The notes beneath the pieces were generated by a model. That model was not told where the DNA came from and searched no databases. It worked only from the letters and a program-made list of their open reading frames with translations. DNA of 64,000 nucleotides from Nitrospirota bacterium (lineage in GTDB: Bacteria > Nitrospirota > JACRHL01): contig JAOUFN010000007.1 in NCBI GenBank assembly GCA_029858285.1, positions 62,001 through 126,000 of the forward strand, given 5' to 3'. Of the stretch, positions 1-64,000 are shown piece by piece. How positions within the stretch are numbered: the stretch's first letter is position 1; each line of letters starts with the position of its first letter. Made by a program: the position numbers and the translations under genes.

Positions 1-696
1 ATAGAGGAACGCCCCCATGTTCAGGTGCAGGGAACGCCCCGCCAGGGATGGGTTGCGCAGCAGGATTTCGTAGGCCGCGCCGTCGCCGGGATTCAGGTTG
101 AAGCGGCGCTCGATGTCGGCGGCGGGAAGGCGGAACACGGCCTTGACGCCCTGCATGAAGTCGGGGCTCTGCACCCGCTCCAGCCCCTCGTAGCGCACCA
201 GATGCGAGGCGTCGCCCTCGGCCAGGAACACCACGTCGGCATAGGCCGGACCGCGGCTGGTGTGAACCCCCACCACGCGTCCGGAGCGGCGGATCAGCGA
301 GGTGACGGTGGTGCCGGGCAGATAGGTGGCGCCCATGGCCCCCGCCCGCTGGGCCCACCACGGATCGAAGGCCGGACGCAGCACGGTGTAGCAGTTGCGA
401 AAGGTGTCCGCATCCTGATGCGAGGCGCCGAACAGGGTTTCGCCGTCGGTGACCGCCAGTCCCCTGCGCACCACCGGGCGCTCGAAGGGCGCGCCGGACA
501 TGGCGTCCGCTCCGAAAATGTCCGGATGCAGCAGATTTTCCGCGAAGTAGACGCAGCCGGACCAGTTTTCGGCCCCGGCGAACGCACCGGCCTCGAGCAG
601 CAGAACCGAGGCGCCGGTGCGAGCCACGCCGGCGGCGGCGGTTACCCCGGCGGGTCCGGCACCCACCACAATGACGTCAAAATGAACCCGTTGCAT
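1..696 (-). CDS. FAD-dependent oxidoreductase, FixC/ETF-quinone oxidoreductase-like (partial, C-terminus outside window)
   Basis: Only the first 232 residues are present; the frame runs off the left edge. The ATG at 696 follows a GGGAG ribosome site. The N-terminus is a dinucleotide-binding fold (VIVVGAGPAG at about residues 8-17) that should hold FAD, followed by an ENWSGCVYF segment resembling the FixC/ETF-QO family, which pass electrons from flavoproteins or NADH to quinone. The family assignment is from recalled sequence resemblance. No fixA/B/X or ETF gene is visible here because the downstream side lies outside the window. A geranylgeranyl-reductase-type flavoprotein is an alternative. 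Confidence 0.65.
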   Translation of the reverse strand, partial: MQRVHFDVIVVGAGPAGVTAAAGVARTGASVLLLEAGAFAGAENWSGCVYFAENLLHPDIFGADAMSGAPFERPVVRRGLAVTDGETLFGASHQDADTFRNCYTVLRPAFDPWWAQRAGAMGATYLPGTTVTSLIRRSGRVVGVHTSRGPAYADVVFLAEGDASHLVRYEGLERVQSPDFMQGVKAVFRLPAADIERRFNLNPGDGAAYEILLRNPSLAGRSLHLNMGAFLY

Positions 697-924
697 AGTG
701 CTCCCTCATCGGCCAGTTGGCCGGACGGGTCAATAGGAAAGACACATTCCATGTGTCCCCACGCGTCCCGGCCTGCATACCGTACGTCCGCGTACCTTCG
801 CCATTGTAGCGGAGGTCTCGAAAAAGCACAGGGAATCGTGCCGGAAAGGCAAATTTGAGTAAAAGCCCGGATTTCCAGTGAATTATGCAACCGGGGCGGA
901 GGCGGCGGCGCCGCTCCGGGGGGG

Positions 925-2055
925 TTACTCGGTAACCGACAGGTTGTCCCGGTGCACCACCTCGTCGTAGGCCCGGTGGCCGAGGATGGATTCGATTTTC
1001 GACGAGTGCTGGCCGCGGATGCGCTCGATGTCCGGGGCGCTGTAGTTGGAAAGGCCGCGGGCGATTTCCTTGCCGTCCGGCCCCGCCAGCACCACCCCGG
1101 CGCCCATCTCGAAGCGGCCGTCCACCCGGGTGATGCCGGAGGCGAGCAGGCTTTTTTTGCCGCCGCGCAGGGCCTCGGCGGCCCCGGCGTCCACATGGAT
1201 GGTGCCTTCCACCCGGGCCACGTGGCTGAGCCACTGTTTCTTGCGCGCCTTGCGGTTGCTTCGGGCCAGGAACAGGGTACCCACGTCCTCCCCGGCAAAG
1301 GCGGCGCGGATGGTGCCCGGCCGGGTGCCGTTCAACAGCAGGGTGGGGATGCCGATCTCCGCCAGCCGCTCCGCCGCCGCCAGCTTGGTGACCATGCCGC
1401 CGGTGCCCTCGTGGCTGCCCGCCCCCCCGGCCATGGCGCGGATTTCGGCGGTGATCTCCGGCACCACGTCCAGCCGCGTGGCCTCCGGGTGCTTGCGCGG
1501 ATCGGCGGTAAACAGCCCCTCCACGTCCGACAGGATCACCAGCAGGTCGGCCGCCACCACCGTGGCCACCAGCGCCGACAGGGTGTCGTTGTCGCCGAAC
1601 TTGATCTCTTCCACCACCACCGAGTCGTTTTCGTTGACGATCGGCACGATGCCCAGGGACAGCAGGGTGCCCATGGTGTTGCGGGCGTTCAGGAAGCGGC
1701 GGCGGTTGGCCACGTCGTCCTGGGTGAGCAACACCTGGGCGACGCGCAGGTTGCGGGCCTGAAAGTGTTTTTCGTATTTCCAGATCAGGCGGCTCTGCCC
1801 GGCGGCGGCGCACGCCTGGCGCACCGGAATGCCGGTGATTTCACGCAGCCCCAGCACCGCGACCCCGGCGGCCACCGCGCCGGAGGAGACGATCACCACC
1901 TCGCGGCCATCCGCCACCAGCTCAGCCACCTGTTCGGTGATGAGGGCAAAGCGCTCGGCCAGAAGGCCGGTCTTGCGGGACGAAATCACCCCGCTGCCCA
2001 CCTTGATCACCACCCGCCGGGCATTTGAGGGCAATGTCTGGCGCGGGATGGTCAT
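925..2055 (-). CDS. proB: Glutamate 5-kinase
   Basis: Phosphorylates glutamate with ATP to gamma-glutamyl phosphate, the first step of proline synthesis, in the cytoplasm. The 376 residues match the long form: an amino-acid kinase domain (VVIKVGSGVI near residue 15, VPIVNENDSV in the middle, GTGGMVTKLAAA near residue 215) followed by a C-terminal PUA domain from about residue 280. The start ATG overlaps the obgE stop in an ATGA, so the two are translationally coupled. proA is not adjacent. Product inhibition by proline through the kinase/PUA arrangement is known for the family but is not visible in the sequence. Confidence 0.95.
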   Translation of the reverse strand: MTIPRQTLPSNARRVVIKVGSGVISSRKTGLLAERFALITEQVAELVADGREVVIVSSGAVAAGVAVLGLREITGIPVRQACAAAGQSRLIWKYEKHFQARNLRVAQVLLTQDDVANRRRFLNARNTMGTLLSLGIVPIVNENDSVVVEEIKFGDNDTLSALVATVVAADLLVILSDVEGLFTADPRKHPEATRLDVVPEITAEIRAMAGGAGSHEGTGGMVTKLAAAERLAEIGIPTLLLNGTRPGTIRAAFAGEDVGTLFLARSNRKARKKQWLSHVARVEGTIHVDAGAAEALRGGKKSLLASGITRVDGRFEMGAGVVLAGPDGKEIARGLSNYSAPDIERIRGQHSSKIESILGHRAYDEVVHRDNLSVTE

Positions 2056-3113
2056 GCGTCATCCCATACCGGATCGGGGGCCTCGGTCACTTCCGGTTCC
2101 GGCTCCTGCGCCTTCATGCGGCCGACCGTGTCGCCCAGATGCCGCACCAGTTCGGTGATGCCCGCGCCGGACACGGCGGAAATGGTAAAGCACGGCGCCC
2201 CGGCCTGTTTGGCCCAGGCGTGGACGGCCTCCAGCCGCTCGTCGTCCGCTGCGTCCGCCTTGGTGGCGGCCACGCAGAACGGGCGGGTGGCCAGATGGGC
2301 GTCGTAGGCCAGCAGTTCGCGCCGGAGGATGTCCAGGGCCTGTTGCGGCTCCGGGTCGGCCATGGCGGTGCAGTCGGCCATCATCAGAAGATAGCGGGTT
2401 CGCTCGATGTGCCGCAGGAAGCGCGTGCCCAGCCCCTTGCCGTCGTGGGCGCCCTCGATCAGGCCGGGGATGTCGGCCACCACAAAGGATTGGTAGTCGT
2501 CCCAGGTGACCACCCCCAGGTTCGGGGTGAGGGTGGTGAACGGGTAGTCGGCGATCTTGGGGCGGGCCGCCGAGATGCGCGCGATCAGCGTGGATTTGCC
2601 CGCGTTGGGAAACCCCACCAGCCCCACGTCGGCCAGCAGCTTCAGTTCCATGGTCAGCCACAGGGACTCGCCGGGCAGGCCCGGCTGGGCGTAGCGCGGC
2701 ACCTGGCGGGAGGGGGTGGCGAAGTGCTGGTTGCCCAACCCGCCCTTGCCGCCGCGCGCGGCCAGGAATTCCTGACCGTCGCGGACCAGGTCGGCGAGGA
2801 TTTCCCCGCTCTCCTCGTCCTTCACCACCGTGCCGGCGGGCACGCGCACGCGCAGGGTGGCGCCGTCGCGGCCGGTTTTCTGGTTGCCGCTGCCGGGGGC
2901 GCCGTTGGAGGCTTCGTAGCGTTTGCGGTAGCGCAGTTCCGCCAGCGTGGAGAGGGTGCGGTCGGCCACCAGAATGACGTCGCCGCCGCGCCCGCCGTCG
3001 CCGCCGTCGGGGCCGCCCTTGGGGACGTATTTTTCGCGGTGAAAGGCCACGCACCCCTTGCCGCCGTCGCCGGAGCTCACAAAAACGCGAACATGATCAA
3101 TAAATAGGGACAT
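2052..3113 (-). CDS. obgE: Obg/CgtA GTPase
   Basis: Essential ribosome-associated GTPase acting in 50S assembly and stress control. The N-terminal glycine-rich Obg fold (residues 1-158, with GDGGRGGDV and GNQHFATPSRQVPRYA signatures) precedes the G domain (G1 GFPNAGKS, G3 DIPGLIEG, G4 TKAD). At 353 residues it lacks the long acidic C-terminal tail of E. coli ObgE. It sits after rpmA, in the common rplU-rpmA-obgE order, but a hairpin with a T-run lies between rpmA and obgE, so expression is probably attenuated or separately started. No good Shine-Dalgarno precedes the ATG. Confidence 0.95.
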   Translation of the reverse strand: MSLFIDHVRVFVSSGDGGKGCVAFHREKYVPKGGPDGGDGGRGGDVILVADRTLSTLAELRYRKRYEASNGAPGSGNQKTGRDGATLRVRVPAGTVVKDEESGEILADLVRDGQEFLAARGGKGGLGNQHFATPSRQVPRYAQPGLPGESLWLTMELKLLADVGLVGFPNAGKSTLIARISAARPKIADYPFTTLTPNLGVVTWDDYQSFVVADIPGLIEGAHDGKGLGTRFLRHIERTRYLLMMADCTAMADPEPQQALDILRRELLAYDAHLATRPFCVAATKADAADDERLEAVHAWAKQAGAPCFTISAVSGAGITELVRHLGDTVGRMKAQEPEPEVTEAPDPVWDDA

Positions 3114-3163
3114 GGGATGGGAGCGTGGTGCCGCCGCGAAAAAAAGGCCGCCGGATCAAAAGG

Positions 3164-3200
3164 AAAAAGGGGTGCGACCGGTGCGGCCACACCCCTTTTT
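3164..3200 (-). terminator. Intrinsic terminator/attenuator between rpmA and obgE
   Basis: An 11-bp perfect stem (AAAAAGGGGTG pairing with CACCCCTTTTT) with a 15-nt loop lies 35 nt after the rpmA stop. The T-run follows on the minus strand. The A/T ends make it potentially bidirectional. Confidence 0.7.
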
Positions 3201-3235
3201 GAATGGGGAAACCGTTGTCCGGCCGCCTGTCTGCG

Positions 3236-3499
3236 CTACCCCTCCGGAACCGGGAGCACACTGACCTGGCGCTTGCCGTAGCGGTTGAGGCCATAGGTCA
3301 CCGCGCCGGTGACCTTGGCGAACAGGGTGTCGTCACCGCCGATGCCGACGCCCGCGCCGGGGTGGAACTGGGTGCCGCGCTGGCGCACCAGAATGCTGCC
3401 CGCGCTCACCACCTGGCCGCCGTAACGCTTGATGCCCAGCCGTTTGGAGTGGCTGTCGCGTCCGTTCTTGGAGGAGCCGCCTGCCTTTTTGTGTGCCAT
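3236..3499 (-). CDS. rpmA: 50S ribosomal protein L27
   Basis: Component of the large ribosomal subunit whose N-terminus reaches the peptidyl-transferase centre. The 87-residue sequence starts [16 protein letters not shown], the typical L27 start without a cleavable extension, and keeps the [17 protein letters not shown] core. It is co-directional with rplU 134 nt upstream. The spacer holds a 13-bp tandem repeat. Confidence 0.97.
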
Positions 3500-3555
3500 G
3501 AGAGTTACCCCTGAAATCTGAACCCGGCCACTGCAGCCGGTTTATCCATTAGTCT

Positions 3556-3590
3556 GATCCGCCAGCCCGATCCGCCAGCCCGATCCGCCA
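3556..3590. repeat. 13-bp tandem repeat in the rplU-rpmA spacer
   Basis: GATCCGCCAGCCC occurs as two full copies plus GATCCGCCA, at 3556, 3569 and 3582. It lies within the presumed rplU-rpmA transcript. Confidence 0.8.
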
Positions 3591-3633
3591 CGCCCGGCGC
3601 CGTCCGGAGGCGCGCGGCGCCCGTCAACCGGGG

Positions 3634-3948
3634 TCAGCCGACCTTGATGTCGTCGATGCGCACGCGGGTGAGGTACTGCCGGTGGCCCTGCTTGCGGCGG
3701 TACTTCTTGCGGCGCTTCTTTTTGAACACGACGATTTTCTGGCCACGGGTCTGCTCTAGCACGGTGGCGGAGACCACGGCGCCAGCCACCGTCGGCTGGC
3801 CGATGGAGGTTTTTTCACCCTGGGTCACCAGCAGCACGCGGTCGAAGGAGACCTTGTCGCCGGGTTCGGCGACGAGTTTTTCCAGGGCCAGCACGTCGCC
3901 GGGGGCGACGCGGTGCTGCTTGCTGCCGCTCTCGATAATCGCAAACAT
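3634..3948 (-). CDS. rplU: 50S ribosomal protein L21
   Basis: Large-subunit protein that binds 23S rRNA. The 104 residues begin MFAIIESGSKQHRV, equivalent to the E. coli start. A TTG 21 nt upstream is in frame, but the ATG at 3948 fits the family length. GAAGG lies about 12 nt upstream. It is first in the rplU-rpmA-obgE-proB group, about 100 nt downstream of a strong sigma-70 promoter, leaving room for an untranslated leader. Confidence 0.96.
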   Translation of the reverse strand: MFAIIESGSKQHRVAPGDVLALEKLVAEPGDKVSFDRVLLVTQGEKTSIGQPTVAGAVVSATVLEQTRGQKIVVFKKKRRKKYRRKQGHRQYLTRVRIDDIKVG

Positions 3949-4057
3949 CTTCAAAACCAACCTTCGCAACGGGGCCGACGGAAACTCCGCGGCGCCCGGA
4001 AACAGAAACGGGAACGCTGCACCACATCCACGCGGTGAGAATTCGCAATAGCCGGTA

Positions 4058-4087
4058 TTTATAGACTGGAAAGGGGGTTGAAGTCAA
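4058..4087 (-). promoter_or_regulatory. Sigma-70 promoter of rplU
   Basis: TTGACT (4082-4087) and TATAAA (4058-4063) with an 18-bp spacer, read on the minus strand. The predicted start is near 4051, about 100 nt before the rplU ATG. Confidence 0.75.
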
Positions 4088-4223
4088 TCGCCACGGGCGG
4101 AAATTTGTCTCCCCGATCCGGCTGGGGGGCAGACGGGGTGGCGGGTGACGGGGGGTGGGGCGTGTCCGCCACCGATTCCCGGCAAATTTGCCATTTCGCG
4201 GGGGGAAATCGGGGCCAAACGCG

Positions 4224-4253
4224 TTGACCCTCGGCGGACGGTTGTGCTACTGT
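4224..4253 (+). promoter_or_regulatory. Sigma-70 promoter of the atp operon
   Basis: TTGACC (4224-4229), an 18-bp spacer and TACTGT (4248-4253), preceded by an extended -10 TG one base upstream. It lies about 110 nt before atpH and is divergent from the rplU promoter. The guaB promoter has almost the same layout. Confidence 0.65.
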
Positions 4254-4367
4254 CCCGGCTTCTTTCGGGGAAAGGGCGGCCCGCTTCCGGGTTGGGTGCG
4301 CCAAATTGTTGTTTTTCCGGTGTTTTTGACGTCGCGGTTTGCGCGGCGTTGTTGGCAGGGATTGAGG

Positions 4368-4904
4368 GTGAGCGACACCACCGTTACCAAGAGATATGCC
4401 ACCGCGCTGCATGAGAGCGTGGCCGGGTCCGGGGCCGAGGCCGTGCGGGGACTCAAGGAGCAGTTGCGCCAGATGGCGGCGGCTCTGGAGGTTCCCGATC
4501 TGCGTCGTCTGGCGGACAATCCGCGTCTGACGCCGGAGCAGAAGCTCGGCGTGTTGTTGGCGGTGGGCGAGAAGGTGGGGCTGTCCGGGCCGGGCCAGAA
4601 TCTGCTGAAGGTGCTGGTCCACAACGGTCGCGGCCTGCTGCTGGGGCATGTGGCGGAAGCCTTTGCCGAGCTGGTGGACGCCGCCGAAGGGCGTCTGCCG
4701 GTGACGGTCACCTCGGCGGTGACCCTGCCCGGCGAGGCGGCGGCCAGCGTGGATTCCCGCCTGCGCGAGATTCTTGGCGCCGAGGCCGACATCGCCCATC
4801 GGGTGGATGCCGGCATCATCGGCGGGCTGGTGGTGCGCATCGGCTCGCAGGTGTTCGATCACAGCGTTCGTTACCAGTTGGCGCGCCTGCGCCAGACACT
4901 GTAG
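4368..4904 (+). CDS. atpH: F1Fo ATP synthase subunit delta
   Basis: Links the top of the F1 hexamer to the peripheral stalk. The 178-residue protein matches the family length when started at the GTG at 4368, which has AGGG about eight bases upstream; the frame stays open further upstream but that part is low-complexity. It contains [10 protein letters not shown] near the N-terminus and a C-terminal segment ([14 protein letters not shown], then [12 protein letters not shown]) typical of delta/OSCP. It is first in atpHAGDC. Confidence 0.93.
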
Positions 4905-4920
4905 GGAGTTTTGTCGTCCG

Positions 4921-6438
<1,518 letters not shown>

Positions 6439-6468
6439 CCGGGCCGGGTCCCGCAACCGGGCGGCGGG

Positions 6469-6516
6469 CAAGGGTATCGGCAAGGGTATCGGCAAGGGTA
6501 TCGGCAAGGGTAACGG
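6469..6516. repeat. 12-bp tandem repeat between atpA and atpG
   Basis: Four copies of CAAGGGTATCGG (6469, 6481, 6493, 6505), the last reading CAAGGGTAACGG. The end of the last copy merges with the GGAGGG ribosome site of atpG. The 86-nt spacer is unusual inside an otherwise tight operon. Confidence 0.9.
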
Positions 6517-6524
6517 AGGGTTCG

Positions 6525-7388
6525 TTGGCAAGCCTTCAGCACATCCGGCGGCGCATCGCCTCGGTCAAGAACACGCAAAAGGTCACCAAGGCCATGAAAA
6601 TGGTCTCGGCGTCCAAGCTGCGCCGTGCGCAGGAGAGCGCCGAGGCCGCCCGACCCTATGCGCGCAAGATGAACGAGATGTTCGGCGGCCTGGGGCTGGA
6701 CCCGGCGCAGACCGACCACCCGCTGCTCAAGGTGCGCACGCCGCGCCGCGTGGGCGTGCTGGTGGTGACGCCGGACCGTGGCCTGTGTGGCGCCCTCAAC
6801 ACCAACGTGTGCCGCATGGCCTACGCCCAGGTTCAGGACCTGGCCGGCAAGGGCATGGATGTGGCCGTGGTGGCGGTGGGGCGCAAGGCCCGCGAGTTTT
6901 TCAGCCGCCGCGGCGTCGAGATCGAGCACGCCTGGACCGGTCTGCTGGGTGGCGTCACCTACGCCTCGGCCTCCGAGGTCGGCAGTCACCTGGTTGAGCG
7001 TTTCATGGCGGAGCGCTTCGATCAGGTGTTTCTGGTGTTCGCGCACTTCAAGTCGGTGATCTCCCAGGTGGCCGAATGCCACCAGCTTCTGCCGATTCCG
7101 GTGGAAGTCCAGGGCGGCCCCGAACGCAGTTTCCTTTACGAACCGTCGGAAGAGGACGTGCTGGGGGCGTTGTTGCCCAAGTACGTGGTGGTCCAGTTGT
7201 TCCAGGCGTTGCTGGAGTCCTCCGCCAGCGAGCAGGGCGCGCGCATGACGGCAATGGATTCCGCCAGCCGCAATGCCGGCGAGGTGATCAAGAAGCTCAC
7301 CCTGCTGTACAACAAGACCAGGCAGGAGGCGGTGACCAAGGAACTGCTCGACATCATCGGCGGCGTCGAGGCGCTCAAGGGCGGCTAG
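6525..7388 (+). CDS. atpG: F1Fo ATP synthase subunit gamma
   Basis: Central rotor shaft of F1. The 287 residues begin (M)ASLQHIRRRIASVKNTQKVT and end with the conserved C-terminal helix (AMDSASRNAGEVIKKLTLLYNKTRQE). The start codon is TTG at 6525, with GGAGGG five nt upstream. The rare start and the tandem repeat beside it may set gamma yield. Confidence 0.95.
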   Translation: MASLQHIRRRIASVKNTQKVTKAMKMVSASKLRRAQESAEAARPYARKMNEMFGGLGLDPAQTDHPLLKVRTPRRVGVLVVTPDRGLCGALNTNVCRMAYAQVQDLAGKGMDVAVVAVGRKAREFFSRRGVEIEHAWTGLLGGVTYASASEVGSHLVERFMAERFDQVFLVFAHFKSVISQVAECHQLLPIPVEVQGGPERSFLYEPSEEDVLGALLPKYVVVQLFQALLESSASEQGARMTAMDSASRNAGEVIKKLTLLYNKTRQEAVTKELLDIIGGVEALKGG

Positions 7389-8969
<1,581 letters not shown>

Positions 8970-8970
8970 C

Positions 8971-9417
8971 ATGGCAAACGCGGAAGTCCAGAGCCCTGCG
9001 GCCCACGCGGGCAAGGTCCGCCTCGAGGTGGTCACCCCGGCGCGTGCCGTGCTGGAGGTGGAGACCGACGAAGTGGTGGAACTGCCCGGCCGCGACGGCA
9101 TGCTGGGCGTGCTGCCCGGTCACGCCTCGCTGATGGCCACACTGGGGCCCGGCGCGGTGTCGTACCTGACGGCGCCGGACAAGGACGCCGGGCTGGTGGT
9201 GAGCGGCGGCTTCGTGGTGATTCAGGACAACGTGATCACCGTGCTGGCCGAGACCGCAGAACTGCCCGCCGAGATCGACGTGGCCCGGGCCCGGGCCGGA
9301 ATCGCCGCCGGCAGTGGCCGCATCGCCGAGGCGACCAGCCCCGACGAGGAACTCGCGGCGCGGGATGCGGTGGCCATGGACGAAGCCCGGGTGGCGGCCG
9401 CGGCCCGCTGGGCCTGA
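8971..9417 (+). CDS. atpC: F1Fo ATP synthase subunit epsilon
   Basis: Small rotor subunit that couples and inhibits F1. The 148 residues have the N-terminal beta-sandwich (LEVVTPARAVLEVETDEVVELPG, then GMLGVLPGHA) and a C-terminal helical hairpin rich in Ala/Arg. It begins one nt after the atpD stop and is last in the operon. It is slightly longer than usual because of a 15-residue N-terminal extension. Confidence 0.93.
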   Translation: MANAEVQSPAAHAGKVRLEVVTPARAVLEVETDEVVELPGRDGMLGVLPGHASLMATLGPGAVSYLTAPDKDAGLVVSGGFVVIQDNVITVLAETAELPAEIDVARARAGIAAGSGRIAEATSPDEELAARDAVAMDEARVAAAARWA

Positions 9418-9461
9418 GACACCCGCCCGCTTCCGCCTGCGGCGGAACCCGGCGACAGATG

Positions 9462-9502
9462 ACGGCTGGTTCGGAGGACTCCGGGCCAGCCGTTTTATTT
9501 TG
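9462..9502 (+). terminator. Terminator of the atp operon
   Basis: A long hairpin (outer stem ACGGCTGG/CCAGCCGT, inner stem CGGAG/CTCCG around GA) followed by TTTATTTTG, 45 nt after atpC. Confidence 0.85.
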
Positions 9503-9629
9503 TCCCACCCCTGAACCCGGACGAGCGGAATGCCGATAAGTCCGGGTGGTCACCGGTCCACGCGGTGGAGCCGTTTGCCCCCCCGGTCATACCGATGCGA
9601 TCCATGGACAGCAGCAGGGGAGGCGGCGC

Positions 9630-10346
9630 ATGCAACGATCCACAACCATTCAAACCCTGACGGCAGGCCTGCTGGCGGCGGCGTTGACGCTGGCCGCCGG
9701 GTGCGGCCCCAATGATGACACCCCCCAGGCGCGGCTGGTGGATGCGCAGATGGCCATCGACAAGGGTAACTTCGCCACCGCCGAGACGCTGCTGCTGACC
9801 TTCTGCACCGATCCGCTGCTGCCCGCCACCTGCGATCCGGCGGTACTGGAAACGCTGGCCGAGGCGCAACTCGGGCAGGGCGGCGTGGACACCATCAGCT
9901 TCATCAACGCGGTGGGGGCGAGCACCGCCCTTTCGACCTTCGACCTGGTGCGCGCCATGGTGGGGGGCACCACGGATCTGGTGGCCGTTGCCGCCCAGGT
10001 CGCGAGCCTGGAACGGGCCATGACCACCCTGCTGACCATCACCCCGCCGCGCACCGCCAATCAGGAATTGTTGATGGCCATGGCCAATTCCACCCATCTG
10101 GTGCTGGCCATCAGCCTTGCCACCTCCAACGGCGCGGGGGCGGTTCCCGCAGGATTGGGGGCGGCCGTGGCGGCGGACCTTAACGCCATGGTTGTCGCCA
10201 CCGGCAACGTGGTGATCGCGGTGGGGGGAGCCACCTCCACCACCGACAAGCTCAACGCCCTGGCGGGCCAGGTTGGCGCCACCGGCACTCCGTTGACCCT
10301 GAGTGACGCCAACTTGCAGACGTTCGTCACCGGCTACGCCTGGTAA
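9630..10346 (+). CDS. Predicted outer-membrane lipoprotein, helical-repeat type
   Basis: A 238-residue protein with a type II signal: a hydrophobic stretch ending LAAG-Cys at about residue 26. The mature part starts with a TPR-like helix pair (AQMAIDKGNFATAETLLLTFC) and is rich in Ala/Thr/Val. The ATG at 9630 follows AGGGGAGG. It ends 14 nt before a beta-barrel gene, so the two probably form an operon and may act together at the outer membrane. I do not recognise the family. Confidence 0.7.
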   Translation: MQRSTTIQTLTAGLLAAALTLAAGCGPNDDTPQARLVDAQMAIDKGNFATAETLLLTFCTDPLLPATCDPAVLETLAEAQLGQGGVDTISFINAVGASTALSTFDLVRAMVGGTTDLVAVAAQVASLERAMTTLLTITPPRTANQELLMAMANSTHLVLAISLATSNGAGAVPAGLGAAVAADLNAMVVATGNVVIAVGGATSTTDKLNALAGQVGATGTPLTLSDANLQTFVTGYAW

Positions 10347-10360
10347 GGGGGATGAGATCC

Positions 10361-11509
10361 ATGCCACACACCCACACCGCACGCATTTTGTCTCCCCTGA
10401 CCCCCATGGCCCGGACCATCAGGGGAATCCGGACCATCCGGCGGACCGGTCTGCTCGGTCTGGTCGGCCTCGTCGGCCTTTCGGCCCTGATCGCCACCAG
10501 CGCCGCGGCGGAACCCCTGCCGGGCATTTATCAGGGCACCCGCCCCATGGGCATGGGTGGCGCCTTCACCGCCGTGGCCGACGACTACAACGCCATGGTC
10601 TACAACCCGGCGGGCCTTGCCTGGCTGGACGGCTTCAACCTCGATCCGCTCAACGCCGAGGTGCAGCTCTCCACCGACGCCCTGGACCTTCAGAAGGATC
10701 TGGACGGGGTCAATTCCACCGATCTGGTGGCGGTGACCGACGTCCTGCGGCTGCACATGGGGGAACAGTTCCGCGTCTCGGCAGGCAGCTTTCCCCACGT
10801 GGTGTTCAGGGGTTTTGGCTTTGGCGTGCTGGGACAGGCATCGGTGCAGGGGGTGGTGCACAGTTCGGTGAATCCCCGCGTCGACGTGCGCACCCAGGCC
10901 GACGCGGGGGGCATGCTGTCCTTCGCCCATTCTTACGGCGGCGGGCGGGTGGCGGCGGGGTTGACCGCCAAATATTTCCGCCGTGCCGGATCGTTCTCTT
11001 CCGGGACCGCGGTGGACATCGCGGCGGGCACCTTCGATCCGCTGGCCAGCGTGAAGGACAGCGTCAAATCCGACGGCGCGCTGGACCTGGGGGTGATGTA
11101 CCGCCCGGAACTGCCCCTCAAACCCACCTTCGCGGTGGCGGCATTGAATCTGGGCGATCTGAACTACGGCCCGGCGCTGGGATCGGTCCCGTACCAGGTC
11201 AATCTGGGGCTGGCCTTTCAGCCCCAAGTGGGACCGCTGCATTTTGTGGTGGCCGCCGACGTGCAGGACGTGACCAAAAACCTGAGCGACGACGGCGACT
11301 GGGTGCGCCGCACCCATCTGGGGGCGGAAACCCGCCTGTGGCGGGTGCTGGCGGTGCGCGCCGGGTACGGCCAGGGGTACATGACCGCAGGCGCCACCCT
11401 GAACCTGTGGGTGGTGCGCCTCGACGTGGCCACCTACACCGAAGAGATGGGCGCCTACGGCGGCCAGAACGGCGATCGCCGCTACATTGCCCGCCTCAAC
11501 TTCTTCTAG
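10361..11509 (+). CDS. FadL/PorV-like outer-membrane beta-barrel protein
   Basis: 382 residues with a signal peptide (twin RTGLLGLVGLVGLS hydrophobic core, ending near SAAAEP) and then GMGGAFTAVADDYNAMVYNPAGLA, the hallmark N-terminus of FadL/OmpP1 and PorV/TraF-like barrels that line transport or secretion pores. The protein ends in NFF, with a C-terminal aromatic residue as expected for BAM substrates. An ATG at 10352 directly abuts AAGGGGG, so the ATG at 10361 with nine-nt spacing is preferred. The substrate is unknown. Confidence 0.7.
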   Translation: MPHTHTARILSPLTPMARTIRGIRTIRRTGLLGLVGLVGLSALIATSAAAEPLPGIYQGTRPMGMGGAFTAVADDYNAMVYNPAGLAWLDGFNLDPLNAEVQLSTDALDLQKDLDGVNSTDLVAVTDVLRLHMGEQFRVSAGSFPHVVFRGFGFGVLGQASVQGVVHSSVNPRVDVRTQADAGGMLSFAHSYGGGRVAAGLTAKYFRRAGSFSSGTAVDIAAGTFDPLASVKDSVKSDGALDLGVMYRPELPLKPTFAVAALNLGDLNYGPALGSVPYQVNLGLAFQPQVGPLHFVVAADVQDVTKNLSDDGDWVRRTHLGAETRLWRVLAVRAGYGQGYMTAGATLNLWVVRLDVATYTEEMGAYGGQNGDRRYIARLNFF

Positions 11510-11566
11510 CCGGGGAGCCCCGGCGGGCGGATTCGCGCAATCCCGTGGCGCGGCCCGCCTCCCGAT

Positions 11567-11592
11567 GTCATGCCCGCGCAGGCGGGAATCCA
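11567..11592 (+). repeat. dRS3-like short repeat, copy 1
   Basis: CCCGCGCAGGCGGGAATCC flanked by GTCATG, resembling the widespread proteobacterial ATTCCCGC-N-GCGGGAAT element (dRS3 in Neisseria). It is paired with an inverted copy 90 nt away. Confidence 0.6.
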
Positions 11593-11679
11593 TTGGGGCG
11601 GTTCCCGGTTGCTCGTTCAAAGCGGTGATCCCTCGTGGTCACCTGCCGGGCGCGTCCGGGGGGAATTCATGACTATTGG

Positions 11680-11706
11680 CGGGCTTCCCGCTTGCGCGGG
11701 AATGAC
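11680..11706 (-). repeat. dRS3-like short repeat, copy 2 (inverted)
   Basis: TTCCCGCTTGCGCGGGAATGAC is the reverse-orientation partner of the element at 11567-11592. The pair brackets about 90 nt between the barrel gene and folB, which converge here. Confidence 0.6.
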
Positions 11707-11732
11707 CGGAGGGGGAACGGCGGGCTGCGGGA

Positions 11733-12107
11733 CTAACCTCGCGGGCGGGTATTCTGGCGTGAAATGGTGACGGTGACCCCGCCACCGATCTCCGGCACCG
11801 GCGGCGCCAGTTTTGTAACCGACAGTTCCAGCGCCGCCACCGGAAAGCGCTCCAGCAGCCGCCGGGAGATGTCCTCCGCCAGGCGTTCCACCAGCATGCG
11901 GGGCTCGCCGCTGGCCACCTCCACCACCTGGCGCGCTACCTCGGCGTAATTCACCGCATCTTCCAGCTTGTCGCTGTGGCCGGGCACGGAGGTATCCATG
12001 AACAGGGTCACGTCGGCGCGATAGGCCATGCCGTGCACCCGCTCCTCGGGGAACACCCCGCACGGGGCGGTAAAGTCGATGTGGTGAAGGGTCAGACGGT
12101 CGGTCAC
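11733..12107 (-). CDS. folB: Dihydroneopterin aldolase
   Basis: Cleaves 7,8-dihydroneopterin to 6-hydroxymethyl-dihydropterin and glycolaldehyde in folate synthesis. The 124 residues show GVFPEERVHGMAYRADV, carrying the catalytic Glu region, and a Lys in VTKLAPPVPE equivalent to the catalytic lysine. The frame is open further upstream, but family length favours the GTG at 12107. No Shine-Dalgarno is present. TATCAT lies eight nt upstream, so the mRNA may be leaderless. folE lies about 2.6 kb upstream on the same strand. Confidence 0.85.
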   Translation of the reverse strand: MTDRLTLHHIDFTAPCGVFPEERVHGMAYRADVTLFMDTSVPGHSDKLEDAVNYAEVARQVVEVASGEPRMLVERLAEDISRRLLERFPVAALELSVTKLAPPVPEIGGGVTVTISRQNTRPRG

Positions 12108-12159
12108 AGCGGGGGATGATAGCACGGGCGCCGTTTGTCGGCCCGGTGCGCGCGCCGAC

Positions 12160-12195
12160 AAAAAAAGCCCGCCCCTCGTTGCCGGGGGGCGGGCC
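12160..12195 (-). terminator. Terminator of erpA
   Basis: GCCCGCCCC pairs with GGGGCGGGC across a 10-nt loop, followed by TTTTTTT on the minus strand, 43 nt past the erpA stop and upstream of folB. Confidence 0.9.
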
Positions 12196-12237
12196 TTGCA
12201 AAACCGGGCGGCGCAACCGCCCGACAGATCGGGTGGC

Positions 12238-12597
12238 CTAGGCGCTGAAGGAGCTGCCGCAGCCGCAGGACGATTTGGCGTTCGGGTTGCTGATGGAAAA
12301 ACCCGCACCCTGCATGGTTTCCACATAGTCCACCTGGGCACCGGACAGCATCGGCACGCTCATGGCATCGACCACGAACTTGACGCCGGAGGTTTCCACC
12401 ACCTGGTCCATGTCGGTCACGGTGTTGTCGAAGTTCATGCCATACTGGTAGCCGTGACAGCCGCCGCCGGAGACGGACAGGCGGATGGCGTAGTCCTCCT
12501 TGCCCTCGGAAACGAGCAGTTCCTTGATCTTGGTGGAGGCGGCCTCGGTCACGTTGACGAGGGCGGACTCGGTGCTGGTTTGGGTATCGGTGGTCAT
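12238..12597 (-). CDS. erpA: Iron-sulfur cluster carrier, ErpA/IscA family
   Basis: A-type carrier that delivers Fe-S clusters to client enzymes. The 119 residues contain the three ligand cysteines: one in SGGGCHGYQYGM and two in CGCGSSF at the C-terminus. The ATG at 12597 has GGAGGA ten nt upstream. A 20-residue N-terminal extension precedes the conserved VNVTEAASTKIKELL. It lies downstream of the sigma-54-controlled zinc-ribbon gene but also has its own sigma-70-like promoter. Confidence 0.88.
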   Translation of the reverse strand: MTTDTQTSTESALVNVTEAASTKIKELLVSEGKEDYAIRLSVSGGGCHGYQYGMNFDNTVTDMDQVVETSGVKFVVDAMSVPMLSGAQVDYVETMQGAGFSISNPNAKSSCGCGSSFSA

Positions 12598-12713
12598 CGG
12601 GTTTCTCCTCCGTGGTTCCAGAATATCTGTATGCGGGATGGACGTCGTCGGACCGTGACGTTCACCCCGAGTGGGTGACACGTGCTACAGGTGAACAAAA
12701 TCCTTATCCGCCA

Positions 12714-12742
12714 ATCTTACCTCGTACCGGACATTCGGGCAA
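12714..12742 (-). promoter_or_regulatory. Probable sigma-70 promoter of erpA
   Basis: TTGCCC (12737-12742), a 17-bp spacer and TAAGAT (12714-12719) on the minus strand. The -35 falls in an 11-bp repeat. Each box is a 4/6 match. Confidence 0.45.
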
Positions 12743-12769
12743 GTCGCGGGCAAGTCGCGGGCAAGTTCG
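12737..12769. repeat. 11-bp tandem repeat upstream of erpA
   Basis: GGGCAAGTCGC at 12737 and 12748, with a third, diverged copy (GGGCAAGTTCG) at 12759. It sits at and upstream of the erpA -35 region. Confidence 0.75.
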
Positions 12770-12791
12770 TGGACAGGACCGGACAAGCGCC

Positions 12792-12986
12792 TCAGGCGCC
12801 CCAGTTCTTGCGCGACTTGCTGACGAACGGCTCCGGGCGGTTGGTGCGGTTGGCCAGAATCACCGGGTCCACCACCTCGCCGCAGGTCAGGCAGCGCCAG
12901 GCGGTAATACCGAGAACCCCGCTGTCGTCCAGCAGGTCAGTGAAACTGTCCGAGATCATGGCGTGGGTGCACCGGGGGCACTGCAT
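12792..12986 (-). CDS. 64-aa zinc-ribbon protein under a sigma-54 promoter
   Basis: Small protein with C3-x2-C6 and C32-x2-C35, a four-cysteine zinc or iron site, followed by a basic tail ending near KSRKNWG. The ATG at 12986 follows AGGAG at good spacing, so it is a real gene despite its size. A near-consensus sigma-54 promoter lies 55 nt upstream, with an array of GTTTCAT sites beyond it; few genes this small have such elaborate control. It has no DNA-binding helix that I can see. It could be a regulatory, adaptor or metal-handling protein. Family unknown. Confidence 0.8.
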   Translation of the reverse strand: MQCPRCTHAMISDSFTDLLDDSGVLGITAWRCLTCGEVVDPVILANRTNRPEPFVSKSRKNWGA

Positions 12987-13040
12987 GGCGTCGCTCCTGT
13001 GTTAGGCGGCCGGAAAAACCGGTCCGTCACAGGGGATTAC

Positions 13041-13056
13041 TACAATTTTGGTGCCA
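13041..13056 (-). promoter_or_regulatory. Sigma-54 promoter of the zinc-ribbon gene
   Basis: On the minus strand TGGCAC-CAAAA-TTGTA matches the -24/-12 consensus TGGCAC-N5-TTGCW with exact spacing; the only departure from the core is T for C after TTG. The predicted start is near 13031, 45 nt before the ATG. Confidence 0.75.
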
Positions 13057-13106
13057 CAATTTTGGGTGAAAGATAACCCCGTGAAAACACGGGAAAGTCG
13101 CAACAA

Positions 13107-13192
13107 ATGAAACGCAATGCCGGAGCATCATGAAACAAAAATGGTTCAAAAACGTTTCATAAATGGTGCAACGTTTCATTTTGGCATGAAAC
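13107..13192. promoter_or_regulatory. Array of five GTTTCAT/ATGAAAC heptamers (candidate activator sites)
   Basis: ATGAAAC at 13107 and 13130, GTTTCAT at 13154 and 13173, and ATGAAAC at 13186. They form inverted pairs 13130-13160 and 13173-13192. They lie about 75-160 bp upstream of the predicted sigma-54 start, the usual place for an enhancer-binding protein. The same heptamers occur at the promoter of the sigma-54 activator gene at 17.6 kb. A hairpin CCCGTG-AAAA-CACGGG (13078-13093) lies between array and promoter. Confidence 0.7.
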
Positions 13193-13263
13193 AAATATCC
13201 TAACAGGTTGTTTTATAACAATAGTAGCCACGATCTCCGGTGTCCGCCGCCTCCCCGGAGGCA

Positions 13264-14670
13264 TTATTTCCCGCATGAAACATCCTGCCGGGCGGTTCCC
13301 GCCTCCAGCGCCCGGTCCAGCACCTCGATGGTGTGCAGCACGGTGGCGCTCACGCCGCCCCGCGCCAGGGTGTCGTTCATGTGCATCTGGCAGCCGGGGC
13401 ATCCGGTGGCGACCACCGGCGCGCCGCTGGCGGCCACCGCCTGCACCTTGCGCGCCCCCACCTCCAGCGACAGGCCGTAGTGCAGGGCCGAAAACAGCCC
13501 GCCGAAGCCGCAGCAGCGGTCGGCTTCCCGCATCTCCACAAAGCCGCTGGTGACGGTGCGCAGGATCTGGCGCGGCTCCTCGGTCACCCCCATGCCGCGC
13601 ACCAGATGACACGGGTCGTGATAGGTCACCGCCATGTCCAGACGCGCCGCGCGGTCGGCGAAGTCGGTGTGGCCGAGGACATATTCGGTCACGTCCAGCA
13701 CCCGGCTGGCGAACTGTCGGGCCTGTTGTTGCATGCCCGGCTGCCCGGCGAACAGCACCGGATAGGTGTCGCGCAGGGTGGTGCCGCAGGAGGCGCAGGC
13801 GGTGAGCAGGGCATCCACTTGCAGGTTGCCGTAGCGGGCCATCACGTCCCGCGCCACGCTGCGCGCCCCCTCCCGGTCCCCCAGGGACAGCAGGGGGATG
13901 CCGCAACAGGGGGCGTCGCCGGGCATCACCACCTCCACCCCCAGGCGCCCCAGCGCCCGCAGGGTGGCGTGGCCGATGTCGGTGCTGGTGAAGTTGATGA
14001 CACAACCGGGAAAAAACGCCACCCGGCCCCGGACGGCAACGCCGGGCGGGGGAGAAATCACCTCCGGATAGCTGGAGGTCAGTGGACGGCTGCGCACCCC
14101 CGGCAGTTCCCGCTTGCGGCCACCATGGAAAAACGGCAGCAGCCGCGCCACCGGGCTGGTGTCGGAGATGCCCCGGTAAAGGGCGCCGAACAGCCGCCCC
14201 GGCCCCAGAAAATAGCCAAACCGGTTGCCGGCCACAATGAAGTGAGTCGCGCGCCGCAGCAGCCAGACGCCGATTCCCCGGAGCCCGCCGCCTCCACGCA
14301 CGGCCAGTTCCGCCTTGGCGGCGTAGAACACCTCGTCCAGGGGCAGGTGACGGGGGCACACCGGCACGCAGGCGCGGCAGTCGATGCAGGAACTGATCGG
14401 CAGGGCCACCCCCTCGGCGGCGGCGATGTCCCCCTGCAGCAGTCCCATGGCCAGGGCCAGCCGTCCGCGGGGGCCCATGGACTCCCGGTGTTCCTCCCGG
14501 TAGGTGGGGCACACCGGCATGCAGGCGCCGCACTTGATGCACGCCGCCAGCACCCCGCGCACGTCCTCCAGCGGCGGGGCGACGAAGCTGCCCGGCCACC
14601 ACGCGGCGGTCGGCACGCCGGGCCGCGTGACGGGGGGCGCTGCGGATGGGTTGAGGGTATCCGGCATCAT
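13264..14670 (-). CDS. GlcF/LutA-like Fe-S oxidoreductase with two 4Fe-4S and two CCG domains
   Basis: 468 residues. Two ferredoxin-type motifs (CIKCGACMPVCP near 44 and CIDCRACVPVCP near 94) are followed by two cysteine-rich CCG domains (DAPCCGIP and ADRCCGFGG). This is the layout of glycolate oxidase subunit GlcF and relatives that pass electrons from a flavoprotein dehydrogenase to quinones or disulfides. No glcD/E or lactate dehydrogenase is nearby. Instead the gene follows folE by 69 nt in the cluster sigma-54 activator/PTPS/folE, so a role in pterin or deazapurine redox chemistry is inferred. Two adjacent ATGs exist; GGAG lies upstream. Confidence 0.8.
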   Translation of the reverse strand: MMPDTLNPSAAPPVTRPGVPTAAWWPGSFVAPPLEDVRGVLAACIKCGACMPVCPTYREEHRESMGPRGRLALAMGLLQGDIAAAEGVALPISSCIDCRACVPVCPRHLPLDEVFYAAKAELAVRGGGGLRGIGVWLLRRATHFIVAGNRFGYFLGPGRLFGALYRGISDTSPVARLLPFFHGGRKRELPGVRSRPLTSSYPEVISPPPGVAVRGRVAFFPGCVINFTSTDIGHATLRALGRLGVEVVMPGDAPCCGIPLLSLGDREGARSVARDVMARYGNLQVDALLTACASCGTTLRDTYPVLFAGQPGMQQQARQFASRVLDVTEYVLGHTDFADRAARLDMAVTYHDPCHLVRGMGVTEEPRQILRTVTSGFVEMREADRCCGFGGLFSALHYGLSLEVGARKVQAVAASGAPVVATGCPGCQMHMNDTLARGGVSATVLHTIEVLDRALEAGTARQDVSCGK

Positions 14671-14739
14671 GTGGCTCCGCCCCGCTCCGGCGCAAAAGGC
14701 CCTGCGGCGATTCGGGGGCGCCAGGTCAGGGGCGCCAGG

Positions 14740-15339
14740 TCAGGGACGACGGATCAGGTCGAGGAATTCGGCCCGCGCCTTGGGGTCGTCCTTGAAGTTG
14801 CCGAGCATGGCGCTGGTGACGGTGCGGCTGTTCTGCTTTTCCACGCCGCGCATCATCATGCACAGGTGGCTGGCCTCCACCACCACCGCCACGCCGTGGG
14901 GGGCCACCGCCTCGTGGATGGCCCGCGCGATGTCCTGGGTGAGACGCTCCTGCACCTGCAGGCGGCGGGCGAACATGTCCACGATGCGCGGCAGCTTGGA
15001 CAGCCCCACCACCTTCTTGTTCGGCAGATAGGCCACATGGGCCCTGCCGTAGAACGGCAGCATATGGTGCTCGCACAGGCTGTAAAAGTCGATGTCGCGC
15101 ACCAGCACCAGTTCCGAATACTCCACATCGAACAGCGCGTCGTTGATCAGTTCGTGCGCGTTCTGGCTGTGGCCGGAGGTGAGGAACTGCAACGATTTGG
15201 CGACCCGCATCGGGGTGCGGATCAGGCCGTCCCGCTCCGGGTCGTCGCCCAGCAGTTGCAGCAGGCGCGCTACCAGTTCGGCCATTTCCAGGGTGTCGGG
15301 ATGGGCGGTGTGCTGGCCGGTATTTTCGAGAACGCTCAT
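14740..15339 (-). CDS. folE: GTP cyclohydrolase I
   Basis: Converts GTP to 7,8-dihydroneopterin triphosphate, the entry step to folate, biopterin and queuosine. The 199 residues include the zinc site ([10 protein letters not shown] and SHLCMMMRG) and the [15 protein letters not shown] and [14 protein letters not shown] segments of type IA enzymes. The frame is open upstream, but the ATG at 15339 is seven nt after the preceding PTPS gene and gives the normal length. Immediate linkage to the PTPS fusion suggests its product is passed to that enzyme. Confidence 0.95.
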
Positions 15340-15346
15340 GATGGTG

Positions 15347-16183
15347 TCATCCAAAGTATTCAAAGTAGTTGTCCCGGGTCTCCCCCAGCCGCACCCGGTA
15401 AAGGGTTCCGGCGCCCAGGCATTTTTCCAGCGTTTCCCACACCGTTTGAACAATGATCTCCGAGGTCGTCACGCGTCCGGCGAATTCCGCCACGTCCGTG
15501 TTCAGATCACGGAAATTGTACCGGTCCACCACCGCATTGCGAATGGTTTCGTCCAGATGGCGGTGATTGGCGGCAAGTCCGGTCTCGCCGTGCACATCGC
15601 CGCGCACGGTGACCTCCAGCGTGTAGTTGTGGCCGTGGCCGTTGGGGTTGTTGCAGTCGCGGAACACGGCGCGGTTTTCCGTCTCCGACAGGGCCGGTGC
15701 GTGCAGCCGGTGGGCGGCGGAAAAGGTGTAGCGTCGGGTGATGAGCATGGCGTCCTCCTGCCCGGGGCCGAGGGGCGATCCGGGGCGGTGGGTTTCGTAC
15801 CAGGTGTCGTCGGTCTCGAACAGCCGTACCCGCTCCAGCGTGCCGTGGGTGATGGCGGCCCCCAGTTCCTCCCAAAGGGAGACCAGCACCCGCTCCGTGG
15901 TCGGCACGCGGTCGCGGAAAGCCGGATGGTCGCCGTTCAGGTTGCGGTGGTCGTAGCGCCCGAGCACCTTGCCCATGGCCGCCTTGACGTCCTTGATGTT
16001 GGTGACCATGCCGGTGCGCGGGTCGGCGCGGCCGGCCACGGTGACCTCCACCAGATAGTTGTGCCCGTGGGGGCGGCTCTCCTCGCCGTACACCGCCAGA
16101 TTCTGCCCTTCGCTCCACTCCGGGTGCAGGCAGCGGTGGGCGGTGGCCACCTCGGCGCGTTTGGTGAGATAGACGGTGCCCAC
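15347..16183 (-). CDS. Tandem-fused PTPS/QueD protein with complementary catalytic residues
   Basis: 278 residues comprising two 6-pyruvoyl-tetrahydropterin synthase/6-carboxytetrahydropterin synthase domains (1-132 and 146-278). Each keeps the three-His zinc site: H16, H39, H41, then H158, H183, H185. Domain 1 has the Asp-His pair (YDHRNLN, D78-H79) but no Cys before HGH (GEESRPHGH). Domain 2 has that Cys (C177 in [11 protein letters not shown]) but Asn-Phe (N223-F224) in place of Asp-His. Both keep the C-terminal Glu (E123, E268). The GTG start at 16183 is five nt past the activator stop and is followed directly by folE. The product could be 6-pyruvoyl-tetrahydropterin or a preQ0 precursor. 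Confidence 0.85.
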
Positions 16184-16188
16184 CGGGG

Positions 16189-17607
<1,419 letters not shown>

Positions 17608-17610
17608 ATG

Positions 17611-17637
17611 GTTTCAAAATAGTTTCAACTATGAAAC
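17611..17637. promoter_or_regulatory. Candidate autoregulatory operator of the sigma-54 activator gene
   Basis: GTTTCA at 17611 and 17622 and ATGAAAC at 17631, the last two forming an inverted pair (17622-17637). The sites cover the predicted transcription start and leader of the activator gene, so binding would be expected to repress it. Confidence 0.6.
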
Positions 17638-17639
17638 AT

Positions 17640-17668
17640 ATTCTACGGCACCCGGTCTCCTTGGGCAA
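17640..17668 (-). promoter_or_regulatory. Sigma-70 promoter of the activator/PTPS/folE cluster
   Basis: TTGCCC (17663-17668), a 17-bp spacer and TAGAAT (17640-17645, 5/6 match) on the minus strand. The predicted start near 17633 falls inside the GTTTCAT operator. Confidence 0.6.
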
Positions 17669-17848
17669 CCCCGGGACACCCCCCCGGGGGGGAATTTCCA
17701 TCCCGGTCGGGCCCATGTCGGGTCGTCTGCGCGCCGCGTCCGACCGGGAGCGTGCCGGGGCGTGCCGGAGCGGACGCCATCCGGGGTATCATGAGACGCC
17801 TGCCGCGGGAAATTCCCCACGGCGTTCATGTTGTGAAGAGAGGATTTT

Positions 17849-19240
17849 TTGATTTTGCCGGTGGGACCGATCATCCGCCGCGCCCTGCTCGCGGGCGCCT
17901 TTTTTTTCGCCCTGCTCGCTGCCGGGTGCGCGGCGGGTCCGCCCACCAACCGGCCGGACGGCGCAAAGCGCGACCGGGCCGCCGGGCCGACCTTGCGCGG
18001 CAAGGATATGGGCAAGGTGTTTGTGCGCTCGGCGCTGGAGAACTACCGTTTCCACACCGACGACGACATCGTCGGTGTGGTGCAGGGGGTGGGGCGCCGC
18101 ATCGTGAGCGCGGCGGGCGCCGATCCGGCCACCTACCACTTTTTTGTGGTGGAAAATCCCCAGGCCAACGCCTTTGCCATTCCGGGCGGCTACGTATTTG
18201 TGTTCGACGGCCTGTTGCGGCGGCTGGGCAGCGAGGAGGAACTGGCCGGGGTGCTGGCCCACGAGGTGGCCCACGTGCGCGGCGACCACTTTTTCAAGGA
18301 CCAGAAAAAGACCACCGCCGTGGAACTGGTGGCGGTGGCGGCCATTCTGCTGGGCCAGGGATCGGACCAGGTGGCGGGGGTGGCGTTGGCGGGGGCCTCG
18401 TCCATGCAGTTGTCCTACAGCCGCGAGAATGAGCGCGAGGCCGATCAACTGGGGGTCGGCTACCTGGCCGAGGCGGGCTACCGGACGAACGGAATGACGG
18501 ATTTTTTCGATGTGCTGATGCGCCAGCAGAACATTGTGCAGCCAAGAAACAACAACTCGTACCTGTCCACCCACCCGGGGCTGGGGGAGCGCAACGAGCG
18601 GTTGCGGAGCATGATCCGCAACCGCGAGGCGGCGCTCCCGGCAGGATCGTTGCCCCAGGTGCCGCCGGCGGAGCGTTGGGAACGGCTGCAGGGGGCGCTG
18701 TCCGCGCAGGTGGCGGGGGGCGGCGTGCCGGGCGACGGCGCTTTTATGCGCGGCATGGCGGCGCTGCGCTCATCACGCTACGCCCAGGCCCTGCCGCTGC
18801 TGGATCAGGCGGTGGCGGAACGGCCCGGCAGCGCGCCGGTGCTGGCGGCCCTGGCCGAATGCCTGGTGCAGATGGGCGATGCGCGCGCCGACGAGGTGCT
18901 GGAACGGGCACGGCAGGCCGACCCGCACTACGCGCCGACCCTGTACTGGGAAGGCGAGTGGCGCCAGCGGGCGGGGGATGTGGAGGCGGCGCGCGCGGCC
19001 TTCCGCCGGGCGTTGCTGGCCAATCCGGACATGGCGATGGCCAATTTTCGCCTGTCGCAGCTTTCCACCGAGGGCGATCAGGCGCCGTGGGGGCGCTATT
19101 ACCTGGCGCGCTACCTGCGCCTGACCCTGCACCCGCAGCAGGCCGGGCAGGTGCTGGGGGCCCTGGAAGCGGGGGAGGATTCGGTCCTCAAGACGCTGGT
19201 GCGGGAGGAACTGCGTTCGCTGGCGGCGGAGGGAATCTGA
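17849..19240 (+). CDS. M48 family metallopeptidase lipoprotein with TPR domain (BepA-like)
   Basis: 463 residues. The signal peptide ends with lipobox LAAG-C27. The M48 domain has the zinc motif HEVAH (138-142) and the downstream ENEREADQLG glutamate ligand. The C-terminal half is TPR-like (about 290-463). This layout matches periplasmic BepA/YfgC proteins, which degrade or chaperone misassembled outer-membrane proteins such as LptD. The start is TTG at 17849, with AGAGG upstream. It is divergent from the sigma-54 activator and directly upstream of two tRNA genes. Confidence 0.88.
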   Translation: MILPVGPIIRRALLAGAFFFALLAAGCAAGPPTNRPDGAKRDRAAGPTLRGKDMGKVFVRSALENYRFHTDDDIVGVVQGVGRRIVSAAGADPATYHFFVVENPQANAFAIPGGYVFVFDGLLRRLGSEEELAGVLAHEVAHVRGDHFFKDQKKTTAVELVAVAAILLGQGSDQVAGVALAGASSMQLSYSRENEREADQLGVGYLAEAGYRTNGMTDFFDVLMRQQNIVQPRNNNSYLSTHPGLGERNERLRSMIRNREAALPAGSLPQVPPAERWERLQGALSAQVAGGGVPGDGAFMRGMAALRSSRYAQALPLLDQAVAERPGSAPVLAALAECLVQMGDARADEVLERARQADPHYAPTLYWEGEWRQRAGDVEAARAAFRRALLANPDMAMANFRLSQLSTEGDQAPWGRYYLARYLRLTLHPQQAGQVLGALEAGEDSVLKTLVREELRSLAAEGI

Positions 19241-19285
19241 GGCGTGCCGGGGGAATTTAGATGGGGGAGAACGGGTGTTGTGGCC

Positions 19286-19314
19286 TTGACCGGCGAGGGT
19301 TGGCCTGTTAACAT
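19286..19314 (+). promoter_or_regulatory. Promoter of the tRNA-Lys/tRNA-Glu pair
   Basis: TTGACC (19286-19291), a 17-bp spacer and TAACAT (19309-19314), with the start expected near 19321, about 20 nt before tRNA-Lys. Confidence 0.7.
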
Positions 19315-19341
19315 CCCGAGCCTGTCCGGCGCCGGTATCGT

Positions 19342-19417
19342 GAGCCGCTAGCTCAGTCGGTAGAGCAGCTGATTTTTAATCAGCGGGTCGCAGGTTCGAT
19401 CCCTGCGCGGCTCACCA
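19342..19417 (+). tRNA. tRNA-Lys (anticodon UUU)
   Basis: 76 nt including an encoded CCA. The 7-bp acceptor stem GAGCCGC/GCGGCTC closes, the anticodon loop is TT-TTT-AA in a GCTGA/TCAGC stem, and GGTTCGATCC gives the T arm. Confidence 0.97.
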
Positions 19418-19460
19418 CCGCCGGGCCAGCAGTGTTGAGCAGCCCGGAGCCTCTTTGCGC

Positions 19461-19538
19461 GTCCCCATCGTCTAGTCAGGCCTAGGACACCGCCCTTTCA
19501 CGGCGATAACAGGGGTTCGAATCCCCTTGGGGACGCCA
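19461..19538 (+). tRNA. tRNA-Glu (anticodon UUC)
   Basis: 78 nt including CCA. The acceptor is GTCCCCA/TGGGGAC and the anticodon loop is CT-TTC-AC. The outer pair of the anticodon stem is a C-A mismatch. It lies 43 nt after tRNA-Lys. Confidence 0.96.
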
Positions 19539-19565
19539 ATTTTTTCAATGCGTCGGGAAATGCAC

Positions 19566-19609
19566 CGGCCACCGTCTCTGGAAATTCTCTGGAATGCGGT
19601 GGCCGTTTT
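19566..19609 (+). terminator. Terminator after the tRNA pair
   Basis: A perfect 9-bp stem CGGCCACCG/CGGTGGCCG with a 22-nt loop, followed by TTTTGGTGTTTT, 28 nt past tRNA-Glu. Confidence 0.7.
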
Positions 19610-19993
19610 GGTGTTTTCCGGGCCTTGGAAATAATCGAGCGGAGGGCATGAAAATGTCCGAACCTACGATGACCCCCACCAGCCGTAGCTGCCCCCCCCC
19701 GGCATCCCGTTGAGAGCGACCCGGCCTCGCTGGCGTAGTCGTTGTGCTCCACCCCATAATATTTTTGCGAAGACCCGGTGCACGGGCAATCCCCCCATTT
19801 TCAACCGGGGTCAGAAGTCGAGCGGTGAGGCCATTCGGGCCAGCTTCTGTCTGGACGTGATGCCGCCGCCGTCTCCCGGCGGTGGGCGCGCTCCTGGTAA
19901 TCCACGTCGCTCCTGGCGGCGATCCACACCACTTCGGAAACCCCCTCCAGCCGCGCCGGTGCGGTGGTGAACTGCTGCGCCGTGGTCCCTTGG
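19610..19993. other. 384-nt stretch without a convincing gene
   Basis: Open frames exist on both strands, but none has a family resemblance, a good ribosome site or coherent protein-like composition. I see no RNA gene or repeat here. Confidence 0.5.
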
Positions 19994-20266
19994 CTATGCC
20001 CTCTCCGGCTCCATGCGGGCGAGAGATGGGATGTCGGCGCCCAGTGCGGCCATCAGCGCCACCACATCGGCATAAAAATCCGGGGCGTAGAGAATTTCCA
20101 CAATCGCCGCCACCGGGTCCACGGTGCGCACCGCGCCCAGATCTTCGTAGCATTCGAACAGCGCTGCCAGAAAACCGATCTCGCGCCGGTCCACCCGGTA
20201 CCACAGGGGGCCGAAGAGTAACGGAAAACCGGCGTCCGGTCGGGGGGAATCCTTCGGCAAATTCAT
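19994..20266 (-). CDS. DUF4911-like small protein
   Basis: A 90-residue protein. The core WYRVDRREIGFLAALFECYE, then AVRTVDP and a short C-terminal helix, resembles the DUF4911 family as I recall it, whose function is unknown. It begins 150 nt downstream of the accA stop on the same strand, so it may be its last cotranscribed partner. The start ATG at 20266 lies inside a short AATTTGCCGA direct repeat and has only a weak ribosome site. The frame extends upstream into accA, but that part is a shadow. Confidence 0.55.
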   Translation of the reverse strand: MNLPKDSPRPDAGFPLLFGPLWYRVDRREIGFLAALFECYEDLGAVRTVDPVAAIVEILYAPDFYADVVALMAALGADIPSLARMEPERA

Positions 20267-20415
20267 CGGCAAATTCTTCGAAAAGACGGCCGACCGGCAA
20301 GGGGGCGGGCGAACCCGGCGGCGCAAACGCGAACCGCGGGTGGGGGAGAAGGGGGCAAAATGGTCATCGGCGGTGAACCCGGTCACACCCGCACGGGCGG
20401 CGGGCGGAGTACGGG

Positions 20416-21372
20416 CTATTCCTCGAAAATCCCCATCTTGCAGAATTTTTTGTAGCGCAGTTCCACCCGTTCCAGCGGGTCGAGCTTTTCCAGTTCCGTC
20501 AGGTGCCGCACCAGGGCGTCGCGGATGGTGCGCGACATGCGCGTCATGTCGCGGTGGCTGCCCCCCAGGGGTTCGGGCAGAATTTCGTCCACCACCCCCA
20601 GTTCCAGCAGGTCGCGGGCGGTGATCTTCAGGGCCTCGGCGGCCATGGGTGCCTTGGAGCCGTCCTTCCACAGGATGGCCGCGCACCCCTCGGGAGAGAT
20701 CACCGAATAGATGGAATGTTCCAGGATCAGGATGCGGTCGCCCACCCCCACCGCCAGGGCGCCGCCGCTGCCCCCCTCGCCGATGACCACCACCACCACC
20801 GGCACCTTGAGGCGGCTCATCACCAGCAGGTTGCGGGCAATCGCCTCGCTCTGGCCGCGCTCCTCGGCGCCCAGTCCGGGGTAGGCGCCGGGGGTGTCGA
20901 TGAAGCACACCAGCGGCTTGCCGAAACGCTCGGCGAACTGCATCAGACGCAGGGCCTTGCGGTAGCCCTCCGGATGCGCCATGCCGAAATTGCGGATCAC
21001 CCGCGTCTTGAGATTGCGCCCCTTCTGGTGTCCCAGCAGCACCACCTCGCGGTTGCCGATACGGCCCAGTCCGCCCACCATGGCCGGATCGTCGCGGAAC
21101 GCCCGGTCGCCGTGCAACTGCACAAAATCCTCGACGAACTGCTCCACGTACTCCAGCATCGACGGGCGCTCCGGGTGGCGCGCCAGTTGCGTCTGCTGCC
21201 AGGGGGTGAGCTTGTCGTACACCTCCTCCTCGAACGCCCGCACCTTGTGGGCCAGGCGGTCCAGTTCCTTCTGGTTGCCCGGCCCCCCTTCCTCACTGCC
21301 GGAACGGAGCTTTTCGATCTGCTCGTGAAGTTCGGCGAGGGGTTTTTCGAAATCGAGGTAGTGTCTGTTCAT
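20416..21372 (-). CDS. accA: Acetyl-CoA carboxylase carboxyltransferase subunit alpha
   Basis: Together with AccD it transfers carboxyl from biotin to acetyl-CoA, giving malonyl-CoA for fatty-acid synthesis. The 318 residues match AccA, with FEKPLAELHEQIEKL at the N-terminus, TPGAYPGLGAEERGQSEAIA in the crotonase-like core, and VISPEGCAAILWKD. It follows dnaE by 63 nt, a dnaE-accA order also known in other proteobacteria. Confidence 0.96.
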   Translation of the reverse strand: MNRHYLDFEKPLAELHEQIEKLRSGSEEGGPGNQKELDRLAHKVRAFEEEVYDKLTPWQQTQLARHPERPSMLEYVEQFVEDFVQLHGDRAFRDDPAMVGGLGRIGNREVVLLGHQKGRNLKTRVIRNFGMAHPEGYRKALRLMQFAERFGKPLVCFIDTPGAYPGLGAEERGQSEAIARNLLVMSRLKVPVVVVVIGEGGSGGALAVGVGDRILILEHSIYSVISPEGCAAILWKDGSKAPMAAEALKITARDLLELGVVDEILPEPLGGSHRDMTRMSRTIRDALVRHLTELEKLDPLERVELRYKKFCKMGIFEE

Positions 21373-21435
21373 GATGGGTAGTGCAACCGGGGATGGGTGG
21401 AGGGGCCACCGGAAGGATAGTCCAAAAGCGCCATT

Positions 21436-24400
21436 TTAGCCAAATACCACCGCGTCGCGCCCCAGCAGACGCTCCACGTCGCGCACCAGATCGTCACCGG
21501 GGTTCACGCGCAGGGACTCGGCGGTGGCCACGGTGGCCTCCACGCTGCCCGGCACCTTCACCCGAAGGTGTACCGGACAGGCGCCTGGATGGGTGCCCAG
21601 CACCTCGCGCAGGCGCACCAGATCGGTGCGGGACACGCCGGAGGCGGAAAACCGCAGGGTCACGCGGCGCACCGATTTTTTGCGGATTTCCAGCAGGCTG
21701 TCGATGCGTTCGGCGCGCACCGTGGGGGTGGAATCGGCGCCGTCCACGGTGCCGGTGACCAGCAGCGGGGCGTCCGGCGTGAGCAGGGCCTCGGCGGCGC
21801 GAAACGCCTCCGGAAACGCCACCACCTCGATGGACGAGGTTTCGTCCTCGAGTTTCAAAAACGCCATGCGGTCGCCTTTTTTGGTCACCCGTCCGCGCAC
21901 CGCCGCCAGCGTGCCGACCACCCGCACCTCGCGCCCCTGGGCCTGGCGGCGCACCGCTTCCAGGGTGCAACTGGCGTGGCGGCGGGCATCCTCGCGGTAG
22001 CGCCGCATCGGGTGCGACGACAGGTAAAAACCCAAAACCGCCTTTTCGCGCACCAGACGGTCGTGTTCGTCCCACTCCGGCACCGTGGGCAGGGGCGGCG
22101 GCGGAGGGATGTCGCTGCCGCCGCCAAACAGGGACGACTGGCCGGAGGCGGCTTCGTCCTTCACCCGGCCCGCGTACTCCATGGCCTCCGTCAGGGCCGC
22201 CGCCAGGGTGGCGCGGGTCTGGCCCCAGGAGTCACACGCTCCGGAGGCGATCAGGGCTTCCAGCACGCGCTTGTTGGCCTTGTTCAGGTCGATGCGGCGG
22301 CACAGCTCGAACAGGTCTGCGTAGGGGCCGTTGTGACGTTCGGCGATCAGGGATTCCAGAGCCGCTTCGCCCACCCCCTTGATGGCCCCCAGTCCGTAAC
22401 GGATGCCGGTGTCGTAGCGGGGCCGACGCGGGGTTTTGTCCTTTTTGGCGGACGGGGCGGCCTCCGGTCCACCCGCTGCGGGTTCGGGGGCGGCGGGGAG
22501 GAGTTCGCAGGAAAAATGCAGGCCGCTGATGTTGATGTCCGGCGCCAGCAGGGGGATGCCCATTTCGCGCACCTCGGCCACGTTCTTGGCGGTTTTGTCC
22601 GGGTTGCTCATGTCGTTGGTGAGCAGGGCGGACAAGAACGGCACCGGGTGATGGGCCTTGAGCCAGGCGGTCTGGAACGAGATCAACGCATAGGCGGCGG
22701 AGTGGCTCTTGTTGAAGCCGTAGCCCGCGAAGTAGGCCATCAGGTCGAAAATGCCCTCCGCCACACGGGGTTCCACCCCCCGGCCCCGGGCGCCGTCGAT
22801 GAAGCGCGCCTTTTGCTTCTCCATCTCCGAGGCCTTCTTTTTGCCCATGGCGCGGCGCAGCAAATCGGCGTCTCCCAGAGAGTAGCCCGCCACCACGTTG
22901 GCGATGCGCATCACCTGTTCCTGATAGACGATCACCCCATAGGTTTCGCGCAGGATCGGCTCCAGCTGGGGCAGATCGTAGGTGATGGGGGTGGTGCCCT
23001 TTTTGCGGCTGATGAAGTCGTCCAGCATGCCGGAACCGATGGGGCCGGGGCGGTACAGGGCGAGCAGGGCCACCAGGTCCTCGAAGCTTTCCGGCTGCAT
23101 TTTCACGATCAGGTCGCGCATGCCGGAAGATTCGAGCTGGAAAATGCCGGTGGTGTCGCCGCGCCCCAGCAGGGCATAGGTGGACCGGTCGTCCAGCGGC
23201 GCCGCCGCCAGGTTGATGGCGCGTCCCGAGGCGCGCACCTCGCGCACCGCATGGTCGATGACGGTGAGGGTTTTGAGGCCCAGAAAGTCGAACTTGACCA
23301 GCCCCACCGCCTCGGCGTCGTCCTTGCTGAAGTGGGAGATGACCTCGTCGTGCGGTCCCCGGTACAGGGGCGTGTGATGCACCAGCGGGTCGGAGGAAAT
23401 GATCACCCCGGCGGCGTGGGTGGAGGCGTGGCGCGACAGCCCCTCCAGGGCCAGGGCGATTTCGATCAGTTCGCGCACCCGGGGATCGGTCTTGGCGATG
23501 TCCACCAGCCGCGGTTCGTCCTTCAGCGCCTTGGTCAGGGTGATGCCGAGTTCATTGGGCACCAGCTTGGCGATGCGGTCGCTTTCGGTGAAGGAAAAAT
23601 CCAGCACCCGCGCCACGTCGCGCAGCACCGCCTTGGCGCCCATGGTGCCGAAGGTGATGATCTGGCACACATGCTCGGAGCCGTACTTGTTCGCCACATA
23701 CTGGATCACCCGATCGCGGTGATCCATGCAGAAATCCATGTCGATATCGGGCAGGGACACGCGCTCCGGGTTGAGGAAGCGCTCGAACAGCAGGTTGTAG
23801 GGCAGGGGGTCGATGTCGGTGATGCGCAGGGCGAAGGCGGTGAGCGCCCCCGCCGCCGAGCCGCGCCCCGGCCCCACCGGAATGTCCATCTCGCGGGCCT
23901 GGCGGATGATGTCCCACACGATCAGAAAGTAGCCCGGATAGCCCATGCGGTTGATGACCGCCAGTTCCGTTTCCACCCGCTCGCGATACACCGGCTGGCG
24001 CTCCGGAGGGATGCCGGCCTCGGCAAAGCGCTCCTCCAGCCCCTGCAGGGTGACCTGCTGCAGGTACGCCTCGGGCGTGGTTCCGGCGGGCACCGGGAAT
24101 TCCGGCATGTAGGCGTGGTCAAAGCGCAGGTCCACATTGCAGCGCTGGGCGATGTGGACGGTGTTTTCCAGGGCATCCGGCAGATCGGCGAAGTCGGCGG
24201 CCATCTCCTCCGGGGAGCGGAAATGAAACTCCCCCGGCGGCAGGCGCTCGCGGTTTTCCTCTTCCAGCATGGTGCCGGTACCGATGCACAGCAGGGCGTC
24301 GTGGGCGCGGGCGTCCTCGGGTTTCAGATAACGGCTGTCGGCGGTGGCGACCAGGGGCGTGTGGGTGTGGTGGGCCAGTTCGATCAGCGCCAGGTTCACC

Positions 24401-24960
24401 CGGCGCCGGTCCGGCACACGGTTTTCGCACAGTTCCACAAACACGTTGTCGGCGCCGTAGGTGGCGCCGAGCCACTCCAGCCAATTCCGGGCTCCGGTTT
24501 CGTCACCGGCTTCCAGCAGGCGCGGCAACAGGCCGTTCAGGCCCCCCGTCAGGCACAGCAGGCCCTCGGCGTGCCGGGCCAGCAACTCCCGGTCTACCTG
24601 GGGGCGGCGGAAGGCCGACTCCAGATGCGCCCGCGACAGCAGGGCCATCAGGCTGCGCCAGCCGGCGTTGGTGCGGGCCAGAAGTAAAACCTCCGGCAGT
24701 CCGGGGCCGCGCTCCGGGCCGGGGATGTGGCGGTCTTCCGGCGCCACGAACACCTGACAGCCAAGAATCGGCTTGACGCCCCGGCTCATGCAGCCCTGAT
24801 AGAACTGTACCGCGCCGAACAGATTGCCCGAATCGGTGATGGCCAGGGCGGGCAGGCGGTGCTCCGCGGCGCGGTCGATCAGCGGGCCGATGCGGTTGGA
24901 GCACTCCAGCAGGCTGTATTCCGTATGGCAACGCAGATGCACGAACGGTGCGTGATGCAT
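21436..24960 (-). CDS. dnaE: DNA polymerase III subunit alpha
   Basis: Replicative polymerase. The 1174 residues run: PHP domain at the N-terminus (HLRCHTEYSLLE), polymerase palm with the catalytic PDIDMDF (near residue 400), fingers, helix-hairpin-helix region (AIKGVGEAALESL near 860), and an OB fold near 1000 (VVGTLAAVRGRVTKKGDRMAFLKLED). Length agrees with E. coli DnaE (1160). A charged linker with Pro runs lies between the finger and helix-hairpin-helix parts. Confidence 0.98.
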   Translation of the reverse strand: MHHAPFVHLRCHTEYSLLECSNRIGPLIDRAAEHRLPALAITDSGNLFGAVQFYQGCMSRGVKPILGCQVFVAPEDRHIPGPERGPGLPEVLLLARTNAGWRSLMALLSRAHLESAFRRPQVDRELLARHAEGLLCLTGGLNGLLPRLLEAGDETGARNWLEWLGATYGADNVFVELCENRVPDRRRVNLALIELAHHTHTPLVATADSRYLKPEDARAHDALLCIGTGTMLEEENRERLPPGEFHFRSPEEMAADFADLPDALENTVHIAQRCNVDLRFDHAYMPEFPVPAGTTPEAYLQQVTLQGLEERFAEAGIPPERQPVYRERVETELAVINRMGYPGYFLIVWDIIRQAREMDIPVGPGRGSAAGALTAFALRITDIDPLPYNLLFERFLNPERVSLPDIDMDFCMDHRDRVIQYVANKYGSEHVCQIITFGTMGAKAVLRDVARVLDFSFTESDRIAKLVPNELGITLTKALKDEPRLVDIAKTDPRVRELIEIALALEGLSRHASTHAAGVIISSDPLVHHTPLYRGPHDEVISHFSKDDAEAVGLVKFDFLGLKTLTVIDHAVREVRASGRAINLAAAPLDDRSTYALLGRGDTTGIFQLESSGMRDLIVKMQPESFEDLVALLALYRPGPIGSGMLDDFISRKKGTTPITYDLPQLEPILRETYGVIVYQEQVMRIANVVAGYSLGDADLLRRAMGKKKASEMEKQKARFIDGARGRGVEPRVAEGIFDLMAYFAGYGFNKSHSAAYALISFQTAWLKAHHPVPFLSALLTNDMSNPDKTAKNVAEVREMGIPLLAPDINISGLHFSCELLPAAPEPAAGGPEAAPSAKKDKTPRRPRYDTGIRYGLGAIKGVGEAALESLIAERHNGPYADLFELCRRIDLNKANKRVLEALIASGACDSWGQTRATLAAALTEAMEYAGRVKDEAASGQSSLFGGGSDIPPPPPLPTVPEWDEHDRLVREKAVLGFYLSSHPMRRYREDARRHASCTLEAVRRQAQGREVRVVGTLAAVRGRVTKKGDRMAFLKLEDETSSIEVVAFPEAFRAAEALLTPDAPLLVTGTVDGADSTPTVRAERIDSLLEIRKKSVRRVTLRFSASGVSRTDLVRLREVLGTHPGACPVHLRVKVPGSVEATVATAESLRVNPGDDLVRDVERLLGRDAVVFG

Positions 24961-25111
24961 GGAGACGCCCTGGGGGTGAAGGGGTGAGCCGGTGGTCCCA
25001 TTCTACCCAATTCCCCCCGGCTTTTCGACACCGGAAGCGAATGGTCGGGCCGGATGGAATGGCCGCCACCGGTTCGGGCGGGCCGCGCCTGCCTCCGGCG
25101 TGCCGCCTTCC

Positions 25112-26011
25112 TCAGGAATAGACGCGCACCGGCACCCCCGGCAGGGCGGCGCGCAGGGGTGCGGCGATGGCCTCCAGTTCGGCTTCGGTGAGGGGGGTCA
25201 CCGCCGCCTCGGCGGGGGGGCGGGCCACGGTGTAAAGCTGAACTGCGGCCAGCGCTTCCCGCCCTCCGGCCCGCGCACCGGAAACCCCGGCAATCTCCTG
25301 CACCCGCGTCAAAAAGGCGGCCAGGTCGTCGGCGGGGGGCGGTTCACCGTTCAGGCGGAAGCGGCAGGTTTGCAGCACCAGCGGGTGGCGGCGGGCGGTG
25401 GCGGCGATGTTGTCCAGCACCTTCGAAAACGGCACCCGGGTGCCGCACACGGCGGCATAAAACGCCTCGGTGCCCGCATCCAGCTTGGCCCAGATCTGCC
25501 CGCCCGCAGCCATGATGGCGTCCACTCCGGCGGCCACCTCGGCGCGTTCCAGCCCGGCGCAGTTGGTGATCAGCACCACCGGCACGGCCAGCCCGGAGGC
25601 GGCCACGGCGCGCACCGCTCCCTCGGCCACCTGCCGGAAGGCCGGGGCGGAGGTGGGCTCGCCGTCGCCGGACAGGGCCACATCGCGCACCACCCGTTGC
25701 GCGGCGGGCAGATCGGCAAAGCGCGGGCTGGAAAACAGGCTGCCGTCGGCGGCGGATTTGAGCATCGCCTCCAGTTCCGCCAGCACCGCCCCGGCGGGCG
25801 CCGCCTCGGCGCCGGGCATGCTGGTGCGGTCCACCTGGCAGTAGACGCAATCGAAGTTGCAGCGCTTGTCGGGGTTCAGGTTCACGCCAACGGAAATGCC
25901 CCCCGAGCGCCGCGACACCACCGCATAGACGTAGCGGTGCATGGCGAAGGTGCGCGGGTGGTGGGTGTGTTCGCGGCCAAGGGCCTGGCTGGGGGGGGTG
26001 GGGTCGGTCAT
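25112..26011 (-). CDS. Radical SAM protein, COG0731-like
   Basis: 299 residues from the ATG at 26011. The cluster motif C-x3-C-x2-C (CNFDCVYC, near residue 70) and ALSGDGEPTSAP are typical of the radical SAM group related to wyosine-synthesis enzymes. Bacterial members of this group have no firmly assigned substrate that I know of. It is convergent with dnaE across a 150-nt gap. The neighbours give no pathway hint. Confidence 0.75.
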   Translation of the reverse strand: MTDPTPPSQALGREHTHHPRTFAMHRYVYAVVSRRSGGISVGVNLNPDKRCNFDCVYCQVDRTSMPGAEAAPAGAVLAELEAMLKSAADGSLFSSPRFADLPAAQRVVRDVALSGDGEPTSAPAFRQVAEGAVRAVAASGLAVPVVLITNCAGLERAEVAAGVDAIMAAGGQIWAKLDAGTEAFYAAVCGTRVPFSKVLDNIAATARRHPLVLQTCRFRLNGEPPPADDLAAFLTRVQEIAGVSGARAGGREALAAVQLYTVARPPAEAAVTPLTEAELEAIAAPLRAALPGVPVRVYS

Positions 26012-26133
26012 GGGGCAAGTGTAATGGCCCGCCGCCCGCGGCGCCACGCCGGTCCTCCCGGATGGCCGTCCGGGACGGCTTGCGGCCTGCGGTGGCTTTC
26101 GGAGCGTTGCCGTGCTGCCGTACAGTAGCGCCC

Positions 26134-26697
26134 ATGGAACCGAACGCCACCATCGTCGCCCTGGGCGATTCCATCACCTGGGGCTACCCGGAAGGCCCGC
26201 CCCGCAGTTGGGTGGCGCAGGTGGCCGTGGCCCTGGGGGTAATCATCGCCAACCACGGCGTCAACGGCGACACCCTGGCCGGGATGCGCGCCCGCCTGCC
26301 GGTGATTCTGGCGGAAAACAAGCCCGTGGCGGTGATCGTCACCGGCGGCGCCAACGACGTGGCCATGGGGCGGCGGGTACCCGACATGTGCGCCGACCTG
26401 GGGGCGATGGTGGAGGCCATCGCCGCCAGCGGCGCGTTTCCGGTGATCGGCATGCCGGTGCCGATCCTGATCCCGCAGATGGAGAGTTCCCTGATCGCCT
26501 ACCGGCAGTTCATCCAGTCCCTGGCCGGCACTCGCCACCTGCGGGTTATTCCCTTCCAGCGGGCCCTGAGTGACGCCTCCGGCAGACCCCGGCGGGAATT
26601 TTTCATGGATGAATGCCACCCCAACGCGGACGGCTTTGCGGCCATGGCGCGGCTGGTGATCGGCGGCGAATTTCTGCGGGAGGTGGCCGGTGGCTGA
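26134..26697 (+). CDS. SGNH/GDSL-family esterase
   Basis: 187 residues with the four SGNH blocks: ALGDSITWG (catalytic Ser), HGVNGDT, GGANDV and DECHPN (catalytic Asp and His). This is the TesA/arylesterase type that hydrolyses thioesters or esters. There is no signal peptide, so it is probably cytoplasmic. No Shine-Dalgarno precedes the ATG at 26134; TACAGT ends eight nt upstream, so a leaderless start is possible. Its last eight nt overlap the next gene. Confidence 0.85.
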   Translation: MEPNATIVALGDSITWGYPEGPPRSWVAQVAVALGVIIANHGVNGDTLAGMRARLPVILAENKPVAVIVTGGANDVAMGRRVPDMCADLGAMVEAIAASGAFPVIGMPVPILIPQMESSLIAYRQFIQSLAGTRHLRVIPFQRALSDASGRPRREFFMDECHPNADGFAAMARLVIGGEFLREVAGG

Positions 26698-27940
26698 TTT
26701 TTTTGATGTGCTGGTGATCGGCGCCGGACCCGGCGGCTATCCTTGCGCCCACCGTGCGTTGCAGCGCGGGCTGAAAAAAGTGGCGGTGGTGGAAATGGCC
26801 GCGCCGGGCGGCGTCTGCCTGAACACCGGCTGCATCCCCACCAAGGGTTTTTTGTTTGGCCCCTCGCCGGCGGGGGGGCTGGAGGAGCGGGTGCGGGCCA
26901 ATGCGGCGGCCATCGGGCGGCTGCAAAAGGGCGTCGAGTTTCTGCTCAAGGGGGTGACCCGCTTCAGCGCCCGCGCGCGGCTGGCCGGGCCGGGCCGGGT
27001 CGAGATTGGCGGCCACGGCGTGGTGACGGCGCGCCACATCGTGCTCGCCACCGGCTCGCGCCCCCGGCCCCTGGCGCGGCTTCCTTTTGACGGCACGCGC
27101 GTGTTGTCCAGCGACCACGCGGTGGCCCTGCCGTCGGCCCCGGCGTCCATCGCCATCATCGGCGCCGGGGCGGTGGGCTGCGAATTCGCCGAGGTGTTTT
27201 CCAGATACGGCAGCCGCGTGACCCTGATCGAGGCCAGGGACCGGATCGTTCCAGAAATGGACCCGTGGCTTTCCAGACACCTCGAGCGCGCCCTCAAAAA
27301 GCGCGGCGTTGACGTGCAGGTGGGCGCGACCGCCGATCCGGCCACGCTGGACGTCGGGGCGATTCTGGTGGCGGTGGGGCGGCAGGCCAACGTGGAGGAA
27401 CTGGGGCTGGAGACGGTGGGGCTGTCCACGCCGGAAGGGTTTGTCCGCGTGGACGGCCACGGCCGCACCGGGGTGGACGGCGTGTGGGCGGTGGGCGACG
27501 TGACCGGCCCGCCGCAACTGGCGCACCGCGCCACCCGGCAGGGCGGGATCGTGGCCGACTGCATCGCGGGCGGCCCGTCTGCGCTGCCGTCCGCGCTGAA
27601 TCCGCTGTCGATCCCGGCCTGCGTCTACACCCACCCGCAACTGGCGCAGGTGGGGCGCGTGACCGGGGACGACCTGAAAATGGGCGAGGCCTTTTTCCGT
27701 GCCAACGGCTATGCGGTGGTGACCGACCGCACCGACGGCGGCGTGCGCCTGTTCGCCGAGGCCGAAGGCGGCCGGCTCACCGGTGCCCTGCTGGCGGGGC
27801 CGGAGGTGGCCGAGATGGTGGGATTGATCAACGCCCTGATCGGGGCCGGGGCGACGGCGGGGCAATTGGCGGACACGGTGTTTCCCCACCCCACGCTGGC
27901 GGAGGTGGTGCGGGAGGCGGCGGAGGCGCTAGAAGAGTAG
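26690..27940 (+). CDS. Dihydrolipoamide dehydrogenase family flavoprotein (short)
   Basis: 416 residues. FAD-binding VIGAGPGGYPC, redox disulfide GGVCLNTGCIPTK (near 43-48), NAD site IIGAGAVGCEFAE, second FAD signature GVWAVGDVTG, and the C-terminal catalytic HPTLAE. It is about 50 residues shorter than usual E3 proteins, with the loss in the NAD domain region. The start GTG overlaps the SGNH gene by eight nt. No 2-oxoacid dehydrogenase genes are nearby, so the partner is unknown. A lipoate-ligase homologue occurs at 45 kb. Confidence 0.85.
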   Translation: MADFFDVLVIGAGPGGYPCAHRALQRGLKKVAVVEMAAPGGVCLNTGCIPTKGFLFGPSPAGGLEERVRANAAAIGRLQKGVEFLLKGVTRFSARARLAGPGRVEIGGHGVVTARHIVLATGSRPRPLARLPFDGTRVLSSDHAVALPSAPASIAIIGAGAVGCEFAEVFSRYGSRVTLIEARDRIVPEMDPWLSRHLERALKKRGVDVQVGATADPATLDVGAILVAVGRQANVEELGLETVGLSTPEGFVRVDGHGRTGVDGVWAVGDVTGPPQLAHRATRQGGIVADCIAGGPSALPSALNPLSIPACVYTHPQLAQVGRVTGDDLKMGEAFFRANGYAVVTDRTDGGVRLFAEAEGGRLTGALLAGPEVAEMVGLINALIGAGATAGQLADTVFPHPTLAEVVREAAEALEE

Positions 27941-28606
27941 GCCGTCCTTCCCGGTCGCAGGAGCCGCAGCCAAGGGGGCTGGGCTTGCCATCCCGCTTCG
28001 AGAGTGGTTTGCGTAGGTGGGCCAGCTTGGATGGTAGTCCTCCGCCTCATTGCCCCAGTGGGACCAACCGTTTCGCATGCCCCGGGCAAACAGTTCCAGG
28101 TATGGCCCCGGACTGCACTTCTCTATGATTTGGTGCAACTCGTCCGGCTTTTTGGAGTGCTCGCGTTTCTGGGTACGAATGATGTTCACCTGGCTCCGAC
28201 CGGGGGGAAGCGTCCGGAGGCGGCCCCGAATGCCGAACAGAACCAGTTCCGTGGTGTTGCGGAAGTAAAACCCCACGCCGCGCCCATCCGGACCGCCGTC
28301 CTTGCGGACCTTGTGCCAGACAAGATTGGTCTTGTACTCGAACCCCCAGGCGCGCATGACGGCAAGTCCCTCTTCGAGGAGGGCGTTGGGAACCCACAGG
28401 TAAAGGTGGCTGGACCCGGCCGCGACGGTGGCAACCGGGATCTCGCAGATCTCCCGCAACGTCAGGGTCGGGTAGCGGGAAAGGCGGTGGTGCTCCGGCG
28501 CCATTTTTCCGGTCCGGTTGGCGAATCGCCACGGTGGGTCCGCCAGCACGGTGCCAAACTGCCCGCTGACTGCTCCGGCAAAATCCTCTGCTGCGGACCT
28601 GGTCAT
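27929..28606 (-). CDS. MT-A70 family DNA adenine methyltransferase (BglII-type partner)
   Basis: 225 residues. The N6-adenine catalytic motif DPPW is at residues 23-26, and the SAM-binding region (GPYLELFARG) lies toward the C-terminus, the MT-A70 order. The start overlaps the restriction gene stop in ATGA. Its 3' end overlaps the 3' end of the dehydrogenase gene by 12 nt, convergently. The likely role is protecting the host sequence cut by the adjacent endonuclease. Base composition is visibly less G+C-rich than the flanks. Confidence 0.88.
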   Translation of the reverse strand: MTRSAAEDFAGAVSGQFGTVLADPPWRFANRTGKMAPEHHRLSRYPTLTLREICEIPVATVAAGSSHLYLWVPNALLEEGLAVMRAWGFEYKTNLVWHKVRKDGGPDGRGVGFYFRNTTELVLFGIRGRLRTLPPGRSQVNIIRTQKREHSKKPDELHQIIEKCSPGPYLELFARGMRNGWSHWGNEAEDYHPSWPTYANHSRSGMASPAPLAAAPATGKDGLLF

Positions 28607-29193
28607 TCACCCTCCTGGTACAGATTCGCCCTGATCCCGAAAACGAGGAGAGGGCACCCGCCTCCGCCTCCACCCTGGATGCGGGGGAGCAGTTTACTCA
28701 CGTGTGTGGTGGAATTGCCGAAGGATTTTCCCCGACCGATCCGGTCGAAAATCTCCTGCAATTCGTCACACCGCGTGATGATAACACCGACGCTGATCGC
28801 CCGCAGGTCGAACAGCAGCCTGAAATTGTTCAGGTCGCGGTCAAAAAATGGATCCTTGTTGTTCCATTCGATTTCCAGCGCGACGCGGTTTTTGTAGCAG
28901 TCCACCTTGTGGGTGGGCGACTCCATCACGTGCTGGTCCACGACCACTTCCGTGTGGAAGGATTTTTCCACCCAGCCACGGGAGGCGAGGTAGCCGTCAA
29001 TATCCGCCGCGACCTCGGATTTGCGTCCGCCCCCCACATTGATCCAGGAGTGACGCAACCGAAAGCTGGTCAGCACGCCGACGATATCGTCCCACTCGGA
29101 CGGGAAGTCGTTTTTCAGAATGGCGCAGGCGTGCTTCCACTCGTGGATTTCGTAGTGGTCCCGAATGAACGATGTAAAGTGCTGGACGCCCAT
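28603..29193 (-). CDS. BglII/BstYI-family type II restriction endonuclease
   Basis: 196 residues. The central segment KNRVALEIEWNNKDPFFDRD (residues 101-120) followed by LNNFRLLF closely resembles the BglII-family core, with candidate metal-binding D98, E107 and E109. The family cuts AGATCT or RGATCY; the exact site here is not deducible. It is encoded upstream of its methyltransferase in the same transcript. The ATG at 29193 has a weak ribosome site, which would keep early nuclease levels low. The frame is open further upstream but turns into low-complexity sequence. Confidence 0.82.
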   Translation of the reverse strand: MGVQHFTSFIRDHYEIHEWKHACAILKNDFPSEWDDIVGVLTSFRLRHSWINVGGGRKSEVAADIDGYLASRGWVEKSFHTEVVVDQHVMESPTHKVDCYKNRVALEIEWNNKDPFFDRDLNNFRLLFDLRAISVGVIITRCDELQEIFDRIGRGKSFGNSTTHVSKLLPRIQGGGGGGCPLLVFGIRANLYQEGE

Positions 29194-29297
29194 CGATAAG
29201 CTAGGTTCTGCTCCGTCGTGGAATGGCCGGAATTTTGCCGGAATGAGACTGATGCCGGGTGCATTGTAGGCAGATTTCCCACGGAATAGAACTCCCC

Positions 29298-29696
29298 CTA
29301 CACCAGCCGCAAAAACAGCACCCGCGCCACCACCAGCGTCAGCAGGAAACAGAAGGCCACCGGCACATGCCAGCGCCCCACTTTGTGCCACCCCATCACC
29401 CGCGAAAAACCGAACAGGGCGGTCACGCAGTACATGGCCATGGACAGGTTCAGGAACACCGAGTGCAGCGACCGGATCTGCACGTCCACCACGAATGACG
29501 GGTCGTCCCCCACCATGGCGTTGAGGGCCTGGAACTGGAAGAACAGGGCGAAAAAATCCGCCATGAACCCGGCAATGGTCAGCACGATGTGCGGGGTGCG
29601 GCCGATCTTCCTGCGCCAGATCAGCGCCCCCGCCAGCAGGTAGCAGGCAAACGACAGCAGCCACACCGCCACCACCGGAATCATCGCACTGTGCAT
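29298..29696 (-). CDS. Four-helix membrane protein, function unknown
   Basis: 132 residues with about four transmembrane helices ([67 protein letters not shown]). GGAGGGAG precedes the ATG at 29696. It shows some likeness in layout to the DUF420-type protein at 46.97 kb but lacks its histidine pattern. It is divergent from guaB. Confidence 0.65.
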
Positions 29697-29822
29697 CCGC
29701 GCTCCCTCCTGTCGGCCACCACTGCTTCCAGACCCGGCGAGACTATACGGACGGCCCCGTCGGGACGCAAGGAAACGGCCCGCGCGCCGAATCGCCAAAA
29801 AGGGCGGAAATCCTTGTCATTC

Positions 29823-29852
29823 TTGACGCTACGGCGCGCCGTGTGCTACCGT
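29823..29852 (+). promoter_or_regulatory. Sigma-70 promoter of guaB
   Basis: TTGACG (29823-29828), an 18-bp spacer and TACCGT (29847-29852) with an extended -10 TG. It is nearly identical in design to the atp promoter. It leaves a leader of about 140 nt before guaB. Confidence 0.65.
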
Positions 29853-29999
29853 TCCGCATTTATTTTGACCGGCCTGGCCCCGGTCCATCACCCCCGGTTA
29901 CCGGAAGTCGCGTCGGCGGTCTTTCAGGGGGAACGGTCCGACGGGCAAACCGGCAAGGTGATCCGAACAAACCGTCTTTACGTACAATCGGGACTCTGC

Positions 30000-31463
30000 A
30001 TGCTGAACGAATCGCTTGAAACCGGCCTGACTTTCGACGACGTGGTGCTCATCCCGGCCCGCTCCGAGGTGGTGCCGGCAGAGGTGGACACCCGCACCCG
30101 GCTGACCCGCGACATCACCCTCAACGTGCCGGTGCTGTCCGCCGCCATGGACACCATCACCGAGGCGGCCATGGCCATTGCCATGGCCCAGAACGGCGGC
30201 ATGGGCATCATCCATCGCGCCTGCTCCATCGCCCAGCAGGCGCGGGAGGTGGAAAAGGTCAAGAAATCCGAGGGCGGCATGGTGGTGGACCCCATCACCG
30301 TGGCCCCCGATCGCCCCATCGGCGAGGCGGTGGCGATGATGGCCAAGAACGGCATTTCCGGCATCCCGGTGGTGGAGGGCGAGGTGCTCATCGGCATCCT
30401 CACCCGCCGCGACCTGCAGTTCGAAGAACGCATGGACCGCCTGGTGCGCGACGTCATGACCCGCGAAGGGCTCATCACCGCGCGCCTCGGCACCACCCCC
30501 GACGAGGCCAAGGAACTGTTCCGCCAGCACCGCGTGGAAAAACTGCCGGTGGTGGACGAGAAAAACCACCTGCGCGGGCTGTTCACCATCAAGGACGTGG
30601 AAAAGAAGCTCCAGTTTCCCAACGCCTGCAAGGACTCCCAGGGGCGCCTGCGGGTGGGGGCCGCAGTGGGCGTGGGCGCCGACTCCATGGAGCGCGTGCA
30701 GGCCCTGTTTAATGCCGGGGTCGATGTGGTGGTGGTGGATACCGCCCACGGCCACTCGGTGCGCGTGCTGGATCAGGTGCGGGCGGTCAAGGCCGCCTTT
30801 CCCGACTTGCAGGTGATCGGCGGCAACATCGCCACCGGCGAGGCCGCCATCGATCTGGCCGCCGCCGGGGCCGACGGCGTCAAGGTGGGGGTGGGGCCGG
30901 GTTCCATCTGCACCACCCGCATGGTGTCCGGCGCGGGCATGCCGCAACTCACCGCCATTGCCAATGTGGCCAGAGCCTGCGCCAAGCTGGGCATCCCGGT
31001 GATCGGCGACGGCGGCATCAAGTTTTCCGGCGACGTCACCAAGGCCATCGTCGGCGGCGCCGACTGCGTGATGATGGGCTCTTTCTTTGCCGGTACCGAC
31101 GAATCGCCTGGCGAGGTGATCCTGTATCAGGGCCGCCGTTTCAAGGCTTACCGCGGCATGGGCTCCCTGGGGGCCATGGAGCGGGGCAGCAAGGACCGCT
31201 ACTTCCAGGAAGGGGCGGAGTCCAACAAACTGGTGCCGGAAGGCATCGAGGGGCGCGTCCCCTACAAGGGCAGTGTCGGCGATGTGCTCTATCAGATGGT
31301 GGGCGGGCTGCGCGCGGGCATGGGCTATCTGGGGTGCAAAACCGTCGGCGAGCTGCAGCGCAACGGGCGCTTCATCCGCCTCACCCATTCGGGGCTGATC
31401 GAGTCCCACGTGCATGACGTGATCATCACCAAGGAAGCCCCCAACTACCAGCGGGAGGCCTGA
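30000..31463 (+). CDS. guaB: IMP dehydrogenase
   Basis: Oxidises IMP to XMP with NAD, the committed step to GTP. The 487 residues have the TIM-barrel halves flanking a CBS pair (about 95-205) and the catalytic loop [13 protein letters not shown] with the active Cys near residue 307. The true start is [14 protein letters not shown] at 30000. It is followed by guaA 87 nt downstream, the usual pair. Confidence 0.97.
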
Positions 31464-31550
31464 CCCGCCCCCCCCGGCCCACCCCTTTTTTCCCCCCCGT
31501 CCGGCAGCAGGGTTTCCGGCGCCGCGCCGGGCAATTTCAACCGCCACGCG

Positions 31551-33110
31551 ATGCAGAATTTTCCCATGGCCGTGCACGAAGACAACATTCTGATTCTCGA
31601 CTTCGGGTCGCAGTACACCCAGCTCATCGCGCGCCGCATCCGCGAGTTTTCGGTCTATTCCGAAATCCTGCCGTGCACCGCCACGCTGGATGAGATCAAG
31701 TCCAGACAGCCCAAGGGCATCATTCTTTCCGGCGGCCCCTCCAGCGTTTACGCCAGGGATGCCCCCAAACCCGATCCGGGGGTGTTCGATCTGGGACTGC
31801 CGATCCTCGGCATCTGCTACGGCATGCAGCTCATCACCCACCACTTCGGTGGCCGGGTGGCGGCGGCCAGCCACCGCGAGTTCGGCCGTGCCGAACTGAT
31901 CGTGGACAAGTCCGCCGGGCTGTTCGACACCCTGGGCGACCGCAGCACGGTGTGGATGAGCCACGGCGACCGCATCGAGGTTCACCCCGAGGGGTTTATC
32001 GCCATTGCCCACACCGCCAATGCCCCGGTAGCGGCGTTCTGGAATGAACAGCGGCGGGTGTGGGGGCTGCAATTCCACCCCGAGGTGGTGCACACCCCGG
32101 ACGGCACCACCATGCTGGAAAATTTCGCCTTCGGCATCTGCGGCTGCCATCCAAGCTGGACCATGGCGTCCTTTGTGGAAACCGAAATCGCCCGCATCCG
32201 CAAACAGGTGGGTGACCGTCAGGTGATTTGCGCCCTGTCCGGCGGGGTGGACTCGTCGGTGGCGGCGGTGCTGGTACACCAGGCCATTGGCGACCAGCTC
32301 ACCTGCATTTTTGTGAACAACGGCCTGTTGCGCAAGGGCGAGGCGGCCAAGGTGGTGGCCACCTTCCGCGACCACATGGGCATGAAGCTGGTGTTTGCCG
32401 ACGAGGCCGACCGTTTTTTGAAAAAACTCGCCGGAGTGACCGACCCGGAGCAGAAGCGCAAAATCATCGGCAACACCTTCATCGACGTGTTCGACGAGGA
32501 GGCCGGGCGCCGCAAGGATGTGGACTTTCTGGTCCAGGGCACCCTCTATCCGGATGTCATCGAAAGCGTGTCCTTCAAGGGCCCCAGCGCCACCATCAAG
32601 ACCCACCACAACGTGGGCGGTCTGCCCGAAGACCTCAAATTCAAGCTCATCGAGCCGTTCCGCGAACTGTTCAAGGACGAGGTGCGTGCCATCGGCCGCG
32701 AACTCGGCGTGCCCCACGAGATCATCAGCCGCCAGCCGTTCCCCGGCCCCGGCCTGGGCATCCGCATCCTGGGCGAGGTCACCCCGGAGCGCGTGGCCCT
32801 GCTGCAGGAGGCCGACGCCATCGTGCTGCAGGAGGTCAAGGCCGCCGGGCTGTACGAGAGCATCTGGCAGTCCTTCGCGGTGCTGCTGCCGGTCAAGAGC
32901 GTGGGGGTGATGGGCGACGAGCGCACCTATGAAAACGCCGTGGTGCTGCGCGCCGTCAACTCGGTGGACGGCATGACCGCCGACTGGGTACACCTGCCCT
33001 ACGACCTGCTGGGCACCATCTCCAACCGCATCATCAACGAGGTGCGGGGCATCAACCGCGTCTGCTACGACATCTCCTCGAAACCGCCCGGCACCATCGA
33101 GTGGGAGTGA
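31551..33110 (+). CDS. guaA: GMP synthase (glutamine-hydrolysing)
   Basis: Converts XMP to GMP. The N-terminal class I glutaminase has the nucleophile in GICYGMQ and the His/Glu in QFHPEV. The C-terminal ATP-pyrophosphatase has LSGGVDSSV and ends IEWE. It is 519 residues from the ATG at 31551; an in-frame ATG at 31566 ([14 protein letters not shown]) fits the family start equally well, and neither has a clear ribosome site. Confidence 0.97.
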
Positions 33111-33135
33111 CCGCAACAGCGGGGAGGAACATGGG

Positions 33136-34380
33136 GTGTCCCGAGGGCTAATCGTCATCCTCCTGCTGCTGGGTGTGTTGTGGCTGCTGGCGCCTCCTGC
33201 CAGGCAGAAAGAGCGCCCCCCGCAGGGTGACCGGATGGGGTTTCTGAACGAAAAATTCGATCCGTTCGTGCTGCCGGGGGGGGCGGGCAGCACGGTGGAC
33301 CCGATTGCCCGGGCGGACGCCGACACAGAGGCCGCGGACGCCCTGCGCGAGGGGCAGCGGTTGCTGCAGGCCGGCAATCCGGGCGCCGCCGTTGCGATGT
33401 TCGAGAAGGCGGCCGCCGGGGGGATTTGGGAGGCCGCGCTGGGGCTGGCCGAGAGCTACCGGGAAAGCCGGGAGTCCGACCTTGCCCTCGAGATCATCCA
33501 CGAGGCGGCCATCGACCACGGCGACGACCCCCGCGTGTGGATGCTGATGGGCGAGATTTACTTCGGCAAGGGGGAATTTGCCCTGGCCATCGACGCCTGG
33601 GAAACCGTGATGAAACTGCGGCCCACCCCGGAACTGGCGGACCGCATCCGCCAGACCCAGGTCGAAATGAACCTGAGGGACCGTTACCGCGACGACCTGT
33701 CGCGCCACTTTGCCCCGCGTTTCGAGGGGCCGGTGCTGGACCGGACGGTTCACGATGTGGCCAAGGCACTGGAAGACGCCTATCTGGCGGTGGGGCTGGA
33801 ACTGGGCTATTACCCGACGGAGCGCACCGAAGTGGTGCTGTACACCGAGGAATCGTTTTACGACGTGACCCGCGCCCCCAGTTGGGCCGAGGGGGTCTAT
33901 GATGGCGTCATCCGGTTGCCGGCGGTGGGGGCGGAGTCCGATCTGGACACCCTGCGCCGGGTGGCCGTGCACGAATACGCCCACGCCGTGGTGACCGGTC
34001 TGGCCGGAGAAAAAGCCCCCAGTTGGGTGCAGGAGGGGGTGGCCATGAACATGGAATCGGTGCCGCCCCCTTATACCTGGGCGCGGGACACCCTGCTGGC
34101 GGAGGATGTGGTGCCGCTGACCGCCGAGGAGCTGGGAACGCCTTTCGGCGGCCTGGCCGAGGAGCAGGTAAGCCTCGCCTATGCCGAGTCGTATGTGGTG
34201 TTTCAGTACTTGCTGGCGCACTACGGCACCTACAAGGTGCACGACATGCTGCGTGCGATGAACGACGAGTCGGTGGAGGATGCCATGGACCGGGCGTTTG
34301 ATATCGATCTGCAGACGGCCATCGACCTGTCCATGCAGGAGTTGCGGAGCAAGGAGACCCCCGGGTGGCAACGTTCCTGA
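33136..34380 (+). CDS. Membrane-anchored gluzincin (MA-clan) metallopeptidase with TPR region
   Basis: 414 residues. An N-terminal hydrophobic anchor (GLIVILLLLGVLWLLAP), a TPR-like segment (about 60-185), then a zinc peptidase domain with HEYAH (encoded at 33969-33983) and a downstream Glu-rich helix. The start is GTG at 33136 with GGGGAGG eight nt upstream. It overlaps the next gene by 16 nt in a peptidase/DUF4390-like/histidine-kinase operon. The substrate is unknown; an envelope-stress role is an inference. Confidence 0.72.
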   Translation: MSRGLIVILLLLGVLWLLAPPARQKERPPQGDRMGFLNEKFDPFVLPGGAGSTVDPIARADADTEAADALREGQRLLQAGNPGAAVAMFEKAAAGGIWEAALGLAESYRESRESDLALEIIHEAAIDHGDDPRVWMLMGEIYFGKGEFALAIDAWETVMKLRPTPELADRIRQTQVEMNLRDRYRDDLSRHFAPRFEGPVLDRTVHDVAKALEDAYLAVGLELGYYPTERTEVVLYTEESFYDVTRAPSWAEGVYDGVIRLPAVGAESDLDTLRRVAVHEYAHAVVTGLAGEKAPSWVQEGVAMNMESVPPPYTWARDTLLAEDVVPLTAEELGTPFGGLAEEQVSLAYAESYVVFQYLLAHYGTYKVHDMLRAMNDESVEDAMDRAFDIDLQTAIDLSMQELRSKETPGWQRS

Positions 34381-34949
34381 AGCGCCTGTTGGGCATGACC
34401 CTGCTGGGCGTGGCCTGCGTGGCCATGCCGGCCGTATGGGTGCAGGCGGCGGACACCGGTGCCCTGCGGGAGTTGACGGTGCGCCGCGCGGACCACACCG
34501 CCTGGGTCTCGGCGCGGCTGTCCGGAGGCTTGCCGAACCGGGTGCTCAAGCAGATCCGCCGGGGCGTGCCGCAGGACCTGTTCTACACCGTCACCGTCCG
34601 GCGGCGGCACCGCCGCTGGTTCGACGAGGAACTGCTGGCAAGCACGGTGCGCTTCACCCTGCGCTACGACACCCTGCGCGGCATCTGGCTGATCCGCCGC
34701 ACCGCCCCCGACGGTGCCGTTTTCGACACCGAGGCCGCCAGCCAGGAGCAGGCGGTGGAGGCCGTGTCCCAATTGCGGGACGTGGCCATCGAGGTGCCGC
34801 CGATGCGGCGCGGAGAGTGGTATTACATTTCGGTGAAGGCGGAAGTGCGGGCCACGCCGTTGCCCCTTTACCTTGATTATGTGTTCTTTTTCGTCCCCCA
34901 CGTCGAATTCGAAACCCCCTGGGCCAGTTCCGGGCCCCTCGCCCCATGA
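34365..34949 (+). CDS. DUF4390-like exported protein
   Basis: 194 residues with a signal peptide (LLGMTLLGVACVAMPAVWVQAA) and a beta-rich domain with VRFTLRYDTLRGIWLIRR and a C-terminal DYVFFFVPHVEFETPW, which resemble DUF4390. It overlaps the peptidase upstream (16 nt) and the kinase downstream (ATGA). As I recall, DUF4390 genes often accompany NtrY-type kinases, so it may be a periplasmic accessory to that sensor. Confidence 0.7.
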   Translation: MATFLKRLLGMTLLGVACVAMPAVWVQAADTGALRELTVRRADHTAWVSARLSGGLPNRVLKQIRRGVPQDLFYTVTVRRRHRRWFDEELLASTVRFTLRYDTLRGIWLIRRTAPDGAVFDTEAASQEQAVEAVSQLRDVAIEVPPMRRGEWYYISVKAEVRATPLPLYLDYVFFFVPHVEFETPWASSGPLAP

Positions 34950-37099
34950 ACGGCACGCTGAAATCCTTGTTGAACGTGCTGCGCCGCCTGCCGCTGGCCG
35001 CCAAATGGACCACGGCGGCGCTGCTGGTACTGATGGGGGTGACCATCACCGTCATGTCGCGCACCAGCGCCAACGGCCGCGGCCACGGCCACCTGTGGGT
35101 GTGGACGCTGGTCAACATGAACGTGATCCTGGCGGTGGTGGTGGCCCTGCTCCTGTCCCGCAACCTCATCAAGTGGGTGTTCGAAGGGCCGTTGCTGGGC
35201 AGCCTGCGCACGCGGCTGGTGGCGGCGTTTGTGGGGTTTTCGCTGATCCCGGCGGTGTTGCTGTTTCTGGTGGCCTCGGAGTTGCTCACCAACAGCGTGG
35301 ACGGCTGGTTCGCGCCCCGCGTGGACGAGGCCATGTCCGACGCCGCGCAGGTGGCCCACGAGCGCTACCGGGAACTGCGCGACGACGTGGCGGCGGATGC
35401 GGGCCGTGTGGCGCGGCTGCTGCCGCCGGACTGGCGGGAGATGCCGGTGGACAGCCTGAAGGGGTGGCTGGAGGCGCAACGGAGCGACTGGAAATTTTCC
35501 GGGCTGGCCCTGTTGCGCGGGGGCGATGGGGAGCGGGCGAAACGCGGCGCGACGGCGGGGGCGGTGGCCCTGCCAGGACGGCCGCCGACGGAGGGGTACC
35601 TGCATGCCACCGGCACCCCCTATGGAGAGTTGTTGCAGGCGGCGGTACCCATCGCGGGCGGTGACGCGCTGGTGGCGGAGCGCCTCATCCCGGCGCAGGA
35701 AATCAGCCGCCTGTCCACCATCACCGGCAATTTCGAAACCTTTTCCCAACTGTCGTCCGCCAGCGATCCGATCAAGACCGCCTACCGCCTGTCGTTTCTC
35801 ACCATCACCCTGGTGATCCTGTTTTCCGCCACCTGGTTCGGTTTCTACATCGCCCGCAGCATCACCAACCCGCTGCAGCAGTTGGTGGAAGGCACCCGCG
35901 CGGTGGCGGCGGGGGATCTGGCCGTGCAGGTGCCGCCGGTGTCCCGCGACGAGGTGGGCGAACTGGTGGCCGCCTTCAACGCCATGACCGGGGAACTGGC
36001 GCGCACCAACCGGCGCCTGACCAGCACCAACCTGGAACTGGAATCGCGCCGCGCCTACATGGAGGCGATCCTCGAAAACGCCGCCACCGGGGTGATCGCG
36101 CTGGATGCCTCGGGACGGGTAAGCCTGTTCAACCGCGCCGCCGCCGAGATCCTTGGCCTGGAACAGGAGCAGGTGCGTGACCGCCCCTACCGCGAGGCGT
36201 TCGGCGACATGACCCCCCAGGCCGTGGGGCAGTTGGCCGATCTGCTGCGCGACCCGCAGTCGGGGGCGCAGCGCAGCACGGCGGAGCGGCAGGTGACCAT
36301 CATGCGGGGCGGGGTGCCCCTGACGCTTCAGGTCAACGCCCGCCGTCTGGCGCTGCCGGAGGGGGAGTCCCTGGGGCTGGTGCTGGTGTTCGACAACCTC
36401 ACCGAACTGATCCGGGTGCAGAAGGACGCCGCCTGGCGCGAGGTGGCCCAGCGCCTGGCCCATGAGATCAAGAACCCCCTCACCCCCATCCAGCTTTCGG
36501 TGCAGCGCATGTACAAGTGGTTCGAGCGCGAGGGGCAGACACCGCCGCCGCTGGTGGCGGAAACCACCGCCACCGTGCTGGAGCAGGTGGACGCCCTCAA
36601 ACGGCTGGTGGACGAATTTTCCCTGTTTGCGCGCATGCCCCATCCGCACCTGGCGCCGGCCTCCATCGGCGACCTGGCCACCGACGTGGCCATCCTGTAT
36701 CGCCAGGCCTACCCCGGCGTGGAGGTGACGATCGACATCGGCGCCATGGGCGAATTGCGGCTGGATGCGGAGCAGATGCGGCGCGTGTTCACGAACCTGT
36801 TCGAGAACGCGGTGCAGGCCATGGGCGGGCAGGGACGCATCCACATCGCGGGCGAGGTGGCCTCCGACGACTGGGTGGCGATCCGCTTTGCCGATACCGG
36901 CCCCGGCCTTCCGGAGGGGGGGCACGACAAGGTGTTTCAGCCCTATTTCTCGCGCCGCGAGGGGGGGACTGGGCTGGGGCTGGCCATCACCAGCCGCATC
37001 ATCGAGGAGCACGGTGGCCACATCCGCGCCGAGGACGGCAGCCCCGGCGGCGCCGTGTTTGTCGTCCTGCTGCCGCGCCATGCACCCGCCACCGCTTGA
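34946..37099 (+). CDS. NtrY-like sensor histidine kinase
   Basis: 717 residues. Two or three N-terminal transmembrane helices, a periplasmic or membrane-proximal sensory region (about 110-270), another helix (FLTITLVILFSATWFGFYI), HAMP, PAS (around 370-480), HisKA with phospho-His in AHEIKNPLTP, and HATPase with NLFENAVQAMGG and GTGLGL. The arrangement is that of NtrY. No ntrX-type response regulator follows; era is next. Confidence 0.9.
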   Translation: MNGTLKSLLNVLRRLPLAAKWTTAALLVLMGVTITVMSRTSANGRGHGHLWVWTLVNMNVILAVVVALLLSRNLIKWVFEGPLLGSLRTRLVAAFVGFSLIPAVLLFLVASELLTNSVDGWFAPRVDEAMSDAAQVAHERYRELRDDVAADAGRVARLLPPDWREMPVDSLKGWLEAQRSDWKFSGLALLRGGDGERAKRGATAGAVALPGRPPTEGYLHATGTPYGELLQAAVPIAGGDALVAERLIPAQEISRLSTITGNFETFSQLSSASDPIKTAYRLSFLTITLVILFSATWFGFYIARSITNPLQQLVEGTRAVAAGDLAVQVPPVSRDEVGELVAAFNAMTGELARTNRRLTSTNLELESRRAYMEAILENAATGVIALDASGRVSLFNRAAAEILGLEQEQVRDRPYREAFGDMTPQAVGQLADLLRDPQSGAQRSTAERQVTIMRGGVPLTLQVNARRLALPEGESLGLVLVFDNLTELIRVQKDAAWREVAQRLAHEIKNPLTPIQLSVQRMYKWFEREGQTPPPLVAETTATVLEQVDALKRLVDEFSLFARMPHPHLAPASIGDLATDVAILYRQAYPGVEVTIDIGAMGELRLDAEQMRRVFTNLFENAVQAMGGQGRIHIAGEVASDDWVAIRFADTGPGLPEGGHDKVFQPYFSRREGGTGLGLAITSRIIEEHGGHIRAEDGSPGGAVFVVLLPRHAPATA

Positions 37100-37146
37100 G
37101 CGGCCCGGTTTTTTTGCCCGTTTCCAACTTTCCAGGAGTTTTTTGA

Positions 37147-38121
37147 ATGCACCCCGAACGGCTTGAAGGTGGTTCGTCTCACCGCTGTGGTTTTGTGGCC
37201 CTGGCCGGGTGCCCGAACGTGGGCAAGTCCACCCTGCTCAACCGCTTTCTGGGGGAAAACCTGGCCATTGCCACGCCCATGCCCCAGACCACCCGGCGCA
37301 CCATGCGCGGCATCCTGACCCTGCCGGGCAGCCAGATCGTGTTCCTCGACACCCCCGGCATCCACCGCCCCCACAACAGCCTCAACGAGGCCATGGTGGC
37401 CGCCGCGAAGGAGGCGGTGCACGACGCCGACGTGGTGGTGATGCTGGTGGACGCCTCGCGCCCGATGGGCAAGGGCGACCGTGCGGTGGCCGAAGTCTGT
37501 CTGGCCGGGGGGCGCCCGGTGGTGCTGGGACTCAACAAGTGGGACGCGGTGGCGGAGACCGACCGCGCGCCGCGCCGCGAGGAATATGCGGCACTGGGTG
37601 CCTTTGCCGCCGTGGCCGAGTTTTCCGCCCTTGACAGCGCGGCCTCGGCCATCCTGTTGCCACTGCTGCTGGAGCGGCTGCCGGAAGGCCCGGCGTTTTA
37701 TCCCGACGAGCAGGTGTCGGACCAGACCCTGCGCGACCTGATCTGCGAGTTGGTGCGCGAGCAGGTGATCCTGCACTGCTCCCAGGAGGTGCCCCACGCC
37801 GTGGCAGTGCTGGTGGACCGCTATCAGGAGGAGGGCGGGCAGGATGACGCGGAGGGGGACGGCGAGCAGCGGGGGGACGATCTGAAGGAGCCGGGACAAA
37901 AAGGCGGTGACCACGTGTGGGCCACCATCTACGTGGAGCGCGACAGTCAGAAGGGCATCCTCATCGGCAAGGGCGGCAGCATGATCCGCGACATCGGCAG
38001 CAAGGCCCGCGCCCGCATGGCCGAGGTGATCGGCCGCCCGGTGCACCTGCGCCTGTTCGTCAAGGTCCATCCGGAGTGGCGCAAGGACAGCAAATTCCTG
38101 CGCGAACTGGGATACCAGTAA
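37147..38121 (+). CDS. era: GTPase Era with an acidic insertion
   Basis: Ribosome-assembly GTPase that binds 16S rRNA. G1 GCPNVGKST, G3 DTPGIH, G4 NKWD, and C-terminal KH domain (GILIGKGGSMIRDIG). The 324 residues exceed the usual 300 because about 25 extra Glu/Asp/Gly residues lie near 228-256, in the KH domain before its second strand. It is 47 nt after the kinase gene. rnc and recO are not directly adjacent; recO is two genes on. Confidence 0.95.
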   Translation: MHPERLEGGSSHRCGFVALAGCPNVGKSTLLNRFLGENLAIATPMPQTTRRTMRGILTLPGSQIVFLDTPGIHRPHNSLNEAMVAAAKEAVHDADVVVMLVDASRPMGKGDRAVAEVCLAGGRPVVLGLNKWDAVAETDRAPRREEYAALGAFAAVAEFSALDSAASAILLPLLLERLPEGPAFYPDEQVSDQTLRDLICELVREQVILHCSQEVPHAVAVLVDRYQEEGGQDDAEGDGEQRGDDLKEPGQKGGDHVWATIYVERDSQKGILIGKGGSMIRDIGSKARARMAEVIGRPVHLRLFVKVHPEWRKDSKFLRELGYQ

Positions 38122-38124
38122 GGG

Positions 38125-38148
38125 CCGGGCGCCTCCGCCCGGATTTTT
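38125..38148 (+). terminator. Terminator after era
   Basis: CCGGGCG/CGCCCGG with a CCTC loop, then ATTTTT, three nt past the stop codon. Confidence 0.75.
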
Positions 38149-38321
38149 CATCCGGGTGCGCACGGGCGGGCGGGATGATCGGGCAACGCTTGCCGGGCCC
38201 AATCGCTGCGGGCAAAAATTATTGACCAATCCGCGCCCCGCGGTTCCCCCCGGTCGCCCCGATCGGCTACCCTGAAGGGCTTGGCGACGCTGCTCCGGCG
38301 CCGCCTGCCAAGGGGAGCCCC

Positions 38322-39707
38322 GTGTCGGTCAACGAACTTTCCCAGCGCCACGCCCTGGTCCTTGATGCCGTGCACCGGCTGCTGCGCCGGGGCGCGATGC
38401 GCAACCTGGGCAAAATGGTCAACAAGATGCACCCGGCGGAGGTGGCCAAGGTGGTGCGCCACCTGGAGGACCGCACCGAAAAACGCATCGTGGTGGGGCT
38501 GCTGGAAGACCTGGAAGCCCGCGCCGAGGTGCTTTCGGAACTGGACCCGGACTCCATCGTGGCGGTGTTCACCCAAATGTCCACCCAGGCCCAGCTCGGG
38601 GTGTTGCGCGCCCTGTCGTCCGACGACGCCGCCGACCTGCTCGGCTGGCTGCCGCCGGAGGTGGCCAGTACCCTCATTCCCCAGCTCACCGCCACCGACG
38701 CCGAGATGGTGGAACTGCTCGGCTACCCCGAAGAGACCGCCGGCGGCATCATGACCCCGGAGTTTCTGGCGGTGCCGTCCACCGCCACCGCCGGGGATGC
38801 CATCGCCCGCCTGCAGGGGGCGGCCGACGCCGAGATGGTGTTTTACATCTATGTGGTGGACGCGGCGGGAATTCTCGAGGGGGTGCTGTCGCTGCGCGAA
38901 CTGCTCACGGTGCCGCCTGACCGTCCGGTGACGCAGGTGATGGTCACCCCGGTGATCCGCGCCCGCGTGGACGTGGACCAGGAGGAGGTGGCGCGCCTCA
39001 CCGCGCGCTACAACCTGCTGGCCGTGCCGGTGGTGGACGAGGCCGAGCGACTGGTGGGCATCATCACCGTGGACGACGTGATCGACGTCATCCGCGAAGA
39101 GGCCACCGAGGACATGCTCAAGATGTCCGGCACCTCGGTGGACACCGAATACACCCTTACCGCCGGCAGTTTCAAGGCGGCGCGGCTGCGCATCCCCTGG
39201 CTGCTGGCAAACGTGGTGGGCGGCGTCATCAGCGCCCTGCTGCTGATGTATTTTTCCGTGACCCTGAAAACCGTGCTGGCGGTGACCGCGTTCATCCCGG
39301 TGAGCATGGCCCTGGGGGGCAGCCTGGGATTGCAGTCGGCCACCATCGTGGTGCGCGGACTGGCCACCGGGCGTATCGAACTGAGCGACGTGCGCCGGGT
39401 GTTTATGCGCGAGTCGCGGGTGGGCGCCATGGTCGGTCTGGTGTGCGGCGGGCTGGTGGGGCTGATTGCCATGGCCTGGCAAAGTCCGTGGCTGGGGCTG
39501 GTGGTGGGGGTTTCCCTGTTTCTGGCCAGTTGCGTGGCGGTGACCATCGGCACCCTGGTGCCCATGCTGTTCGAATCCATCAAGATTGACCCGGCGGTTG
39601 CCTCCGGGCCGCTGGTCACCATGCTCAACGACCTTACCGGGTTGCTCATCTACCTGAGTCTGGCCACCTGGATGCTGTGGCTGCTGGCGCCGGGGGGACA
39701 CCCATAA
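38322..39707 (+). CDS. mgtE: Magnesium transporter MgtE
   Basis: 461 residues: N-terminal superhelical domain (about 1-135), two CBS domains (about 140-260) and five transmembrane helices from about 285. The GGSLGLQSATIVVRGLATG segment and the acidic PVLTMLND-like helix (GPLVTMLNDLTGLLIY) are pore signatures. It passes Mg2+ inward and is gated by cytosolic Mg2+. The GTG start at 38322 follows AAGGGGAG. I see no M-box riboswitch in the 170-nt upstream gap. Confidence 0.94.
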   Translation: MSVNELSQRHALVLDAVHRLLRRGAMRNLGKMVNKMHPAEVAKVVRHLEDRTEKRIVVGLLEDLEARAEVLSELDPDSIVAVFTQMSTQAQLGVLRALSSDDAADLLGWLPPEVASTLIPQLTATDAEMVELLGYPEETAGGIMTPEFLAVPSTATAGDAIARLQGAADAEMVFYIYVVDAAGILEGVLSLRELLTVPPDRPVTQVMVTPVIRARVDVDQEEVARLTARYNLLAVPVVDEAERLVGIITVDDVIDVIREEATEDMLKMSGTSVDTEYTLTAGSFKAARLRIPWLLANVVGGVISALLLMYFSVTLKTVLAVTAFIPVSMALGGSLGLQSATIVVRGLATGRIELSDVRRVFMRESRVGAMVGLVCGGLVGLIAMAWQSPWLGLVVGVSLFLASCVAVTIGTLVPMLFESIKIDPAVASGPLVTMLNDLTGLLIYLSLATWMLWLLAPGGHP

Positions 39708-39712
39708 GCGCC

Positions 39713-40474
39713 ATGCGCTGGCTGGATACCCAGGCCATCGTGGTGGGCCGCCGCAGGTTGTCCGGCGCCGACCGGCTGGTCACCCTGCTCACCCCGGAGC
39801 ACGGGCGCATGCGCGCCGTGGCGCGGGGCGACTGCCTGCCGCGCAGCCGTCAGGCGGGGGCGCTGGAACCTTACGGCGTGTGCCGGGTGATCCTGCTGCC
39901 GGGGCCGGGAGGCGGCGGACTGTTCCGCGTGGACGCCGCGGAGCGGGTGCGGCCCTTTTTATCCCTCACCGGCGACCTCATCCGCTGCCAGGGGGCGGGG
40001 CTGGCCTGTGCGTGGGTGCGCGGGTTGTCCCGCGAGGGCGAGAGCCGCAGCCTCTACCATTTGCTGGAGGGACACCTGGCCGAACTGGACGCCGGAAGCC
40101 CGGTGTTGGCGGCCACGGCGGTGTTTCTGTGGCGGCTGCCGCAGGAAATGGGGGTGGCGCCGCAACTGGATCAGTGCGCCGATTGCGGCTGCGGCGACGG
40201 CTTTGCGGCCTTGCGGGTGGTTCCCGGCGCGGCGGTGTGCGGGGAATGCCGAAAATCCGGCGACATCCCCCTGACGGCACCGCACTGGGCCGCCCTGCGG
40301 GCCCTGGCAAACCCCGCATACTCCGCCGCGGGGGCCACCACACCGCTGGCCGCCGCGGCTGTTGCAGGAGGCTGCGAACTGGCTTCCGATACGGCCTCCG
40401 ACACGGTCCTGCGGCGGTTGGCGGCCTTGGCCCAGGTCTACCTGCGGGGGCACTTCGGCGCCGGTCTGCCCTAG
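39713..40474 (+). CDS. recO: DNA repair protein RecO
   Basis: Recombination mediator that loads RecA with RecR. The 253 residues start MRWLDTQAIVVGRRRLSGADRL (OB fold) at 39713; the C-terminal helical part has the zinc cysteines CADCGC and CGEC. It starts five nt after mgtE. Confidence 0.92.
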   Translation: MRWLDTQAIVVGRRRLSGADRLVTLLTPEHGRMRAVARGDCLPRSRQAGALEPYGVCRVILLPGPGGGGLFRVDAAERVRPFLSLTGDLIRCQGAGLACAWVRGLSREGESRSLYHLLEGHLAELDAGSPVLAATAVFLWRLPQEMGVAPQLDQCADCGCGDGFAALRVVPGAAVCGECRKSGDIPLTAPHWAALRALANPAYSAAGATTPLAAAAVAGGCELASDTASDTVLRRLAALAQVYLRGHFGAGLP

Positions 40475-40680
40475 GGGGCCGGTGGCGCCAGCAGGCCCCG
40501 GCCGGGCTTGCCCCGGTAGCCCTCTGTCCCGTGGCGCGGCGCTTGCAATATCTCCAGACCACACATGCCGGGGGGCCGATGTGGGAATCCACGCGAATCG
40601 CCGTGTGGAATTCCGTGTGGAGGTCTGTGCGGTGCGCAGACAATGGACGGCCCCCGACCACCGGAACGGATCCGGGGGGT

Positions 40681-43101
40681 ATGGCATCAAGCAGGAGCAC
40701 GCCGACAAGGCGGAAGGCGACAGCGTTGCGTCACCCAGCCGTGAGATATCTGTTGCCCATTTTGGGTATTTGTATTGCCCTGTCCGGCTGTGCCGGGGGC
40801 ACCTCCGGCGGCGCCGATTGCAGCAAGCCGTCCACCGTGATCGCCAGTCTCAAGGTCTGGCCCACCGACGTGGTGGTGAACCAGGGTGAAACCTACACAC
40901 TGGCCCCCGAAACCAGCAACGCCTGCGGCAATTCGATTACCGGCGCCAGCTTTGCGTGGGGCTCGGAAGACACCAGCATCATCTCGGTGAACGACTACGG
41001 TCAGGTGACCGGCCTGAAAACCGGCAAGACCAGAATCAACGTGCACCCCAGGTCGGGGCCGGAGGGGCGGCCGCTGGAGGGAGGCGAGGCGACCCTTGTC
41101 GCCCGGGTGAACGTCGCGGTTCAGGCGCAGTTGCAGACCCATCCCCCGATCAAGAGCATTCGCGTTTACCCTCCCGGTCCGGTGGTGATGGCGAAGGGGA
41201 GCACACTGCAGATGGCCGCCCAGGCACTGGACGCCACCGGGCGACAGATCCCCGGCATTGCCTTTTCCTGGACCAGCGACTGGGTGGACGTGGCGACGGT
41301 GGACCCCCAGGGCGGGGTGGTGCGAGCGTTGCAGGCCGGGCTGGTGAAGATCACCGCCTTCCCCACCAGCAGTTCCGGTGTTCCCCCCACCGTTACGGTT
41401 GTCACGGTGCTGGACGTGAACGGTGCCCCTTCGCCCCCGCCGATTCTTACCGTCACTCCCGCCGACATGCTGCTGTCGATAGGCGATGTGGGACAGTTCG
41501 AGGCCACGGTGACCGACGCCACCAGTGGGGTCCAGTTGCCCGCCACCGTCACCTGGACGGCCACCCCCGTCGGCGTGGTGAGCCTGAATCCACTGCCCTC
41601 GCAGGGCGTGTTGCTGGAGGTGACGGGGCTGGCCGCCGGCACCGCGCAGGTGACCCCCACCGCCACGGTGGGGGGATTCAGGGTGGTCGGCGCCCCGCTT
41701 CCGGTGACCGTGCTGTCCAAATCGGGGCTGGCGGTGGGGGCGGGCTGGCAGACGGTGGCGGCGTTGCCCCTCGACCTGGCCCAGCACCGCATGTCGGCGG
41801 TGGGCAACACCCTGTTCATTACCGGCGGCATCGCCGGCGATCCCACCCTGGGCGCGGGCCCGCGCGAGGACGTGCTGCGCACCCGGGTTGGCACCGGGGT
41901 GGACCATCCGGCGGGCACCCTGTGGGCCACCACCACCACGTTGAACCCCGCTCCCGTCCAGGGGTGGGACCTGTCGCCCTATAGCCGGAGCGACGACCCC
42001 TACCTGCGGCTGATCAACTATTGCACCTACGATCCGGTTTGTCTGTCCATCAAGCGCGAGGCGGTGCTGGATGTCACCAACACCATAACGCTGCCGTCCC
42101 GCTGGGTGCATTACCAGGTCTTTGGTCATGCCCAGTCGGTGTGGAGCAACCCCGCGACGGGCCAAAACCGTATTTTCGCGGTCGGGGGGCTCGATGCCCA
42201 GGTGGACCTGGGAATTTATGGCCCGGGCAGTTCCAACGCCGTGGGGCCCCAGCAGCAGCGCTATTCCGACCTTGTGTTGTGGGGCGACGTGAAGGCGGAC
42301 GGCACCCTTCCGGTCAGCAATGCCTGGTTTGAAGGTCTGCGCCTCCCCGCCGGCACCTATACCGGAACGGATTTTGTGGACGACAAGCCCGGCCGCGCCT
42401 ACGCCGCCACGGTGGTACACAACAACCGCCTGTACGTGCTGGGCGGCTGGGGCTGGATATGGAAAAATTCCGCGCAGCGTTATGTGGGCCTGAATCGTCC
42501 CGAATTGCTGATGGCCGACATCGATCTGCTCACCGGCGCCCTGAAAACCCCCTGGTGGTTGCCCTCCCTGCTGCCGGAACCTCTCAACCGCCACGCGGTG
42601 GCCATGGTGGGTGACTGGATGGTGGTGAGCGGCGGCCGCACCGGCAGCGACGAGACCGTAACGGACCAGGTCAGCAATCGGGTCTACGTCTCCAAAGTTT
42701 CCTCCACCAACGGTTGGCCGGGCCCGTGGAATCAGGCCCGCCCCCTGCCCCGACCGGTACAGTCCCACGCCATGCTGAACATCCCCGGCACCAGTTACCT
42801 GGTGATGATTGGTGGCGACGATCTGTACACCGGCGCCTCGGCGGACGTTTACCTGACCCAGATGAATCTGGTGACCGGCGCCCTCGGTCCCTGGCAACTG
42901 CTGCCCCCTGTGCCGGCGGACGCCTCCGGCGTTCCCGGAATCACCGGCATGGGCAGCGCCGTGGTGGTGCAGACGGTCAATGGCAGGAAGATTGCGCACA
43001 TCTATGTTGCCGGTGGCGGCATCCTCAGCGGGCTGGGACCGGTCGGCTACGAAATCAGCCGCCACACCGCCGTGTTCCGCCTGGACATCGAGATTCCCTG
43101 A
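40681..43101 (+). CDS. Large lipoprotein with Ig-like repeats and a kelch-type propeller
   Basis: 806 residues. Signal peptide with lipobox near ALSGC; three BIG2/Ig-like domains (each starting with a VYPP/VTPAD-type strand and ending GLxxGxxxITA-like) up to about residue 340; then about six kelch-like repeats containing LFITGG, IFAVGG, LYVLGG, MVVSGG, YLVMIGG and IYVAGG. It is probably anchored to the outer membrane and exposed, in binding or adhesion. The ATG at 40681 follows GGGGGG; a GTG at 40740 would remove 20 residues. The frame is open far upstream over recO, but that part is a shadow. Confidence 0.8.
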   Translation: MASSRSTPTRRKATALRHPAVRYLLPILGICIALSGCAGGTSGGADCSKPSTVIASLKVWPTDVVVNQGETYTLAPETSNACGNSITGASFAWGSEDTSIISVNDYGQVTGLKTGKTRINVHPRSGPEGRPLEGGEATLVARVNVAVQAQLQTHPPIKSIRVYPPGPVVMAKGSTLQMAAQALDATGRQIPGIAFSWTSDWVDVATVDPQGGVVRALQAGLVKITAFPTSSSGVPPTVTVVTVLDVNGAPSPPPILTVTPADMLLSIGDVGQFEATVTDATSGVQLPATVTWTATPVGVVSLNPLPSQGVLLEVTGLAAGTAQVTPTATVGGFRVVGAPLPVTVLSKSGLAVGAGWQTVAALPLDLAQHRMSAVGNTLFITGGIAGDPTLGAGPREDVLRTRVGTGVDHPAGTLWATTTTLNPAPVQGWDLSPYSRSDDPYLRLINYCTYDPVCLSIKREAVLDVTNTITLPSRWVHYQVFGHAQSVWSNPATGQNRIFAVGGLDAQVDLGIYGPGSSNAVGPQQQRYSDLVLWGDVKADGTLPVSNAWFEGLRLPAGTYTGTDFVDDKPGRAYAATVVHNNRLYVLGGWGWIWKNSAQRYVGLNRPELLMADIDLLTGALKTPWWLPSLLPEPLNRHAVAMVGDWMVVSGGRTGSDETVTDQVSNRVYVSKVSSTNGWPGPWNQARPLPRPVQSHAMLNIPGTSYLVMIGGDDLYTGASADVYLTQMNLVTGALGPWQLLPPVPADASGVPGITGMGSAVVVQTVNGRKIAHIYVAGGGILSGLGPVGYEISRHTAVFRLDIEIP

Positions 43102-43180
43102 TTCAGCGACAGATCGACCGCTTCCCCCCGCACGGCCATCCGGGTTAGGGTAGGGATTCCCGTCAAGGAGTCGCCTGTCC

Positions 43181-44125
43181 ATGCCCACCGGCCTTGTTTA
43201 TCACCCGATCTTTCTGGAACACGACACCGGCCGCATGCATCCGGAGTGTCCGGAGCGGTTGCGCGCCATTCTCAAGCGGCTGGATGCGGACGGCCTCCGG
43301 CAGGAACTGGCCGCCATCCCCCCGCGTGAGGCGGAACGCGTCTGGCTGGAGCGGGTTCACACCCCGCGCCACCTGCGCGATCTGCGCGACGGTGTGGCCA
43401 TGGCCGGGGAGCGGCTCTGCTACCTGGACCACGAAACCCCGGTCTCGTCCGCCTCCGAATCCGCCGCCCTCAGTGCCGCGGGCGGCGCGCTGGCGGCGGT
43501 GGACGCCGTGTTGGACGGCAGTGTGGACAATGCCTTCTGTCTGGTGCGCCCCCCCGGCCACCACGCCGAGCCGGACCGCATCATGGGCTTTTGCCTGCTC
43601 AACAGCGTGGCCATTGCCGCACGTTACCTGCAACACCGCCACGGCATCCGCCGGGTGCTGATCGTGGACTGGGACGTGCACCACGGCAACGGCACCCAGG
43701 CGGCGTTCTGGACCGATCCATCGGTTTTTTACTATTCGATCCACCAGTATCCGTTTTACCCCGGCAGTGGCGGCCCCATGGAGGTGGGGGGCGGGGAAGG
43801 GGGCGGGACCACGCTGAACAGCCCCATGGACCGGGGTTGCGGCGATGGGGACTACCTGGATGAACTGGAAAAGGTGTTGTTGCCCGCTGCCGAGGCGTTC
43901 CGCCCCGAGTTCGTGCTGGTGTCCGCCGGGTTCGACGCCCACGCCGCCGACCCGCTGGGCGACATGCGCATGACCGCCGACGGTTTTCGCCGCATCACCG
44001 AACTGGTGCGGGGGCTGGCCGAAAGCACCTGCGGCGGACGGCTGGTGTCGGTGCTGGAAGGGGGGTATGACCTGGAGGCCCTGGGGGCCAGCGCGGCTGC
44101 GCACGTTCGGGGGCTGCTCAAATAG
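43181..44125 (+). CDS. Histone-deacetylase-family hydrolase
   Basis: 314 residues with the arginase/deacetylase fold: PPGHHAEP (127-128 His pair), zinc ligands in DWDVHHGNGT (D165, H167) and SAGFDAH (D252), and the catalytic Tyr in EGGYDL. Bacterial members deacetylate polyamines, acetoin-pathway proteins or small amides; the substrate here is open. The ATG at 43181 follows AAGGAG. Confidence 0.9.
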   Translation: MPTGLVYHPIFLEHDTGRMHPECPERLRAILKRLDADGLRQELAAIPPREAERVWLERVHTPRHLRDLRDGVAMAGERLCYLDHETPVSSASESAALSAAGGALAAVDAVLDGSVDNAFCLVRPPGHHAEPDRIMGFCLLNSVAIAARYLQHRHGIRRVLIVDWDVHHGNGTQAAFWTDPSVFYYSIHQYPFYPGSGGPMEVGGGEGGGTTLNSPMDRGCGDGDYLDELEKVLLPAAEAFRPEFVLVSAGFDAHAADPLGDMRMTADGFRRITELVRGLAESTCGGRLVSVLEGGYDLEALGASAAAHVRGLLK

Positions 44126-44171
44126 CCCGTCCCGGCGAAGCCGCCCCGGAGGGGGGGAACCGCCGGGGGAA

Positions 44172-44215
44172 TAAAAAACATCACGGCCCGCCGGGGGTGA
44201 CCGGCGGGCCGTGAT
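44172..44215 (-). terminator. Terminator of the PilZ gene, possibly bidirectional
   Basis: A 15-bp perfect stem starting ATCACGGCCCGCCGG with a six-nt loop, followed on the minus strand by TGTTTTTTAT. It also lies 54 nt after the deacetylase-like gene on the plus strand. Confidence 0.88.
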
Positions 44216-44327
44216 GCGTCGAATTCATATGAAACAGCAGGACACCCGGCAAGCAGGGAGAGGGGGAGCTACTGCCGGGTGCCCTGGTCGGGTCAGCCTT
44301 GCGGCCGACGTCCGCTCGTGAAAGTGG

Positions 44328-44678
44328 TTACGGCTGGGCAGCCAGCTGGCGCTCGCGCTCGGCGATGAAACCCATCAGTTCCGGGTGGGACTCGTCGCTG
44401 AGGCCCTCGAAGCGCACACCGATGAGGTGGACGCCCACATGCGGGTTGCAGCGGATGATCTTGCCCGTCACCGATTCGGTGTGCAGCTCACCATGGTGGT
44501 TGAAGGTCAGGTGCACGGTGATCTTCTTGCCGATGTCCAGCGGCTTGGGGGAGTAAAGCCCCACACCGTTGCGGCTGACGTTCATCACATACGCCTCGAT
44601 GCGGTCCTCGTTGGCGCCAACCTCCAGGTCGGCCAGCGAGGTGATGGAAAACCTTTCGGCCTGACGACGTTCCTGCAT
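44328..44678 (-). CDS. PilZ-domain protein
   Basis: 116 residues made of a single PilZ domain: the arginine motif near the N-terminus (ERRQAERF) and NVSRNGVGL at about residue 47, both needed for cyclic-di-GMP binding. It is a likely c-di-GMP receptor acting on motility, polysaccharide or pili. AAGGA precedes the ATG at 44678. It is monocistronic, ending in a strong terminator. Confidence 0.9.
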   Translation of the reverse strand: MQERRQAERFSITSLADLEVGANEDRIEAYVMNVSRNGVGLYSPKPLDIGKKITVHLTFNHHGELHTESVTGKIIRCNPHVGVHLIGVRFEGLSDESHPELMGFIAERERQLAAQP

Positions 44679-44764
44679 CGGAAATCCTTCCCAACATGGT
44701 GTTTTCATGCGCTGTCCGGCAGGAGGGAATCCAGACCCTCCTGTTTTTTCCCGGCGTGGGCACC

Positions 44765-45823
44765 TCAGCCCGGCGCATGGGCCTCATGTCCACTTTTCGG
44801 ACAATCGGCGGGCTTCTTTAGCGGATTTTTCGGACCAATACCCGTGCCATCCCCTCCCGGATGCGCCCATACAGATGCAGCGCCGCCCCCGGCGGCCAGC
44901 GGCAGATAGGGGCCGCGCGCCAGATGGAAGGACCGGCGGCGCTCCGGGGCGCTCGGTAACGCGGCCACCCAATGGGCCCCCAGATGCCGTTCCAGGGAGT
45001 CCAGCAGGGCGTGTGCGGCGGCTTCCCAGGTGATTCCGGGCAGGAAGCGTGCCAGACCGGCCACGCCGCTGCCCGTCGCCCCCGGCAGCCGCACCGGCCC
45101 CGACAGGGGCAGGGTGCCCTGGGTGAGCAGCCCCTGGGGCCAGCGCCGCTGGGCAATGGCCACCAGCTTGCAGCCGTCCAGGGTGGTCTCCTCGCGGGTG
45201 GGGGAGGAAAAACAGGCAAAGCCGCGCCCCGGGCTGCGGAGGGGCGCTGCGTCCCGCGCCGTTTCGGGCCCCTCGGCCTGCGGCGTGATCGGCAACCCCA
45301 GGGTACCCAGTGCCTCGGCGCAGGCTGCGGCCACCGTCCGGTAAGCGGCGCGCACCCCCCGTGCCAGCAGGGGGTGGCCGCGGGGCACCATCAGGGCAAA
45401 GGTGACCTCGTGTTCATGGAACACCGCCTGCCCGCCGGTGGCGCGGCGCACCGCAGGACAGGGCAGGGGAGTGGATGAATAAACAGGCGCGGGCTGAGGA
45501 GCGGACAATTGATGCCGCCCCAGCGTCAGGCCCGGCACCGGCCAACGGTAGAGACGCAGCGTGGGGGGGGCGATTCCGGCCCACACCGACTCCGCCAGCG
45601 CCTGATCCATGGCCATCTGCCGCGCGGCGCTGCGGGCGCTCACCGTCACCAGCCGCCACGCCTCGGTTGCCGTGGGCGCCTGTGGCGCCGGGGGGGCAAC
45701 GGGCGACGGTGCAAGTCTGCCGACGGGAACGGGCCGCAACGGGGCGCCCGCCACCCCGTGGGGACGGGAAAGTTGAAGCGCCCCTGCGGGTCGGGCTATG
45801 ATGCCGTGCTCAAGCTGATTCAT
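44765..45823 (-). CDS. Lipoate-protein ligase A-like protein (LplA/LipB/BPL fold)
   Basis: 352 residues. RRATGGQAVFHEHEVTFAL is the lipoyl-binding signature RRxTGGxxVxH, and LDGCKLVAIAQRR carries the catalytic Lys. An N-terminal proline/alanine-rich extension (about 50 residues) and a C-terminal tail are unlike LplA. It could instead be an octanoyltransferase (LipM type). The start at 45823 has GAGG upstream and lies only 24 nt from the divergent membrane gene. Confidence 0.78.
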   Translation of the reverse strand: MNQLEHGIIARPAGALQLSRPHGVAGAPLRPVPVGRLAPSPVAPPAPQAPTATEAWRLVTVSARSAARQMAMDQALAESVWAGIAPPTLRLYRWPVPGLTLGRHQLSAPQPAPVYSSTPLPCPAVRRATGGQAVFHEHEVTFALMVPRGHPLLARGVRAAYRTVAAACAEALGTLGLPITPQAEGPETARDAAPLRSPGRGFACFSSPTREETTLDGCKLVAIAQRRWPQGLLTQGTLPLSGPVRLPGATGSGVAGLARFLPGITWEAAAHALLDSLERHLGAHWVAALPSAPERRRSFHLARGPYLPLAAGGGAASVWAHPGGDGTGIGPKNPLKKPADCPKSGHEAHAPG

Positions 45824-45847
45824 TTTCCTCGAACCCGATCGGATCCC

Positions 45848-46411
45848 ATGACCGGAGCGGAACTGGTAACCCTTACAGTCGTGCGGTGGTTTCACCTTCT
45901 GGGTGCCGCCGTGCTCGTTGGCATGATGATTTACCATGCCCTCATTCTTGGCTTCCGGGTCAACAAGGTGTCCGGCCCCGTCTCGCCGCTGCTCAAAAAG
46001 ATGAGCCGCTACTTCGGACCGGTCTACTGGGCCGCCATCGTGCTGCTGGTGACCACCGGCGGATTCACCATTCTGGATCGCCTTACCTCGCTGGAAGGGC
46101 GCGCGGTCCCCTTCAAGAACATGTACGAATTTTTCTGGGGGGTCAAGATTGTTCTGGTGCTGGTGATTATCGGCAACTCCCTGTTCATGACCGGACAGCT
46201 CAAAAAGATTGCCGCAGCGGTCCGTGCCATGGGGCCGGAAGGCTCTCCGCAGGCGCTGGCGGCGGCCCCCGGCGCCAAGGTGTTCCGCATGCGCGCCACG
46301 GTGGCCTCGTTGCGGGTATTCAACCTGGTGCTGGGCATCCTGGTGCTGATGATGGCCGCGCTGTTGCAGAACACCTTCACCCTCATCGTCCTGAGGATGG
46401 AGCATTACTGA
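45848..46411 (+). CDS. CopD/HemJ-like four-helix membrane protein
   Basis: 187 residues with four predicted transmembrane helices. The first, VRWFHLLGAAVLVGMMIYHAL, has the histidine pattern of CopD/HemJ-type haem- or copper-linked membrane proteins. It is the first of four tightly spaced membrane-protein genes. No good Shine-Dalgarno is seen. Function unknown. Confidence 0.65.
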   Translation: MTGAELVTLTVVRWFHLLGAAVLVGMMIYHALILGFRVNKVSGPVSPLLKKMSRYFGPVYWAAIVLLVTTGGFTILDRLTSLEGRAVPFKNMYEFFWGVKIVLVLVIIGNSLFMTGQLKKIAAAVRAMGPEGSPQALAAAPGAKVFRMRATVASLRVFNLVLGILVLMMAALLQNTFTLIVLRMEHY

Positions 46412-46419
46412 GGTCGCCG

Positions 46420-46968
46420 ATGGCTGACGAAACCACCCCTTCCACCGCCGTTTCCGGCCCGGCGTCCGGCGCATCGACCGAGACCCCGGCCCAGGGCGCC
46501 TCCGCCAACCCGACCCCCGCCAAAAAGTCGCGCCGGGGCAACAGCTTCGAACTGGTGCCCGACACCCGCGGCGCCGCCCTGCACGGTGGACTCTACACCC
46601 TGTACATCGCGGCGGCGCTGGTCATGGCCCTGCGCTCCGAAACCGGCTCGGTGTGGTTCTACGTGTTCTATTTTCTGGCCTGCTTCCTGACCTTTCAGGT
46701 GGTCACCATCGTGCTCAGCCAGTGCATGCACGGCACCCCCCGCGCGCTGGTGCGGCTGGAGGTGGTGGGGCGCGTCCTGCGCCTGACCCGCAAAAACGGC
46801 TCCACCATGGATTTGACCCGCGACGTGGATTACAGCCGCCGGGGCAAGGTGCTGGTGGTGCAGGGCCGCACCCACGACAACCAGCGCGCCAGCGAAGTGG
46901 TGCGTCAGGGTGCGTTGCCGGACGGCGGTTTCGACGAACTGGTGCAAGCCCTCAAGAAGTTCCGGTAA
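46420..46968 (+). CDS. Two-helix membrane protein, unknown
   Basis: 182 residues: a low-complexity Thr/Pro/Ala N-terminus, two transmembrane helices (GLYTLYIAAALVMAL and VWFYVFYFLACFLTFQVVTIV), then a soluble C-terminal domain with a VGRVLRLTRKNGSTMDL strand pair. It starts eight nt after the preceding stop. No family is recognised. Confidence 0.6.
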   Translation: MADETTPSTAVSGPASGASTETPAQGASANPTPAKKSRRGNSFELVPDTRGAALHGGLYTLYIAAALVMALRSETGSVWFYVFYFLACFLTFQVVTIVLSQCMHGTPRALVRLEVVGRVLRLTRKNGSTMDLTRDVDYSRRGKVLVVQGRTHDNQRASEVVRQGALPDGGFDELVQALKKFR

Positions 46969-46972
46969 CCCG

Positions 46973-47581
46973 ATGCAGGGATTTTTGGGCACCAAGGCCG
47001 ATTTCTGGTGGGACGTGACCCTCACCACCGAGACCGTGGTGGTGGTCGCCTTCGTGCTCGGCTGGCGTTACGCCCGTGCGCGCCAGGGCTACAAACACCA
47101 AAAGACCATGCTGGTGGCCACGGTGATGGTGACGGCGTGGCTGGCCATGTACATCGCCCAGCAGGTGATCGCCGGGCTGAGCGGCTTTGACGGGCCGGAG
47201 ATGGTGCGCTACGCGGTCTATGTGCCCACCATCATCTTTCACTCCCTGGTCTCGACCCTGGCCATCGCCCTCAGCGCCTATCAGATCTGGTCCGGCTTCC
47301 GCTGGTCGCGCTTTGAGGGGGGGGACAAGGTGCTGCACGGCAAGGGGGCGGACCGCCACCGGCGCATGGGCAAGGTGACCCTGATTTCCTACCTGATGAG
47401 CGTGGTGACCGCCTACATGATCTACTTCATGTTGTTTGTGCTCTATGCGCCCCTGCGCAACCCGGAATACGGCATGGGCGAATCGGTGGGGGTGCTTACC
47501 GCCATTGTCGCCACCGCCGCTGCGGTGCTGGGGGTGGGTGGCATGCTGCTGTCACGCACCAATCGCGCCCCCGCGGGGTGA
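46973..47581 (+). CDS. DUF420-like membrane protein
   Basis: 202 residues with about five transmembrane helices and conserved-looking histidines (HQKTMLVATVMVTAWLAMY, FHSLVSTLAIALSAY, HRRMGKVTLISYLMSVVTAY) that fit DUF420, a family linked to cytochrome oxidase assembly (CtaM in Gram-positives). It starts four nt after the previous gene and overlaps the next, so it is coupled in the cluster. A haem/copper-related role for the cluster is inference. Confidence 0.65.
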   Translation: MQGFLGTKADFWWDVTLTTETVVVVAFVLGWRYARARQGYKHQKTMLVATVMVTAWLAMYIAQQVIAGLSGFDGPEMVRYAVYVPTIIFHSLVSTLAIALSAYQIWSGFRWSRFEGGDKVLHGKGADRHRRMGKVTLISYLMSVVTAYMIYFMLFVLYAPLRNPEYGMGESVGVLTAIVATAAAVLGVGGMLLSRTNRAPAG

Positions 47582-48024
47582 CCGCCGTGCCGGGAAGGGG
47601 TCCCGCCCCGGCCCCCGCCGGTCGCCTGCTCCGTCTGGGGCGGCGGGTGGCCGCCAATGCCCGCGCCCATCCGTATCTGACCGTCATGTTCGGCTTCTGG
47701 TCGTTCGGCTATACCATGATGGTGCCGACCCTGCTGGGCAGCCATTTCATGGCCTTTTTCAGCGAACAGTTCGGGGGCCGGCCAGAGGCCCTGTTCCTGG
47801 CCTTTGGCCTGCTGCTGGTGAATGTCATCCTGTTCGCCTTTGTGGTGCCGTTCGTGCTCTGGATGATGGTGTGCTGGGCGCTGGGGCAGGGCGACGACGC
47901 CGGGCCCGATGCCGGGTCTGGCGGGGCGGCAACGCAACAGACCGACCGGACGGGGAGTGACCGGGCGGAATCCACCCGCAATCCGCCCGTACCGATTGAC
48001 TCCACCCCCCCTCCGCCCCAATAA
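47578..48024 (+). CDS. Small two-helix membrane protein, unknown
   Basis: 148 residues: a Pro/Ala-rich N-terminus, two transmembrane helices (FGFWSFGYTMMVPTLLG and FLAFGLLLVNVILFAFVVPFV) and a low-complexity C-terminus. The GTG start overlaps the DUF420-like gene by four nt. The tRNA-Gly promoter overlaps its 3' end. Confidence 0.55.
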   Translation: MTAVPGRGPAPAPAGRLLRLGRRVAANARAHPYLTVMFGFWSFGYTMMVPTLLGSHFMAFFSEQFGGRPEALFLAFGLLLVNVILFAFVVPFVLWMMVCWALGQGDDAGPDAGSGGAATQQTDRTGSDRAESTRNPPVPIDSTPPPPQ

Positions 48025-48025
48025 T
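47996..48025 (+). promoter_or_regulatory. Promoter of tRNA-Gly
   Basis: TTGACT (47996-48001), an 18-bp spacer and AATAAT (48020-48025), inside the end of the preceding gene. Confidence 0.5.
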
Positions 48026-48070
48026 GCGCGTCTCGCGGGAGACAGTCCCGTGAACGGTTTTCCGTCTCGG

Positions 48071-48146
48071 GCGGGCGTAGCTCAGTTGGTAGAGTCCCAG
48101 CTTCCCAAGCTGGTTGTCGCGGGTTCGAATCCCGTCGCCCGCTCCA
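48071..48146 (+). tRNA. tRNA-Gly (anticodon CCC)
   Basis: 76 nt including CCA. Acceptor GCGGGCG/CGCCCGC, anticodon loop TT-CCC-AA in a CCAGC/GCTGG stem, T arm GGTTCGAATCC. Confidence 0.97.
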
Positions 48147-48208
48147 TCCGTATCGATCAGTCCGTATCGATCAGTCCGTATCGATCAGTCCGTATCGATC
48201 AGTCCGTA
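48147..48208. repeat. 14-bp tandem repeat directly after tRNA-Gly
   Basis: TCCGTATCGATCAG, four full copies (48147, 48161, 48175, 48189) and a partial fifth, starting at the first base after the tRNA CCA. Confidence 0.95.
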
Positions 48209-48210
48209 AG

Positions 48211-48350
48211 AAAGCCCGGTCGGCCCCGGTGCGGTGCAGGCGCCGCTCCGGGGCCGCGGCGTTTCGGCCCCACCCCGCCACTGTGGCGGAAGGGCGCGGG
48301 GGCAGACAGGGAGAACGGGGCAGGCCAGGGTCTTTTTGCGGCCCGGCGGC
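48211..48350 (+). promoter_or_regulatory. Possible cobalamin riboswitch upstream of cobU/P-cobT-cobS
   Basis: The G+C-rich leader has a GGCCCCGG/CCGGGGCC stem, a CCCGCCACTGTGGCGG core resembling the conserved GCCACTG of the cobalamin aptamer, and GGCCAGGGTC where the B12 box GCCAGGA-ACC would be expected. The B12 box is imperfect, so this is tentative. Confidence 0.4.
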
Positions 48351-48370
48351 CCCGCACAGGGGAGGTGAAG

Positions 48371-49090
48371 GTGCGTACCTTGGTGCTGGGAGGAGTGCGG
48401 TCGGGCAAAAGCGCCTACGCCGAATCGCTGCTGGCGAACGCCCCCCTGGTGCGCTACGTGGCCACCGCCCGCGCCGGCTTGGTCTCCCCCGACGGCGTCC
48501 CGGACGCCGACATGGCCGAACGCATCCGCCGCCACGCCGGGCGCCGCCCCCCCCACTGGGAGACCGTGGAGGCGGGCGCGCATCTGGAGCGCTGCCTGAC
48601 CCCCTTCTGCACCCCCCCTCACAACGCAGCCCCTTACAACGCCGACCCCGCAGGCGCCGACCTCCACGCCCCCACCCCGGAGGGGTGGATTCTGGTGGAC
48701 GGCCTGACCCTGTGGCTGGCCACCCTGCTGGAGGACGCCGAAGGGTGGGGGACCGGTCCCGAGGCCGCCATCGCCAGCGGTGTCGCCGCGCTGGGGCGCT
48801 GCCAACGCCTGATTGTGGTGTCCGAGGAGGTCGGCTGGGGGAGCATGCCCGCGCACCCGCTGGCGCGCCGCTTTGGTGACCTGGCCGGGGAACTCAACCA
48901 GCGCGTGGCCGCCCTCTGCGAGCACGTGGTGCTGGTGGCCGCCGGATTGCCCCTGGCCCTCAAGGGCGGCCTGCCCGCGTCGGTCCCCCGGCCACAGCCT
49001 GTCCGTACCTCCGGGCCCCGTACCTCCGCGCCCCGAATTGCCACCTCCCAAGTTTCCGCCCCCCGCCACCAAGGAGAAGCCGCCTCATGA
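48371..49090 (+). CDS. cobU: Adenosylcobinamide kinase/adenosylcobinamide-phosphate guanylyltransferase
   Basis: Phosphorylates adenosylcobinamide and attaches GMP in cobalamin nucleotide-loop assembly (CobU in Salmonella, CobP in Pseudomonas). P-loop GGVRSGKSAYAE at the N-terminus, VDGLTLWL and the VSEEVGWGSMPAHPLARRFGDLAGELNQ segment follow. 239 residues; the C-terminal 35 form a Pro/Ser-rich tail beyond the family length, and the middle holds a Pro/Asn-rich insert. The GTG at 48371 with GGAGG is preferred. Its stop overlaps cobT. Confidence 0.9.
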   Translation: MRTLVLGGVRSGKSAYAESLLANAPLVRYVATARAGLVSPDGVPDADMAERIRRHAGRRPPHWETVEAGAHLERCLTPFCTPPHNAAPYNADPAGADLHAPTPEGWILVDGLTLWLATLLEDAEGWGTGPEAAIASGVAALGRCQRLIVVSEEVGWGSMPAHPLARRFGDLAGELNQRVAALCEHVVLVAAGLPLALKGGLPASVPRPQPVRTSGPRTSAPRIATSQVSAPRHQGEAAS

Positions 49091-50235
49091 CCACCCCCGC
49101 GCCGGAGCCACTGCCGGAGTCGTTGCCGGAGTCGTTGCCGGAGTCTTTACGCGAGCCTCTGCTGGACCAAATCGTCCAGGCCATCGCCCCGGTGGGCCAC
49201 CAGATGGACGCGGCCATCACCGGGTGCCTCGACTCCCTGACCAAGCCCCCCGGCAGTCTGGGGCGGCTGGAGGACATGGCCCTGCACATCGGCCGCATCC
49301 AGCGCACCATCAAGCCGTCGGTGGCCCACAAGGTGGTGACGGTGTTCGCCGCCGACCACGGCGTGGCGGCGGAGGGGGTCAGCGCCTACCCGGCCGAGGT
49401 CACCCCGCAGATGGTGCTCAACTTCCTGTCCGGCGGCGCCGCGGTGAACGTGCTGGCGCGCCACGCCGGGGCGCGCGTGGTGGTGGCCGACGTGGGGGTG
49501 AACTTCGACTTTCCGCCCCCCCCCCGCGGCCCCCTGGCCCACAAGGTGGCGCGCGGCACCCGCAGCATCACCCGTGGCCCCGCCATGAGCCGCAACGAGG
49601 CGCGCCGCGCCCTGGAGGCAGGCATCCGCGTGGCGGTGTGCGAGATCGGCGCCGGGGCCGAACTGCTGGCGGTGGGGGACATGGGCATCGGCAACACCAC
49701 GTCGAGCGCCGCCATCACCGCCTGCCTCACCGGCCACACCGCCGCCGAGGTCACCGGGCGAGGCACCGGTGTGGACGACGCCGGGCTGGCGCGCAAGGTG
49801 CGCGCCGTGGAGCAGGCGCTGGAGGCCAACTCCCTGCCCCCGGCGGCCACGGCGGGTTCGACCGACGCCCTGGGGGTGCTGGCGGCGGTGGGGGGCTTCG
49901 AGATCGGCGCCATCGCCGGGGCCATTCTGGGGGCGGCCCGCCACCGGGTGCCGGTGATCGTGGATGGCTACATCGCCACCGCCGGGGCGCTGATCGCCCA
50001 CGCCCTGTGCCCGACCGCCACCGAATACATGCTTGCCGGGCACCGCTCCGCCGAGCCGGGACACCGCATCGCCCTGGGCCATCTGGGGCTGTCCCCCTAT
50101 CTGGAAATGGAGATGCGGCTGGGCGAAGGTTCCGGCGCGGTGCTGGCCATGCACCTGGCAGAGGCCGCCACCCGCATCATGGCCGAAATGGCGACCTTCG
50201 AAGGGGCCGGGGTGTCGGGGCGCGGGGAGGCATGA
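49087..50235 (+). CDS. cobT: Nicotinate-nucleotide-dimethylbenzimidazole phosphoribosyltransferase
   Basis: Makes alpha-ribazole phosphate for the lower cobalamin ligand. 382 residues. KPPGSLGRLE, FAADHGVAAEGVSAYP and the catalytic Glu region RLGEGSGA near the C-terminus are clear. An N-terminal 20-residue extension repeats LPES, encoded by 12-bp direct repeats (49111-49146). ATGA overlaps with both neighbours show tight coupling. Confidence 0.95.
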   Translation: MTTPAPEPLPESLPESLPESLREPLLDQIVQAIAPVGHQMDAAITGCLDSLTKPPGSLGRLEDMALHIGRIQRTIKPSVAHKVVTVFAADHGVAAEGVSAYPAEVTPQMVLNFLSGGAAVNVLARHAGARVVVADVGVNFDFPPPPRGPLAHKVARGTRSITRGPAMSRNEARRALEAGIRVAVCEIGAGAELLAVGDMGIGNTTSSAAITACLTGHTAAEVTGRGTGVDDAGLARKVRAVEQALEANSLPPAATAGSTDALGVLAAVGGFEIGAIAGAILGAARHRVPVIVDGYIATAGALIAHALCPTATEYMLAGHRSAEPGHRIALGHLGLSPYLEMEMRLGEGSGAVLAMHLAEAATRIMAEMATFEGAGVSGRGEA

Positions 50236-51002
50236 GCGCATCCCCCATCTCCGGGTTGCTGACCGCCGGGCTGGACGCCGCCCGCTTCCTCACCCGCCTG
50301 CCGGTCCCGTCCCTGGCGCCGGACGGGGAACGCGCGGAACCGCACCCCTGGACCATGGCCATGTTCCCGGTGGTGGGGCTGTTTCTGGGGGCGGCGGCGT
50401 GGACCGTGTGGTGGGGGCTGCGCATCCCCTTTTCCCAGCCGGTGGCCGACATCCTCATCATCGGCATCCTGGCCCTGCTGAGCGGCGCCATCCACTGGGA
50501 CGGTCTGATGGACACCGCCGACGCCCTGGGCGCCCCGCCGGAAAGGCGTCTGGAGGTGCTGCGCGATCCCCACGTCGGCAGTTTCGGGCTTTTGGCCCTG
50601 GTGTTCGTGGCCGCCGTGCAGTGGGCGGGTTTGACCGGCCTGCACGGCTGGATTCACGGCTCCGCCATCATCCTGTTCCCGATCTGGGGGAGGCTGTCCA
50701 TGGCGGCGGTCACCTGGCACATGGCCGACCTGCGGGAAGGGGAGGGGCTGGCGGGGGTGTTCACCCGCCAGGTCGAGATGTCCCACCTGCTGTGGGGCGG
50801 CGGCTTCACCCTGCTGATCTCGGTGCTACTGCTGGGCTACTGGACGGCGGTGGTGGCGGTCGGGGTGGCGGCCGGAGTGTACCTGCTGCGCTTTGCCTAC
50901 CGGCGCTTCTTCCGGGGGATCACCGGCGACATGATCGGCGCCACCTGCTGTGTGGTCGAGGCACTGGTGCTGGGGCTGCTCGGGCACTACCCGAACCCCT
51001 GA
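50232..51002 (+). CDS. cobS: Adenosylcobinamide-GDP ribazoletransferase
   Basis: Integral membrane enzyme joining adenosylcobinamide-GDP and alpha-ribazole, completing B12. 256 residues, multiple transmembrane helices, signature GAIHWDGLMDTADALGAPPE with catalytic acidic residues. It ends the cobU-cobT-cobS operon. The nearby genes provide only nucleotide-loop assembly, so corrinoid salvage or a distant corrin-ring locus is implied. Confidence 0.94.
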   Translation: MSASPISGLLTAGLDAARFLTRLPVPSLAPDGERAEPHPWTMAMFPVVGLFLGAAAWTVWWGLRIPFSQPVADILIIGILALLSGAIHWDGLMDTADALGAPPERRLEVLRDPHVGSFGLLALVFVAAVQWAGLTGLHGWIHGSAIILFPIWGRLSMAAVTWHMADLREGEGLAGVFTRQVEMSHLLWGGGFTLLISVLLLGYWTAVVAVGVAAGVYLLRFAYRRFFRGITGDMIGATCCVVEALVLGLLGHYPNP

Positions 51003-51123
51003 CCGCCCCTCCGGCTGCTCTTCCGGGCGTTTCTCCGAATCAGTCCCCGGCGCGGATTCCTGACCTGCGGCATTGCCCGGCGGGTGGTTCCGGGGCTAGA
51101 ATCAGGCCGAGGAGGTTCCCGTC

Positions 51124-51537
51124 ATGTCCACCCGCCGCTCCCATAAGCTGTTCACCGTCGACGAGGCCAACGAACTGGTCCCGGAACTGAACGACATCTT
51201 CGCCGCCGTGCGCGAGGAACGGCGGATTGTCACCGAGTCCGCGCCCCACGCCAGGAAGGCCGCCGCAAAGGCCCGCGAGGGGGGCGGCAGCCCGTTCGGC
51301 GGCCGCTATGTGCAGGCGTTGGAGCGCATGACCGAGCTGGTGGAGCGGGTCAACGGCCTGGGGGTGATGGTGAAGGACGTGGACCGGGGCCTGTGCGACT
51401 TCATGCACGACCACGGCGGCGAACTGGTGCTGCTGTGCTGGAAGTACGGCGAGCCCGACGTGTCCTGGTGGCACTCCCTGGAAGACGGCTTCAATGGCCG
51501 CCGCGCCATCGAGGAACTGCAGGACCTGTCCGACTGA
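51124..51537 (+). CDS. DUF2203-like protein
   Basis: 137 residues: KLFTVDEANELVPELN at the N-terminus, a long helix, then VKDVDRGLCDFMHDHGGELVLLCWKYGE and WWHSLEDGFNGRRAIEEL, which fit DUF2203. It is cytoplasmic and of unknown function. GAGG precedes the ATG. Confidence 0.85.
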   Translation: MSTRRSHKLFTVDEANELVPELNDIFAAVREERRIVTESAPHARKAAAKAREGGGSPFGGRYVQALERMTELVERVNGLGVMVKDVDRGLCDFMHDHGGELVLLCWKYGEPDVSWWHSLEDGFNGRRAIEELQDLSD

Positions 51538-51643
51538 CGGCGCCCCGCCCTCGCCTTTCGTCCCCCTCCGGCCCCGTGCTCCCGGCTCGCCGTTTCTGCG
51601 CCTCTCCATCATCTTTCGGCCACAGCTCCCGTCCCCCGGCCTC

Positions 51644-51672
51644 TTGACACAGGGGGGGCGGAGGGATAAATA
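51644..51672 (+). promoter_or_regulatory. Strong sigma-70 promoter of the Gld-like ABC operon (leaderless start)
   Basis: TTGACA (51644-51649), a 17-bp spacer and TAAATA (51667-51672). The ATG at 51682 is nine nt past the -10, so the mRNA would begin within a few bases of the start codon, and there is no Shine-Dalgarno. Confidence 0.75.
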
Positions 51673-51681
51673 TCCCCACCG

Positions 51682-52641
51682 ATGGAAGCATTCGTCGAGG
51701 CCGAAAATCTGACCCGCACCTACGGCGCCGTGCGGGCCGTGGACCGCGTTTCGTTCCAGATCCGCAAGGGCGAGGTGGTGGGGCTGCTGGGCCCCAACGG
51801 GGCGGGCAAAACCACCACCATGAAGATGCTCACCTGCTTCATGCCCCCCACCGAAGGCCGGGTGCGGGTGGCGGGGCTGGACGTGGTGGAGCACTCCCTC
51901 GAAGTCCGCCGCCGCCTTGGGTACCTGCCGGAAAACGTCCCCCTGTACGACGAGATGGGGGTGTGGGAATACCTCGATTTCATGGCGCGGGTGCGGGGCA
52001 TCGAAGCCAGCGAGCGCGGCCGCGCCATCCGCCGGGCGGTGGCCCGCTGCGGGCTGGGCGCCATGATCGGCAAGCCGGTGTCGGCCCTCTCCAAGGGCTA
52101 CCGTCAGCGGCTGGGCCTGGCCCAGGCGGTGATCCACGACCCCGATCTGGTGATCCTCGACGAGCCCACCACCGGGCTCGATCCGAACCAGATCGTCGAA
52201 ATCCGCCAGCTCATCCGCCAGATCGGCAGCGAAAAGACCGTGCTGCTCTCCACCCACATCCTGCAGGAGGTGGAGGCGGTGTGCGACCGGGTGCTGATCA
52301 TCAATGACGGGCGCATCATCGCCGACGGCACCCCGGCGCAACTGCACAGCGAATTCCAGGGCGCCCAGGAGCTTTCCCTGCTGATCGGCGGCGCGGCGCA
52401 TGACGACCTTTCGGCGGCCCTCGGCGGCATTGCCGGCGCCGAACGCGTGCAGGTGGGCGAGCCGGACGCCCGGAACTCCGGGGTGTTTGCCGCCAGTGTC
52501 ACCTCCGGCAAGGACACCGACCTGCGCGAAGCCATTTTCCGCCTCTGCGTGCAGCGCGGCTGGGTGCTTCTGGAGATGCACCGTCGCGTGGTGAGCCTGG
52601 AGGACATTTTCCGCAAACTCACCGTCCGGGAGGGGGCATGA
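51682..52641 (+). CDS. ABC transporter ATPase, GldA-like
   Basis: 319 residues. Walker A LGPNGAGKTTT, signature LSKGYRQRLGLAQ, Walker B LVILDEPTTGLDP, H-loop STHILQE, and a C-terminal extension (about 230-319) typical of ABC-2 exporters. It is the first gene of the ATPase/permease/GldG-like/DUF4340-like operon; all junctions overlap. In Bacteroidota such sets serve gliding; elsewhere their substrate is unknown. Confidence 0.92.
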   Translation: MEAFVEAENLTRTYGAVRAVDRVSFQIRKGEVVGLLGPNGAGKTTTMKMLTCFMPPTEGRVRVAGLDVVEHSLEVRRRLGYLPENVPLYDEMGVWEYLDFMARVRGIEASERGRAIRRAVARCGLGAMIGKPVSALSKGYRQRLGLAQAVIHDPDLVILDEPTTGLDPNQIVEIRQLIRQIGSEKTVLLSTHILQEVEAVCDRVLIINDGRIIADGTPAQLHSEFQGAQELSLLIGGAAHDDLSAALGGIAGAERVQVGEPDARNSGVFAASVTSGKDTDLREAIFRLCVQRGWVLLEMHRRVVSLEDIFRKLTVREGA

Positions 52642-53375
52642 GCGGCAAGGGAGTCGGGATGACCGGCGCCTACGCCATTTTCCGCCGCGAATTCGCGGCC
52701 TATTTCGGCCAGCCGGTGGCCTATGTGGTGATCACCGCCTACCTGCTCATCTGCGGCTGGTTCTTCGCCAGCACCCTGTTCCTCGAGGGGCAGGCCACGG
52801 TGCGCACCTACTTCGAGGCCGCGCCGTTGTTGCTGGTGTTCTTTGCCCCGGCCATCGCCATGCGGCTGCTGGCGGACGAGTGGCGCAGCGGCACCATGGA
52901 ACTGCTCATCACCCTTCCGGTGCGCGACATGGATGTGGTGCTGGGCAAATACCTGGCCGCCCTGGCCGTGTTCATGGTGGCCCAGGGGGTAACCCTGCTG
53001 TACCCCCTCACCGCCGGGCTGCTGGGCAACGTGGATGGCGGGCAGGTGGTGTCGGCCTACATCGGCATGCTGCTGCTGGGCGGAACGTACCTGGCGGTGG
53101 GGCTGTGGGCCAGCGCCGTCACCGCCAGCCAGGTGGTGGCCTTCATCCTCGGTTTTTTTGTCTGTTTCGTCCTGTTTTTGCTGGGCAAGGTGGTGGCCCT
53201 GGCCCCGGCCCCCCTGGTGCCGCTGGCCGAGGCCATCGCGGTGGACACCCACTTCGCCAACCTGGCCAGGGGGGTGGTGGACAGCCGTGACGTGCTGTAT
53301 TTCCTGAGCCTGATCGCCCTGTGCCTGCTGGGCGCCGTGTCCACCCTGGAAGGGCGCAAGTGGGGGAGCCGGTGA
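52638..53375 (+). CDS. ABC-2 permease, GldF-like
   Basis: 245 residues with six predicted transmembrane helices. RREFAAYFGQPVAYVVITAYLL at the start and DEWRSGTMELLITLPVRDMDVVLGKYLA between helices 2 and 3 are typical of the family. ATGA overlap with the ATPase, GTGA overlap with the next gene. Confidence 0.9.
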   Translation: MSGKGVGMTGAYAIFRREFAAYFGQPVAYVVITAYLLICGWFFASTLFLEGQATVRTYFEAAPLLLVFFAPAIAMRLLADEWRSGTMELLITLPVRDMDVVLGKYLAALAVFMVAQGVTLLYPLTAGLLGNVDGGQVVSAYIGMLLLGGTYLAVGLWASAVTASQVVAFILGFFVCFVLFLLGKVVALAPAPLVPLAEAIAVDTHFANLARGVVDSRDVLYFLSLIALCLLGAVSTLEGRKWGSR

Positions 53376-55099
53376 ATTCCGGGATGAACTCCGAAACGCC
53401 CACTCCGAACCCCTCCGGGAACGCTTCCGGGAACGCTTCCGGGAATTCCGGCGGCGGGAGCTCCGGCGGTATTCTGTCCCGCACCGTCGCCCGCTGGGGT
53501 TTGCTGCTCACCGCCGCCGCCGTGCTGGTGGTGCTGAACCTGCTGTCGGCGATCTGGTTCGTGCGCGGCGACCTCACCGAGGACAGTGAGTTCACCGTGT
53601 CATCCAGTACCCGTAACCTGCTGAAGCAACTGGACGACCGGCTGGTGGTACGCGCCTATTTCACGCGCAACTTACCCCCCCCCTACAGCCGCGTGCGCGG
53701 TCACGTGCAGGACCTGCTCCAGGAATACCGCACCCTGTCCGGTGGAAGGGTGGCCTTCGAATTCGTCGATCCGGCCGAGACGATGGGCGAAGGCGCCGAG
53801 CACGAAATGAACCTCATGGGCATCCCCCTGGTGCAGGTGACCGACGTCTCCTCCGACAAGGTCGAGGTCAAGAACGGCTTCATGGGGGTGGTGATCCAGT
53901 TCGGCGACCAGCGCGAGGTGTTGCCCGTGGTGCGCAGCACCCAGGGGCTGGAGTATCTGTTTACCGGCAAAATCCGCAAGCTCACCGGCACCGGTCGCGG
54001 CAAAATCGGGCTGGTGCCCGCCCCCGGCACACTGGATCCGAAGTCGGACATGGCCCAGGTCATGCGCGTGATTGAGGAGCAGTACCAGGTGGAACCGGTG
54101 CCCCTGGAGGCCGGGGAGGAGGTGCCCCCCGGAATCAAGGTGCTGCTGGTGGCGCGACCGCTGGAGGAAATGTCGCGCTGGACGCTGGCGCAACTGGACC
54201 GGCATTTGGTGTCCGGCGGCGGTCTGGGGGTGTTCTTCGGGCGCACCGAGGTCGAATTGCAATCCCAGTACACCCGCATCCTGTCGGACCCGTTCCGTTC
54301 CCTGCTGGACAAGTGGGGGGTGACGGTGGGGGACGACATGGTGGTCGATCGCCACAACGTGCGCATCACCGTGGCCCAGCAGCGCGGCTTCTTCACCATG
54401 CAGAACCTGGTGGACTACCCCTACATTCCCTCGCTGCGCGACCTGGACACCCAACACCCGGTGGTTTCGGGGCTGGAGGGAATTTTCCTGCCGTTCGCCT
54501 CGTCGCTCGCCGTTCACGAGGTCCCTGGTGTCACCTACACCGTGCTGGCGCGCAGTTCCGCCGATAGCTGGCGGCTGGCTCCCGGCTACGACATCGACCC
54601 CTTCAAGCCGCTGGAAAAACTCCTCAACGAACAATCCGTCCGTGGCCCCCACCCCCTGGCGGTGGCGGCCAAGGGCACCTTCCCCAGCGCCATGGCCGGC
54701 TTCACCGTGGAACGGCCGAGGCTGGGGGCGGACGGCAATATCGAAGCCGGGGGCAAGGTCACGTTGCCCGCGCCACCGTCGGCGCCCGGGCGGCTGATTG
54801 TGGTGGGCACCGGCACCCTGCTGGAAGACAAATACATGATGAGCGGCGAGAACCTGCCGTTCATCATGAACGCCGTGGACTGGCTGGCCGGAGACGAGGC
54901 ACTGCTTTCCCTGCGCTCCCGGGGTGTGACCGATCGCCCTCTGGCCGAACTCGGGCCCGGCGGCCGCGCACTGGCCAAGTTTGTCTGCGTGTTGCTGGGG
55001 CCGCTGTTGCTGGTGGCGGCGGGGCTGGTGCATTGGCGGCTGCGCTCCGCGCGGCGCCGCCGGCTGGCGGACCTGTTGCGGGAGGATACCCGGCGGTGA
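53372..55099 (+). CDS. GldG-like ABC transporter auxiliary protein
   Basis: 575 residues: Gly/Asn/Ser-rich N-terminus encoded by 12-bp repeats (SGNASGNASGN), one transmembrane helix (GLLLTAAAVLVVLNLLSAIWF), a large periplasmic domain with DLTEDSEFTVSSSTRNLLKQL, and a C-terminal helix (FVCVLLGPLLLVAAGLV) before a basic tail. This matches GldG/IFT52-type proteins. The GTG at 53372 has GGGGGAG upstream. Confidence 0.88.
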   Translation: MNSGMNSETPTPNPSGNASGNASGNSGGGSSGGILSRTVARWGLLLTAAAVLVVLNLLSAIWFVRGDLTEDSEFTVSSSTRNLLKQLDDRLVVRAYFTRNLPPPYSRVRGHVQDLLQEYRTLSGGRVAFEFVDPAETMGEGAEHEMNLMGIPLVQVTDVSSDKVEVKNGFMGVVIQFGDQREVLPVVRSTQGLEYLFTGKIRKLTGTGRGKIGLVPAPGTLDPKSDMAQVMRVIEEQYQVEPVPLEAGEEVPPGIKVLLVARPLEEMSRWTLAQLDRHLVSGGGLGVFFGRTEVELQSQYTRILSDPFRSLLDKWGVTVGDDMVVDRHNVRITVAQQRGFFTMQNLVDYPYIPSLRDLDTQHPVVSGLEGIFLPFASSLAVHEVPGVTYTVLARSSADSWRLAPGYDIDPFKPLEKLLNEQSVRGPHPLAVAAKGTFPSAMAGFTVERPRLGADGNIEAGGKVTLPAPPSAPGRLIVVGTGTLLEDKYMMSGENLPFIMNAVDWLAGDEALLSLRSRGVTDRPLAELGPGGRALAKFVCVLLGPLLLVAAGLVHWRLRSARRRRLADLLREDTRR

Positions 55100-56214
55100 A
55101 GCAACGTGCCCTGATTGGTAGCGCGTTGTTGCTGGCGTTGTTGCTGGCGTTGTTGCTGGTCAGCCGCCTGAGCGACCCCGGTGGCGGCCTCAGCCACGGC
55201 CCGTTGTTGCACTTCCATTCCGCCGACGTGGCGCGCATCGAGATCGAGGGCGATGGCGTCCGCCTCACTTTGGTCCGGGAAAAGGCGGAAAAAGTGGCGG
55301 ACCGGGTGTGGCGCGTCACCCGCACCGGGATTTCCACACCGCCACCGCAGGCCACTCCGCCCCCCGCGCCGCCCGCCGGGGAGGAAGGCGCCGCGGAAGG
55401 ATTTGTCGCCGACGCCGCCAAGGTGGATCGGGTGCTGTCCATGCTCGAGGTGCTGCCCAGTGTCGGGGTGGTGTCCACCAACCCGGAAAAGGCGTCCCTG
55501 TTCATGGTGGACGATGCCGGGGGGCTGAAAGTGTCCCTGTTCGCTTCCGGAGCCGACACCCCCTTGTCCGAACTGGTGGTGGGCAAGGCCGCGCCGTCGA
55601 TGATCCGCAGTTATGTGCGGCTGGCGGGGCATCCGGATGTGTACGAGGTGGCCGGCACCCTGGGTTACACCCTGGCCCCCGACCTGTCCCAGTGGCGGGA
55701 CCGCAGTGTGTGGCGCTTCGACCCCGGTGTCATCACCCGCGTCGCCATCACCAGAACTTCCGTCCGGGCCGGGGATTCCGGCAGACGCGACGTGGTGCTG
55801 CAGCGTTCCGAGGACGGTCCCTGGGGCTGGTCCGGCCCCGCCGCGCCCGCATCCGCCCCGGACACCGGCAAGGTCAATGCCTGGCTGGAGTCCTTGTCCA
55901 CCCTGAATGCCGTGGGCTTTTTTGAAGATGCCGCCGCACCCCCTCCAAACGCCCGGAAAGCGCCGCTGATGACCCTGGAGGTGACCCCCTCCGGCGACGG
56001 GCCGCCGCATCATCTGGTGCTGGAGGCGGAGGAAGAGGGGGTGTACCGGGTAGCGGTGGATGCCCCGCCCCGGCGCTACACGGTTGCCCGCGATGTGCTG
56101 GGCGGGGTGCTGGCGGACCCGTTCCGGGCTTTCGCGCCGCCGCCCCCGCCAGCCGGCTCGCCACCGGACCACTCGCCGGTGCCCGCGCCTCCCGCCCCGG
56201 CGCCCCCGCGCTGA
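55096..56214 (+). CDS. DUF4340-like exported protein
   Basis: 372 residues with an N-terminal membrane anchor built of LLLA repeats (12-bp DNA repeats at 55123-55158), a periplasmic domain with paired beta units of the DUF4340 type (ARIEIEGDGVRLTLVRE; LNAVGFFED), and Pro-rich linkers. DUF4340 commonly follows GldG-like proteins, so it is probably part of the same export or surface machine. Confidence 0.82.
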   Translation: MKQRALIGSALLLALLLALLLVSRLSDPGGGLSHGPLLHFHSADVARIEIEGDGVRLTLVREKAEKVADRVWRVTRTGISTPPPQATPPPAPPAGEEGAAEGFVADAAKVDRVLSMLEVLPSVGVVSTNPEKASLFMVDDAGGLKVSLFASGADTPLSELVVGKAAPSMIRSYVRLAGHPDVYEVAGTLGYTLAPDLSQWRDRSVWRFDPGVITRVAITRTSVRAGDSGRRDVVLQRSEDGPWGWSGPAAPASAPDTGKVNAWLESLSTLNAVGFFEDAAAPPPNARKAPLMTLEVTPSGDGPPHHLVLEAEEEGVYRVAVDAPPRRYTVARDVLGGVLADPFRAFAPPPPPAGSPPDHSPVPAPPAPAPPR

Positions 56215-56260
56215 GCCGGGAGCATGGCAACCGGGCTCCGGTTCGGCCCGGCTTGCGCGA

Positions 56261-57277
56261 TCAGCCCGGCTTGCGTGAAATCAGGAGGGATGAACTGAAC
56301 GGCGGCGACGGCAGGGCCATCTCGGTGGGGGCCTCCATGCCCGCCGCCTGAAGCCACGCGGCGTATTCGTGCCGCCCGTAGTCCCGGCCCCGGGTGGTCA
56401 GCAGCATCATCAGCGAAAACACCGCCCCCCCGGTCGGCCGCACCAGTTCCCGGTCCATGATGTGGTCCTTGATGACCACCCGCCCCCCCGGCTTCAGCGC
56501 CGCCGCGCAGCGGTGCAGCAGGGCCTGGCAGGCGTCGGCGTCCTCACCGTGCAGGACGTTGGACAGGAACACCAGATCAAAGCCGTCGGGCAGGGGGTCG
56601 GTGTGGTAATCCCCGGTGTGCAGGGCGATGCGCTCCGACATACCCTCGGCGGCCAGCACCTCGCGGGTGATGGACAGGGTGGCGGGCAGATCGAACACCT
56701 GGCACTCCAGCCCCGGATGGGCGCGGGCCATGGCCATGGGATAGGTGGCCGGACCGCTGCCCACGTCCAGCAGGCGGCAGGCACCCTCCAGGGGCAGGTT
56801 TTCCGCCACCCAGCGGTCGTCCCCCCGCGCCCGCACCAGGCTGTGCATGGCCAGGATGAAGCGGCGGGCCTCCGCCGGATCGTTCTGGTACATATCCGGC
56901 GTGCGCACCGGCTGTCCACCCCGCACCGCCTCCTCCAGCCGTTCCCACAGGGGCCAACTGGCGGCCTCGAATTCCACCATGCCGCCCAGATGCCGGGGGC
57001 TGTCCGGCAGCAGCCAGCGGCGGCTGGCGGCGGTGAGGGCAAAGCGGCCGTCGCGTTTTTCCAGCAACTCCAGGGCGGCCATGGCGTTCAGCAGCAGTTC
57101 GCAGGCACGCGCGTCCAGCCTCCGCGCGGCGGCAACCTGCCCGGCGGTGGCGCCGTTCCCCACCGCCGCGAACAGGTCCAGCTTCACCGCCGCGTGCAGC
57201 ACTCGCGACGCCGCAAAGGCGCCGGAGAGGTTCTCCAGCCGCGCGAACCCCCGCTCGTCTGCCGTGCCGCCCGTCAC
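56261..57277 (-). CDS. SAM-dependent O-methyltransferase (COMT-like)
   Basis: 338 residues: an N-terminal dimerisation/winged-helix domain (RVLHAAVKLDLFAAV) and a Rossmann domain with LLDVGSGPAT and VFLSNVLHG, ending in the SAM-dependent class I layout used by plant-type and bacterial O-methyltransferases (hydroxyneurosporene or small-molecule methylases). Substrate unknown. It is 13 nt downstream of the HemJ-like gene. Confidence 0.8.
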   Translation of the reverse strand: MTGGTADERGFARLENLSGAFAASRVLHAAVKLDLFAAVGNGATAGQVAAARRLDARACELLLNAMAALELLEKRDGRFALTAASRRWLLPDSPRHLGGMVEFEAASWPLWERLEEAVRGGQPVRTPDMYQNDPAEARRFILAMHSLVRARGDDRWVAENLPLEGACRLLDVGSGPATYPMAMARAHPGLECQVFDLPATLSITREVLAAEGMSERIALHTGDYHTDPLPDGFDLVFLSNVLHGEDADACQALLHRCAAALKPGGRVVIKDHIMDRELVRPTGGAVFSLMMLLTTRGRDYGRHEYAAWLQAAGMEAPTEMALPSPPFSSSLLISRKPG

Positions 57278-57290
57278 CGCCCCGCCGGGA

Positions 57291-57713
57291 TCAGTTGCCG
57301 GGGCGCACCATGACCATGATCAGGATGCCGATCACCGTCAGGCCGATGCTGCCGTGGATGGCGGAAAACACCGCCTTTTTCTGCCGCTCCGGGTGTTCCC
57401 GCAGACGGCCCAGCATGATGTGCAGGGCGACGTGCAGCCCCGCCAGCAGGGCAAGGAGGACCGCCTTGCCGCGGAACCAGTCGAACTCGGCATAGGGCAT
57501 CCACCCGGCGTGCATGATGCCGGCGGCGGTGATCAGGGTGATGACCAGGCCGGGGACGGCCACCAGCCAGTACATGCGCCCCTCCACCCAGGCGAAGCGC
57601 GCCTGCACCTCGCGGGCTTCCACCACGTGATAGGCGGCCATGCGGCTGATGGCCAGTAACCCCCCGGTCCATAAAATCACTCCCAACAGGTGAAACGTCA
57701 GCCACCAGGCCAT
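57291..57713 (-). CDS. HemJ/CopD-like four-helix membrane protein
   Basis: 140 residues: WWLTFHLLGVILWTGGLLAISRM, then three more helices with His residues (HVALHIMLG, AIHGSIGL). Length and His/Trp placement fit HemJ-type protoporphyrinogen IX oxidase, but the key motif is not strict enough for a sure call. AGGGG precedes the ATG at 57713. Cotranscribed with the methyltransferase. Confidence 0.6.
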   Translation of the reverse strand: MAWWLTFHLLGVILWTGGLLAISRMAAYHVVEAREVQARFAWVEGRMYWLVAVPGLVITLITAAGIMHAGWMPYAEFDWFRGKAVLLALLAGLHVALHIMLGRLREHPERQKKAVFSAIHGSIGLTVIGILIMVMVRPGN

Positions 57714-57806
57714 ACAATGTCCCCTCGTGCAGATATTCAGAATGCGGCAGCGGGGAAGGGACATCCCGTTTCCCGGTGCGCGCAACGGTTGGTAACAGCT
57801 CCGACA

Positions 57807-57846
57807 GTATACGCCCCCGGTATACGCCCCCAGTATAGGCGCCCCC
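57807..57846. repeat. 13-bp tandem repeat in the hemJ-like/xth divergent promoter region
   Basis: GTATACGCCCCC with one spacer base, two copies (57807, 57820), and a diverged third at 57833. Each carries TATA, so the copies may act as alternative -10 boxes. Confidence 0.7.
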
Positions 57847-57906
57847 GCCGCGCCGCGCCTGCAACCCGTGCCGTGGAATGCCGATTGTTTCCGTAGCCAT
57901 GCCCCC

Positions 57907-58716
57907 ATGACCCCCTTCACCGTCGCCACCTGGAACGTCAATTCCCTGCGCAGCCGCCTCGACCACGTGCTGGCCTTCCTGCGCGACCACTGTCCCGACG
58001 TGCTGTGCCTGCAGGAACTCAAATGCACCGTGGACGACCTGCCCCGGGACGCCTTCGAGTCCCTGGGCTACCACATCGCCGCCCACGGCCAGAAGACCTA
58101 CAACGGCGTGGCCATCATCTCCCCTTACCCGCTCGGGGCGGTGCAGTCCGGATTCGCATCGGCGGCGGGGGAGACCGAGCCGCTCAACACCGAGGCCCGC
58201 CTGGTCGCCGCCAGCGTGCTGGGGATCCGCGTGGTGAACGTCTACGTGCCCAACGGCTCCGAGCTGGAGTCGGACAAATACCGCTACAAGCTGGCGTGGA
58301 TGGAGCGCCTGCGGGTCGAGTTGCAAAACCGCCATAACCCGTCGGAGCCCCTGCTCCTGTGTGGCGACTTCAACGTGGCCATGGACGACCGCGACGTGTA
58401 CGACCCGGCGGAGTGGAAAAGCCAGGTATTGTGCAGCGACGCCGAACGCGCCGCCGCCCGCGCCTGGCGGGAGTGGGGGCTCGAAGACGCCCTGGCGAAG
58501 CACCACCCGCAGGGGGGAATTTATTCCTGGTGGGACTACCGGGGCGGCATGTTTCCGGGCGACAAGGGGCTGCGCATCGACCACATCTGGGTGACCCGCC
58601 CCCTGCTGGCCCGCTGCACCGGTTGTGAGGTGGTGCGCGGGCCGCGTGGGCTGGAAAAGCCCTCGGATCACGCGCCGGTGGTGGCGGAGTTCTCCGGGGT
58701 GGACCCCGCCGGTTGA
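57907..58716 (+). CDS. xth: Exodeoxyribonuclease III
   Basis: AP endonuclease and 3' exonuclease for base-excision repair. 269 residues: ATWNVNSLRSRL, LQELKC with the metal Glu, YNGVAIIS, GDFNVA, and the catalytic pair RIDHIWVT and SDHAPV. The ATG at 57907 is favoured by family alignment. No ribosome site is visible. Confidence 0.95.
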   Translation: MTPFTVATWNVNSLRSRLDHVLAFLRDHCPDVLCLQELKCTVDDLPRDAFESLGYHIAAHGQKTYNGVAIISPYPLGAVQSGFASAAGETEPLNTEARLVAASVLGIRVVNVYVPNGSELESDKYRYKLAWMERLRVELQNRHNPSEPLLLCGDFNVAMDDRDVYDPAEWKSQVLCSDAERAAARAWREWGLEDALAKHHPQGGIYSWWDYRGGMFPGDKGLRIDHIWVTRPLLARCTGCEVVRGPRGLEKPSDHAPVVAEFSGVDPAG

Positions 58717-58943
58717 AACCCGTACAATCGCCCCGGCTGCCCTTGGCAAGCTGTGGGAGACGGCGGTCGGGGGGCGAGGGGCGGGAAGTGGTGCAGGGAG
58801 GGGCGGGCCGTTGGAGGTCCGGACGCCTCCGCGCCGCACCGGCCCGCGTCCTGGCCGGTTTCCCGCCAAAGAGTGTTCCGCCTGTGTGGCCCGGTGCCGG
58901 ACAGGGCGGGGTTTCATTGATTTTCCGGGGAGGAAACGAATCC

Positions 58944-59726
58944 ATGTATCAGCGTATTTTTCTGGCTGCGGTTGCGGCGGTTTTGATCTCCGGTGGCGCC
59001 TATGCCGCCGATCCGGCCCACGCCCCCGCCCCCGCCCACGGTGGCGGCGACCACAAGCCCCACTGGGGCTACATCGGCGAGGCCGGCCCCGCCAACTGGG
59101 GTGATCTGAGTGGGGATTACCACGCCTGCAAGGCCGGCCAGAGCCAGTCGCCCATCGACATCGGCAACGCCCCGCACCAGGACGCCAAGCCTTTGGCCAT
59201 CAGCTACAAGCCCACCAGGATGCGCGTGGTGAACAACGGCCACACCATTCAGGCCAACTACGATGCCGGTTCCACCCTGACGCTGGACGGCAAGCAGTTC
59301 AACCTGCTGCAGTTCCACTTCCACTCTCCCAGCGAGCACACCCGCGAAAAATCGGCCTTCCCCATGGAAGTGCATCTGGTGCACAAGGCCGAGGACGGCA
59401 CTTTGGCCGTGGTCGGTGTGTTCATCAAGCAGGGCAAGGAGAACCCGTTCCTGGCCGCCATCTGGAAGAACATGCCCACCGAGGTGGACCACGAGCAGGG
59501 CGAGGGAAACCTCAACGTGGCCGACTTCCTGCCTTCCAACAAGGCGTTCTGGAACTACAGCGGCTCCCTGACCACCCCGCCGTGCAGCGAGGGTGTGAAC
59601 TGGTTCGTCATGGACCAGCCGGTGGAGGCCTCCGAGGCCCAGATCAAGAAGTTCCTGGGACTGGTGCATGAAAATGCCCGCCCGGTGCAGCCGCTCCACG
59701 ACCGCAAGCTGATCCATCGCAAATAG
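58944..59726 (+). CDS. Periplasmic alpha-carbonic anhydrase
   Basis: Hydrates CO2. 260 residues with a signal peptide (ending near AYAAD), the SQSPIDI motif, zinc ligands H125, H127 and H144 (QFHFHSPSEH and EVHLVH), and TTPPCSEGV. C62 and C214 can form the family disulfide. GGAGG precedes the ATG at 58944. It is followed 108 nt later by a porin-like gene, perhaps as a pair for inorganic carbon or pH handling. Confidence 0.95.
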   Translation: MYQRIFLAAVAAVLISGGAYAADPAHAPAPAHGGGDHKPHWGYIGEAGPANWGDLSGDYHACKAGQSQSPIDIGNAPHQDAKPLAISYKPTRMRVVNNGHTIQANYDAGSTLTLDGKQFNLLQFHFHSPSEHTREKSAFPMEVHLVHKAEDGTLAVVGVFIKQGKENPFLAAIWKNMPTEVDHEQGEGNLNVADFLPSNKAFWNYSGSLTTPPCSEGVNWFVMDQPVEASEAQIKKFLGLVHENARPVQPLHDRKLIHRK

Positions 59727-59834
59727 TCGGCAAGCAGTCGGAAAATCGTCCGCAGTCAGCCGTGTCCCCGGGGGGGCGGGTCCGTCCCCCCGAGGACCGG
59801 CCACTCAATCCTTACGAAAGGGATTCCAACGACC

Positions 59835-60869
59835 ATGAACACGATTCAACGCATCACCACCGCCGTGGTGACTGCCGCCGCGGCCGCCCTGTTGGCCGCC
59901 CCGGCCTCCGCCATCGAGCTGACCAACGGCTGGGTGGTGAACGGCACCGCCTTTCTGAACGCCTCCGCCGTGGATGTGGAGGGCAACGCCGCAGCCAGCT
60001 CCCGGAACAGCGGCTTCCACTACAGCCGTGGCTATCTGATGTTCGAAGGCCCGCTGGATGGCGGCTACAAGGCGCGCCTGACCCTCGACCAGCGCAACGA
60101 CGCAGGGCCGGCCGGCGCGACCAGCACCGAGACGGTGTTCATCAAGCACCTGTATGTGGAAAAGAGCCTCAGCGACGCCCTGACCGTGCAGGTGGGCCAG
60201 AACGCCACCCCCATGGCGGGTTTCGATGAAAAGAATATGTGGGGCTATCGCTTCATCCGCAATACGTTTGTCGATTTCTGGGGCATCAACAGCACCACCG
60301 ACCTGGGTGTGAGCGCCCTCGGCAAGGTGGCGGACGGCAAACTCGACTACCACGCCTCCGTCATGAACGGCGAGGGCTACGAGCGGCAGCCGCAGGGGCG
60401 CAGCGTGTCGGTCGCGGCGCGTGTGGGCCTCCACCTCACCCCGGAACTGCAATTGGGCGGCTGGGTGCAAAAGGAGGCCAACCGCGACGCGCAGGCGGGC
60501 AACGACCCCATGTACCAGTTGGTGTATGTGGCCTTCGACCAGCCGCACTTCGCGGTCTCCGGGCAACTGTTGCTGAAGGCCACCGACGGCAACAACTCCC
60601 CCGCCGGCAGCGCCTATAACAAGGGCGACGGCCTGAACGTGCAGGGGCGTTTTGACATCTCCGGTCAGGGCAAAACCTGGGTGCTGGCCCGCTACGACGC
60701 GGTGGACCCGTCCAATGTGGCTCCCAAGGAGAAGCTGCTGATTCTGGGGGTGTCCCACCAACTCACCAGGAACATCACCATCGCGCCGAACATCCAGCAG
60801 TACGATGACGGCACGGTGGTGAACAGCAAGACCACGTCTTACAACGTACACGCCCAGGTCACGTTCTAG
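59835..60869 (+). CDS. Porin-like outer-membrane beta-barrel protein
   Basis: 344 residues: signal peptide ending APASAIE, alternating strands (GGYKARLTLDQRN; KTWVLARYD), a terminal Phe in AQVTF as required by BAM. The FRNTFVDFWGI-like region and overall plan resemble OprO/OprP phosphate-selective porins. An anion-channel role is tentative. It ends in a clear terminator. Confidence 0.72.
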   Translation: MNTIQRITTAVVTAAAAALLAAPASAIELTNGWVVNGTAFLNASAVDVEGNAAASSRNSGFHYSRGYLMFEGPLDGGYKARLTLDQRNDAGPAGATSTETVFIKHLYVEKSLSDALTVQVGQNATPMAGFDEKNMWGYRFIRNTFVDFWGINSTTDLGVSALGKVADGKLDYHASVMNGEGYERQPQGRSVSVAARVGLHLTPELQLGGWVQKEANRDAQAGNDPMYQLVYVAFDQPHFAVSGQLLLKATDGNNSPAGSAYNKGDGLNVQGRFDISGQGKTWVLARYDAVDPSNVAPKEKLLILGVSHQLTRNITIAPNIQQYDDGTVVNSKTTSYNVHAQVTF

Positions 60870-60905
60870 ACCCGCTTTCCGCCTTGGGTGGAATCACGTA
60901 CCCCG

Positions 60906-60947
60906 CGGGGGGCGGCAGGCCACGCGCCGCCGCCCCCCGTTTTTTTG
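60906..60947 (+). terminator. Terminator of the porin gene
   Basis: An 11-bp perfect stem CGGGGGGCGGC/GCCGCCCCCCG with a 12-nt loop, followed by eight T residues. Confidence 0.92.
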
Positions 60948-60983
60948 TCCGATCTTTTTTTAGCTGGCCGAGGCACCCGACCC

Positions 60984-61442
60984 GTGCAACTGGACCGCGA
61001 CACCTGGCTGACCATCGTGCGCCACGCCCCCCTGATCTCCATCGATCTGGTGGTGACGCGCCCCGACAGTCGGGTTTTGCTGGGCCTGCGGGAGAATGAA
61101 CCGGCCTGCGACACATGGTTCGTGCCCGGCGGGCGCATCCTCAAAAATGAGCGTCTGGCAGACGCCTTTGCGCGCCTTACCCGGGGGGAACTGGGGCACC
61201 AACTGCCCTACCGCGAAGCCACCCTGCTGGGGGCGTTCGAGCACCTGTACGACACCAATTTCGCCCGCCAGCCGGGGATTACCACCCACTATGTGGTGCT
61301 GGCCCACCGGGTGAACGTGGCGGCGGATTTTGCCCCCGAAGGTGACGCCCAGCACCGGGAACTGCGCTGGTGGACGGCGGCCGACATGGGCTCGGACCCA
61401 CGGGTGCACCCCAACACCCGCGCCTATGCGGCCTGCCTCTGA
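60984..61442 (+). CDS. Nudix hydrolase, GDP-mannose mannosyl hydrolase-like
   Basis: 152 residues from GTG at 60984, just past the porin terminator. ISIDLVVTRPDSRVLLGLR and the variant Nudix box GGRI-KNERLADAFARL-RGELG fit the GDP-mannose mannosyl hydrolase family (NudD/Gmm), which releases GDP and a hexose. No nucleotide-sugar genes are nearby. It would act in the cytoplasm. Confidence 0.85.
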   Translation: MQLDRDTWLTIVRHAPLISIDLVVTRPDSRVLLGLRENEPACDTWFVPGGRILKNERLADAFARLTRGELGHQLPYREATLLGAFEHLYDTNFARQPGITTHYVVLAHRVNVAADFAPEGDAQHRELRWWTAADMGSDPRVHPNTRAYAACL

Positions 61443-61450
61443 TTCGGTGG

Positions 61451-61575
61451 TCGATCCGGCACGGCCGATCCGGCACGGCCGATCCGGCACGGTCGATCCG
61501 GCGCGGTCGATCCGGCGCGGTCGATCCGGCGCGGTCGATCCGGCGCGGTCGATCCGGCGCGGTCGATCCGGCGTT
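61451..61575. repeat. 14-bp tandem repeat array, nine copies
   Basis: Unit GATCCGGCGCGGTC (early copies GATCCGGCACGGCC), starting at 61453 and recurring exactly every 14 bp to 61565. Sequence graded from CACGG to CGCGG units. It lies between convergent Nudix and exported-protein genes. Confidence 0.97.
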
Positions 61576-61603
61576 TTTTTGGGGGGAGGCCCCGGGGCAC
61601 TCC

Positions 61604-62407
61604 CTAAGGGGCGGGCGGAGTCTCGTAGCTGACATTCACCACCAGCGGATCGCCGGAGGCGGTGGGCACCACGCCCCGGCCGTGGAAGGCGAGCAACGCG
61701 TGGGGGGCGTCGCGCCCCAGCACAAAATCCATCGGGTCCACCAGCTTGCGGATCAGCCACGAGCTTGGCTCCATGCGGATTACCGTGGCGGCCTGGCCGT
61801 TCAAGGTCTGCTCCCCGATGCGGGACAGCTTGAACCCCACCGTGCCGGTGCGGCTGGGGACGATCAGGTCAAACCCCACCGTCCCTCCCGCCGCCAGGCG
61901 GTCCCACTGTTTGCGGATCAGGGCGGGAATCGCCAGGGACATGAACTGTTCCGCGCTGCGGGCCAGTGTCGCCGTTTTCGGGCGTTCTCCGTTTTGTTTC
62001 ACAAAGGTGACCAGCAGGTTGTTGCCCTGCACCCGCACCTCCTCCCGCTGTCCCAACCTCAGGTCCTGTTCCTGGTAGCGGATCACCGCCAGGGTGGCGG
62101 CGTTGTAGGCCCCCTCCCGCTCGTGGATCAGGGTGCTGCCGTCCGGGGCGTGGTAGACGACCTTTTCCACCACCTGCGTGCCGTCCCGGGTGATGGTCTG
62201 GAGGCCGGTATAGAGCAGATTTCCCGATTTCGGGTCACGGGCCTTGAGCAGCAGCGTCTCACTGGTGGAATCACCCGGAGCCGGAGCCTCCGCGGCGGCA
62301 ACCGGGCTGGACCACGGCAGCACCGCCAGCAGCATCAGTCCGGTCAGCAGCAGGGGGGTAATTCGGGTTGCGGCCCCATCCTCGGGCCGTGTGCGGGTCT
62401 GCATCAT
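61604..62407 (-). CDS. Exported protein of unknown family (DUF3108-like)
   Basis: 267 residues with a signal peptide (LLLTGLMLLAVLPWSSPVAAAE) and a beta-rich mature part including YTGLQTITRDGTQVVEKVVYHAPDG-like strands and VGFKLSRIGEQTLNGQAATVIRMEP, reminiscent of DUF3108 or LolA-type folds. Periplasmic. GAGGAAG precedes two adjacent ATGs (62407, 62404). Confidence 0.6.
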   Translation of the reverse strand: MMQTRTRPEDGAATRITPLLLTGLMLLAVLPWSSPVAAAEAPAPGDSTSETLLLKARDPKSGNLLYTGLQTITRDGTQVVEKVVYHAPDGSTLIHEREGAYNAATLAVIRYQEQDLRLGQREEVRVQGNNLLVTFVKQNGERPKTATLARSAEQFMSLAIPALIRKQWDRLAAGGTVGFDLIVPSRTGTVGFKLSRIGEQTLNGQAATVIRMEPSSWLIRKLVDPMDFVLGRDAPHALLAFHGRGVVPTASGDPLVVNVSYETPPAP

Positions 62408-62640
62408 GATCTTCCTCGCTTCCCCTGAAAATTTCTGGCCGGCCCCCCCGCGCGGAGATGTCGTACCCGCGTGATTCTATGCGTTTTTTGCCGAAATCCG
62501 CAAAAATCCCTCCCGGTGGACGTTCGGAGAGGGGGCTTTTGCCGCACCCCGAATCGACCGATGGGGGTGGGTGGGGTGTGCCCCGTGGGGGGGCCGGATG
62601 ACGCCGCAATGATGCGGCGGAAACGGCGAAAGATGGAGGG

Positions 62641-63054
62641 ATGATGTTCAAACACGCCTTGAAGATAGCTCTGCTGGCCGTGTGCCTGCTGCAACCCGTG
62701 GCCGCCGCCCAGGCGGAGGACGGCATCACCGGGTTTGTGCTGTCGCAGGTGGCCGACATGATGAACGCCGACAACCCGAAGATGGTCAACGAAACCACCC
62801 GGCTGGAGCGCGTGGCGTCGGAGCCGGGACCACGTCTGGTGTATTACTACACCATGCTCGACGTCAGCGTCGGCAGCCCGGTGCTGGGGCAGGCCCGGCA
62901 CGATTTACCCGATTACATCCGGGGCACCACTTGCGCCTCCGATCAGGTGCGCATGCTGCTCAAGGCCGGGGTGGCAATTGGCTTTGTCTATCAGGGGGTC
63001 GATGGCGTGTCCATCGCCAACGTATCGGTCAGCGACGCCATCTGCCGGGGGTAG
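62641..63054 (+). CDS. Small secreted protein, unknown family
   Basis: 137 residues: signal peptide ending AAAQAE, then a domain with ASEPGPRLVYYYTMLDV, TCASDQVRMLLKAGVAIGFVYQGVDG and SVSDAICRG. Two Cys probably form a disulfide. The pattern recalls small secreted proteins in other proteobacteria whose role I do not know. GGAGGG directly abuts the ATG at 62641, so the ATG at 62644 may be the true start. Confidence 0.7.
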   Translation: MMFKHALKIALLAVCLLQPVAAAQAEDGITGFVLSQVADMMNADNPKMVNETTRLERVASEPGPRLVYYYTMLDVSVGSPVLGQARHDLPDYIRGTTCASDQVRMLLKAGVAIGFVYQGVDGVSIANVSVSDAICRG

Positions 63055-63104
63055 GCCAGGATCCCCGCCCGGATATCTCCGCCCGGATACCCACCCGGCC
63101 GCCG

Positions 63105-64000
63105 CTACGGCACCGTGGCGCGCAACAGGGGCACACGCCGCAGCACCACGACCACCAGCACCGACACGACAAACGCCGACAGCGCCCGCAGCGGCATACC
63201 CGCCACATCGCCAAAATAGCCAAAAAATGGACTGATTGGCTCCAGCAGGGTGATGACCGCGATATGTACCAGGTAGATCCCGAAGGAGAGCGGGGCCAGC
63301 CACGCTACTGCCCGTTCCACCGCCGGGTGGCGAAGGGGCAGGGTGGACGCCAGGTAACGGATGGTCAGGAACGTGCAGAGCGAGAGGATCACTACGTTGG
63401 GGGCGAACCAGCGGTTCAGAATGCCGTCGTAACCGCTACCCAGCTCCCGGTACAGCGCGTGGGCCCCCACTGCACCGGCCGCCAGTGCGGCCAGGGCCAG
63501 GGGGGCAAATATCCCCGCAATCTGGTGGCCCGACGGGCAGGGCAAGCGGTGCAGCAGCGCCCCGAGCACGAAATAACCCAGGTAAATGTTGAACATGCCG
63601 TTGCCGAGGGAGACCTCCACGTCCGCAAAGCGTTCCAGCATCGGAAATCCGCTGGCCAGCAGCGCGCACAGGCCGACGAAAAAGGTGAGATCACGGGGGG
63701 TGGCCCGGTCGGTGAATGGCCGGATGAACGGCGTGGCCAGGTACAGGCCGATCAGCATGGGCAGGAACCACAGGTGGTGTGGCATGTGGGGGGAACCGGC
63801 GGTGCGGGCCGCCTCGCGCACAAAATCCTCCGCCACGAACGGGTCACCGGCGCGGTACAGGTAGAACCCGTAGTAAAAGCAGACCCAGACCAGGAACGGT
63901 ATGACCACCTTGAACAGACGCTTGCGGAAGAACGTCGCCACCGGCTCGGCCCGACCCGGATCCAGCAGTAACGCGCCGCTGATCATGATGAACACGGGCA
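63105..64000 (-). CDS. Acyltransferase-3 family membrane protein (partial, N-terminus outside window)
   Basis: About 298 residues to the window edge, open at the 5' end, reading PVFIMISGALLL where acyltransferase-3 proteins (OafA/OatA/NodX type) have their conserved first loop. About nine transmembrane helices remain, with HHLWFLPMLIGLYLATPFI and APLSFGIYLVHIAVITLL. These enzymes O-acetylate surface polysaccharides or peptidoglycan. The substrate is unknown. Confidence 0.85.
   Translation of the reverse strand, partial: PVFIMISGALLLDPGRAEPVATFFRKRLFKVVIPFLVWVCFYYGFYLYRAGDPFVAEDFVREAARTAGSPHMPHHLWFLPMLIGLYLATPFIRPFTDRATPRDLTFFVGLCALLASGFPMLERFADVEVSLGNGMFNIYLGYFVLGALLHRLPCPSGHQIAGIFAPLALAALAAGAVGAHALYRELGSGYDGILNRWFAPNVVILSLCTFLTIRYLASTLPLRHPAVERAVAWLAPLSFGIYLVHIAVITLLEPISPFFGYFGDVAGMPLRALSAFVVSVLVVVVLRRVPLLRATVP

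Follow-up and report, generated by a model that had tools for sequence, protein, structure and literature searches.

How could a PTPS protein work when two domains are joined in one chain and neither holds a full Cys/Asp/His triad? We interrogated this question for a gene in the window, the whole 64,000-nucleotide stretch of Nitrospirota DNA that was analyzed. Its first domain (D1) lacks the Cys, and its second domain (D2) lacks the Asp-His.

Two PTPS domains with complementary active-site residues

The Pfam PTPS model PF01242 matches two stretches of the 278-aa protein (E 6e-57; domain scores 103.6 and 92.1 bits). The three zinc-binding His and the anchor Glu are present in both domains. The gene, its domains and the active-site positions are as follows.

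15347..16183, minus strand: tandem PTPS gene, 278 aa, with a GTG start and a TGA stop; homologues have matching boundaries
15791..16183, minus strand: D1, PTPS fold, residues 1-131 (Pfam stretch 6-131; strands and helices in the model)
16136..16138, minus strand: His16, D1 zinc ligand (His in 63/64 and Cys in 1/64 aligned tandem rows)
16079..16081, minus strand: Glu35, at the D1 catalytic-Cys position, in ExxxHGH (Glu in 9/9 homologues from families f1, f6 and f24)
16061..16069, minus strand: His39-Gly-His41, D1 zinc motif (each His in 64/64 aligned rows)
15947..15952, minus strand: Asp78-His79, D1 dyad, proposed activator of Cys177 in D2 (Asp-His in 64/64 tandem homologues)
15815..15817, minus strand: Glu123, D1 pterin-anchor position (Glu in 64/64)
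15350..15748, minus strand: D2, PTPS fold, residues 146-278 (nearest solved structures, rat and human PTPS)
15710..15712, minus strand: His158, D2 zinc ligand, placed by alignment
15653..15655, minus strand: Cys177, D2 catalytic Cys within CNNPNGHGH (PTPS-II motif CxxxxxHGH, as given in PMC5041015)
15629..15637, minus strand: His183-Gly-His185, D2 zinc motif, placed by alignment
15512..15517, minus strand: Asn223-Phe224, D2, where Asp-His is expected (NF or HY in f1, DR in f6)
15380..15382, minus strand: Glu268, D2 pterin-anchor position, placed by alignment

Glu35 lies four residues ahead of the D1 HGH, at the same spot as the Cys of CxxxHGH enzymes. Glu123 presumably anchors the pterin, as the corresponding Glu does in PTPS. 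The residues that the preliminary description had assigned from the letters (the zinc His, D78-H79, C177, N223-F224 and the missing D1 Cys) are all correct by translation and alignment numbering. All four genomes of the window's family, f1, combine Glu in D1 with a D2 that has Cys and lacks Asp-His, and two genomes from a second family do so too. Conservation in four genomes rules out chance or a sequencing error as the source of this pattern, and purifying selection acts on the gene. L044 (genome G096) is the single tandem whose first D1 zinc ligand is Cys instead of His.

Gene neighborhood and pathway context

The tandem PTPS gene is flanked on both sides by closely spaced genes on the same strand.

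14740..15339, minus strand: folE (GTP cyclohydrolase I), starting 7 bases past the PTPS stop; a neighbor kept in 6 families
16189..17607, minus strand: sigma-54-dependent PAS/AAA/Fis-type regulator, retained in 4/4 f1 genomes at this place, 5 bases upstream of the PTPS gene
11733-14670, minus strand: GlcF-like iron-sulfur protein, ErpA-like gene and folB, downstream of folE

In 4/4 f1 genomes the genes run regulator, PTPS, folE, iron-sulfur protein, followed by the ErpA-like gene and folB where the contig extends. An ErpA-like gene also lies near PTPS in several other families (f39, f42, f9 and f18). FolB is present in most genomes, including 3/4 of f1, with one copy in the window tandem's own cluster, which makes a folate bypass improbable outside f6. 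In f6, FolB is missing in 3/3 genomes (G008, G017 and G025; loci L010, L011 and L028), HPPK is present and the tandem D1 is of the Glu type; the gap could be filled by another enzyme. We also considered a supply of tetrahydrobiopterin for aromatic hydroxylases, and rejected it because no aromatic amino acid hydroxylase (Biopterin_H) was found in 15 genomes.

Distribution of triad residues among tandem PTPS proteins

Searches covered about 400 genomes of the phylum and 270 of one class, and the resulting alignment holds 64 tandem rows. A genome-collection scan gave a single named relative, also the nearest named one, a Nitrospirota MAG (L034, 74%). Plasmid sequences gave just partial, single-domain QueD-type matches.

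Both triads are intact, with Cys and Asp-His in D1 and again in D2, in f39, f14 and part of f9. The D1 Cys is missing from f42, is replaced by Tyr in one f39 genome (L161) and by Glu in f24; all of these keep Asp-His in D1 and both Cys and Asp-His in D2. f6 combines Glu and Asp-His in D1 with Cys and Asp-Arg in D2, and f1 combines Glu and Asp-His in D1 with Cys and either Asn-Phe or His-Tyr in D2. Most of f9 and all f18 tandems examined carry Cys and Asp-His in D1 and a D2 that lacks the Cys, its zinc ligands and Asp-His being eroded. Two f9 tandems retain the D2 Cys but have lost the His of the dyad (DQ in L164, DA in L166), with the D1 Cys intact in both. As to the state of individual loci, the D2 zinc and Cys residues are gone and the D2 loop is shortened in tandems of Nitrospira-like and f18 genomes (L012-L024 and L037-L044). 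In one f39 genome (G376, L055/L098), the tandem PTPS frame is interrupted by an in-frame TAA, an error or a recent break.

These residue patterns run alongside gene arrangement. In f1, f6, f14, f24, f39 and f42, a standalone copy is absent and the tandem itself adjoins folE; in f9 and f18, a standalone copy adjoins folE and the tandem sits elsewhere. A standalone D2-type PTPS was seen beside folE in Nitrospira-like genomes and f18 (L035, L053, L020 and others).

The losses that the preliminary description called complementary are also co-conserved, judged by the family alignment. Homologues with both triads intact, which it had named as evidence against its idea, do exist, yet they look like the starting state rather than a contradiction. 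Judged from the aligned residues, the split-triad state of the window's family is derived, since relatives with both triads and relatives that lost the D1 Cys only are both present.

Loss events and constraint on the two domains

In a tree of the domains, all D1 group together (SH-aLRT 96) and all D2 group with the standalone copies. This topology makes a single ancestral tandem likely, and suggests that the f9 and f18 standalone copies came from the D2 side. Within the six folE-linked families, f1 and f6 have lost both the D1 Cys and the D2 Asp-His, whereas f24, f42 and a single f39 genome have lost the D1 Cys. The D1 Asp-His and the D2 zinc and Cys are kept throughout this group, so that each loss hits the other composite site. 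The two-sided chance of this is 0.125 to 0.016 for 4 to 7 independent loss events; the event number is uncertain because the tree leaves open one or more origins for the Cys-to-Glu change and for the Asp-His loss. By the AU test, a single D2 Asp-His loss common to f1 and f6 is compatible with the protein tree (p-AU 0.26), so that events may be fewer, and one versus two origins of the D1 Glu are likewise not separated. Two separate D2 losses are favored by the differing residues (NF/HY versus DR) and by f14, which is intact although it shares a class with f6. Loss of the D1 Cys only is seen in f24, f42 and L161, and loss of the D2 Asp-His with an intact D1 Cys in zero folE-linked families.

Sequence constraint differs between the two arrangements. 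Among f1 proteins, D2 is more similar than D1 (67.9 versus 62.3% identity; D2 higher in 6/6 pairs), whereas in f9 tandems with an intact-looking D2 the values are 61.0% for D2 and 79.7% for D1 (D2 higher in 0/36 pairs). More broadly, D2 conservation equals or exceeds that of D1 in the folE-linked group and is far lower in the f9/f18 group. Compared pairwise between the window and L034, D1 has a dN/dS of about 0.35 and D2 one of about 0.12, indicating purifying selection. D2 is therefore not decaying in the window's family, where it is the more constrained domain. These values make it very improbable that D2 lost its Asp-His by drift, as a decaying or dyad-independent domain with no shared site at all: D2 has decayed widely in f9 and f18, where some Cys-bearing D2 carry DQ or DA (L164, L166), but that decay accompanies an intact standalone copy beside folE, and f1 has no such copy and a D2 under stronger purifying selection than D1.

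A proposed site shared by D2 and D1

An AlphaFold2 model (window, L034 and 15 viral PTPS sequences) has a pLDDT of 94.3 and a pTM of 0.90, and D2 alone matches human PTPS in Foldseek with a TM of 0.95. Against uricase 4mb8_C, the TM-score normalized by target rises from 0.23 for D2 alone to 0.39 for both domains, and other uricases reach up to 0.46 with the tandem. The joint fit of D1 and D2 on a tandem T-fold suggests, at the level of the model, that the two domains are probably placed side by side as in uricase-type tandem T-folds. The preliminary description had pictured a trimer in which Cys177 meets the dyad of a neighboring copy, which is a poor fit to a two-domain chain whose model would better suit side-by-side T-folds of the uricase type. 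We set aside a trimeric ring for the tandem, as chains of two domains do not evenly fill a ring of three, except where D1 and D2 build rings of their own.

In mammalian PTPS, the Cys comes from one subunit and the Asp-His from the next. That its triad is assembled across subunits, as the preliminary description stated, agrees with Burgisser et al. 1995, whose title calls it 'intersubunit'. For the window protein, we consider one composite site common to D2 and D1 the best explanation, with a probability of roughly 60%; the D1-D2 contact itself is one that we infer. This explanation builds on the residues observed and how they are co-conserved, on purifying selection and folE linkage, and on a two-domain model of high confidence. 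The zinc (bound by H158, H183 and H185), Cys177 and Glu268 as the pterin anchor would come from D2; D1 would contribute Asp78-His79, which would activate Cys177 of D2. The substrate would be dihydroneopterin triphosphate from the adjacent FolE, the identity of substrate and product alike being presumed. Such a site could form within one chain or between chains; by analogy with bimodular QueF, it may lie inside one chain rather than between copies. If sites formed between like domains only, f1 and f6 would be without any complete zinc/Cys/Asp-His site, whereas if the D2 zinc and Cys are served by the D1 Asp-His, every folE-linked lineage keeps one.

The converse site, made of the D1 zinc and Glu35 with Asn223-Phe224 of D2, has lost the canonical triad and would be either silent or dependent on Glu35 as the base. 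A Glu base would need no dyad for deprotonation, so the dyad that served D1 would have been free to go, a plausible reason for the order of the losses. The earlier suggestion that half of the active sites work is partly supported: each chain has one complete set only if D2 and D1 share, and the other half is perhaps not dead, because Glu35, the D1 zinc ligands and Glu123 are conserved.

Several observations count against the shared site. Chief among them, the f9 and f18 D1 holds both triad halves and D2 neither, a distribution that points to D1-D1 contact rather than D1-D2 contact. Either the assembly changed in that branch once a standalone copy had taken over, or contact between like domains is the general rule and the f1 D2 works dyad-free. 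L164 and L166 lost the D2 His while the D1 Cys stayed intact, in a family in which D2 is relaxed. The D1 zinc ligands and Glu123 are kept though their site should be dispensable, unless Glu35 renders it active, and the D2 Asp-His is still present in f24 and f42.

Other readings of the D1 site

In an alternative reading, the working enzyme is D1, assembled into a homotypic ring whose Glu-type site consists of zinc, Glu35 and Asp78-His79, like malarial PTPS-III, and D2 is structural or regulatory. Glu occupies the Cys position in 9/9 homologues of f1, f6 and f24; Asp-His, HGH and Glu123 are universal in the D1 of tandems; and Nitrospira-like relatives hold the full residue set in D1 alone. The Plasmodium PTPS with Glu in place of Cys yields 6-hydroxymethyl-dihydropterin, and the f6 genomes lack FolB yet have HPPK. 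However, the D1 motif is ExxxHGH and that of PTPS-III is ExxHGH, FolB is present in 3/4 f1 genomes, including beside the window gene, and D2, the domain under more constraint, retains its Cys, Glu and zinc ligands. We consider this reading unlikely.

A quite unlikely reading adds a second activity, with the composite D2/D1 site carrying out PTPS chemistry and the D1 zinc-Glu35 site another pterin reaction. It would account for the conservation in f1 of both zinc sites and both anchor Glu, and for a Glu35 that is conserved rather than random, and the gene split in f9 and f18 suggests separate functions for D1 and for D2 or the standalone copy. Yet the neighborhood has no second pathway gene to mark another reaction, D1 evolves faster in f1, and the D1 position is occupied by neither Cys nor Glu in f42 and L161.

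Comparison with known systems

The motifs given for the family are CxxxxxHGH for PTPS-II and ExxHGH for PTPS-III (PMC5041015). D2 carries the PTPS-II motif and D1 does not. Rat (1b66/1gtq) and human (3i2b) PTPS-II are close relatives of D2 (phmmer 1.3e-31), and the window gene has folE as a neighbor, as has been reported for PTPS-II. The window protein differs in having two domains per chain, a D2 without Asp-His and a D1 without Cys. A PTPS-II activity, forming 6-pyruvoyl-tetrahydropterin from dihydroneopterin triphosphate, is putative, with folE linkage as its one sign in the sequence.

D1 resembles Plasmodium PTPS-III, in which Glu replaces the catalytic Cys and the product is 6-hydroxymethyl-dihydropterin (PMC2229834). 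Its ExxxHGH is not the PTPS-III motif: the window Glu lies at -4, not -3, from HGH, D1 is fused to a Cys-bearing domain, and FolB is encoded beside the gene. Replacement of FolB by a PTPS-III activity is a weak candidate, since this cluster and most relatives encode FolB and the motif differs; f6 is where it may still apply.

Bimodular QueF of the E. coli / V. cholerae type shares with the window protein both the tandem T-folds per chain and the division of Cys between N- and C-terminal domains. It belongs to another family with another reaction (an NADPH-dependent nitrile reductase), and the window protein keeps an extra D1 zinc-Glu site; QueF is not known to have a zinc/HGH motif. In bimodular QueF, the Cys was lost from the N-terminal module and kept in the C-terminal one, and the QueF motif of one T-fold is joined with the Cys and Glu of the other in a within-chain site (PMC5372742). 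A fuller parallel, an obligate two-domain PTPS with one composite zinc/Cys/Asp-His site per chain and a Glu35 zinc site for a different pterin reaction, is doubtful.

Urate oxidase likewise has two T-fold domains and one active site per chain, and the model of the window protein superposes on its domain arrangement. It is not known to use a metal, has different chemistry and sites between chains, and sequence kinship with the window protein was not found. Uricase has two T-folds per chain and forms a tetramer with four sites at the chain interfaces (PMC5138847). Tandem T-folds with one site per two domains are thus known from uricase and bimodular QueF; a literature search that covered few subscription papers found nothing on tandem PTPS. 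If the shared site is real, one phylum still shows the both-triad forms, the intermediates and the end states of two symmetric sites becoming one, and the tandem would join QueF as a second example of N- and C-terminal T-folds that divide the work in this way. The tandem also offers a simple test of the role of the Asp-His dyad in PTPS.

QueD (PTPS-I) belongs to the same superfamily as the window protein. The whole tandem passes the NCBIfam QueD model TIGR03367 at 107.2 bits, whereas the domains singly score 58.8 and 52.9 against a cut-off of 89.25. The QueD call on the tandem is thus an artefact of two summed sub-threshold domain scores. We rejected a QueD identity on the grounds that each domain falls below the cut-off, the motif is not CxxxHGH, and the same genome has a separate single-domain QueD (L001, 96.1 bits). 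Annotation pipelines can probably mislabel such tandems as QueD in the same way, through two weak domain scores added together.
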